Assembly: GCA_030681615.1 (NCBI GenBank) | Contig: JAUXSA010000134.1 | Location: 1-36,944 of the forward strand | DNA length: 36,944 bases | Direction: 5' to 3' | Origin: Bacteroidota bacterium | GTDB lineage: Bacteria > Bacteroidota > Bacteroidia > B-17B0 > Aurantibacillaceae | Program-made: the position numbers and the translations under genes | Part shown: piece after piece, positions 1 to 36,944 of the stretch | Position numbering within the stretch: the first letter of the stretch is position 1 | Layout: every line of letters begins with the position of its first letter | Notes under the pieces: generated by a model | The model's input: only the letters and a program-made list of their open reading frames with translations | What the model was told of the DNA's origin: nothing | The model's database searches: none

Positions 1-150
1 AAATTTAAAAGAATATACCCACAGATGGGTATTTTTTAGATAATAATATGGTTTTGCCCGTCTAATTCGCTGAAAATTGGCTATTTACAATTCATCCACC
101 AAATTCAACAGTTCATTGGTTTTGTGGTTTATTCTCTTTAAGTGACTCTT

Positions 151-158
151 TAGTTTTG
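151..158 (+). promoter_or_regulatory. Bacteroidota-type -7 promoter box for the TonB receptor operon
   Basis: The sequence TAGTTTTG fits the Bacteroidota sigma consensus TAnnTTTG exactly. It lies 21 bases before the ATG at 180, so the leader would be about 18 nt. I see no well-placed -33 TTTG. It is the only good promoter candidate ahead of the four-gene operon. Confidence 0.55.
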
Positions 159-179
159 TCGGCATAAAACTAAACAAAA

Positions 180-2558
180 ATGAAAAAAAATTATCTCCTC
201 TTGTTATTCATGTTTTTAACTGCTATTGCTTTTAAAACTAAGGCACAGAGCCAAAGTCAAACTATTCGCGGAACGGTTATCGATAAACAATCGCAATCTA
301 CCATCCCTGGTGCTAATATAATTATTATTGGAACAGAACCTATTAAAGGTACTGTTACTGATATGGATGGCCGTTTTAAAATTATAGAGGTTGGTCCCGG
401 CCGATACGACATAAAAATATCTTATTTAGGATATAAAGAAATTGTAATGCCAAATGTGGTTGTAACTTCCGGTAAGGAAGTGGTATTGGATATTGGAATA
501 GAAGAAAATATAAATTCGTTAAGCGAAATCGAAGTTTCGGGTACTAAAAAAAATGAAACTAACAACGATATGACAAGTGTTAGCGGTCGATCATTTTCTA
601 TGGAGGAAGTAAATCGTTATGCCGGTGGACGTTCAGATCCATCAAGACTTGCAGCTAATTTTGCAGGCGTTAGTTCGCCTGATGATTCAAGGAATGATAT
701 TGTTATAAGGGGAAACTCACCTACCGGTGTTTTATGGCGCATTGAAGGTTTAAACATTCCAAATCCTAATCATTTTTCTACCGTTGGTACAACAGGTGGC
801 CCGGTTAGTGCTATTAATACGAACGTGATCAAAAATTCAGATTTTTTTACTTCAGCATTTCCTGCAGAATATGGTAATGCCAATGCGGGTGTATTTGATC
901 TTGGTTTTAGGACAGGGAATTCAGAAAAACGTGAGCATACTCTACAATTGGGTGCTTTAACCGGATTAGAAGCTATGACAGAAGGCCCCATTAATAAACA
1001 AAAAGGTTCTTCTTATTTATTCGCTTATCGTTATTCGTTCACAGGTGTGGCGCAAGCTATTGGAATTCCAATTGGTACAACGGCCACTCCTTTTTACCAG
1101 GATATTTCTTTTAAAATTAATGGCGGCAATACAAAATTTGGCAAATTTACTTTGTTTGGTTTAGGCGCAAAAAGTAAAATAGATTTTATTCATACAAAAA
1201 TTGACAGTACCGATCTTTTTGCCAATCCTACAAAGGACAGCTATTTTACAAGCGATATTGGGTTAATAGGTTTAAAACATTTTATTAAAGTAAATGAGCG
1301 TTCGTATTTTAATACTATTATTGGCGCCACTTATAACGGTTCTAATTATTTAGAAGATAATATTGCAACAGATACAAAGCCGCTAGAGCGTTATGTAGAA
1401 AATAAAACGAGTCAAATACATTATTCAATAAACACGTCGTTCAATTCGAAAATAAATTCAAAATTATTTGTAAAAATTGGCGTGATCTCTGAAGTAATTA
1501 ATTTAATATTAGATGCGCGTGTAAAAGATTCAAATTCGGTTTGGAATAAATATTGGGATTTTAATGATTATATGGTACTTCACCAGGCTTATGCGCAAGC
1601 AAAGTATCGTTTTACGGATAAGTTGACTTTAAACCTTGGTGTGCACGGACAGTTATTGGATCTTAACAATTCTACTTCTATTGAACCACGTGTAGGAATA
1701 AAATACCAGTTGAATGAAAAAAACACAGTAAGCCTTGGTTATGGTATGCACAGCCAGATGCAACCTGCCGATGTTTATTTTTACCGTACAAGAAAAGCCG
1801 ACGGAACTTATGAAACAACAAATAAGAATTTAGGTTTTACAACCAGCCAGCATTTTGTTTTAGGTTATGATATATTACCGGTAAAAGACTGGCGCATAAA
1901 AACAGAAGTATATTACCAGTTATTATCAAATGTTCCTGTAACTAAAACACCAGGCAGTTTTTCGATGTTGAATACCGGCGCCAGTTTTTTGCCTAACGAT
2001 CAGGTTAACCTAGTAAATTCAGGTAGCGGTACAAATTATGGCGCTGAATTAACCATAGAGAAGTTTTTTAGCAAAGGCTATTATGTATTAATAACAGGAA
2101 CTGTTTATGAATCAAAATATAAAGGTAGCGATGGAGTAGAACATAATACTGCTTTTAATGGTAATTACGTGTATAATATTTTAGGTGGAAAAGATTTTAA
2201 AATAGGAAAAGAAAAACGTAATGTATTTTCGGTCGGGATAAAAATGACACAAGCGGGTGGACGTTATTTTACACCGGTTGATCTTGAAGCTTCTCAGGCC
2301 GCTGACGCTCAGGTTTTACAAGGTGACGCATATGCATTCTCGCAACGAAATCCTGATTTTTTTAGATTAGATGTAAAAACAGGCTTCACTTTTAATAGCA
2401 GAAAAAGTAAATTATCGCAAACACTGTCATTTGATATACAAAATGTAACAAATAACAAGAATGTGTTTGCACAACGTTATAATCCGGTTACAAATACTGT
2501 TAATACAGCATATCAAATAGGCTTCTTTCCAAACTTTGTTTATAAAATTCAATTCTAA
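180..2558 (+). CDS. TonB-dependent receptor with N-terminal carboxypeptidase-regulatory-like domain
   Basis: Outer-membrane beta-barrel transporter of 792 aa, expected to import an unknown ligand using TonB energy. Residues 1-22 form a Sec signal peptide ending KTKAQ. Residues about 28-115 are a CarboxypepD_reg-like beta-sandwich (TIRGTVIDKQ, then GTVTDMDGRFKI and YDIKISYLGYKE). About 140-245 is a plug domain (DIVIRGNSPTGVLWRIEG, then AFPAEYGNANAGVFD). The rest is beta-barrel with alternating strands and ends in aromatic-rich FPNFVYKIQF, a typical C-terminal barrel strand. No SusD partner is adjacent, so it is not a classic SusCD pair. The next gene starts 2 nt downstream, then a histidine kinase and response regulator follow, which suggests substrate-linked regulation. 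The substrate cannot be read from the sequence. Confidence 0.9.
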   Translation: MKKNYLLLLFMFLTAIAFKTKAQSQSQTIRGTVIDKQSQSTIPGANIIIIGTEPIKGTVTDMDGRFKIIEVGPGRYDIKISYLGYKEIVMPNVVVTSGKEVVLDIGIEENINSLSEIEVSGTKKNETNNDMTSVSGRSFSMEEVNRYAGGRSDPSRLAANFAGVSSPDDSRNDIVIRGNSPTGVLWRIEGLNIPNPNHFSTVGTTGGPVSAINTNVIKNSDFFTSAFPAEYGNANAGVFDLGFRTGNSEKREHTLQLGALTGLEAMTEGPINKQKGSSYLFAYRYSFTGVAQAIGIPIGTTATPFYQDISFKINGGNTKFGKFTLFGLGAKSKIDFIHTKIDSTDLFANPTKDSYFTSDIGLIGLKHFIKVNERSYFNTIIGATYNGSNYLEDNIATDTKPLERYVENKTSQIHYSINTSFNSKINSKLFVKIGVISEVINLILDARVKDSNSVWNKYWDFNDYMVLHQAYAQAKYRFTDKLTLNLGVHGQLLDLNNSTSIEPRVGIKYQLNEKNTVSLGYGMHSQMQPADVYFYRTRKADGTYETTNKNLGFTTSQHFVLGYDILPVKDWRIKTEVYYQLLSNVPVTKTPGSFSMLNTGASFLPNDQVNLVNSGSGTNYGAELTIEKFFSKGYYVLITGTVYESKYKGSDGVEHNTAFNGNYVYNILGGKDFKIGKEKRNVFSVGIKMTQAGGRYFTPVDLEASQAADAQVLQGDAYAFSQRNPDFFRLDVKTGFTFNSRKSKLSQTLSFDIQNVTNNKNVFAQRYNPVTNTVNTAYQIGFFPNFVYKIQF

Positions 2559-2560
2559 AA

Positions 2561-3139
2561 ATGAAAAAAATATTGATCATAAACGGGCATCCAAAAAAAG
2601 ATAGTTTTTGCAATTCTTTATGTGAGGCCTATAAAACAAGTGCAAAAATAGCTGGCAATGATGTTATTTTATTAAATCTTCACGAACTCGATTTTAATTT
2701 AAACTTGCAAATGGGTTATTCTAAACAAAGTACAATAGAACCAGATATACAATTTGCGCAGGAAAAAATAAAATGGGCTCAACACATTGTTATTGTGCAT
2801 CCCGTTTGGTGGGGTTCAGTTCCGGCTCTATTAAAAGGGTTTTTTGATACCACCTTGTTGCCTGGCTTTGCTTTTAAATACAGAGATAAAGGAGTTTTGT
2901 GGGATAAGCTTTTGGCAGGAAGAACCGCAAGAATAATTTATACAACAGATACACCAATATGGATCTACCGTTATTTTTTTAATTCACCTTCTGTGAACCA
3001 GGTTAAAAAAAGAACGCTGGCGTTTTGCGGAATAGATCCCGTAAAGGTTACGGCTATTGGTCCTATAAGAAAATCAAAAATGGAGTTCAGGGCAAAGTGG
3101 ATTGAAAAAATAGAAGCACTTGGAAGAAATGCCGCATGA
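2561..3139 (+). CDS. Flavodoxin-fold NAD(P)H:quinone oxidoreductase (KefF/MdaB/NQO-like)
   Basis: Predicted cytoplasmic FMN- or FAD-dependent quinone reductase of the Flavodoxin_2 family, 192 aa, a normal length. The N-terminal phosphate-binding loop is seen in KILIINGHPKKDSF, and the family signature PVWWGSVPALLKGFFD lies at about residues 86-101. Such enzymes reduce quinones by two electrons, protecting against redox cycling, and some act as ancillary subunits of KefB/C. The gene begins 2 nt after the TonB receptor stop and ends 33 nt before the histidine kinase GTG, so it is probably co-transcribed. Its place inside a receptor/two-component operon is unusual and hints that the signal or substrate is redox-active. 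The substrate is an inference. Confidence 0.82.
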   Translation: MKKILIINGHPKKDSFCNSLCEAYKTSAKIAGNDVILLNLHELDFNLNLQMGYSKQSTIEPDIQFAQEKIKWAQHIVIVHPVWWGSVPALLKGFFDTTLLPGFAFKYRDKGVLWDKLLAGRTARIIYTTDTPIWIYRYFFNSPSVNQVKKRTLAFCGIDPVKVTAIGPIRKSKMEFRAKWIEKIEALGRNAA

Positions 3140-3172
3140 TCTTATAACCTAAAATTTTATTACATTTAAGCA

Positions 3173-4192
3173 GTGAGAAAAAATAAAATACGCTTTTTGT
3201 ATATGGTGCTTTTGGGCATTATTATTTCCTTTCTTTTGGACGTAATTGTTGAGCATAATGACCATGGTCACACGAAGATGTTTGATTTTCTTATTTCTGT
3301 ATTGATTACGATTATTGTTTGGGAGGGTAATTTAAGGATCGATACAATAATGAACCATAAATTTCCATGGGAAAAAAGCCCGGGCAGACGAATATTGTAC
3401 CAACTTCCTATAAGCATGATATTTAGCGCATCTGCTATTTACCTTTCCATGCTTGCGTTTGACAAATTTGTTTGCGCCTTGCCCGAAGAAGCTAAGAACG
3501 CATTTATGAGTACTGCCATTGTAATGGGTATTTTAGTCACTTTTATTGTTTTATCAATTGAGATCAGCGCCTTATTTTTTGGAAACTGGAAAAAGTCTTT
3601 AGTTGAAATTGAAAAGTATAAATCGGAAAACTTACAAGCGCAATTACAAAATTTGAAGAACCAGTTAAATCCACACTTTTTATTTAATAATTTAAGTGTG
3701 TTATCCTCTTTGGTTTACATCGATCAGGATAAGGCCGTTGATTTTATCAATCAGCTTTCTAAAGTTTACCGTTATTTGCTCGATAACAGAGATAATGAAT
3801 TAGTTGCCCTTGAAACTGAATTGGCTTTTATTCAATCATATACTTATTTAATAAAGATCCGTTTTGATAAAAATATTATTTTTAATCTTGATATTCCAAA
3901 AGATAAAACACACTTAATGTTACCGCCATTATCTCTTCAAATGCTAATAGAAAATACGATTAAACATAACGAGATCTCAAATGAGCTACCTCTAACTGTT
4001 CAAATAAAGGTCGCAGATGATATGTTGGAGATCTCTAATAATCTGCAATTACGAAAATCAACCGAGATTAGCTCTAAAACAGGTTTACAGAATATAAAAG
4101 ATCGTTACAAATTTTTTACCGAACAAAACGTAGAAGTTATTTCAACAGATAGATCATTTACAGTAAAAATTCCATTATTAAGATCTAAATGA
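3173..4192 (+). CDS. LytS-type sensor histidine kinase (His_kinase family)
   Basis: Inner-membrane sensor kinase of 339 aa. Four hydrophobic segments are visible at about residues 8-26, 37-52, 76-97 and 111-136, with almost no extracytoplasmic loop. A short coiled coil (about 142-165) leads to the His_kinase motif LNPHFLFNNL with phospho-acceptor H168. The ATPase domain shows an N box (LIENTIKHN, about 259-267) and the GLQNIKDRY signature typical of the family. The start is GTG at 3173; no ATG lies close upstream in frame. It overlaps the response regulator by 4 nt (ATGA), so the pair is translationally coupled. It presumably phosphorylates that LytTR regulator. The sensed signal is unknown. 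Confidence 0.9.
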   Translation: MRKNKIRFLYMVLLGIIISFLLDVIVEHNDHGHTKMFDFLISVLITIIVWEGNLRIDTIMNHKFPWEKSPGRRILYQLPISMIFSASAIYLSMLAFDKFVCALPEEAKNAFMSTAIVMGILVTFIVLSIEISALFFGNWKKSLVEIEKYKSENLQAQLQNLKNQLNPHFLFNNLSVLSSLVYIDQDKAVDFINQLSKVYRYLLDNRDNELVALETELAFIQSYTYLIKIRFDKNIIFNLDIPKDKTHLMLPPLSLQMLIENTIKHNEISNELPLTVQIKVADDMLEISNNLQLRKSTEISSKTGLQNIKDRYKFFTEQNVEVISTDRSFTVKIPLLRSK

Positions 4193-4944
4193 AAGCAATA
4201 ATAATAGAAGACGAAAAATTATCGGCTGAACATTTGGCTACGCTTTTAAAAAAGGTGGATAGTTCTATAGACATTATTGCCACATTTGATTCGGTAAAAA
4301 AAAGCGTAGAAGAATTTACCAAAGGGTTGAAAGCTGATTTGTTATTTGTAGATATTCATTTGGCGGACGGTTTAAGTTTTGATATTTTTTCGAAAATATC
4401 TATCGAAACGCCGGTCATATTTACTACTGCATACAACGAGTATGCAATAAAGGCCTTTAAGATAAATAGTGTTGACTATCTTTTGAAACCAATAGGCATA
4501 GAAGATCTTCGAAATGCGGTTGACAAATACAAAAAATTAAATACTATAAATCAGGCGGTTATTTTAGAGAATATTTCCAATGCGTATCAAAGCATAAACA
4601 AGCAATTTAAAAATCGTTTTATGGTAAAAATGGGCGATTCCATTTCTTCTATAAAAACAGAAGAGATCTTGCATTTTATTTCTGAAGACGGTATGGTTTT
4701 AATTGCTACTGAGAATGGAAAACGTTTTGTGATAGATTATACATTGGATAATCTGGAAACATTGATATCACCCGATATTTTTTTCAGGATCAACCGTAAA
4801 GTGATCATAAATATTAGCAGCATTCAAAAAGTTGGATCATATTTTAACAGTAGACTGAAAATAAATTCATCTAATTTAAATGATGAAGACTGTGTTGTAA
4901 GTCGCGAACGCGTGAATGAGTTTAAGTCTTGGCTTGATAAATAG
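4189..4944 (+). CDS. LytTR-family response regulator transcription factor
   Basis: A 251-aa DNA-binding response regulator. The receiver domain (about 1-120) carries acidic residues near E7/D8, phospho-acceptor D55 in LLFVDIHLAD, the switch TTAY motif and K100 in YLLKP. A LytTR DNA-binding domain occupies about 143-250 (FMVKMGDSISSIKTEEILHF, then FFRINRKVIINISSI). LytTR proteins bind as dimers to direct repeats upstream of their targets. The gene overlaps the kinase stop by 4 nt and closes the operon. A weak hairpin over the stop codon (GCTA/TAGC, 4944-4958) followed by a T-run could end transcription, but its stem is only 4 bp. The likely targets include its own operon, by analogy only. Confidence 0.92.
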   Translation: MKAIIIEDEKLSAEHLATLLKKVDSSIDIIATFDSVKKSVEEFTKGLKADLLFVDIHLADGLSFDIFSKISIETPVIFTTAYNEYAIKAFKINSVDYLLKPIGIEDLRNAVDKYKKLNTINQAVILENISNAYQSINKQFKNRFMVKMGDSISSIKTEEILHFISEDGMVLIATENGKRFVIDYTLDNLETLISPDIFFRINRKVIINISSIQKVGSYFNSRLKINSSNLNDEDCVVSRERVNEFKSWLDK

Positions 4945-4967
4945 CTACAATTTATAGCATTTTTTTA

Positions 4968-4994
4968 TTGTCGTCAAATAAAGCCGTTACTTTG
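4968..4994 (+). promoter_or_regulatory. Candidate promoter implying a near-leaderless mRNA
   Basis: TTG (4968-4970) is followed after 16 bases by TTACTTTG (4987-4994), one mismatch from TAnnTTTG. Transcription from it would start around 4998, only about 4 nt before the GTG at 5002. The short spacer and the mismatch make this moderate evidence. Confidence 0.4.
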
Positions 4995-5001
4995 TAAAAA
5001 C

Positions 5002-6375
5002 GTGTTTGCAATTATTGACATAGAGACCTGCGGCGGGAAATTTAATTACCAAAAAGGAAGGATCACTGAGATCTGTATTATTGTACACGATGGTTTAGTG
5101 GTTGTAGATAAATTTACAACCCTTATTAATCCTGAATGTTACATTTCACCTTATTACACAAGCCTTACAAGTATTACTAACGATATGGTGCGCGATGCTC
5201 CAAAATTTCATGAGGTTGCCAAAAAAATCATTGAGATGACAGAGAATTGTGTGTTTGTAGCACACAACGTTGGCTTTGATTATAATTTTGTGAAGGATGA
5301 ATTTGCATCACTCGGTTACAAATATCAGCGCGAAACGTTATGCACCGTTCGGTTGAGCAGAAAATTAATTCCCGGAAGAATATCATATAGCCTTGGTCAT
5401 TTATGCGCTTCTTTAGGTATAGAGATCTTTGGTCGCCACCGTGCCGAAGGTGATGCTGTTGCTACCGCGCAGCTATTTGATCTATTAATACAGCTAAAGA
5501 ATAATAATCCTTTATATAGAAACAAAGGTGTTGTTGAAATAATGACGCGCCGGGTTGACAACATAAAAAAATACATTTTAGATAAATTGCCCGAAAGTTG
5601 CGGCGTGTATTATTTTTTAAATAAAGAAGGCGGCATTATATATATTGGTAAAAGTGTGAACATGTATAACCGCGCGCAAAGTCATTTTGGTACCGAAGAG
5701 CGCAAAGGCAAAAAAATGTTGAATGATCTTTATAACGTTGATTTTGTAGAGACGGGTAGTGAATTAATAGCATTATTACTAGAGGCCGAAGAAATAAAAA
5801 AACATAAGCCACTTTATAACCGTAAAAGCAAAGCAGATGTATTTACACACAGCATTGATTGGTTTAAAAACAAAGAAGGCATTATCGGTTTTAAAATTGT
5901 GCCTTACGATGAGTCTGAAAATTCTTTGGTTGCTTTTACAAATTATTCTTCTACACGTGAAAGACTAGAAAGTTGGATAGAGGAAAAGGTGTTGTGTTTA
6001 CAATATTGTTCTTTAACCAGCGAAGGAAGTTTTTGCTTTAACCACCAGATAAAAAAGTGTAATGGCATTTGTGCAGGAGAAGAAGAAATTGAAGAATACA
6101 ATAAACGCGCTGCTGAAATTGTAACACAATATAGTTTCCATCACCCAAACTTTGTGATCATAGAAAGGGGGAGAAGGGCTGATGAGAGTGCTATTGTACT
6201 GATAGAAAAAGGGCATTACGTGGGTTATGGATATTTTGACAGCTCAGATACTTTTAGTTCGCCCGAAGAAGTTGGAGGGTTGATAAAGCGCAGTCTATAT
6301 TACCCGGATGCTGATGGCTTGGTGCAAAACTGGTTAAGAAAAAGCAGGAGAAGGGTAATTGATTTTAGCCAATAA
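5002..6375 (+). CDS. DnaQ-like 3'-5' exonuclease fused to GIY-YIG (UvrC/Cho-like) endonuclease
   Basis: A 457-aa cytoplasmic two-nuclease fusion. Residues 1-165 form a DEDDh exonuclease of the DNA polymerase III epsilon type: D6 and E8 in IIDIETCGG, D93 in AHNVGFDYNF, and H146 with D151 in GRHRAEGDA. Residues about 195-280 form a GIY-YIG domain: CGVYYFL, IIYIGKS with R224 nearby, an acidic segment ending LLLEAEEI and HKPLYNRK. The remaining about 180 residues resemble the Bacteroidota version of this family, with a Cys-containing segment KKCNGICAG as seen after the GIY-YIG domain in UvrC/Cho relatives. A role in excision repair is inferred; such fusions occur in several bacterial phyla. The start is GTG at 5002, placed by the IDIET motif at the extreme N-terminus. 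Confidence 0.9.
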   Translation: MFAIIDIETCGGKFNYQKGRITEICIIVHDGLVVVDKFTTLINPECYISPYYTSLTSITNDMVRDAPKFHEVAKKIIEMTENCVFVAHNVGFDYNFVKDEFASLGYKYQRETLCTVRLSRKLIPGRISYSLGHLCASLGIEIFGRHRAEGDAVATAQLFDLLIQLKNNNPLYRNKGVVEIMTRRVDNIKKYILDKLPESCGVYYFLNKEGGIIYIGKSVNMYNRAQSHFGTEERKGKKMLNDLYNVDFVETGSELIALLLEAEEIKKHKPLYNRKSKADVFTHSIDWFKNKEGIIGFKIVPYDESENSLVAFTNYSSTRERLESWIEEKVLCLQYCSLTSEGSFCFNHQIKKCNGICAGEEEIEEYNKRAAEIVTQYSFHHPNFVIIERGRRADESAIVLIEKGHYVGYGYFDSSDTFSSPEEVGGLIKRSLYYPDADGLVQNWLRKSRRRVIDFSQ

Positions 6376-6406
6376 AAAAGCAGCGACCATTTAGCCGCTG
6401 CTTTTT
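6375..6406. terminator. Bidirectional rho-independent terminator
   Basis: An 11-bp perfect stem (6375-6385 with 6396-6406; core GCAGCG/CGCTGC) with a 10-nt loop is flanked by an A-run on the left and a T-run on the right. It therefore serves both the + strand nuclease gene and the - strand cargo gene that converge here. Confidence 0.85.
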
Positions 6407-6422
6407 AATTTCAGATCAATTT

Positions 6423-9400
6423 TTATTTGTACAAACTTATATTACCTTTTTGATCATAAAGTTTTTCATCTTTACCTGTTGCTTTAATAATGTAGAAATA
6501 AGTGCCAACGGGTAATTCTTTTCCAGCTGTATTTTTACCATCCCAGGCAATATTTCCTGTTGTGCTGTTAGATTCAAAAACTTTATTTCCCCAACGATCG
6601 AATATTAGTGCATTGATCTCAGATACATTCGCCACTTTTAAGAATAATATATCATTACTTCCATCACCATTTGGCGTGAACACATTTGGCACTTCCAGTT
6701 TAGAAGGGAGTTCAACAGTAATTATCTTTGTAACGGTATCCTTACATGAACCTTTAAGTACATACATGGTTACAGTATAGGTTCCTGCGTTAGAATAGGT
6801 AGTTACAGGTGAAACGCTAACCGAATTTGTTACCTGGCTGCCACCGTTACCAAAACTCCAAACCGCAGTAATACTTGCAGAGGGTGTAACCGGAGATGAA
6901 GAGGCTGATAAATTTTGGAATGAAACCGTTAATGGCGCAAAACCAGTATAGGTGCTTGGTAAAAAATCTCCGTTCAATGCACCGTCAATTACCTCTACTT
7001 GTCCTTGCGTTGTACAACCGTTTGCAGGGTTGGTCACATAAATATTATACTCACCAGTTTTATTAACACAAGTTGTAGAGCAGGTATAACAGCTAAATGA
7101 CGTAGTTGGAACAGAACCCCAAGAGTAAGTAAATCCCGTTGTTGTTCCACTAATAATTGGAGCGATCATCACACAATTTGAGCCGGGTGTACCGCAATCT
7201 AAAATAAATGGTGCCGGTGGATTTGGATTATTTACATTAGGATAGATACGATTATCGCCAATTGTTTTTGTTGCAACTGCTGTACAGCCATTTTTCATGT
7301 CCTTAGCAATTAAAGTATATGTACCGGGTGTAAAAGCAATGTACGTTGATGTATTAGAAAAAGTTGGTTGAGGTGATGGTCCTGTCCACACATATCCAAT
7401 AACTACTCCTATAGATGTAAATATAGGCGGTACATTACTTGTACTTGCATTGGTTAAGTTAATAGTTGGCGTATTACAGCTTATTTGGTTGCTACCGGTA
7501 ATTAAAGCGGTTGGCCTCGATATATTCTGATAAATAGTTATTGGTTGTAGGCTTTTGCATTTATTAATATTATCTGTTATCGATAAAGTATAAGTAGCAA
7601 CAACTGTATTGGTTGTGTTTGAAGTAGTACAAACAGTTAATGTATCATTTGGTAACTGACCTGCCGGTGGGCCCGGGAAAGCCCAGCTAAATGCTACATT
7701 GGTATTTGTACTTGTGCCTTTAATTAAAGTGCACGGCACATCACAAGTTAACGTTTGTTGACTTGCCGCAGCAGTTATCTGCGGCGCAAATGTATTTTGG
7801 ATAATAGAAACGGGGACTTTTGTTTCGCAATTGTTTGTGATATCATGAGTGATAACAGTATATTGGCCGGGGGTATTTACGGTATAGGTTGAGTTATTAT
7901 TAAATGTATATGATGGACCAGCAAAACTTGGTGGTAAAAGAGTATAGTTTACAGCACCGCCTGGTGTTGGAAAAGTTGTAACATTCGAAATATTGATCGT
8001 GGCTAAACTTGTAGTACCACAACCTATTGTAAATTGTTGCGGACTAGTTACCGAAAAAGTCGGGAACCCCGATGAGGAAGTAACCGTTACAGTTTTACAG
8101 GTTGTACAACCATTAATATTATCAGTTACACATAATGTACTAACGCCAACTGGTGCAGGGAAAATAGAAATAGATCCTGAACTTATAGCGCTTCCACCCA
8201 AGGGAGAATACCAACCGCTTGTGCATCCAATTAATGGGTTTGTTGTGCCTGTAAATGTTGCAGGGGAACCTGCAGGGCAAATAATATTTTGTACCATTGG
8301 AGTAACAGTTGAAGTTGGCGCAACTGTATTAATCCCAATTGTAAATACAGAAAAAGAACTACAACCTGTTACAGCATCTGTTGTAGTAACTGTATATTGT
8401 GCAGGGTTACAAAATGTAACGTTTGTTCCACTAGAAGTTCCACTCAAACTTACCCAGGTATATGTTAAAGCACCAAATGTATAATTGCTCGTTGCAACAA
8501 AATTGATGCAGGGATGCGCGCAGGTAATACTTCCTGAGCCGGTTACGTTTGTAATGGTTAAAGTTGGAGCTGGCGGCGCGCCATTAATATTTACCGTTGC
8601 ACTTGTCATACAACCTAACGGGTCGGATACTGTTACAGTTGCTGGACCTGTACCGATTGCATAAGTTGCCTGCGTTGTAGATGCATTTAAAGAAAGCGGA
8701 TTAGGTGACCATACAATTGTGGATGCCACTGATGCAGAACCAGCTGTTGTACAAGAAGCTACTGCAACTGTTCCACCGCAAGGTGCTTGTGCTACAGAAG
8801 CAAAAACCTGAGGCGCTGGTGTAATTGTAACTGTAATTACACGAATAATTGGCGCGCATGATCCCGGAGGATTCATTGTTAATGTATAGTCTCCGGAATT
8901 AGTTGTTGTAAGGGTTTGATTACTCATTAACGGGGTCGTGTAAGGCGGGCCAACAGAGCCAGCCCACGAATAGGGTCCAAGCCCGCCGGGTGCAATAATA
9001 GTTGCGCCAGTTGAACCACAGGTTGGTAAAGTAATGGATGGTGTTCCGGCAGGAAATGGATTATTGTTACCGATAATTGTCATCGGCGCACATTTCGCAT
9101 CAAAATAAATGTAAGCACCGTGTCCGCCAAATCCACAATCAACTACGGTAACATCAATTTGAACTAAATTATTTAAGTATGGTGAAAGATCAATTGCAGA
9201 AGCGGTCCAGTTTGAATAAACCCATGATCCGCCACCAACTGCAGGTACAAAAACGGGTCCGCCCGGTGGCACCGTAAATGAACAGCCTGCACCCGGAACA
9301 GCAACAGAAATGTTTGGACAAGCTAACACAGTAGAAGTGTTTGTAACAGTATTTGTAACAGTAACTTTAATACTAAAACCTGGTTGATCGCAACAGGCAT

Positions 9401-10070
9401 GAGTACCATCCTGGATAACCGGTAAATACGCGTATTGGAATAAAGCGTTGTTTGGATTTACAATGAATGCTTTAGAAGCTTGTGCAGCTTTTGCACCCGC
9501 GGTTGCATCGTTTAATTTTAAAAAACTATTTCCGGAAGGTGTTGTATTTACCTGTGAATCAAAATATGAACTTATTTGTCCGGGTATTTTTGGATCGATG
9601 GTTGGCGCAGAAAAAACTGTATAAGTACTGTTACCAAAGAAATTTGGCGCTACGCAACCACCATTGTACGAACCTGATTGTAGTGTCCACCCCTGCACGG
9701 CACCCGGGGCGTTTATTTGTGAAGTTGCTAATTCAAAATCTTCATTATTACATGCTCCACCCTGAGGAAGTATAGAGGTTTTAAATGAATCAGGATTTTG
9801 AAACAGCGTTAGATTTTTTGACGATTTTGTTTTTAAATTGTATTTCTGTTTAACGTAGATCCTTTTTTGATTGTACAGGAATACTTTAAATTCTTTACCA
9901 TAACAACCATTAGCTAGTGCAGCTGATGATACAGCGGTTTCATCAAAACCGAAAATTGAATCTCCTGTAAAGATGTAAGATGCTTTAAGATCCACTTGTG
10001 CTTCGCTTTTATTTACATTTAATGCAATAATTGCCCAGAGGATCACGAAAATTTTACGTGTCGCTTTCAT
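6423..10070 (-). CDS. Large secreted protein with PKD domain and T9SS type B C-terminal sorting domain
   Basis: A 1215-aa exported protein. Residues 1-24 are a signal peptide (hydrophobic FVILWAIIALNV, then KSEAQ). The body is rich in Thr, Ser, Pro, Asn and paired Cys, and is built of repeated beta-sandwich units of the Ig/PKD sort. A PKD domain lies at about 1035-1120, with FAPLTVSFQNLS, a WSFGNGG turn and YSNAGTYTVTMYV. The last about 90 residues match the gliding-motility-associated/CHU_C type B sorting signal: VPNVFTPNGDGSNDI, then IFDRWGNKVFES, WDGKN and GTYFYIIKA. It should cross the outer membrane through the type IX system and attach to or leave the cell surface. No enzyme domain is evident; adhesion is a guess. 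The gene stands alone and ends at the shared terminator with the converging nuclease gene. Confidence 0.9.
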   Translation of the reverse strand: MKATRKIFVILWAIIALNVNKSEAQVDLKASYIFTGDSIFGFDETAVSSAALANGCYGKEFKVFLYNQKRIYVKQKYNLKTKSSKNLTLFQNPDSFKTSILPQGGACNNEDFELATSQINAPGAVQGWTLQSGSYNGGCVAPNFFGNSTYTVFSAPTIDPKIPGQISSYFDSQVNTTPSGNSFLKLNDATAGAKAAQASKAFIVNPNNALFQYAYLPVIQDGTHACCDQPGFSIKVTVTNTVTNTSTVLACPNISVAVPGAGCSFTVPPGGPVFVPAVGGGSWVYSNWTASAIDLSPYLNNLVQIDVTVVDCGFGGHGAYIYFDAKCAPMTIIGNNNPFPAGTPSITLPTCGSTGATIIAPGGLGPYSWAGSVGPPYTTPLMSNQTLTTTNSGDYTLTMNPPGSCAPIIRVITVTITPAPQVFASVAQAPCGGTVAVASCTTAGSASVASTIVWSPNPLSLNASTTQATYAIGTGPATVTVSDPLGCMTSATVNINGAPPAPTLTITNVTGSGSITCAHPCINFVATSNYTFGALTYTWVSLSGTSSGTNVTFCNPAQYTVTTTDAVTGCSSFSVFTIGINTVAPTSTVTPMVQNIICPAGSPATFTGTTNPLIGCTSGWYSPLGGSAISSGSISIFPAPVGVSTLCVTDNINGCTTCKTVTVTSSSGFPTFSVTSPQQFTIGCGTTSLATINISNVTTFPTPGGAVNYTLLPPSFAGPSYTFNNNSTYTVNTPGQYTVITHDITNNCETKVPVSIIQNTFAPQITAAASQQTLTCDVPCTLIKGTSTNTNVAFSWAFPGPPAGQLPNDTLTVCTTSNTTNTVVATYTLSITDNINKCKSLQPITIYQNISRPTALITGSNQISCNTPTINLTNASTSNVPPIFTSIGVVIGYVWTGPSPQPTFSNTSTYIAFTPGTYTLIAKDMKNGCTAVATKTIGDNRIYPNVNNPNPPAPFILDCGTPGSNCVMIAPIISGTTTGFTYSWGSVPTTSFSCYTCSTTCVNKTGEYNIYVTNPANGCTTQGQVEVIDGALNGDFLPSTYTGFAPLTVSFQNLSASSSPVTPSASITAVWSFGNGGSQVTNSVSVSPVTTYSNAGTYTVTMYVLKGSCKDTVTKIITVELPSKLEVPNVFTPNGDGSNDILFLKVANVSEINALIFDRWGNKVFESNSTTGNIAWDGKNTAGKELPVGTYFYIIKATGKDEKLYDQKGNISLYK

Positions 10071-10267
10071 ATATTTTATTTTAAGTTAGTTGATTGTTTG
10101 TCTGAAAGAAGATTTACAACAACCGTGCCAGAAATATAAAATATGTTAAAACGCAGTGTTGATAGGAGATACAGTGATAACCAAAAAAATATTTTTTAAA
10201 ATAGTATACTAAGAAAAAACTATTTCAAAAATTTTGTTCACATTTACGGGAAGAAAATAAATTTATT

Positions 10268-10813
10268 TTGAACGATACTTTAATTATAGAACAAACTCAA
10301 AAGTGGATCAAGTCGGTTGTAATTGATCTTAATTTTTGTCCTTTTGCGGCTAAAGCCCTTCTTAAAAAAAGCATTCATTATTCTGTTCTATCAAATGCAG
10401 ATCTTAAAGTAAGTCTTGAAACATTAATTAAAGAGATCAATTATTTAAATACGAATGAAGAGATAGAAACAACTTTTATCATTTTTCCAAAAGAGTATAC
10501 AGACTTTGAGGTGTATTTAGATCTTGTAGATAAGGCACAGGAATTATTGGAGGATGAAGGGTATGAAGGCATTTACCAATTAGCAAGTTTTCATCCTGAT
10601 TATTGTTTTGAAGGTGCAGAAAAAGATGACGCTGCAAATTATACCAATCGTTCTGTATATCCTATGCTGCATTTATTGCGTGAAGAGAGTATTACAAAGG
10701 CTTTGGCATTATATAAAAATCCTGAACTAATTCCTGAGCATAATATTAAACTGGCAAGAGAAAAAGGATTACACTATATGCAAATGCTTCGGGTAGCATG
10801 TTTAAATATTTAA
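10268..10813 (+). CDS. DUF1415 family protein
   Basis: A 181-aa cytoplasmic protein of the DUF1415 family, whose function is unknown. Its hallmarks are the N-terminal WI...VIDLNFCPFAAKAL stretch (about 13-31) and the central ASFHPDYCFEGAE motif (about 106-118), followed by NRSVYPMLHLLRE. The length agrees with the family. The start is TTG at 10268; the conserved WI...LNFCPFA motif begins about 12 residues later, so no later start is possible, and no ATG lies close upstream. It converges on the DUF3817 gene, with a long inverted repeat between them. The promoter is unclear because the -7-like TTATTTTG overlaps the TTG start itself. Confidence 0.85.
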   Translation: MNDTLIIEQTQKWIKSVVIDLNFCPFAAKALLKKSIHYSVLSNADLKVSLETLIKEINYLNTNEEIETTFIIFPKEYTDFEVYLDLVDKAQELLEDEGYEGIYQLASFHPDYCFEGAEKDDAANYTNRSVYPMLHLLREESITKALALYKNPELIPEHNIKLAREKGLHYMQMLRVACLNI

Positions 10814-10900
10814 ACACTAAGTTCACAAAGAAATTTCACAAAGTACGCAAAGGAAAAATTCTTTGTGAACTCCGTGCCTTCTTTGTGAACTTAGTGGTTA
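10811..10900. repeat. Long imperfect inverted repeat between convergent genes
   Basis: The outer arms 10811-10830 and 10881-10900 pair at 19 of 20 positions (core CACTAAGTTCACAAAG and its reverse complement). The interior holds further copies of the TTTGTGAA/TTCACAAA word at 10835-10842 and 10861-10870. The left arm includes the DUF1415 stop codon. It could act as a bidirectional transcription barrier, although there is no clear T-run next to the stem. It also looks like a dispersed intergenic repeat, a judgement made from general familiarity with this word and not from a search. Confidence 0.7.
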
Positions 10901-10913
10901 AAAAATATCGAGA

Positions 10914-11216
10914 TTATTTATTTTCCCTTAATTGTTTATCTAAAACAAAAGTACCAAAGGGTAAAAGTGAAGCCATAAATGCGAATACCACTTTTTTAAA
11001 AGTCCAGTTGTATTGTTTCCATACTATTAAAAGTAAAACAATATAGGCTATAAATAAGATACCATGAGCCCAACCGGTATATTTTACTGCTGCTTCAAAA
11101 CCAAATTTATATTTTAAAGGCATGGCAATGCATAAAAGAAACAGGTAAGAAACTCCTTCCAGTAATGCGATCACTCTGAAGCGGTTTAAATTTTGATTTG
11201 TAAATGTGGCGGACAT
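10914..11216 (-). CDS. DUF3817 domain integral membrane protein
   Basis: A 100-aa inner-membrane protein matching DUF3817. The N-terminus RFRVIALLEGVSYLFLL is the family signature, followed by a Gly/His-containing second helix (TGWAHGILFIAYIVLLLIVW) and a third hydrophobic helix FMASLLPFGTFVLDKQL. Three membrane segments lie at about residues 14-34, 48-66 and 75-92. The length is normal. The function of the family is unknown. The gene lies 19 bp downstream of the stop-side of nothing else on its strand: the histidine kinase gene (-) ends upstream at lower coordinates only after this gene's start at 11216, so the two face the same way, with the kinase stop at 11236 just before the DUF3817 ATG. 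They may be co-transcribed. Confidence 0.85.
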   Translation of the reverse strand: MSATFTNQNLNRFRVIALLEGVSYLFLLCIAMPLKYKFGFEAAVKYTGWAHGILFIAYIVLLLIVWKQYNWTFKKVVFAFMASLLPFGTFVLDKQLRENK

Positions 11217-11235
11217 GATTTCCTAAAGGTATAAT

Positions 11236-12702
11236 TTAATCCGCTAAAATTGCTTGTTTAATAGGATTATTAAAATGTAAAGTAAAAGCACTGCCTTTTT
11301 TTCTGTCAACAGTTAATTTTGCATCTATCTGGTCTGCTAATAAATGTATCAACTGTATCCCAAAGCTATCACGTTCATTTTTATTATAGTTCTTCGGAAG
11401 ACCTTGTCCATTATCGGCAATGGTTAGCTTATTTTTTTTGAGCGAAATAGATATCTTTCCTTTACTTTCTTTAAAAGCATACTTAAATGCGTTGCTTATT
11501 ATTTCGTTCATGATCAATCCTAACGGGATCATTTTATCCATTTCAAGCGAAAAATCTTTTGGTACAGAAAGGTCGAGTTTCACCAATTTGGCATTATAGG
11601 TGCTTTTCAGCTGACAGAAAATTGATGTTGAATATTCTGCTAGATTAATATTGCTAAAATTTGAATTGGCATATAACATCTCATGAATTAAAGCCATAGA
11701 GGTTATGCGGTTCTGACTTTCTGCCACCAGCTCAGAAAAATGCAGATTATTTTCCTGGTCGGCATGTAGTCTTAATAAACTAGTAATGATCTGCAAATTA
11801 TTTTTTACGCGGTGATGCACTTCTTTTAAAAGAGTTTCTTTTTCTTTTACGGCGTTATTTAGTTTTTCCTCTACCTTTTTTCTTTCAAAAAATAATGGAA
11901 CATCATATTTTCTTACTCTTTTGTATTTTATAGATTCTTTTTGGAGGTAAACATTTATTTTATCAGGTGGGGCCATAATAAAAGTACAGTTCTTATCACC
12001 TTTTGCGCGGCAGGTAATTTCTACTGCTGTTAAATTAATGCCGTAACTTTCTTCGCACCAGCCGGATGAATAACCAGCATTCATAGTACATACCGGGAAA
12101 TCTGCTTTTTCTTTGGATCTTATCCATGAGTCGGCTTCAAAAGAAAAGGGGTGGTTGTATTTAAGATAAAAATTCTCGTCAGGGCTCGGTTTGCTTTCTT
12201 CTAAGATATCAACAAAGGCCCAGCCTGTATATGCAAAATGTACCGGGCCTGCGGATAGTTTTGAGAGAGGATCTTTTAATTTCATTTTAGTTTGAAAATT
12301 TTTAGCATCCTCCATACCAATTAGGTGAGCCATATCAAACAATAAATTCCTGCCAATTTTTATTGCCTCAGGTAAAGGCCGGTCGGCATATAATTTTATA
12401 ATGTTCTTAAAAAAATCATTTGCTAAAGATTCAGCGCGCATTAAAATATACCGCTGCCCATTAACTTCAATTTTAGATAAGCTTGGGTTGGCGGAAAAGG
12501 ATTCAAAATATTTTTTAACCGTTAAAGAGGCGGTATCAAAAAGCGGTTTTATTTCTTTAGGGACTTTTACTGTTGGTTTATCTGTAAAAAAAACATCTTT
12601 CTTCTTTTTTAAGACCTTGTTCTCTTTTTCAAGTTCTTTTATCCTTTTTTTTAATTTTAATATGGGATCGTTTAACTTCAATTTGATAATTTGGCTTACC
12701 AA
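11236..12702 (-). CDS. Soluble V4R-domain sensor histidine kinase (HisKA_2 type)
   Basis: A 488-aa cytoplasmic sensor kinase with no membrane segment. Residues about 13-37 form a Lys/Glu coiled coil. The middle contains a V4R (4-vinyl reductase) small-molecule-binding domain, best seen at about 207-245: NAGYSSGWCEESYG, then VEITCRAKGDKNCTF. Its two cysteines and GD motif are the family signature. After a short coiled coil (about 272-292) comes HisKA_2 with LLKEVHHRVKNNLQ (His at 296/297), then an ATPase with an N box (IMNEIISNAFKYAF) and a G box (IADNGQGLP). No response regulator is adjacent. V4R domains in other regulators bind hydrophobic or aromatic ligands, so a lipid-like or aromatic signal is a reasonable inference. 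Other in-frame starts are possible near the N-terminus. Confidence 0.87.
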   Translation of the reverse strand: MVSQIIKLKLNDPILKLKKRIKELEKENKVLKKKKDVFFTDKPTVKVPKEIKPLFDTASLTVKKYFESFSANPSLSKIEVNGQRYILMRAESLANDFFKNIIKLYADRPLPEAIKIGRNLLFDMAHLIGMEDAKNFQTKMKLKDPLSKLSAGPVHFAYTGWAFVDILEESKPSPDENFYLKYNHPFSFEADSWIRSKEKADFPVCTMNAGYSSGWCEESYGINLTAVEITCRAKGDKNCTFIMAPPDKINVYLQKESIKYKRVRKYDVPLFFERKKVEEKLNNAVKEKETLLKEVHHRVKNNLQIITSLLRLHADQENNLHFSELVAESQNRITSMALIHEMLYANSNFSNINLAEYSTSIFCQLKSTYNAKLVKLDLSVPKDFSLEMDKMIPLGLIMNEIISNAFKYAFKESKGKISISLKKNKLTIADNGQGLPKNYNKNERDSFGIQLIHLLADQIDAKLTVDRKKGSAFTLHFNNPIKQAILAD

Positions 12703-12741
12703 AAGTATAAAAATTTATGACATACCATCCTCTTAAAAACA

Positions 12742-12772
12742 AAAAAAGCGAATGGTTTAGATTCGCTTTTTT
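12742..12772 (-). terminator. Rho-independent terminator of the HtrA-type protease gene
   Basis: A perfect 12-bp stem (12742-12753 with 12761-12772; core AAAAAAGCGAAT) encloses a 7-nt loop. It starts 20 bases past the protease stop on the - strand and ends in a T-run in that direction. It separates the protease transcript from the histidine kinase gene. Confidence 0.82.
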
Positions 12773-12791
12773 AATGGTTATAGAATTGGGT

Positions 12792-14252
12792 TTACAGCGC
12801 AAAGCCATAATAGGCGCGGGCGCCATTGGGATAAAAGCCTTCTATCAACACTGTGCCTGACTTATTCTCCAATAAATTTGTAATATCTTGCGTTGTGCTT
12901 ACTTTTTTCTTGTCGATACTGGTAATAATAAAACCTTCCTTAATGCCTACCTGTGATAATTTTCCAACCGAAAGTTTTTTGATCTTCACACCACTATTGA
13001 TCCTGAATTTTGCCAGGTCATCGGCGTTCATTTCTTCAAAGTCGGCCCCTAAAGCTGAAAGTGATTTTTTTGTGATCTCACTTTTTTTGATCAGGCTGGT
13101 TGTATTATCCAGGCTTTTTAAAACTACTGCCATATTCATGTCTTTATTATTTCTTACTGTTACGATATTGATCTTATCCCCTGGTCTGTATTTACTTAAT
13201 TGCTCTTGTAATTCACTAACACTTCCAACATTGGCATTTTCAATTTTGGTGATCACATCACCCTCTTGTATCCCTGCATCATCGGCACTGCCACCCAGTG
13301 TTACGCCATTTACATAAATACCTTTCAATAATTTGATGTTCTTGTCGGCGGCAAATTTTGCATCAAGATCGCGGATGCTTACACCAAAGTAGGCCCTTTG
13401 AACTACCCCAAACTCCACAAGATCGCTCACAATTTTTTTAACAATATTAACAGGTACTGCAAACGAATAGCCTTGGTATGCCCCATTGTTAGAAGCTATT
13501 GCCGTATTAATACCAATTAATTCGCCGTTCACATTCACTAAAGCGCCACCACTATTGCCGGGGTTTACTGCCGCATCGGTCTGAATAAAGGATTCTATCG
13601 GACGCTTATTCACATCCAGGATATTGCTTCTTCCTTTAGCACTAATAATACCAGCCGTAACAGTACTTTCAAGATTAAACGGATTTCCTACAGCCAAAAC
13701 CCATTCACCGATCTTTACAGTTTCACTATTCCCGTAATTTAAAAATGGCAGGCCTTTTTCTTTGATCCTTATTAAAGCTACATCCGTACTTGCATCAGCA
13801 CCAACTATTTCGCCAACATAAGTTCTTTTGTCGTTAAGAACCACTTCAATTTTATCGGCACCACTCACCACATGGTTATTAGTAACAATATATCCATCAT
13901 CGCTTATAATAACCCCACTGCCGCTTCCTTCCATACTGTAATTTTGTTGTCTTTTTTGTGGGCCATAGAACCATTCGGCAAAGGGATCATAATTTAAATT
14001 ATTTACCTGCTCACTAATTGTCTTTATATGTACCACTGCGTTAACCGATCTTTCGGCAGCATTTGTAAAATCGGTGGTAAGCGCAGAACCCTGGCTTTCT
14101 ATATAGTTAGCCAGTTTAATATTGTCCTGCTGAAATGGCTTTGTAATTTGACTAATGTTATTTTTATCTTCCCCATAAAAATAACGGGCGCCGCCTAAGG
14201 ATATTAATCCACCTAAACACGCCACAAAAATGGTTGACAACAGCTTTTTCAT
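12792..14252 (-). CDS. DegP/DegQ (HtrA)-type periplasmic serine protease
   Basis: A 486-aa envelope protein quality-control protease. Residues 1-25 form a signal peptide or anchor (LLSTIFVACLGGLISLGGA). The trypsin-like domain has the triad H127 (TNNHVVSGAD), D157 (ASTDVALIRI) and S234 (NPGNSGGALVN). Two PDZ domains follow: the first at about 280-380 (VTLGGSADDAGIQEGDVITKIE), the second at about 390-486 (VGIKEGFIITSIDKKKV). The length is usual for DegP/Q. It should degrade misfolded periplasmic or outer-membrane proteins. A degenerate -7 box (TACCTTTA on the - strand, 14290-14283) lies about 27 nt before the likely transcript start-to-ATG interval. The gene is monocistronic, divergent from the dapF cluster, and ends at a strong terminator. 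Confidence 0.95.
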   Translation of the reverse strand: MKKLLSTIFVACLGGLISLGGARYFYGEDKNNISQITKPFQQDNIKLANYIESQGSALTTDFTNAAERSVNAVVHIKTISEQVNNLNYDPFAEWFYGPQKRQQNYSMEGSGSGVIISDDGYIVTNNHVVSGADKIEVVLNDKRTYVGEIVGADASTDVALIRIKEKGLPFLNYGNSETVKIGEWVLAVGNPFNLESTVTAGIISAKGRSNILDVNKRPIESFIQTDAAVNPGNSGGALVNVNGELIGINTAIASNNGAYQGYSFAVPVNIVKKIVSDLVEFGVVQRAYFGVSIRDLDAKFAADKNIKLLKGIYVNGVTLGGSADDAGIQEGDVITKIENANVGSVSELQEQLSKYRPGDKINIVTVRNNKDMNMAVVLKSLDNTTSLIKKSEITKKSLSALGADFEEMNADDLAKFRINSGVKIKKLSVGKLSQVGIKEGFIITSIDKKKVSTTQDITNLLENKSGTVLIEGFYPNGARAYYGFAL

Positions 14253-14375
14253 CTTCTTTATTTGGTTTTTAGATTAATAACGTAAAGGTAATATCGTTGT
14301 TACGTTTTTGTATTCTTTTTAACAAACCTTAACCGGCGCAACAAAAAAATTGCTAAATTTACTCTTGAAATTTAA

Positions 14376-15008
14376 ATGAGATTCAGTCGTAAAATACCCA
14401 CTTTTGTTTTTGGATTATCAATTGGTCTTTTAGTGGGCGTTGGTTTTTTTGTTTTTAAAATAAACGATCTTTTTAATAAAATGAAAGATTCGGCCAAATC
14501 GCAAATTACAGTTGTTCAACAACCTGTAAAAAATGCTGATAATGAAGATGAAGTAAAAAAGAAAAATAAAGAGCGTTTCAAAATTAACCTTGGAAAAACA
14601 AACAAGATAAATTACTCGGACGTAGATAGTCTTATACGCGATAATTCTGAGATCAATATTGCAACAGATGAAATGTTATCCATTAAGAATGTGAAGATCA
14701 TTCGTATTACTCCTACAGTTTCCGCAACCGATTCTTTGGCAGCAGATGTTGCAGGCGTTAAAGAAAACACATCCGATCTTTATTTTATTGAGTTCTGGAA
14801 AACACCTTTAAACTCTAAAGGTTACCGTTTCTCAAAGAATAAAGTAATGTTATATGGTTTTATAGATTACAATAATGTATCTCTTTACGAATTGGATAAA
14901 TCTTATTATATTAAAAGTTCCGACCAGGTTTACAAACTTTTTTACGGTTCCGATTTTAGATCTCTTGAAAGAGTTGTTGATTCAGATCTATTAGCAAAAA
15001 TTAACTAA
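14376..15008 (+). CDS. Membrane-anchored hypothetical protein upstream of dapF
   Basis: I do not recognise this 210-aa protein. One hydrophobic segment (about residues 10-28, FVFGLSIGLLVGVGFFVFK) suggests an N-terminal membrane anchor or uncleaved signal. A Lys/Asp/Glu-rich linker follows (about 45-65), then a mixed alpha/beta domain of about 130 residues (KIIRITPTVSATDS, KVMLYGFIDYNNVSLYELD) predicted to lie outside the cytoplasm. A degenerate -7 box TACTCTTG (14360-14367) stands just before the ATG. It is followed 9 nt later by dapF and heads the six-gene cluster running to mltG. A role linked to the cell envelope is only suggested by that context. Confidence 0.75.
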   Translation: MRFSRKIPTFVFGLSIGLLVGVGFFVFKINDLFNKMKDSAKSQITVVQQPVKNADNEDEVKKKNKERFKINLGKTNKINYSDVDSLIRDNSEINIATDEMLSIKNVKIIRITPTVSATDSLAADVAGVKENTSDLYFIEFWKTPLNSKGYRFSKNKVMLYGFIDYNNVSLYELDKSYYIKSSDQVYKLFYGSDFRSLERVVDSDLLAKIN

Positions 15009-15017
15009 CTTTTATTT

Positions 15018-15803
15018 ATGCAACTTTCGTTTTATAAATACCAGGGCACAGGTAACGATTTTATTTTGATAGACAACCGTCAAAATGAAGTTTCATTAAC
15101 TAACGCGCAGGTAAATTTTTTATGTGATCGCCGTTTTGGCATTGGTGCCGATGGATTAATGTTGCTGGAGCTGGAACCGGGCTCTGATTTTAAAATGGTT
15201 TACTATAACAGCGACGGCAACCCAAGCAGTATGTGTGGTAATGGTGGACGTTGTATTACTGCTTTTGCAAAACATTTAGGGGTGATAAAAAATTCAGCCA
15301 GATTTTTAGCCATTGATGGTTTGCATGAAGCAACTATTGATGAGAATGAAATTGTATCATTAAAAATGCAGGATGTAAAAACCGTTGAAATGGGCGATGA
15401 CCATTTTTATTTAAATACCGGCTCACCGCATTTTGTAAAAATGGTTGATGAAGTAGAAAGTTATGATGTTAAAAAGAACGGCGCATTGATAAGATATAAC
15501 GATCGTTTTAAAGATGAAGGAACTAACGTGAATTTTATTGAAAGACAGGATGATGCTTTATTTGTTCGTACCTACGAAAGAGGTGTAGAGGATGAAACTT
15601 ATTCCTGTGGCACTGGTGTTACGGCAGCCGCGTTAGTTGCGGCAATAAAAGGCATATCGAATGGAAAAAATAATTGTTTGATAAAAACCCTTGGTGGAAA
15701 TTTAGAAGTAACATTTGAAAGAGTGTTGGAACAGAATTTTTATAACATCTGGTTAATTGGCCCCGCAGTAAAAGTATTTAATGGTACAATAGAAATAGAG
15801 TGA
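15018..15803 (+). CDS. dapF: Diaminopimelate epimerase
   Basis: Converts LL-2,6-diaminopimelate to the meso form in the cytoplasm, supplying lysine and the peptidoglycan cross-linking residue. The 261-aa length is normal. The two catalytic cysteines are present: C73 in SSMCGNGGRC and C197 in ETYSCGTGVTAAA. The N-terminal FYKYQGTGNDFILID and the substrate-binding NSDGNPS segment are also conserved. It lies 9 nt after the hypothetical membrane gene and overlaps the next gene's GTG by 4 nt (GTGA), showing translational coupling. Other dap genes are not in the window. The presence of MltG at the end of the same cluster gives it a cell-wall theme. Confidence 0.96.
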   Translation: MQLSFYKYQGTGNDFILIDNRQNEVSLTNAQVNFLCDRRFGIGADGLMLLELEPGSDFKMVYYNSDGNPSSMCGNGGRCITAFAKHLGVIKNSARFLAIDGLHEATIDENEIVSLKMQDVKTVEMGDDHFYLNTGSPHFVKMVDEVESYDVKKNGALIRYNDRFKDEGTNVNFIERQDDALFVRTYERGVEDETYSCGTGVTAAALVAAIKGISNGKNNCLIKTLGGNLEVTFERVLEQNFYNIWLIGPAVKVFNGTIEIE

Positions 15804-16357
15804 TAAGCGAAACAGTTAATATAGAAATTAATACGGTTGCCTTAAACGACAAAGTCTTAAGTAAAGACTCCTGGCTGGTAGTAATGCATGCTAACCGTAT
15901 TCCGCCGCATGTTGGTGTTTTAATTAACGGTAACTATAATTCGCTTACAATCAAAGGGCACGAATTAAATGTAACGATCGAGGCGTTACTAAAAACGATC
16001 TCTCAAAAAAAAATAGAAAGTGTTTTTATAAAATTAAAAAAACATCCGGTTTTTAGTTTAGATCATCAAACAGAAATGTTTAAAGAAACAATTAAAAAAT
16101 TTGGTCCTGTAAGACAAAATGAAGCAACCTGTCTTTCACCTATTAAACTATTTTTTGAGGAATTTTATGCTGTTCAATTAATAGAAGCAGAATTATATTA
16201 TGATCTAATGAAACGTTTGAACTATAATTCTTATTTAGAATTTGCAGGCGCTTTAAATTTTGAGATGCATAAAAATGTAATGGAATTGCCATTTTATACA
16301 ATTGACGAATTAAATGAAACAATAAAAGCGCAACGTTTACCTTATTATAAAGATTGA
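15800..16357 (+). CDS. Hypothetical protein coupled to dapF
   Basis: I do not recognise this 185-aa soluble protein. It has no signal peptide or membrane segment. The N-terminal part looks alpha/beta (SKDSWLVVMHANRIPPHVG, then LINGNYNSLTIKG) and the C-terminal half is helical with many Tyr and Phe (FFEEFYAVQLIEAELYYDL). The GTG start at 15800 overlaps the dapF stop by 4 nt and no better start lies within the first 70 codons. Its stop TGA (16355-16357) shares one base with the ATG of the acetyltransferase. Tight coupling on both sides supports a real gene. Function is unknown. Confidence 0.78.
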   Translation: MISETVNIEINTVALNDKVLSKDSWLVVMHANRIPPHVGVLINGNYNSLTIKGHELNVTIEALLKTISQKKIESVFIKLKKHPVFSLDHQTEMFKETIKKFGPVRQNEATCLSPIKLFFEEFYAVQLIEAELYYDLMKRLNYNSYLEFAGALNFEMHKNVMELPFYTIDELNETIKAQRLPYYKD

Positions 16358-16887
16358 TGTTTTTAAAAGGAGAAAATATTTCTGTAAGAGCTTTAGAGCC
16401 ATCAGATGCCGACATTTTATACCGTTGGGAAAATAACCACAGCCTGTGGGAAGTGAGTTACACCCAAACACCATTCTCAAAAGCCGTGTTGGATGAATTT
16501 GTAAATACTGCCTACCAGGATATTTACACCAACAAACAATTGCGTTTAATGATCTGTAAAGCAGATACAAATGAAACAATTGGCATTATAGACCTTTTTG
16601 AATTTGAACCACAACATGCACGATGTGGTTTAGGAATATATATTCACGATCAATTTCGTGGTAACGGTTTTGCGTTGGAGTGTATTGAGTTAATGAAATT
16701 TTATGCTTTTACAACATTACACCTAAAACAAATTTATGTTAACGTTAACCAGTCTAACACCGCCAGCCTTGCTCTGTTTGAAAAAGCGGGCTTTGAAAAA
16801 TGTGGTTTAAAAAAAGCATGGCATAAAAAAGGGATTAATTCTTTTGAAGATGTTTGGTTTCTGCAACATATAAATACTGGTGCCTAA
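16357..16887 (+). CDS. GNAT-family N-acetyltransferase (RimL/SpeG-like)
   Basis: A 176-aa acetyl-CoA-dependent transferase. The N-terminal ISVRALEPSDADILYRWENN and the acetyl-CoA loop region GLGIYIHDQFRGNGFALEC (about 90-108) fit the RimJ/RimL/SpeG branch. The C-terminal NQSNTASLALFEKAGFEKCG is the standard GNAT motif B region. The substrate cannot be told from the sequence: protein N-terminus, polyamine and others are all possible. I chose ATG 16357, which overlaps the upstream TGA by one base, over the TTG three bases earlier. It overlaps the cytochrome gene's GTG by 8 nt. Confidence 0.9.
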   Translation: MFLKGENISVRALEPSDADILYRWENNHSLWEVSYTQTPFSKAVLDEFVNTAYQDIYTNKQLRLMICKADTNETIGIIDLFEFEPQHARCGLGIYIHDQFRGNGFALECIELMKFYAFTTLHLKQIYVNVNQSNTASLALFEKAGFEKCGLKKAWHKKGINSFEDVWFLQHINTGA

Positions 16888-18943
16888 AAAAGTCCATATA
16901 TTTTTATCTGTTGCTATTGCACTAGTTGGGTTACTAAAATTTTGCGATGTGCCACATTCAAAGATCGCAGAGGAAGTTCCAAAAAAAGATACATCATTTT
17001 ATTTAAATCATTCCGATTCGGCCAAATATGTTGGCATGAATACCTGTAAACTTTGTCACCAGGATATTTACAGTAGCTTTATCAAAACCGGCATGGGCAA
17101 ATCTTTAGGACTTGCCACTAAAGAAAAATCTTCTGCCGATTTTTCAAAAGCAACTATCTATGATAAATTTTCGAATATGCATTACAATGCTTTTTGGAAG
17201 AACGATAGTTTGTATTTTAAAGAATACCGTTTAGAAAAACGCGATACGATCTTTTCTAGAACAGAAAAAGTTAATTATATTATTGGTTCGGGTCAACATA
17301 CCAATTCGCATTTGCAATCGGTTAATGGTTATATCAACCAAATGCCAATGACCTATTACACGCAAAAGAAACACTGGGATATGCCGCCGGGTTTTGAAAA
17401 TGGTTTTAATACACATTTCACAAGAAAGATAGGTTTAGAATGTATGAGTTGCCATATCGGTTATCCTGATTTCGTTTTGGGCTCAGAAAATAAATTCACC
17501 AGCATTCCAACCGGGATCGATTGTGAACGTTGTCATGGTCCGGGTTCTATACATGTTGCGGAAAGACGAACAGGAACCAAAGTGGATACTTCTAAATTTA
17601 TTGATTACTCTATTGTTAATCCTGCAAAATTATCTATCGACAGGCAATTTGATCTTTGCCAGCGTTGCCATTTACAAGGTAATGCGGTTTTAAAAGAAGG
17701 CAAGTCATTTTATGATTTTAAACCAGGACAAAAATTAAGCGATTATATTTCGGTGTTCTTACCAAAATATAAAAATGCTGACGAAGATTTTATTATGGCC
17801 TCGCATGCCGATAGGTTAAAACAAAGTGCTTGCTTTATTAAGTCATATGAAAAAGTAACCTCGTCAGGCTCGGCCACCTCTGCTTTGAAACCATATAAAG
17901 GCGCAATGACCTGCGTTACCTGTCACAATCCACACGTTAGCGTTAAGGAAACGAATACTGATATTTTTAATGACGCCTGCAATGGTTGCCACAATTCAAA
18001 TGGAAAATCTGATCTTTTGTGTACAGATAAAAATGTTGTATTGGCACGAAGCGTAAAACAAGGTCACGCGCCTTCCAAATTTTTGAATTGCGTCAACTGC
18101 CACATGCCTGCAACAGGCTCTACAGATATTCCGCACGTTTCTGTACACGATCATTATATTCGTAAACCAATTTCTAAAGTAGAAAAAGATAAGATTAAAA
18201 CCTTTGTGGGTTTATATTCTATCAACGAAAAAGACCCAAGTGCATTAACAAAAGCACAAGCGTACATTAACCAGTACGATAAATTCGATCAGGATAATCC
18301 TTATTTGGATTCTGCAACTGCTTTATTAAAGGATAGAACAGCTAATGACCTGTTCACTAACCTTCGCGCTTTGATTCAGTTAAATTTTATTAAACAAGAT
18401 TTTCAAAAAGTTATTGGGTATGTGAATCAAGCCGGCGAACAAAAATGTTTTAATATTTTGTTTACAAAAGTTTCTTATGATAATATAGATGCATGGACCT
18501 GTTACCGAATTGCAGAATCGTATTATAATACCAATAATGTTCCGGGTTCTGTTAAATGGTTCAAACAAACTGTTAAGCTGGCACCTTATAATTTGGATTT
18601 CAGGAATAAATTGGGGAGTACTTTGGCAGGTTTAAATAATTTTAACGATGCTATTGAACAATTTTCTTTTATCTTGAAAGAAAATCCGAAACATGTTTCG
18701 GCGATGACGAATTTAGGATATATACGATTAAGCCAGGGACAACAGGCAGAGGCATTTAGACTTTATAAAAATGCTGAAAAGATAGACCCGGATTATGAAC
18801 CATTATTATTAAATTTAGCAGGTTATTATGCGTTCCAAAAAAATAAAAAAGAAGCTATAAAATATTTAGAAATGATCTTGAAAAAGAATCCAAAAAACCA
18901 AAAAGCAAAAATGGCGTTAGAACAAATTGAACGTTTTTTATGA
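16880..18943 (+). CDS. Heptaheme c-type cytochrome with C-terminal TPR repeats
   Basis: A 687-aa exported electron-transfer protein. Seven CXXCH heme-attachment motifs are visible: C56-H60 (CKLCH), C188-H192 (CMSCH), C215-H219 (CERCH), C260-H264 (CQRCH), C345-H349 (CVTCH), C367-H371 (CNGCH) and C404-H408 (CVNCH). The N-terminus has a hydrophobic segment (HIFLSVAIALVGLLKF) followed by Cys22; it is not a canonical lipobox, so either a lipoprotein or an anchored protein is possible. Residues about 535-687 carry TPRs (NLDFRNKLGSTLAGLNNFND, then SAMTNLGYIRLSQGQQ). Heme attachment places it outside the cytoplasm. The partner and reaction are unknown; multiheme cytochromes of this layout resemble nitrite/hydroxylamine-type reductase relatives, but I see no catalytic heme motif. 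The GTG start overlaps the GNAT gene by 8 nt; the mltG ATG overlaps its stop by 4 nt. Confidence 0.9.
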   Translation: MPKKVHIFLSVAIALVGLLKFCDVPHSKIAEEVPKKDTSFYLNHSDSAKYVGMNTCKLCHQDIYSSFIKTGMGKSLGLATKEKSSADFSKATIYDKFSNMHYNAFWKNDSLYFKEYRLEKRDTIFSRTEKVNYIIGSGQHTNSHLQSVNGYINQMPMTYYTQKKHWDMPPGFENGFNTHFTRKIGLECMSCHIGYPDFVLGSENKFTSIPTGIDCERCHGPGSIHVAERRTGTKVDTSKFIDYSIVNPAKLSIDRQFDLCQRCHLQGNAVLKEGKSFYDFKPGQKLSDYISVFLPKYKNADEDFIMASHADRLKQSACFIKSYEKVTSSGSATSALKPYKGAMTCVTCHNPHVSVKETNTDIFNDACNGCHNSNGKSDLLCTDKNVVLARSVKQGHAPSKFLNCVNCHMPATGSTDIPHVSVHDHYIRKPISKVEKDKIKTFVGLYSINEKDPSALTKAQAYINQYDKFDQDNPYLDSATALLKDRTANDLFTNLRALIQLNFIKQDFQKVIGYVNQAGEQKCFNILFTKVSYDNIDAWTCYRIAESYYNTNNVPGSVKWFKQTVKLAPYNLDFRNKLGSTLAGLNNFNDAIEQFSFILKENPKHVSAMTNLGYIRLSQGQQAEAFRLYKNAEKIDPDYEPLLLNLAGYYAFQKNKKEAIKYLEMILKKNPKNQKAKMALEQIERFL

Positions 18944-19983
18944 GTAAAAAAGGAAAAGGTAAAATAATTAGTTTGATCTTAATTCTTGCATTAGGAGCAG
19001 GTGGCTATTTTATTTACCAAAAATATATTGCAGGCGCTATACATTTAAAAAATAAGAATTACACTTACGTTTATATTGAAAGCAATGACACGTTTGAAGA
19101 TGTGATCAACGATATTAATTCAGAGAATATTATTGACGACCTTGAAGCATTTGAATTCCTGGCAAAAAAAATGGATCTGGATAAGAACATCCATCCAGGA
19201 AAATACCGTATAACTAATGGTATGACCAAGCGCCAGATCATTAATTTAATTAAATATAACAAACAGGAAAAAGTTAAGCTTACTTTTAATTCTCAAATTC
19301 ATAATTTGGAAGAATTTGTTGCTTATGTGGATGATAAATTGGAACTGAACGAAGAAGATCTTGAAAATTATTTAAGCGATGAAAAAAAATTGTACGACGA
19401 TTTTAAATTAGATCCGGATAATGCCTTTGCTTTGATACGTCCTGGCGTTTACGAAATTGGTTGGGCCTGTAGTATGGATGAATTTATTGCTGCGCTAAAA
19501 CAAACCTATAACGCCGTATGGAACGAAAAACGCAAAGCAATAGCAAAAAAAATTGGCTTCTCTGTTCCTGAAGTAATTACATTGGCTTCTATTGCACAAT
19601 CTGAAAGCGCGATAGAAAGCGAACAGGAAAAAATTGCAGGCGTTTATATTAACCGTATTCGTAAGGATATGTTATTGCAGGCAGATCCCACTTTAAAATT
19701 CGCAAATAAGAATTTTGATGTTCAACGGGTTTTGGATGCTGACAAAGAGATCAATTCACCATACAACACTTACAAAAATAAAGGTTTGCCTCCGGGACCG
19801 ATCTGCCTTGTCTCGTTACAATCCATTGATGCTGTTTTAAATCATATAAAACACAAATACATTTTCTTTTGTGCTAAACCGGAATTGAACGGTTACTCTG
19901 ATTTTTCCTGTACTTACGAAGAGCATTTAAGATATGCCAACGCTTACCAAAAGGCGATGAATAAAAGAGGAATAAATAGATAA
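18940..19983 (+). CDS. mltG: Endolytic peptidoglycan transglycosylase MltG
   Basis: Inner-membrane lytic transglycosylase (YceG family) that cuts nascent glycan strands and sets their length. The 347-aa length is normal. One membrane anchor spans about residues 9-27 (IISLILILALGAGGYF). A LysM-like region (about 40-110) precedes the catalytic YceG domain. The catalytic glutamate corresponds to E222 in LASIAQSESAIE, and the motifs GVYINRIRKDMLLQADPT and SPYNTYKNKGLPPGPI are intact. The ATG overlaps the cytochrome stop by 4 nt (ATGA), so MltG synthesis is coupled to that gene. It is the last gene of the cluster. Confidence 0.94.
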   Translation: MSKKGKGKIISLILILALGAGGYFIYQKYIAGAIHLKNKNYTYVYIESNDTFEDVINDINSENIIDDLEAFEFLAKKMDLDKNIHPGKYRITNGMTKRQIINLIKYNKQEKVKLTFNSQIHNLEEFVAYVDDKLELNEEDLENYLSDEKKLYDDFKLDPDNAFALIRPGVYEIGWACSMDEFIAALKQTYNAVWNEKRKAIAKKIGFSVPEVITLASIAQSESAIESEQEKIAGVYINRIRKDMLLQADPTLKFANKNFDVQRVLDADKEINSPYNTYKNKGLPPGPICLVSLQSIDAVLNHIKHKYIFFCAKPELNGYSDFSCTYEEHLRYANAYQKAMNKRGINR

Positions 19984-19990
19984 AAATGAG

Positions 19991-19998
19991 TAATTTTG
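19991..19998 (+). promoter_or_regulatory. -7 promoter box for the dioxygenase-gldA pair
   Basis: TAATTTTG matches TAnnTTTG exactly and lies 42 bases before the ATG at 20041, giving a leader of about 39 nt. No clear -33 TTTG is seen. It would separate this pair from the mltG cluster, which ends 7 bases earlier. Confidence 0.5.
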
Positions 19999-20040
19999 AG
20001 AGGCTTACGAGAGGTAAAATAGAAATAAAAAGATATAGTT

Positions 20041-21048
20041 ATGGCAATAGACATCAAAACGGAAGAGAAAATTAAATTACTGGAAGATAAGTATGCCCAA
20101 ATGGGGCAGGATATAAATAGCTATTTAGATGGTTTATTATTATCGAATTATTTAACCTACTGGGATTATACACAAGTTGAAACATTATTGACACTACAAA
20201 ATCCAAAAACGGATTTTCCTGACGAGATGATATTTATCATGTATCATCAAATTACCGAGTTATATTTTAAATTGGCCTTGCATGAATTTGAACAAATTGG
20301 AAATAACGGACCAAATATTTTACCTAATGGAAAACTAGTTGGCTGGAAAGAAAAGCTAGAACCTGAATTTTTTGCTGAAAGAGTTGGTCGCATTAACCGT
20401 TACTTTGAAGCGCTGACAAAATCTTTTGAGATCATGATAAACGGTATGGAGAAAGAACAATTCCTGCGTTACCGTATGGCCTTGCTTCCTGCAAGTGGAT
20501 TTCAGAGCGCGCAATACCGCAAGATAGAAATTTGCTCTACCGATTTTTTTAATTTGGTTGATAAAGAAGTAAGACCAACTTTAAAGGATAAGAATCCATC
20601 TATTGAAGAAATGTTTACCAATATTTATTGGAACAAAGGTGCAACAGAGTTAAGTACAGGTAAAAAAACGTTAACGCTCCTGCAATTCGAAAAAAAATAC
20701 GCTAAGGATTTTATTAAGTTAGCTAACGAGTATAAAACAAAAAATGTTTGGGCTAAGTATAAGTCACTACCTGAAGCCGATCAAAAAGGTGTGAAAGTAA
20801 TTAATGCTTTAAAAGAATTAGATGTTAATGTAAATATTAACTGGCCTTTGGTACATTACAAATCTGCTGTTCAGTACCTTCAACAAAACACCGAAGATAT
20901 TGCTGCAACAGGCGGCACTAACTGGCAAAAATATTTACCACCGCGTTTTCAAAAAAGAATTTTCTTTCCTGAACTTTGGTCGGAAGCTGAAGTTGAAGAT
21001 TGGGGAAAAGGTTGGGTAGTAACAAATGTTTTCAGGGAAAATAAATAG
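20041..21048 (+). CDS. Tryptophan 2,3-dioxygenase family protein
   Basis: Heme enzyme family that opens the indole ring of L-tryptophan to N-formylkynurenine, the first step of the kynurenine pathway. The 335-aa protein shows the distal-side helix with H69 (FIMYHQITELYFKL), the substrate-carboxylate arginine region RYRMALLPASGFQS (about 143-156), the heme-ligand candidate H272 (WPLVHYKSAVQYL) and a variant of the GTGGT loop (AATGGTNWQKYLPP, about 288-301). It is somewhat divergent from classic KynA in the loop and C-terminus, so I leave the gene symbol empty. No other kynurenine-pathway gene is nearby. The gene begins its own transcript candidate and is followed 20 nt later by gldA. Confidence 0.85.
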   Translation: MAIDIKTEEKIKLLEDKYAQMGQDINSYLDGLLLSNYLTYWDYTQVETLLTLQNPKTDFPDEMIFIMYHQITELYFKLALHEFEQIGNNGPNILPNGKLVGWKEKLEPEFFAERVGRINRYFEALTKSFEIMINGMEKEQFLRYRMALLPASGFQSAQYRKIEICSTDFFNLVDKEVRPTLKDKNPSIEEMFTNIYWNKGATELSTGKKTLTLLQFEKKYAKDFIKLANEYKTKNVWAKYKSLPEADQKGVKVINALKELDVNVNINWPLVHYKSAVQYLQQNTEDIAATGGTNWQKYLPPRFQKRIFFPELWSEAEVEDWGKGWVVTNVFRENK

Positions 21049-21068
21049 AAAACGAAACCAGAAACTAC

Positions 21069-21974
21069 ATGTCAATACAGGTAAATAATATAAGTAAACT
21101 TTACGGCGCTCAAAAGGCACTGAATAATATTTCTTTTGAAGTTGGGAGTAATGAGATAGTTGGTTTTTTAGGTCCGAATGGTGCCGGAAAAAGTACGATG
21201 ATGAAAATACTTACCTGCTACATTCCGCCAACAGAAGGAACTGCCAAGGTATGTGGATTTGATATTACACAACAAAGTTTAGAAGTAAGAAAACAAATTG
21301 GTTATTTGCCAGAGCACAATCCATTGTATTTGGATATGTATGTAAAAGAATTTTTAGAATTTGTTGGTGGCATTTATAAAATAAAAAATTTAAAGAGTCG
21401 TGTGAAGGACATGATCGAGATGACCGGCCTGCAAGTTGAACAGAATAAAAAAATTGGCGCTTTAAGTAAAGGTTATCGTCAGCGTGTTGGTTTAGCGCAA
21501 GCCATTATTCACGATCCAAAAGTGTTGATCATGGATGAGCCAACAACCGGTTTAGATCCAAATCAACTGGAAGAAATTCGTGGATTAATAAAAACACTAG
21601 GAAAAGAAAAAACGGTAATGTTAAGTACACACATTATGCAGGAAGTAGAAGCTATTTGCGACCGTGTAATTATCATTAATAAAGGAGAAATTGTTGCGAA
21701 CGACGAAACAAAAAATCTTCAAAAAAACACTACCCAACAAATTATTACTGTAGAGTTTGATAAGGAAGTATCCGAAAAATTACTTCGCAAAATAACCAAT
21801 ATCGAAAAGGTAAGTCATTTACAAGGCAATACCTGGCAGCTTGCTTCAACCTCTAAAGAAGACGTACGTAAAGATATTTTTAATTTTGCTGTAGCCAATA
21901 ATTTAAGCGTTTTAACCTTAAATAAAGAAGAGCAAAAGATGGAAGATGTGTTTAAGGAGTTGACGAAGAAATAA
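21069..21974 (+). CDS. gldA: ABC transporter ATP-binding protein, GldA type
   Basis: Cytoplasmic ATPase of 301 aa. It has Walker A at about 35-43 (GPNGAGKST), the signature ALSKGYRQRVGLAQA (about 131-145), Walker B with D156/E157 (VLIMDEPTTGLD) and the switch histidine in LSTHIMQEVE. The length and the C-terminal extension ending MEDVFKELTK match the gliding-motility GldA subgroup, in which GldA works with GldF and GldG in a membrane complex needed for gliding in Flavobacterium. Those two partners are not adjacent here, so they must be elsewhere or the protein serves another transporter. It lies 20 nt after the dioxygenase gene. Confidence 0.85.
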   Translation: MSIQVNNISKLYGAQKALNNISFEVGSNEIVGFLGPNGAGKSTMMKILTCYIPPTEGTAKVCGFDITQQSLEVRKQIGYLPEHNPLYLDMYVKEFLEFVGGIYKIKNLKSRVKDMIEMTGLQVEQNKKIGALSKGYRQRVGLAQAIIHDPKVLIMDEPTTGLDPNQLEEIRGLIKTLGKEKTVMLSTHIMQEVEAICDRVIIINKGEIVANDETKNLQKNTTQQIITVEFDKEVSEKLLRKITNIEKVSHLQGNTWQLASTSKEDVRKDIFNFAVANNLSVLTLNKEEQKMEDVFKELTKK

Positions 21975-22006
21975 TCAATTTATAATTCTACGAATTACGA
22001 ATTCAA

Positions 22007-22054
22007 TACGAATTTACAAATAGGAAATGGAGAGCTTCGATTCGTAAATTCGTA
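22007..22054. repeat. Inverted repeat with iterated ACGAATT words between convergent genes
   Basis: TACGAATTTAC (22007-22017) pairs perfectly with GTAAATTCGTA (22044-22054) around a 26-nt spacer. Two further ACGAATT copies stand at about 21990-22003 and another inverted ATTCGTA copy precedes the right arm. It sits between the gldA stop and the stop of the - strand membrane protein gene, so it could form a terminator-like hairpin, but no T-run follows. Confidence 0.55.
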
Positions 22055-22075
22055 CTAATTGGTATTCATAGATTA

Positions 22076-23464
22076 TTAAGGTCTATAAATGATCTTATAA
22101 GGAAATAATCCTTTTGTAGTTGGATTTACAAAGAAATTAAATTTGCATAAGGTCTTTAAAATTTTTGTTAGTTCATCTTTTTGTTTTGCAGTAAGATCGT
22201 AAGAATTTATATACTCTACTTTTTCTACCATTTTTTTTTCGTTCACAAAAAGTGTTACGTCAAATTTTTGGTCTATATCTTTACCTTTTAATTTATCTCT
22301 CAAATCAGTTGTAGCTGCTGTTTCGCCACCAGTATAATAACAATTTATTGCAGGTTCTTTTTGGGCTTCGGCCGACGCAGTGTTTTCAAGAACAATAGCA
22401 TCTTTTGTTGTGGTAATATTTGGTGAGCCTGGTTTATAGTCGTTATTTTCGCTTACCGCACCTGTAGCACTTTGTTTATTATTTGCCCTTTTTGCTTTTT
22501 TACCTGCTTTTTCTTCCCTGTTAACGGAAGTGTTCTTATCCATATTAATAGCCACAGGCTGATTTAAATCTTCTTCAGCGTCGTTATCATTCCTTCTATC
22601 TTCTTTTTTTGCTTTTTCTTTTGGGCTTCCATACGCAACTTCATTTTTAGGTGTAGATTCTGTCTCAGCTAATTTTGCTTTTTGATCAGGCGTTTTAGTA
22701 GTAATAGATTTAAAAGCCTCACCTTCTTTATCTTTTGAACCTTTAGCAAGATCATCTATGCCTGCGGTAGTGTTATTATTTTTTGAATTTGAACCTGAAC
22801 CAACTGAAGTCATTTCATCAGCAGCAACTTCTTTTTTTCTTTCAGATTGTTCTTTTTCAATCTGTTTAATATCAACAGGGCCCTTTGTAGAAGCCGCTAC
22901 AACCATTCTTGGTTTGGTTTCTTTTTCATCTTGAGCAACTTTATTATTAGTGGTAGCAGCAACCATATCTTTTTCACCGGCCTGATCTTGCAGATCTAAT
23001 TTTCCTGATTTTAATTTTTCTTCAGTTTTTTTTGCAGGGCTTTCTTCGTCCGTCAAAGTTGCTGCTTCAGTTGGCGGAGCTATAGTTTCTTCTTTTAATT
23101 CTGCTTTACTATCCGGTAAAACATTTTTCTCATTTTCCTGCACTGTATTTGTTATAGCAAGATCATGACTCTTAGAAAGAGAATCGTTATTATTTAAAAT
23201 AAATAGTACGCTTAAACCAACCACTAAAATTAAACCTGCAGCGGCAAACCAATAAATTTTTGGATTTTTTTCTTCTTCTTTAGCAAATAATTCTTTTTGA
23301 ATGCGTGTATCTAATGAAGCTTTAAGATCAGCTGCTTCCTGCTCAGACTCCAACATATCAAAACCCTCAATAGCATCTTTCTCAAAGTCATCCAAACCTT
23401 GTTTATCCGCTTTTGCTTTATTAAAAAGTTGATCTAAATTATCCTTATTTATTGGGGTCTTCAT
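22076..23464 (-). CDS. Single-span membrane protein paired with the ECF sigma factor, putative anti-sigma factor
   Basis: A 462-aa protein with the layout expected of a membrane anti-sigma factor. It has a charged cytoplasmic part of about 68 residues (DDFEKDAIEGFDMLESEQE), one membrane segment at about 70-90 (IYWFAAAGLILVVGLSVLFI), then a long charged low-complexity periplasmic stretch rich in Lys, Glu, Asp, Ala and Asn (about 91-370). A compact C-terminal domain (about 370-462) contains FDVTLFVNEKKMVEKVEYI and ends GLFPYKIIYRP; its pattern recalls the C-terminal domain of TonB-like proteins, a tentative resemblance. It overlaps the sigma gene by 20 nt, so the two are translationally coupled. 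It lacks a recognisable ZAS zinc motif or FecR domain. The anti-sigma role is inferred from gene order and topology. Confidence 0.75.
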   Translation of the reverse strand: MKTPINKDNLDQLFNKAKADKQGLDDFEKDAIEGFDMLESEQEAADLKASLDTRIQKELFAKEEEKNPKIYWFAAAGLILVVGLSVLFILNNNDSLSKSHDLAITNTVQENEKNVLPDSKAELKEETIAPPTEAATLTDEESPAKKTEEKLKSGKLDLQDQAGEKDMVAATTNNKVAQDEKETKPRMVVAASTKGPVDIKQIEKEQSERKKEVAADEMTSVGSGSNSKNNNTTAGIDDLAKGSKDKEGEAFKSITTKTPDQKAKLAETESTPKNEVAYGSPKEKAKKEDRRNDNDAEEDLNQPVAINMDKNTSVNREEKAGKKAKRANNKQSATGAVSENNDYKPGSPNITTTKDAIVLENTASAEAQKEPAINCYYTGGETAATTDLRDKLKGKDIDQKFDVTLFVNEKKMVEKVEYINSYDLTAKQKDELTKILKTLCKFNFFVNPTTKGLFPYKIIYRP

Positions 23465-24032
23465 TAATTAGTATTTCCATTTTTAATTTTAAATTTCTTT
23501 TGCCATTTTGTATATGGCTTTTTACTTCGTTGGCCGTGTAACCTGTAATGTCAACAATTTCTATGTAAGATTTGTTCTTCAAATAAAAGAGATCTATACA
23601 TTTTTTTTGTTCAATATTTAATAGTTCCATAGCCTTTTCCATTATCACAATTTGCTTCTCCTTTTCATTGAGATGCTCAGGATTTGAAAAATCCATAATT
23701 AAGTGCACATTTTCTTTTAATTCGAGCTCTTTCTTAAGCATACTCTGCCTTTTACGCAGTTCCATAAGGCAAAAATTCTTGCTGTAAACGTATAACCAGC
23801 TTTTAAAGAACTCAATTTTATGCTTTTTGAGGTCTTTCATTAGGCCTGTAAATATTTGAATTACTGCATCTTGCGCCTCATCTTTGTTCTTAAGGTACTT
23901 TATGCATAAACCTAAAACCAGGTGACCATAGCGCTCATAAAGGATCCCAACGATGTTATTATCATCTTTTTCTAAAAAAACGTTAATTAAATCGTTATCA
24001 GAGTAACTGCTGTATTTGTTAGTGGCACTCAA
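23445..24032 (-). CDS. ECF-type RNA polymerase sigma factor
   Basis: A 195-aa sigma-70 family factor of the extracytoplasmic-function type. Region 2 is at about 14-95 (LYERYGHLVLGLCIKYLKNK, then DEAQDAVIQIFTGL and SWLYVYSKNFCLMELRKRQ). Region 4 is at about 130-190 with a helix-turn-helix (YLKNKSYIEIVDITGYTANE, then VKSHIQNGKRNLKLKM). There is no sigma-1.1 or region 3 domain. The start is TTG at 24032; no ATG or GTG lies nearby in frame and region 2 begins soon after. It is divergent from the YfiR-phosphatase operon. By analogy it should be released when the downstream-encoded membrane protein is inactivated. Its target genes are unknown. Confidence 0.9.
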   Translation of the reverse strand: MSATNKYSSYSDNDLINVFLEKDDNNIVGILYERYGHLVLGLCIKYLKNKDEAQDAVIQIFTGLMKDLKKHKIEFFKSWLYVYSKNFCLMELRKRQSMLKKELELKENVHLIMDFSNPEHLNEKEKQIVIMEKAMELLNIEQKKCIDLFYLKNKSYIEIVDITGYTANEVKSHIQNGKRNLKLKMEILINEDPNK

Positions 24033-24095
24033 TTGTGATACGATTTTAAGACTAAATTATGAAAATAACAATAAAAGCTATTAAAAAGCAAACAT

Positions 24096-24103
24096 TATAT
24101 TTG
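24096..24103 (+). promoter_or_regulatory. -7 promoter box for the YfiR-phosphatase operon
   Basis: TATATTTG fits TAnnTTTG exactly. A transcript would start near 24107. The first plausible start codon, CTG at 24129, lies about 22 nt later. No -33 TTTG is evident at the usual distance. Confidence 0.5.
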
Positions 24104-24128
24104 TAAATTAGATAAATTTTTAAAAAAA

Positions 24129-24656
24129 CTGGCCAAAAATTTTAAATATTGGGTACTGTTATTTTGTGTTGTCTCAGTTAGATTTCAACAACCATCTAAT
24201 TATGACACCAACGCAAAGATAAAGGCTGTTTTTCTTTACAATTTTACGCGATATTTTGAATGGTCTGACAAAAAGAAGGCTGGCAATTTTATAATTTACG
24301 TTGTTGGCAAGAACGAAAATCTTATTACCGAATTAAAAACCTTAGCCAGCAAAAAAAAGGTAGGTAATCAGGATATTGAAGTAAAAAATTCTTATGTATT
24401 TGATGCCGCTATTTCTGCGCAAATAGTTTATCTGTTGCCTGAAGTTTCGAAAGTGGTTGCAGATGTTTCTTCTAAAAGCAAATCAAAAAGCACTTTAGTT
24501 GTTGCCGAAAGTCCCAATGCCTGCAAAACAGGATCGAGTATAAATTTTGTAGTTGTAGATAACAAATTAAAATTTGAGTATAATAAAAATAATGCTGTAA
24601 AAGCCGGCCTAAAAACAAATGATGATTTTAAAGCACTAGCAATTAATGTTGAGTAA
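24129..24656 (+). CDS. YfiR-like (DUF4154) periplasmic protein without a standard start codon
   Basis: The reading frame is open from 24075 to the stop at 24654-24656 and encodes about 175 aa from the CTG at 24129. The N-terminus from there reads as a signal peptide (AKNFKYWVLLFCVVSVRFQQ), followed by the DUF4154 signature KAVFLYNFTRYFEWSDKKKA, then FIIYVVGKNENLITELK, and later LVVAESPNAC and INFVVVDNKLKFEYN. This matches YfiR, the periplasmic inhibitor of the diguanylate cyclase YfiN. No ATG, GTG or TTG occurs in frame before the conserved core: the only in-frame ATG-like codons are CTG (24129) and ATT (24099). The next TTG (24435) is deep inside the domain. Thus the gene uses a rare start or has lost its normal one. 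It lies 17 nt before the TPR gene and should be the first gene of the operon. The identification as YfiR family is good; the start is uncertain. Confidence 0.75.
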   Translation: MAKNFKYWVLLFCVVSVRFQQPSNYDTNAKIKAVFLYNFTRYFEWSDKKKAGNFIIYVVGKNENLITELKTLASKKKVGNQDIEVKNSYVFDAAISAQIVYLLPEVSKVVADVSSKSKSKSTLVVAESPNACKTGSSINFVVVDNKLKFEYNKNNAVKAGLKTNDDFKALAINVE

Positions 24657-24673
24657 TATTAAAACAAATTAAA

Positions 24674-25576
24674 ATGAGCAAATGGCGCAACATATTAAAA
24701 ACCTTTACATATAGCATTTTATTGCTATGTGTTGTAAATGGTTTTGCGCAGAATGATAAGCTTAACCGAGCCCAACAATTACTGCAATCTAAAAATGCTG
24801 ACATGGCCAGGCTGGCTATTGATAGTGTTATTGTACACGATGAAACAAAAGGTGATTATGTGGCTTGGACAACCCGCGCTTATATTTATTTTGAAATTTA
24901 CAAGCGTAGCGATAAACTCAAATTGAACTCTTCTTTACGTGATACCATTCTTTCTTCTTTAAAAACTTCAGGTAAATTAAAGCCGGATGAAACCTTTACA
25001 ACTAACAATAAAAAATTACTTTCAAATATTGCAGCGGGTTATTTTAACCTGTCTAAATTATTGTTGATGGATTCTATTAACTACAGCCGCAGTCTTATTG
25101 CTTATAACCGGTTTAAAGAAAATTTTGGTGTAGCTGAACCAGGAACAAATTTTACTGCCAGGGATATTGAATATTATTTGGCCGTTGGTAGTATATATTC
25201 GGATATTTTTAATAAGGATAATAAAAATACTTCTGCCCAAGACATAGCAAAAATTGCTTTACTAAAAGTATTGGATATTCAACCGGAGAATCCTTCTGCA
25301 AACATTAACCTGGGTATCATGTATTACAACCAGGCGGTAAATTTAGGTAAGGGATTGGATTATGGTGCAGACTTCTCGCAAATAGATGTGGTACAGGAAA
25401 ATATTATTAAACTGGCAAAACAAGCTGAGCAGTTTATTATAAAAGTTTATAAAGTTGATAATAAAAATGTAAAAGCGGTTGAAGCACTTCATAGCATTTA
25501 CAAAATGCTGAACGATAAAGCGAAGGAAGAAGAGTTTAAGAAAAAATGTAAAGAGTTAAATATTAAAATAGACTAA
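24674..25576 (+). CDS. Exported TPR-like helical-repeat protein
   Basis: A 300-aa protein with a Sec signal peptide (FTYSILLLCVVNGFAQ, residues about 10-26). The mature part is all-helical, with repeated pairs of about 34 residues such as NKLLSNIAAGYFNLSKLLL and NPSANINLGIMYYNQAVNL, so it is a TPR-like scaffold in the periplasm or on the outer membrane. Some Bacteroidota fuse TPRs to SpoIIE phosphatases; here the helical-repeat part is a separate exported protein encoded directly before such a phosphatase. It lies 17 nt after the YfiR-like gene and its stop shares one base with the phosphatase ATG (TAATG). Binding partners are unknown; an interaction with the sensor region of the phosphatase is an inference. 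Confidence 0.82.
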   Translation: MSKWRNILKTFTYSILLLCVVNGFAQNDKLNRAQQLLQSKNADMARLAIDSVIVHDETKGDYVAWTTRAYIYFEIYKRSDKLKLNSSLRDTILSSLKTSGKLKPDETFTTNNKKLLSNIAAGYFNLSKLLLMDSINYSRSLIAYNRFKENFGVAEPGTNFTARDIEYYLAVGSIYSDIFNKDNKNTSAQDIAKIALLKVLDIQPENPSANINLGIMYYNQAVNLGKGLDYGADFSQIDVVQENIIKLAKQAEQFIIKVYKVDNKNVKAVEALHSIYKMLNDKAKEEEFKKKCKELNIKID

Positions 25577-27357
25577 TGGCAATTAGATTCACAATAGGAA
25601 GAAAAATTGGATTAGGATTTGGCTCATTTATTGTTTTAACAATGGTGGCTTTTATTTTAACTGTTTTTACTTTAAATGATAGCAAAAAACAAACCGAAAC
25701 TGTGGTGGGGCAAGTAACACCAAGTGTTGCTGAGTTAAAGGAATTAAACCTTTTATTACAACGCTCGCATACAAACGTTTCAAAATGGTTTTACAATAAA
25801 AGTTTTAATGATATTGAATTCAGGGATGAATTAAAAAATATTATTCGCGTAGAATATCCTGAAAAGAAAAAATTATTACTAGCGTTATCACTAACATGGT
25901 CGGCTGATGAAAAAACACAACTACGTGTAATTTTTGGCAGGGTTGAAACTTTATTTAAAGTGTATCAGAACGAGATCATTGGTCAGTTAAATTCAGCTGA
26001 GGCTTACGAAGACCCAAACATTTACATGATGGCGCGTTTGCCATATGAGGATTCGGAAGTTAACATCAAAACTATTTACCGTAACCTTAATTCATTGATT
26101 GCTTTTAAACAGGAGGCTGCTGAAAAAGTAAAGGATGAGATGTTTGATTCGTTTAAATTCTTAAAAGGATTTGTGCAGTTATTAGGCATTACCCTTGTAA
26201 TTGGCGGAACTTTAATTGCCTTGTACACCACGCGCTCTATTACAAAACCAATACAGGTTTTAAAGAAAATGTTGCTTTCGATGGGCCTTGGTATTTTGCC
26301 TAAAGAACGTATTCAAACAAGAAATGATGAGGTAGGTGAAATGGGCGTTGCTTTAACCGATCTTATCCAGTCGATGGAGCAAACAACCAAGTTTGCAAAG
26401 GAAACTGGGGCGGGAAAGTTTGATGCTAATTACAAACCATTAAGCAAAGATGATACTTTAGGTCACGCATTATTAAAGATGAGGGATGATCTTGCAGAGA
26501 ACGAACGTAGTTTGGAGCGTAAAGTAATGGAGCGAACCGAAGAGGTTGTGCGTCAAAAATCAGAGATCGAAAATAAGAACGAAGAGTTAGAGATTCTTTA
26601 CAAACAGGTAACCGATAGTATTCATTACGCAAAAAGGATCCAGGAAGCGATCTTACCGCCGAAAACTATCATTGATCAAATTCTCCCCAACTCTTTTGTA
26701 TTATTTAAGCCAAAAGATATTGTTAGTGGTGATTTTTATTGGGTGGAGAAGAAAAACAACCTTACTTACTTTGCTGCGGTAGATTGCACTGGGCATGGTG
26801 TGCCGGGCGCTTTTATGAGTTTAGTAGGCCATAATATTTTAAAAGACATCATTAGTAATACGGATATAATAAAACCATCTGAGATATTGGATAAATTAAG
26901 AGAAGGTGTAATTAATACCTTGCACGTAAGTAATAAGGGCACGCAATCTAAAGATGGTATGGATATAACCCTGTGCTGCATTAATTATGACACACTAGAG
27001 TTACAATACGCCGCAGCTTATAATCCATTATATATCGTAAGGAATGGAGAATTAATTCAATATGGTGCAAACAAATTTCCTATTGGAGCGTTTATAGGAG
27101 AGAAAGAGAATTTTGATAACGTTACGATCCAACTACAAAAGAACGATCAGTTGTATGTTTTTAGTGATGGTTACGCCGACCAGTTTGGCGGACCAAAGGG
27201 TAAAAAGTTCATGGTAGGCAACTTCCGGAAATTGCTAACGCAGATCTCTCAAAAACCAGTGAAAGAACAAATGGATTTTCTGGATAAGATACTTGCCGAC
27301 TGGCAGGGCGATCTGGAGCAGGTAGATGATGTGCTGATAATTGGATTAAAAGTTTAA
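25576..27357 (+). CDS. Membrane sensor phosphatase: periplasmic four-helix-like region, HAMP, SpoIIE (PP2C-type)
   Basis: A 593-aa inner-membrane protein. TM1 spans about 12-32 (GLGFGSFIVLTMVAFILTVF), a helical periplasmic sensor region runs about 33-196, and TM2 spans about 199-218 (FVQLLGITLVIGGTLIALYT). A HAMP linker follows from about 219 to 275 (TRSITKPIQVLKKMLLSMG), then a coiled coil at about 305-360. The SpoIIE Ser/Thr phosphatase domain occupies about 360-593. The metal-binding acidic residues are visible as D386 (VSGDFYWVE), D403 (AVDCTGHGVPGAFMS), D463 (DGMDITL), D531 (FSDGYADQFGG) and D584/585. Such phosphatases normally act on phosphorylated anti-sigma-antagonist proteins, but no STAS or HPt gene is adjacent. 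The ATG shares a base with the preceding stop. The YfiR-like gene two genes upstream suggests that YfiR signals through this HAMP. Confidence 0.92.
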   Translation: MAIRFTIGRKIGLGFGSFIVLTMVAFILTVFTLNDSKKQTETVVGQVTPSVAELKELNLLLQRSHTNVSKWFYNKSFNDIEFRDELKNIIRVEYPEKKKLLLALSLTWSADEKTQLRVIFGRVETLFKVYQNEIIGQLNSAEAYEDPNIYMMARLPYEDSEVNIKTIYRNLNSLIAFKQEAAEKVKDEMFDSFKFLKGFVQLLGITLVIGGTLIALYTTRSITKPIQVLKKMLLSMGLGILPKERIQTRNDEVGEMGVALTDLIQSMEQTTKFAKETGAGKFDANYKPLSKDDTLGHALLKMRDDLAENERSLERKVMERTEEVVRQKSEIENKNEELEILYKQVTDSIHYAKRIQEAILPPKTIIDQILPNSFVLFKPKDIVSGDFYWVEKKNNLTYFAAVDCTGHGVPGAFMSLVGHNILKDIISNTDIIKPSEILDKLREGVINTLHVSNKGTQSKDGMDITLCCINYDTLELQYAAAYNPLYIVRNGELIQYGANKFPIGAFIGEKENFDNVTIQLQKNDQLYVFSDGYADQFGGPKGKKFMVGNFRKLLTQISQKPVKEQMDFLDKILADWQGDLEQVDDVLIIGLKV

Positions 27358-27372
27358 TTTTAAAATATTTTT

Positions 27373-28899
27373 ATGAGATACGTTTTTAGTTTTCTTTTTT
27401 TTGTTTGCCTAACCTTTTCGGGTTTTGGGCAAACACAAATGAACTATTATAAATCCTTTACGAAAGATGTTGGTATTTCGGCTACAAGTATAAAAACAAT
27501 TACAGCTAAAACGTTTAGCTTAAGTTCGCCTTTATACGATTACCAATCAGACACAGCCTCTAACCAATTAATATTTTCTACACGCAAAAAAGATCCATCT
27601 GGCAGGTTGTATGTTAACAAAGGATTTATTGCAGGATTAAATTGTGCCACCGATTCCATTAACTGGTTGTATGAAAGTTTACGTTTTGATCTTAATTTAA
27701 CCGGCGATTTTTTACTTTTTTCTAACGAGGTAAAAACAAGTCGTTACGATAAAAAACATGGTTTTGAGGTGTACGATTTTAAAGACAGGATCGTGTATGC
27801 CATAGCTGCAAACAATTCGGGTTTAACGTATGATGATCCAAAAAAACCGGATGAATTAAATTGCATTAGTTTATTGAATGGAACTGTATACTGGAAAGCC
27901 AATCTATCTCACAAAGAAGATTGGATGGATGTAAAATATTTAAATGATACAACTATTATTATTGCTGCAAACGGTTTGCATGCAATTAATATTCATACGG
28001 GTTTACTTTGGTCGCACCCGCTTGTTACCGCTGAAAAGAATCAAAAAACACTTGTATACTCTGTTGTACATAAAGAAAACGTTCAAAAAATAAATACATC
28101 GTTTAAAACAACTAAAGAAGATAATTTATTAACGCATTTGGGCTCTAATATCCTTATAGATGGAGATGTTATCTATTTTTCGGGGAAAGAAAAGGCGATA
28201 GCTGTAAAAACAAATGGCGAATTGCTATGGGAGTTAGATCTGAAAGAGTTGCCAATTTCTAAAATGATATTAACAAAAAGTGGTTCGGCTATTACATTAA
28301 TTAATTTAGGTTTAAGCCAGTTTAAAGATAATTATGTTTTATACGGCAAACCATTTGTAATGAATGTGGATGCAGCTACCGGGAAAATTAATTCGCAAAG
28401 TAAATTTACTTCGTCTGAAAACTTAATTGATTTTTTACCTCAAAAACAATCGTATTTGCTGGCGGATAAAAAAAATATCATTCAAACAAATTCCAATAAC
28501 GAATCTTTTGAAAATCTTATCCCGCTTGATGATCACAAGTACGGCCGTTTTGTAGAGTTTATTAATGGTGACGAATATTTTGTTGAAAAAGAAGGTTATT
28601 ACGTGCCATTAAATTTTATTAATGATAATGTAGTTTATTTTAAAACCGAAAATAACAAAGTTTATGGAGTAGATAAAGTTGATGTTCAATATGAATACCA
28701 CTTTACTGAATTATTTAAACGTGATAAGGTTTATAAAGATAAAACGGTGATCTTTAATTTTAAGGACACTTACGTTATTAATAAGAACTTTGAATTGCTG
28801 GCAACATTTAATTTAGTTGAGAGAAGTATTGTAATGAAAAACAAGATCTATTTTTTCGGCGGCAGATTGTTGAATATTGTTGACCTTGACGATCTTTAA
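27373..28899 (+). CDS. Exported beta-propeller protein (PQQ/BamB-like repeats)
   Basis: A 508-aa protein with a signal peptide (YVFSFLFFVCLTFSGFGQ, cleaved near residue 20). Repeated strands of the PQQ/quinoprotein type are seen: DSINWLYES (about 94-102), NGTVYWKANLS (169-179), TGLLWSHPL (209-217) and NGELLWELDL (281-290), followed by more strands to the C-terminus. There is no evidence for bound PQQ; similar propellers serve as scaffolds or ligand sensors. The gene follows the phosphatase by 15 nt and appears to close the operon. A role as the extracytoplasmic part of the same signalling system is inferred from its position. Other propeller families cannot be excluded. Confidence 0.72.
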   Translation: MRYVFSFLFFVCLTFSGFGQTQMNYYKSFTKDVGISATSIKTITAKTFSLSSPLYDYQSDTASNQLIFSTRKKDPSGRLYVNKGFIAGLNCATDSINWLYESLRFDLNLTGDFLLFSNEVKTSRYDKKHGFEVYDFKDRIVYAIAANNSGLTYDDPKKPDELNCISLLNGTVYWKANLSHKEDWMDVKYLNDTTIIIAANGLHAINIHTGLLWSHPLVTAEKNQKTLVYSVVHKENVQKINTSFKTTKEDNLLTHLGSNILIDGDVIYFSGKEKAIAVKTNGELLWELDLKELPISKMILTKSGSAITLINLGLSQFKDNYVLYGKPFVMNVDAATGKINSQSKFTSSENLIDFLPQKQSYLLADKKNIIQTNSNNESFENLIPLDDHKYGRFVEFINGDEYFVEKEGYYVPLNFINDNVVYFKTENNKVYGVDKVDVQYEYHFTELFKRDKVYKDKTVIFNFKDTYVINKNFELLATFNLVERSIVMKNKIYFFGGRLLNIVDLDDL

Positions 28900-28901
28900 A
28901 A

Positions 28902-29324
28902 TTATTTCTCGAAATCTTCTATCAGTTTTCGCCAGTTGGTAGGAATGTCAATGCTTATTTTCTTTAAATAATCCATGGCTACTAAAATGCCAATACCTTT
29001 TGCCGCTTCAATTAACTGACCATCTACTTTTTTTAAGATCACGTTTTTTATGGTCATGCTTTTTGTACCAAGCTTTATTATTTTGGTGCAGCAATATACT
29101 TCGTCCACCAAATAAAGTGGCGTAATATGATCTATTTCTGTTCTGGCAGTAATAAAACCCTTCTCGTTCCAGTTAATGTTATTGCTTAAAACCTGATCAA
29201 AATATTTTACGCGTCCTAATTCAAAAAAACTTAAGTAACAGGCATTGTTTACATGATCAAGCCTGTCAACATCATTAAAGCGTAACTGAATAGGTATTAC
29301 GTGTTTATAATCCTGGTATGTCAT
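28902..29324 (-). CDS. Acyl-CoA thioesterase (4HBT/YbgC-like hot-dog fold)
   Basis: A 140-aa cytoplasmic hot-dog thioesterase that hydrolyses acyl-CoA thioesters. The N-terminal motif LRFNDVDRLDHVNNACYLSF (about 14-33) is the family signature, with the catalytic Asp candidate at D18 and the HVNN segment. The following FFELGRVKYF helix also fits. The length is normal. It starts 8 nt after the stop of the polyprenyl synthase gene on the same strand, so they are probably co-transcribed. The acyl substrate cannot be told. Its stop is only 2 nt from the convergent propeller gene's stop, with no separating hairpin. Confidence 0.9.
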   Translation of the reverse strand: MTYQDYKHVIPIQLRFNDVDRLDHVNNACYLSFFELGRVKYFDQVLSNNINWNEKGFITARTEIDHITPLYLVDEVYCCTKIIKLGTKSMTIKNVILKKVDGQLIEAAKGIGILVAMDYLKKISIDIPTNWRKLIEDFEK

Positions 29325-29332
29325 TAATTTAA

Positions 29333-30313
29333 TTAGGCTTGTCGGTTTAAAAGTTCTTTGGCGTAGCTTTTTAATGCTTCTTTTTTTGAAGGATTGGCAT
29401 TGACCTTATTTAAAAGATCAATAGCTTGCAGGGTGTGTGTATCGGCTTCCTGCTGGCATAATTTTTTTATATTGAGTTCATTATAAATTGCCAAAACCCC
29501 TTCCACTTTTTTAGCAGGATCTTTTTCTTTCAATAATTTTTTAAGAACTTTTTTTTGTTTTTCGTTAGCGAGCTCAAGTGCCTTTAAATATAAAAATGTT
29601 TTTTTGTTTGCGAGAATATCACCGCCAACTTGTTTCCCGAATTTTTTTTGATCCGTTGCGAATGCATCTAAAAGATCATCCATTAATTGAAACGCAACAC
29701 CCAAATGTTTTCCGAATGCATATAAATTATTTTGATCTTCTTCTTTTGCATTGGCGTTAATGGCGCCCATTTTTAAACTGCAACCCAATAATACAGCAGT
29801 TTTATTGGTAATCATATCAATATAATTTGTTACATGAACGTTTTCGTTGTTCTCAAAATTCATGTCGTGCTGTTGTCCTTCGCAAACTTCAATGGCCGTT
29901 TTATTTAATAGCACATTTAATTTTTTAAACTCTTTAAAATCGTAATGTTCTAAAACCTGCTTCGCTTTTATCAGCATTACATCGCCGCTTAAAATAGCAA
30001 TGTTGGTATTCCATTTTATATGTACGGTCTCTTTATTTCTGCGCAAAGGAGCAGCATCTAAAATATCATCGTGTATTAGCGAAAAATTATGGAAGAGTTC
30101 AACCGAAAGAGCAGAGTTTAAAGCTAGTTTAGGGTCTTTATCAAAAAGATCGCAGCCAATTAAAGCAAGTAGCGGACGTAATCTTTTTCCACCCAGAGAT
30201 AGAATATAATTTTCGGGTTCGTAAAGTTCTTTTGGCGATCTGGAATTTAAACCAGATCGGTAATCTTCTAAATGTTTTAAGAAAAGATCGAAGAATGCTT
30301 GATAATTATTCAC
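29333..30313 (-). CDS. Polyprenyl synthetase family protein (probable short-chain FPP/GGPP synthase)
   Basis: Head-to-tail prenyl chain elongation enzyme of 326 aa in the isoprenoid pathway. The first Asp-rich motif is DDILD (82-86, within FSLIHDDILDAAPLRR) and the second is DDLLD (QLMDDLLDAF, about 211-220). The GGKRLRPLLALIG segment (about 41-53) binds the diphosphate. The fifth residue before the first motif is Phe77, an aromatic that usually limits the product to C15-C20. The typical bacterial FPPS two-residue insertion (DDxxxxD) is absent, which favours a GGPP-type layout. The gene lies 9 nt after the RfbA stop and 8 nt before the thioesterase. Product length is inferred. Confidence 0.92.
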   Translation of the reverse strand: MNNYQAFFDLFLKHLEDYRSGLNSRSPKELYEPENYILSLGGKRLRPLLALIGCDLFDKDPKLALNSALSVELFHNFSLIHDDILDAAPLRRNKETVHIKWNTNIAILSGDVMLIKAKQVLEHYDFKEFKKLNVLLNKTAIEVCEGQQHDMNFENNENVHVTNYIDMITNKTAVLLGCSLKMGAINANAKEEDQNNLYAFGKHLGVAFQLMDDLLDAFATDQKKFGKQVGGDILANKKTFLYLKALELANEKQKKVLKKLLKEKDPAKKVEGVLAIYNELNIKKLCQQEADTHTLQAIDLLNKVNANPSKKEALKSYAKELLNRQA

Positions 30314-30322
30314 GAAAAAAAA

Positions 30323-31189
30323 TTAAGAGTTCTTTGCAACATCCAATAAATATGTACCATAACCACTTTTAGTTAATGGTGTAGCAACTTTTATTAATTG
30401 TTCTTTATTTATGTAACCCATTTTAAAAGCAACTTCTTCAATACAGCCAATTTTTAAACCCTGGCGTTCTTCAATTACTTGCACAAATTGGCCGGCTTGC
30501 ATAAGTGAAGGAAAAGTTCCGGTGTCTAACCACGCAGTTCCGCGGTCCATTATAGATACTTTTAATTTACCTTGTTTTAAATATTCTTTATTTACATCAG
30601 TAATTTCGTATTCGCCGCGGGGACTAGGTTTAAGATCTTTAGCAATTTGTACCACGGTGTTATCATAAAAGTATAAACCGGGTACTGCGTAATTTGATTT
30701 TGGCTCTTTGGGTTTTTCTTCAATTGAAAGAACATTAAATGATTTATCAAATTCAACAACACCATAACGTTCAGGATCGCTAACATGATAGGCAAAAACA
30801 ACTCCACCTACTGGATTATTTATTTGACGTAACGCACCACCGAGGCCGATGCCATAAAAAATATTATCTCCTAAAATCAAAGCTACTTTATCGTTACCAA
30901 TAAATTTTTCGCCTAAAACAAAAGCTTGCGCTAAGCCATTTGGTACTTCTTGCACGATATAAGAAAATTTACATCCTATACTTTCACCTGTTCCTAAAAG
31001 TCTTTCAAAGTGAGGAAGGTCATGAGGTGTAGAAATTATTAAGATCTCGTTTATACCAGCCATCATTAAAACAGACAAGGGATAATAGATCATTGGTTTA
31101 TCGTAAATAGGCATCATTTGTTTACTCATTGCTAAAGTAAGCGGGTGTAAACGTGTGCCTGAGCCTCCTGCTAAAATAATTCCCTTCAT
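30323..31189 (-). CDS. rfbA: Glucose-1-phosphate thymidylyltransferase
   Basis: Makes dTDP-glucose from glucose-1-phosphate and dTTP, the first step towards dTDP-L-rhamnose and other dTDP-sugars. The 288-aa protein has the nucleotide-binding loop [14 protein letters not shown] (about 5-18), [18 protein letters not shown] (22-39), GLAQAF (85-90) and the metal-binding LGDNIFYG (106-113). The length is typical of RmlA. The rfbB, rfbC and rfbD genes usually found next to it are absent; instead it precedes polyprenyl synthase and thioesterase genes. A degenerate -7 box TACCTTTC on the - strand (31217-31210) would give a leader of about 17 nt. Confidence 0.96.
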
Positions 31190-31302
31190 AGTTTTAAATA
31201 TATGGTTTGGAAAGGTACAAAATTTTTAAAATCAATGAGGGTTAAAATTTGGCAAGAAAATAAAAATAGGTTTTCACTAAAATTTGCTATTTTTATACCA
31301 AA

Positions 31303-31911
31303 ATGAAGTTAAAACCACATAAAATTGCTCTTTTTTGCTTGTTTTTTGCGATGTTTTCGTTTAAACAGGAAAATGATTTTTTTCAAAAACTGGTTGTTCA
31401 GGCAGTAAATCAAACTAAAATAAAAGTTACATATGTACCTGCTTATGTTCAAATAAAATATCCTAATGGAGACGTTCCGGCAAATACCGGTGTTTGTACT
31501 GATTTGGTTATCAGGGCATACAGAGGGGTTGGCATCGATCTTCAAAAAGAAGTGCATGAGGATATGGTTAAACATTTTAAGGACTATCCCAAATTATGGA
31601 AGCTAAAAACCCCCGATACCAATATTGACCATAGAAGGGTGCCCAACCTGATGACCTATTTTAAGAATAAAAAGGCAGAGTTGGTGGTAACTGACAAGGC
31701 CGAGGATTATAAACCCGGCGACCTTGTTACCTGGAACCTGCAAAACAAAAAGGTAGTAAGCGGTATCACTCACATTGGCATTGTTACCAACCAGCGGTCG
31801 CCCGATGGTAAACGTTATCTAATTGCCCATAACATTGGAGGTGGTAATAACATTGAGGATATGCTCTTTTCTTATACTATTATTGGGCATTATCGTTTTA
31901 AAGGACAGTAA
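31303..31911 (+). CDS. Exported DUF1287 protein (NlpC/P60-like fold)
   Basis: A 202-aa protein of the DUF1287 family, placed in the NlpC/P60 cysteine-peptidase superfamily. The N-terminus (IALFCLFFAMFSF) is a short hydrophobic export signal. Candidate active residues are C65 (TGVCTDLVIRAYRG), H157 (ITHIGIVTNQR) and H176 (YLIAHNIGGG), the order expected of a C-H-H/N triad. The family motif DHRRVPNLMTYF (about 109-120) is present. By fold a peptidoglycan amidase/endopeptidase is possible, but the substrate of this family is not established. It is divergent from rfbA and its own promoter is not clear. A short dyad (31933-31947) follows the stop. Confidence 0.87.
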   Translation: MKLKPHKIALFCLFFAMFSFKQENDFFQKLVVQAVNQTKIKVTYVPAYVQIKYPNGDVPANTGVCTDLVIRAYRGVGIDLQKEVHEDMVKHFKDYPKLWKLKTPDTNIDHRRVPNLMTYFKNKKAELVVTDKAEDYKPGDLVTWNLQNKKVVSGITHIGIVTNQRSPDGKRYLIAHNIGGGNNIEDMLFSYTIIGHYRFKGQ

Positions 31912-31932
31912 AACGTATTTGTTAAAATTAAA

Positions 31933-31947
31933 ACCTAAACTTTAGGT
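31933..31947. promoter_or_regulatory. Perfect 7-1-7 dyad after the DUF1287 gene
   Basis: ACCTAAA and TTTAGGT flank a single central C. No T-run follows, and the one-base spacer cannot form a terminator loop, so an operator for the downstream cargo gene is more likely. A C-rich patch (about 31965-31980) lies between this dyad and the candidate promoter at 32014. Confidence 0.3.
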
Positions 31948-32013
31948 CTGATGTGATTGAGTAAACCCCCCTTTTGACTTACTGAAAAAAGCACCGATCA
32001 GAGCTTTAATGTC

Positions 32014-32021
32014 TAATTTTG
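32014..32021 (+). promoter_or_regulatory. -7 promoter box upstream of the glycine-rich cargo gene
   Basis: TAATTTTG matches TAnnTTTG exactly. It would give a leader of about 50 nt to the ATG at 32074 or 94 nt to the ATG at 32119. No -33 TTTG is seen at the usual spacing. Confidence 0.5.
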
Positions 32022-32118
32022 TTTATCAATGATAAGTTAATTTTTAGATTAATTAGGTGTCCAAAAAGAATAAATGAAAAAAGAAAACTTAAATATAAAT
32101 TTCGTTGAAAGAAATCTT

Positions 32119-35100
32119 ATGAAAAATTTTATCATATCTTTAATACTATTAGCATTTACCAGTGTTCGTGGACAAGTTTTAGCACCAATTGCTCCAGCTG
32201 CCACGTCTGTAAATTTCGCCTTTACTGGTGCGATTCAAACATTTACTGTTCCAAGTACTCTCTGTGTATCTACTGTTACATTTGTTGTTAGAGGTGCAAA
32301 AGGAGGCGGCAACGGTGGCAACGGAGCTGCAATACAAGCAACTTATGCGGTAACACCAGGTCAGGTATTTCAAATTATGGTAGGCGGTGCCGGAACTCAA
32401 GGAGCTGCTTCTGGCGGTTTTAATGGAGGTGGTACAGGCCAGGCTTCAACTGGTAGCGCAGCATATAGCTCATATGGGGGTGGAGGTGCTTCAGATATTA
32501 GAGTGGCACCCTTCGCTTTAGCTAATAGAATAATTGTAGCTGGAGGCGGCGGTGGTGCAGGTGGTGGTTCAAATTCAGTATGCGGTGGGGCGGCAAATTG
32601 CAATAACGGCGCGGCAGGATGTAATACTTTTGGTTCTGGTGGCGGTGGAGGAACACAATTTGCCGGTGGTGTTGGCGGAACACCTTGGGCAGCAACCCCT
32701 CCTGGAGGTTCTCCGGGAGTACTGGGCGTTGGCGGACAAGGTGGTCCATGGCAAACTGCATCTGGCGGCGGCGGCGGCGGCGGTTATTATGGCGGCGGCG
32801 GCGGCGGAAATGATGGTTGTTGCACTGGTGCAAATGGCGGCGGCGGCGGCGGGGGTGGATCAAGTTTTTATCCAGCAGGTTCATTATGTGCGCCGGCAGC
32901 TCAAAATGGAAATGGAAATGTAACTATTTATTATCTTCCTGGCATAAATCCAAAAGTTATCGAAAGCTATGCAATGTGTTCGCGCTCAGCTCCAGCATTA
33001 AACACATTGAGTCTATCAGCTCAAATAACAACAACTGCAACAGGTGTTTTAACTTTCTCTTGGACAGGACCGGGCGGCTTTAGTAGTGTTGTAAATTCAA
33101 CAGCAACAGCTGTTAACCCAGCTACAACACCAACCGTTGGCAATTATATGACCCAAACAACCCCTGGCCCGGGCACTGTAATAACTACTCAATTTTTATT
33201 TTCTCCCAACCCAACCTCTTTAGCTAGTGGAATTTATACTGTTTATGCTGGCACAAATGGTACGGTTGGCGCTTGCGCGAGCACAGTGCAAGTTATGGTA
33301 AATCAAACACCTACAATTTCGGTGTTTGGTGTAAATGCACCAGCTTGTCAGGGAACAACATTAAACTTTTCATTAACACCAATAAACCCTACGGTGGCTG
33401 CTGCTGGTCAAACTGTAAGTTCTTTATACTCTTGGGTAGGTCCAAACAGTTTTTCTTCAAATACACAAACACCTTCCATCGTAAATTCCAGCTCGTTAAA
33501 TTCCGGAACATATAGCGGAACTGCTGTTTATAATTACACACAAAGTTTGGCAAGTACAGCTTTTACTACTGCACCAAATACGCCTTTAATATTTACATCA
33601 ACATTAACTTGTAAAAAAGATACAAGTTTAGTGGCAGTAATTATTAATACAGCCGTTCCAACAAGTGCAAATTATACACTTTGCCCTGGATCAAACTTAA
33701 CATTAAATACTAGTATTGCTGCGCAGCCTAATGCTTTTTCTTGGTCTGGTCCTTCAGGGTTTACTTCAAATGTTCAAAGCCCATCTATTAGCAATGTAAT
33801 GCCAATAAATTCGGGTGATTATAGTGTAACCGCTTTCTTTACGAACCCTACGACTACATTGGTTTGTTCGCGAACAGCTGTAAGTAACTTATCGGTAGTA
33901 GTTACAAGCCCTGTAGTAGTTAATGTGACAAATAACTTATGTCAATTTACAACAGCAAATCTAAGTGCATTAGCGCCTGGTGCTATTGGATATTCATGGG
34001 TGGGACCAAATAACTTTACATCTAATTTGCAAGCAACATCCATTAGTAACATTCAGCCTGCTTCTTCGGGAGTTTATTTTTCAACCGCTACTTTTGCAAT
34101 TGGAACTGTAAGTTGTACTACTACCGGATCTAACCAAATAAATGTAGTACCGGTTAATCCAATTGTTGTAACGCCTAGTATCAGCATTTGTGAGCCAGCT
34201 AATGCGCAGTTATCTGCAAGTTCAAATGGTGCAGCAACTTATTCCTGGACTGGTCCAAATAATTTTAATGCAACGTCTGCTAACCCTACAATATATTTTA
34301 GCACGCCAAGCCTTTCAGGAATTTATACTATTACTGCATCTTATAACAATGGCGCTTTAATATGTTACAATACAAATACAACTCAATTAACGGTTAATCC
34401 AAAATTGACATTTACATTGGTACCTTATAAACAAATGTGTTATAACTCCTTATTGGTTGTAAATGGTCCTGCTGGTGCAACATCCTATTCTTGGACAAGT
34501 TCAACAGGTTATACATCTAACTCTCAAAACTTAACTATACCGGGTATTCAACCAAATCAATCAGGTTCATATACTTTGAATGTTTCCTTAGGGCCATGTG
34601 TTACTACTCAAAAAATTGATATTGATGTATTAACTCCAATTGCATTTACTTTAACACCGCAAGACAGAACGATCTGTAAAGGTGATAGCGTTAAATTAGT
34701 TGCAGGTTCAACTGGTGGAAGTCAGAACTATGCTTATGTTTGGACTCCGGGGGTATTTTTAGGGTCGCCTACAGGTAGCGTTCAATATGGTCATCCGCTG
34801 GGTACAACGATCTATAATCTTGCAGGTTATGATATTGCCTGTCCGAACTATACCGTATTCCATACATTTACTGTTCAGGTTAATCAACCACCAATGGTAG
34901 ATCTTCAATTAGATAAAGAGCAAGGGTGCGAACCGTTATGTTTATTTTACAATACTAAAACGCAAAATACTGCAGCAATTACAACTTACGATTTTGGGGG
35001 AATAAAGATCATGCAAGCTGATAGCTTTAACTTTTGTCTTGATGAGCCTGGAACATATAACTTAAGAATTACTTCTTTAGGTAATAATGGTTGTAAAGGA

Positions 35101-35685
35101 ACTTACGAGCACCCAATACCGATAGTTGTTTGGCCAAAACCACACTCAGATTTTAATTGGACACCGGATGTAGTAACTACAAGCAACAACCAGGTAACAT
35201 TCAATCCTATGGCTAAATACGGCCCTATCACAAGCATGAATTGGATGTTTTCGGGCACTGGAATTGATGGATACGACTCTTCTAATGTTCAACATCCGCA
35301 ACGTGTTTTTGAAAATGCAGGTATGTATCCCATAATGTTGATCCAAAGAACGGACAAAGGTTGTGTAGATTCTGTGATCAGAAATATTGAAGTTGTTGAA
35401 GACTTTAACGTATATATTCCAAATGCATTTACACCAAATGGCGATGGATTAAATGATATGTTTATTATAAAAGGTTTAGGATTTAAAGTTGAAGGATTTA
35501 GCATGGAAATATTCGATCGTTGGGGTAACGCATTATTCTTTAGCAAAGATTACACTAAAGGATGGGATGGAACTGTAAAAGGAATTCAATCACAAGATGG
35601 TGTTTATATATACAAGATCAGAGCTGTTGGAGCTAATGGCGAAGGGCGCAAAGAATACGTTGGCCATGTAACCTTAATGAAGTAA
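32119..35685 (+). CDS. Secreted T9SS type B protein with ALK-like glycine-rich domain and Ig-like repeats
   Basis: An exported protein of 1188 aa from ATG 32119; an in-frame ATG at 32074 adds 15 residues, but 32119 gives a clean signal peptide (KNFIISLILLAFTSVRGQ). A glycine-rich domain spans about residues 58-270: beta strands (TVTFVVRGAKGG, GQVFQIMVGGAG), then SDIRV, RIIVAGGGGGAGGG, long poly-Gly tracts, and a closing strand NGNVTIYY. This order resembles the glycine-rich domain family that includes ALK and LTK (Pfam Gly_rich). Next come about six Ig-like modules of 80-100 residues with the recurring SWxGP motif. The last about 90 residues are a type B sorting signal: IPNAFTPNGDGLNDMF, IFDRWGNALFFS, GWDGTVKG and DGVYIYKIRA. 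It is expected at the cell surface. Function is unknown; adhesion is plausible. Confidence 0.9.
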   Translation: MKNFIISLILLAFTSVRGQVLAPIAPAATSVNFAFTGAIQTFTVPSTLCVSTVTFVVRGAKGGGNGGNGAAIQATYAVTPGQVFQIMVGGAGTQGAASGGFNGGGTGQASTGSAAYSSYGGGGASDIRVAPFALANRIIVAGGGGGAGGGSNSVCGGAANCNNGAAGCNTFGSGGGGGTQFAGGVGGTPWAATPPGGSPGVLGVGGQGGPWQTASGGGGGGGYYGGGGGGNDGCCTGANGGGGGGGGSSFYPAGSLCAPAAQNGNGNVTIYYLPGINPKVIESYAMCSRSAPALNTLSLSAQITTTATGVLTFSWTGPGGFSSVVNSTATAVNPATTPTVGNYMTQTTPGPGTVITTQFLFSPNPTSLASGIYTVYAGTNGTVGACASTVQVMVNQTPTISVFGVNAPACQGTTLNFSLTPINPTVAAAGQTVSSLYSWVGPNSFSSNTQTPSIVNSSSLNSGTYSGTAVYNYTQSLASTAFTTAPNTPLIFTSTLTCKKDTSLVAVIINTAVPTSANYTLCPGSNLTLNTSIAAQPNAFSWSGPSGFTSNVQSPSISNVMPINSGDYSVTAFFTNPTTTLVCSRTAVSNLSVVVTSPVVVNVTNNLCQFTTANLSALAPGAIGYSWVGPNNFTSNLQATSISNIQPASSGVYFSTATFAIGTVSCTTTGSNQINVVPVNPIVVTPSISICEPANAQLSASSNGAATYSWTGPNNFNATSANPTIYFSTPSLSGIYTITASYNNGALICYNTNTTQLTVNPKLTFTLVPYKQMCYNSLLVVNGPAGATSYSWTSSTGYTSNSQNLTIPGIQPNQSGSYTLNVSLGPCVTTQKIDIDVLTPIAFTLTPQDRTICKGDSVKLVAGSTGGSQNYAYVWTPGVFLGSPTGSVQYGHPLGTTIYNLAGYDIACPNYTVFHTFTVQVNQPPMVDLQLDKEQGCEPLCLFYNTKTQNTAAITTYDFGGIKIMQADSFNFCLDEPGTYNLRITSLGNNGCKGTYEHPIPIVVWPKPHSDFNWTPDVVTTSNNQVTFNPMAKYGPITSMNWMFSGTGIDGYDSSNVQHPQRVFENAGMYPIMLIQRTDKGCVDSVIRNIEVVEDFNVYIPNAFTPNGDGLNDMFIIKGLGFKVEGFSMEIFDRWGNALFFSKDYTKGWDGTVKGIQSQDGVYIYKIRAVGANGEGRKEYVGHVTLMK

Positions 35686-35703
35686 ATAAATTAAAAATTT
35701 TAT

Positions 35704-35738
35704 AAAGATCCCTCCTGTTTAAACGGGAGGGATCTTTT
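35704..35738 (+). terminator. Strong rho-independent terminator
   Basis: A 12-bp stem (35704-35715 with 35726-35737; core GATCCCTCC/GGAGGGATC) is extended inwards by the GTTTAAAC palindrome and followed by a T-run. It begins 19 bases after the cargo gene stop. Between it and the next gene (35739-35925) I see only the promoter candidate listed. Confidence 0.88.
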
Positions 35739-35875
35739 ATTTTTACCAGGTCGCGTTCATTTCTTTTTGAATTGTTAAAAAGCTAATTTCCCCATTATTT
35801 TTGTTAATTAAAACGGTTTAAGTTAAAAACACCCTTTTCATAGTTCGTGAAGTAGCCCTAAAAATGAGGGAATAG

Positions 35876-35907
35876 TTTGTTAAACCTTCTCTGAAACGAT
35901 ATCTTTA
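35876..35907 (+). promoter_or_regulatory. Candidate -33/-7 promoter for the last gene
   Basis: TTTG (35876-35879) is separated by 20 bases from TATCTTTA (35900-35907), which has one mismatch from TAnnTTTG. The spacing is in the usual Bacteroidota range, and the transcript would start about 15 nt before the ATG at 35926. Confidence 0.5.
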
Positions 35908-35925
35908 TGTAAACATATACCCCTA

Positions 35926-36944
35926 ATGAAAAACTCCATAAAATTTCTCTTCGTTTGTTTTTTGCTAAATGTTTCAGTATTCGCACAAACATACAATAAT
36001 CCATTACCAGGTACACCTTGTCCAACTTGTTATGTTGCACCAACACCGGGCGGACCTAAAGGAGGAAATTCGAACAATAGTGTAATGAATGGAAATGGCT
36101 CTATTGCTACTACATATACGCAAACTGCTTGTGGATTAGGGTATACACAGGTTTCAGCGAGGTTACATAAAAGGGTTTTTGGTGGCGTTCCTCCCGGAAC
36201 AGGAACAACTCAGCCATGTCCGATTGTTGTTACAGGTATTCCTGCCGGCGCAATTATTCAGGCTGCATTTTTGTATGCCGGTGGCGGTGGCCCAACTGGT
36301 TCTGGTAATTTTAATGCTACTATAGTAAATCCATCGGCAACAAGTCAGGTTTTTGCAATGACACAAATAGGTTTTCATACTGATAAATGTTGGGGTTATG
36401 GCGGTACATGGACTGCACGTGCTAATGTTACATCAATTATTACAGGTAATGGAACTTACTCACTTTCGGGTTGTCCCGTAATGCCACAAACACCTTCAAA
36501 AGATACTGATGGCGCAACTTTATTTATCGTTTATGTTGATCCTGCTTTAAATGTTACCGGAAGTATTGTTATTGCCGATGGATGCCAAGTAGGTGTTGGT
36601 GGAACGATCAACAGTGTTATTGCGGGTTTTAATGTTTGCGGAAATCCTACAAATACAACAAATTTTATGGTTGTTGGCGATCTTCAAAAAATTTCGTCTC
36701 CAAATTTAAGAATGAATAGTTTGGTTAATAATGCGGGTTATCCTGTAGCCAATCAACAATGCTGGGATTACATTACCGCACCCGGCGGCCCTGCCGTTAA
36801 CGGACAAACTACTGCTAATTATGGTATCACCAGTACCGGCGATTGCTACTCATTAAATATGGCTGGTATGTTTTGGCAAACGGGTCCTTGTTTAACCGTA
36901 ACGGCAATGAGTACTCCTTCTTGTCCAACTTCAAATGCAACAGT
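35926..36944 (+). CDS. Secreted surface protein, partial at the window end
   Basis: The reading frame is open from ATG 35926 to the last base (339 full codons), so the 3' end lies outside the window. Residues 1-22 are a signal peptide (FLFVCFLLNVSVFAQ). The mature part is rich in Gly, Thr, Asn, Pro and Cys. It has a beta-sandwich pattern around PAGAIIQAAFLYAGGGG, TWTARANVTSIITGNG, then DGATLFIVYVDPALNV and SIVIADGC; this layout recalls the DUF3344-type domain of gliding-motility-associated cargo proteins, a moderate resemblance. I expect a T9SS type B sorting signal beyond the window because the gene before it has one. It has its own promoter candidate and follows a strong terminator, so it is a separate transcript. 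Confidence 0.85.
   Translation, partial: MKNSIKFLFVCFLLNVSVFAQTYNNPLPGTPCPTCYVAPTPGGPKGGNSNNSVMNGNGSIATTYTQTACGLGYTQVSARLHKRVFGGVPPGTGTTQPCPIVVTGIPAGAIIQAAFLYAGGGGPTGSGNFNATIVNPSATSQVFAMTQIGFHTDKCWGYGGTWTARANVTSIITGNGTYSLSGCPVMPQTPSKDTDGATLFIVYVDPALNVTGSIVIADGCQVGVGGTINSVIAGFNVCGNPTNTTNFMVVGDLQKISSPNLRMNSLVNNAGYPVANQQCWDYITAPGGPAVNGQTTANYGITSTGDCYSLNMAGMFWQTGPCLTVTAMSTPSCPTSNAT

Follow-up and report, generated by a model that had tools for sequence, protein, structure and literature searches.

Many Bacteroidia carry a three-gene unit encoding a periplasmic regulator, a helical-repeat protein and a membrane phosphatase, which probably represents an undescribed path for envelope signals into the cell. 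Judged by sequence, the core of this unit is yfiR, a gene for an exported TPR protein and a gene for a 4HB-HAMP-SpoIIE phosphatase. In the window (the whole stretch of Bacteroidota DNA analysed, 36,944 nucleotides), the core forms part of a run of four closely spaced genes, all on the + strand, flanked by a divergent gene pair:

22076..23464, - strand: anti-sigma-like protein carrying a single hydrophobic stretch (residues ~72-90); perhaps a companion, outside the core
23445..24032, - strand: ECF sigma factor with a TTG start (Pfam and NCBIfam ECF matches); possible companion, not core
24096..24103, + strand: TAnnTTTG box TATATTTG, candidate yfiR promoter element
24129..24131, + strand: putative yfiR start codon, CTG (from the aligned starts of 49 family copies)
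24129..24656, + strand: YfiR-like exported protein (DUF4154), 175 aa (Pfam E 2.4e-25; predicted fold)
24654-24656, + strand: yfiR stop codon
24674..25576, + strand: exported TPR-like helical-repeat protein, 300 aa (hydrophobic N-terminus; all-helical model)
25576..27357, + strand: membrane HAMP-SpoIIE (PP2C) phosphatase, 593 aa (Pfam SpoIIE; solved relative 6k4e)
25672..26166, + strand: predicted periplasmic four-helix-type sensor, phosphatase residues 33-197, between two hydrophobic segments
26764..27351, + strand: SpoIIE/PP2C catalytic domain, phosphatase residues 397-592 (Pfam; 6k4e; invariant Asp)
27373..28899, + strand: final gene of the four, described earlier as beta-propeller-like, accessory (relative in 23/49 family copies)

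The initial annotation gave the spacing of these genes correctly (17 nt between yfiR and the TPR gene, one shared base at 25576 between the TPR and phosphatase genes, and 15 nt before the last gene), and its description of the four products was borne out, with HAMP and TPR matched only below Pfam cut-offs. The YfiR-like protein, whose gene is the genome's sole DUF4154 place, matches PF13689 (DUF4154) at 89.7 bits against a gathering cut-off of 24.9 (E 2.4e-25). Its structural model (pLDDT 89.6) has the YfiR fold: the nearest structures are solved YfiR, which fill the top eight rows of the structure search (Z 15.4-16.4, rmsd 2.5-3.5 over 143-146 residues). Neither the NCBIfam equivalog sequest_YfiR (22.6 bits, cut-off 85) nor the NCBIfam TOL_0243-type YfiR (91.8 bits, cut-off 125) was reached. 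Redox sensing by this protein, as proposed earlier, is unsupported, because the conserved cysteine pair is absent and 46/49 mature family copies contain 0 or 1 cysteine; YfiR of Pseudomonas aeruginosa is described with two conserved cysteine pairs (PMC4655355).

The TPR protein begins with a hydrophobic segment (residues 7-25) and its model is all-helical (pLDDT 92.9). Its best Foldseek matches are TPR repeats at low TM values (0.2-0.4), which limits the claim to the repeat type, and the Pfam TPR match is weak and under cut-off. In the phosphatase, Pfam detects SpoIIE (E 2e-18) together with HAMP (2.7e-4) and 4HB_MCP_1 (8.8e-5), both under cut-off, and hydropathy peaks at residues 13-31 and 198-216 agree with the sensor region (33-196) delimited in the initial annotation. 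A solved relative, 6k4e, was found at E 3e-50, and D386, D403, D463, D531 and D585 are unchanged across 17 aligned copies. The combination of HAMP (under cut-off) and a SpoIIE/PP2C domain with invariant acidic residues places the protein among SiaA-like PP2C phosphatases, and by sequence similarity it is nearest to SiaA, at 211.4 bits to the NCBIfam SiaA equivalog (residues 264-592), which has a cut-off of 700. An anti-phage defence role was rejected, as the four proteins have no PADLOC match at E 0.001.

Conservation of the unit exceeds chance. The order of yfiR, TPR gene and sensor/SpoIIE gene was present in 40/40 family loci that had been picked because a frame of normal length matched DUF4154, and in 8/20 further family loci; this family sample comprised 80 regions chosen non-randomly, by frame length and score, with the operon in 48 and fusions in 17. 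Beyond the family, 23 further families in the class contributed 60 TPR-positive loci, hand-picked among 114 TPR-positive genomes to cover many families, and 58/60 keep the order, a figure that describes how often the neighbours stay together rather than the frequency of the cassette. Class-wide sampling is less biased: among 84 DUF4154 places in 119 class genomes, 39 lie beside a TPR gene, nine are fused to SpoIIE and 34 have other contexts. A sensor/SpoIIE gene was present in 32 of the 33 TPR-linked places that were fetched (all except G137, G138, G149, G162, G172 and G180); from the other contexts, 11 places were fetched and four loci scanned. Further loci overlapping in species with the family loci were excluded from all counts. 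The initial annotation had made its proposal depend on conservation outside close relatives, and the gene order does extend well beyond them. The YfiR/phosphatase unit that it described is real, but the propeller has a relative in just 23/49 family copies and the TPR protein belongs to the core instead.

Further evidence for a link between YfiR and SpoIIE comes from proteins in which the two are fused. In each of the 25 fusions found, a membrane helix separates the two domains. In a tree built from a hand-made subset (20 family copies plus the even-numbered class loci), the fused YfiR domains stand apart from operon YfiR (supports 98/95 and 100/96), with three long-branch rows unsure and the 'other context' group weakly held (63/75). 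Since the fused domains form a separate lineage, the pairing of YfiR with SpoIIE is seen in two lineages. Because the four-helix sensor is missing from the fused proteins, what they reveal is that YfiR serves SpoIIE as input, and not the mode of contact within the operon pair. Elsewhere, yfiR lies beside other membrane signalling proteins (loci L293, L296, L300 and L301), and in L301 the gene after yfiR carries the same sensor (E 2.6e-66) on a hybrid histidine kinase. The earlier reading of YfiR as acting on the phosphatase is strengthened as regards its pairing with HAMP-SpoIIE, found class-wide in trans and as fusions in another YfiR lineage, but not in its redox and sigma parts.

We regard it as reasonably likely that the three genes form an envelope-to-cytoplasm cassette in which the exported YfiR-like and TPR proteins determine how active the membrane phosphatase is, and that its output is a partner switch rather than c-di-GMP. 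YfiR would most likely dock on the periplasmic four-helix domain, from where the signal would reach the SpoIIE/PP2C domain by way of membrane helix 2 and HAMP. The most likely substrates of this domain would be SiaC-like (or STAS) proteins with genes outside the cassette, so that it would counteract SiaB-type kinases. By analogy with YfiBNR, control may be repressive, and the weak yfiR start (described below) may keep the dose of YfiR low. The model joins computed gene order, fold, fusions, topology and GGDEF absence with binding, sign, signal, substrate and dose that we infer. It is supported by the order at 58/60 loci from 23 families, the 39 TPR-linked and nine SpoIIE-fused places among 84, the membrane segment in 25/25 fusions whose YfiR is a separate lineage, the shared sensor in L301, and a sole DUF4154 place in a genome without GGDEF. 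Counted against it are the 34/84 places in other contexts, the absence of SiaB and SiaC from the cassette, and locus L220, which has yfiR and the TPR gene without a phosphatase.

A c-di-GMP output was rejected, as the genome has zero GGDEF matches (the control was positive in 8/14). An output of SiaC type is suggested by the similarity of the phosphatase to SiaA and by seven SiaC-like places in the genome, five of them no more than 2.3 kb from a SpoIIE match and two adjoined by SiaB-family kinases. SpoIIE genes number about 60 in the genome, with a single STAS match; the cassette phosphatase is tied to no particular one of these seven SiaC or one STAS.

The sign of control may differ from that in YfiBNR. 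YfiR could be a ligand-binding activator, resembling substrate-binding proteins, that turns the phosphatase on when loaded, which we consider possible but not the probable case. Ranked just below YfiR in the structure search are, among others, the binding domains 3lkv (V. cholerae) and 3lft (S. pneumoniae, with L-Trp), at high rmsd, as well as 6k1x, a substrate-binding protein of Rhodothermus, and in the fusions YfiR is the input domain on the same chain. However, solved YfiR structures rank first, and the first non-YfiR row falls to Z 12.6 with an rmsd of 8.7.

Locus L220 would also fit an arrangement in which YfiR and the TPR protein serve the same envelope process as a periplasmic complex of their own and the phosphatase senses something else. 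This seems unlikely given the 25 proteins that join YfiR to SpoIIE through a membrane helix and the four loci with yfiR beside other membrane signalling proteins.

The sigma gene and the anti-sigma-like gene diverge from the run, as the initial annotation noted when suggesting a sigma pathway. Among family copies, the sigma gene is present in 40/49 and the anti-sigma-like gene in 39/49. The sigma factor has Pfam Sigma70_r2 and r4_2 and NCBIfam ECF matches. In other families, however, a sigma match was found at just 4/60 loci, and the anti-sigma-like protein, with a hydrophobic segment near residues 72-90, has no Pfam or NCBIfam match, and so none to HATPase or STAS. The sigma claim is thus weak, and it is quite improbable that all six genes form one sigma-regulating system with its output through this pair. 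The propeller protein likewise has no Pfam match.

The start of yfiR is unusual. The frame has no ATG, GTG or TTG at the right place and is missing from the standard list of ORFs (at least 80 aa), a point overlooked in the initial annotation. Among 49 family copies, 26 have CTG at the aligned start, 17 TTG, two ATT, one ATA and three ATG; CTG occurs in 26/32 copies of the same genus. For these assignments, the codon sought at each locus was chosen by hand from codon lists (CTG by default, 23 others hand-listed), and a script took the copy of it nearest to 28 codons ahead of a conserved motif. A looser automatic test (any ATG near the profile start) gave ATG in 7/49 copies, compared with three by assigned start; in L042 the ATG precedes the TAnnTTTG box, and in L063, L064, L087 and L088 the ATGs sit past the hydrophobic stretch. 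An upstream start or frameshift is unneeded: an in-frame stop lies 1-4 codons ahead of CTG in L041, L047, L052, L053, L059 and L060, and in L063, L064, L070, L086, L087 and L089 a stop is followed immediately by TTG. The TAnnTTTG box, which we take to be of the Bacteroidota -7 type, precedes the assigned start by at most 110 nt in 48/49 family copies; a sigma-70-type promoter scan across the region stayed at chance level (23 found, 21.6 expected). At class loci of other families, ATG is in place at 39/60 and absent at 21 (including L238, truncated, and L261, with N). A weak start is therefore not general in the class; the use of CTG characterises the genus, and starts other than ATG characterise the family. 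Decay of yfiR through loss of its start codon would account for the missing ATG, GTG and TTG, but is extremely improbable given an intact frame in 49 family copies, of which 46 align a weak or near-cognate codon at this position, and a confidently predicted YfiR fold. Among 36 genome triplets, switches to CUG were reported for 2/61,358 ancestral AUG, 1/5,080 GUG and 1/2,468 UUG starts (PMC5622118). Gene finders restricted to ATG, GTG and TTG would miss or truncate yfiR, as standard ORF calling did here.

A broader reading, speculative and rather doubtful, would make YfiR a general plug-in envelope sensor of Bacteroidia, acting in trans and in cis on phosphatase, kinase and nucleotide-cyclase outputs. 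A conserved weak start (CUG in the genus) would set its dose in the family, with initiation fidelity tuning the pathway, and the phosphatase would feed a SiaC-type partner switch that does the job of c-di-GMP in GGDEF-free cells.

The established role of YfiR is to repress c-di-GMP synthesis. Its fold is tied here to protein dephosphorylation, in a GGDEF-free genome and in many families, which would make YfiR a modular envelope sensor; the cassette also offers an input for one member of a set of about 60 SpoIIE phosphatases, and with it a starting point for learning what the set controls. In the open-licence PMC literature, we found nothing pairing YfiR with SpoIIE or PP2C; the match listed for YfiR in Bacteroidetes was off topic, HAMP-SpoIIE phosphatases of Bacteroidetes gave an off-topic match only, and CTG start codons in Bacteroidetes a match on a phage only.

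Among known systems, RsbU-type phosphatases share the SpoIIE/PP2C catalytic domain, but the present genome combines about 60 SpoIIE genes with one STAS match. The system of YfiR, CHASE8-HAMP histidine kinase and TonB-plug receptor in L293 and L296, from the same class, likewise pairs a YfiR-type protein with a neighbouring membrane HAMP signalling protein, but has a kinase output, a CHASE8 sensor and a YfiR outside the operon clade. YfiBNR of P. aeruginosa resembles the cassette in combining a periplasmic YfiR fold with a membrane HAMP signalling protein and a third envelope protein. There, the signalling protein is a diguanylate cyclase with a PAS/CHASE8-type domain, whereas here it is a SpoIIE phosphatase with a four-helix-type sensor; a TPR protein takes the place of YfiB (no OmpA match, as in YfiB-type lipoproteins, was found in the nine neighbouring proteins scanned), conserved cysteine pairs are absent, and the genome has no GGDEF and no HAMP-GGDEF partner. 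SiaABCD, a partner switch of Pseudomonas aeruginosa (PMC7647112), also has a HAMP-PP2C phosphatase, whose catalytic domain is the closest among solved structures, and SiaB- and SiaC-type proteins are encoded elsewhere in the genome. Unlike SiaABCD, the cassette has no SiaB, SiaC or SiaD among its scanned neighbours, in a genome without GGDEF, and has YfiR and a TPR protein as partners of its phosphatase.

The genes considered here are a three-gene cassette, a propeller gene that follows it and two divergent genes:

22076–23464, minus strand, anti-sigma-like gene
23445–24032, minus strand, sigma gene
24129–24656, plus strand, yfiR
24674–25576, plus strand, TPR gene
25576–27357, plus strand, 4HB-HAMP-SpoIIE phosphatase gene
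27373–28899, plus strand, propeller gene

The initial annotation read the four forward genes as one closely spaced unit (17 nt, one shared base, 15 nt) in which a YfiR-like protein may act on a HAMP-SpoIIE phosphatase. Genes and spacings proved correct when checked on the window sequence, and the observation held up and was understated; the propeller is a peripheral member. Pfam named DUF4154, SpoIIE and an ECF sigma factor among the window proteins, while HAMP, 4HB and TPR scored below their respective cut-offs. The source genome (G000; 4.28 Mb, 199 contigs, 97.8% completeness) has its relatives in Bacteroidota, the nearest named record being Bacteroidetes bacterium UBA2475 (locus L142; 96% YfiR identity). 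Elsewhere in the window, positions 31303–31911 encode a DUF1287 protein (225.7 bits), for which no link to the cassette was seen.

DUF4154 was present in 83 of 87 Aurantibacillaceae genomes, and the TPR profile matched 85 of the 87 at E 0.001, weak matches counted. At E 1e-20, the profile was found in 114 of 395 Bacteroidia genomes (an even draw), 99 of them outside the family. In 58 of the 60 TPR-positive loci fetched, from 23 other families, yfiR preceded the TPR gene and a sensor/SpoIIE gene followed. Locus L220 is missing the phosphatase, L229 has the sensor part without the remainder at a contig end, and L226 departs in position alone because its TPR frame extends further upstream. Across 119 Bacteroidia genomes, DUF4154 occurred at 84 places in 54 genomes: 39 adjoin a TPR gene, nine are fused to SpoIIE, one each to a nucleotide cyclase and a histidine kinase, and 34 are other. 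Together, the class-wide gene order and the fusions, which lie in a separate YfiR lineage, support a predicted coupling of YfiR to the SpoIIE phosphatase.

The YfiR-SpoIIE fusions (17 family and eight further class proteins) carry one or two YfiR domains each, with a hydrophobic segment between YfiR and SpoIIE in 25/25. Tandem YfiR pairs precede the membrane helix in loci L020, L021, L023 (one cut off) and L025. A cyclase domain stands in the place of SpoIIE in a paralogue in L284, as does a histidine kinase in L289; in L284, the adjacent YfiR fusions 3998–5833 and 1872–3800 have one nucleotide cyclase and one SpoIIE output. In L301, the phosphatase's sensor (E 2.6e-66) occurs downstream of a yfiR gene, but on a hybrid histidine kinase; this four-helix sensor belongs to a GAF-histidine kinase-receiver protein (L301:1–2985). 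In L293 and L296, yfiR is flanked by genes for a TonB-plug receptor and a CHASE8-HAMP histidine kinase. In a midpoint-rooted tree, operon YfiR formed a single group (100/96), fused YfiR, including the cyclase and kinase fusions, were set apart by another branch (98/95), and copies from other contexts were placed elsewhere.

No ATG, GTG or TTG start was found at the right place for yfiR in the window; the frame opens past a stop at 24072–24074, with CTG at 24129. Among 49 aligned family copies, the start was CTG in 26, TTG in 17, ATT in two, ATA in one and ATG in three, and TAnnTTTG lay upstream in 48. Within the genus, CTG occurred in 26 of 32 copies. Plain leucine usage does not account for such a fixed CTG, since CTG makes up 11.6% of leucine codons further downstream in the same genes; these copies share descent, and no probability is attached to the observation. 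As a control, ATG lay near the profile start for the phosphatase (48/49), TPR (41/49), propeller (23/23) and anti-sigma (33/39) genes of the same loci, compared with 7/49 for yfiR and 8/40 for sigma; the divergent sigma gene's start is therefore also weak. The mutually divergent genes yfiR (24129–24131, CTG or TTG) and sigma (24032, TTG) both have conserved weak starts. Outside the family, ATG was present in 39/60 yfiR copies.

The YfiR-like model (pLDDT 89.6) matched solved YfiR structures first (Z 15.4–16.4; following row 12.6), while sequence similarity to Pseudomonas aeruginosa YfiR was marginal (E 0.23 and 0.36). Redox sensing by YfiR, one of the options initially proposed, is not supported, and the link to a sigma output is weak. 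The TPR protein model is all-helical (pLDDT 92.9), with TPR repeats as best Foldseek matches. The phosphatase has hydrophobic segments at residues 13–31 and 198–216, and the stretch between them is probably periplasmic. Its best solved relative is 6k4e, a "putative serine phosphatase" (E 3e-50), which we take to be the SiaA PP2C domain; the window phosphatase itself matched the NCBIfam SiaA model at E 2.4e-62, under the equivalog cut-off. In L076 and L174, the phosphatase appears divided between one open frame of 232 residues and another of 404, through either sequencing error or a real break.

A search of G000 for GGDEF gave no match. At E 1e-20, SpoIIE gave 62 matches (~60 genes, some in two pieces), against one STAS match and seven SiaC-like places, a ratio suggesting that numerous phosphatases share a small set of targets. 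HATPase_c_2 had 14 matches, one a stand-alone 139-aa protein (93.8 bits). A SpoIIE match lay within 2.3 kb of five of the seven SiaC places, and SiaB-family kinases adjoin both SiaC genes whose surroundings were scanned; no tie between the cassette phosphatase and any single SiaC was found in G000. Our best guess for the output of the phosphatase is a SiaC-type partner switch. The HAMP-PP2C phosphatase SiaA and the kinase SiaB take part in a partner switch in which SiaA acts on SiaC (PMC7647112).
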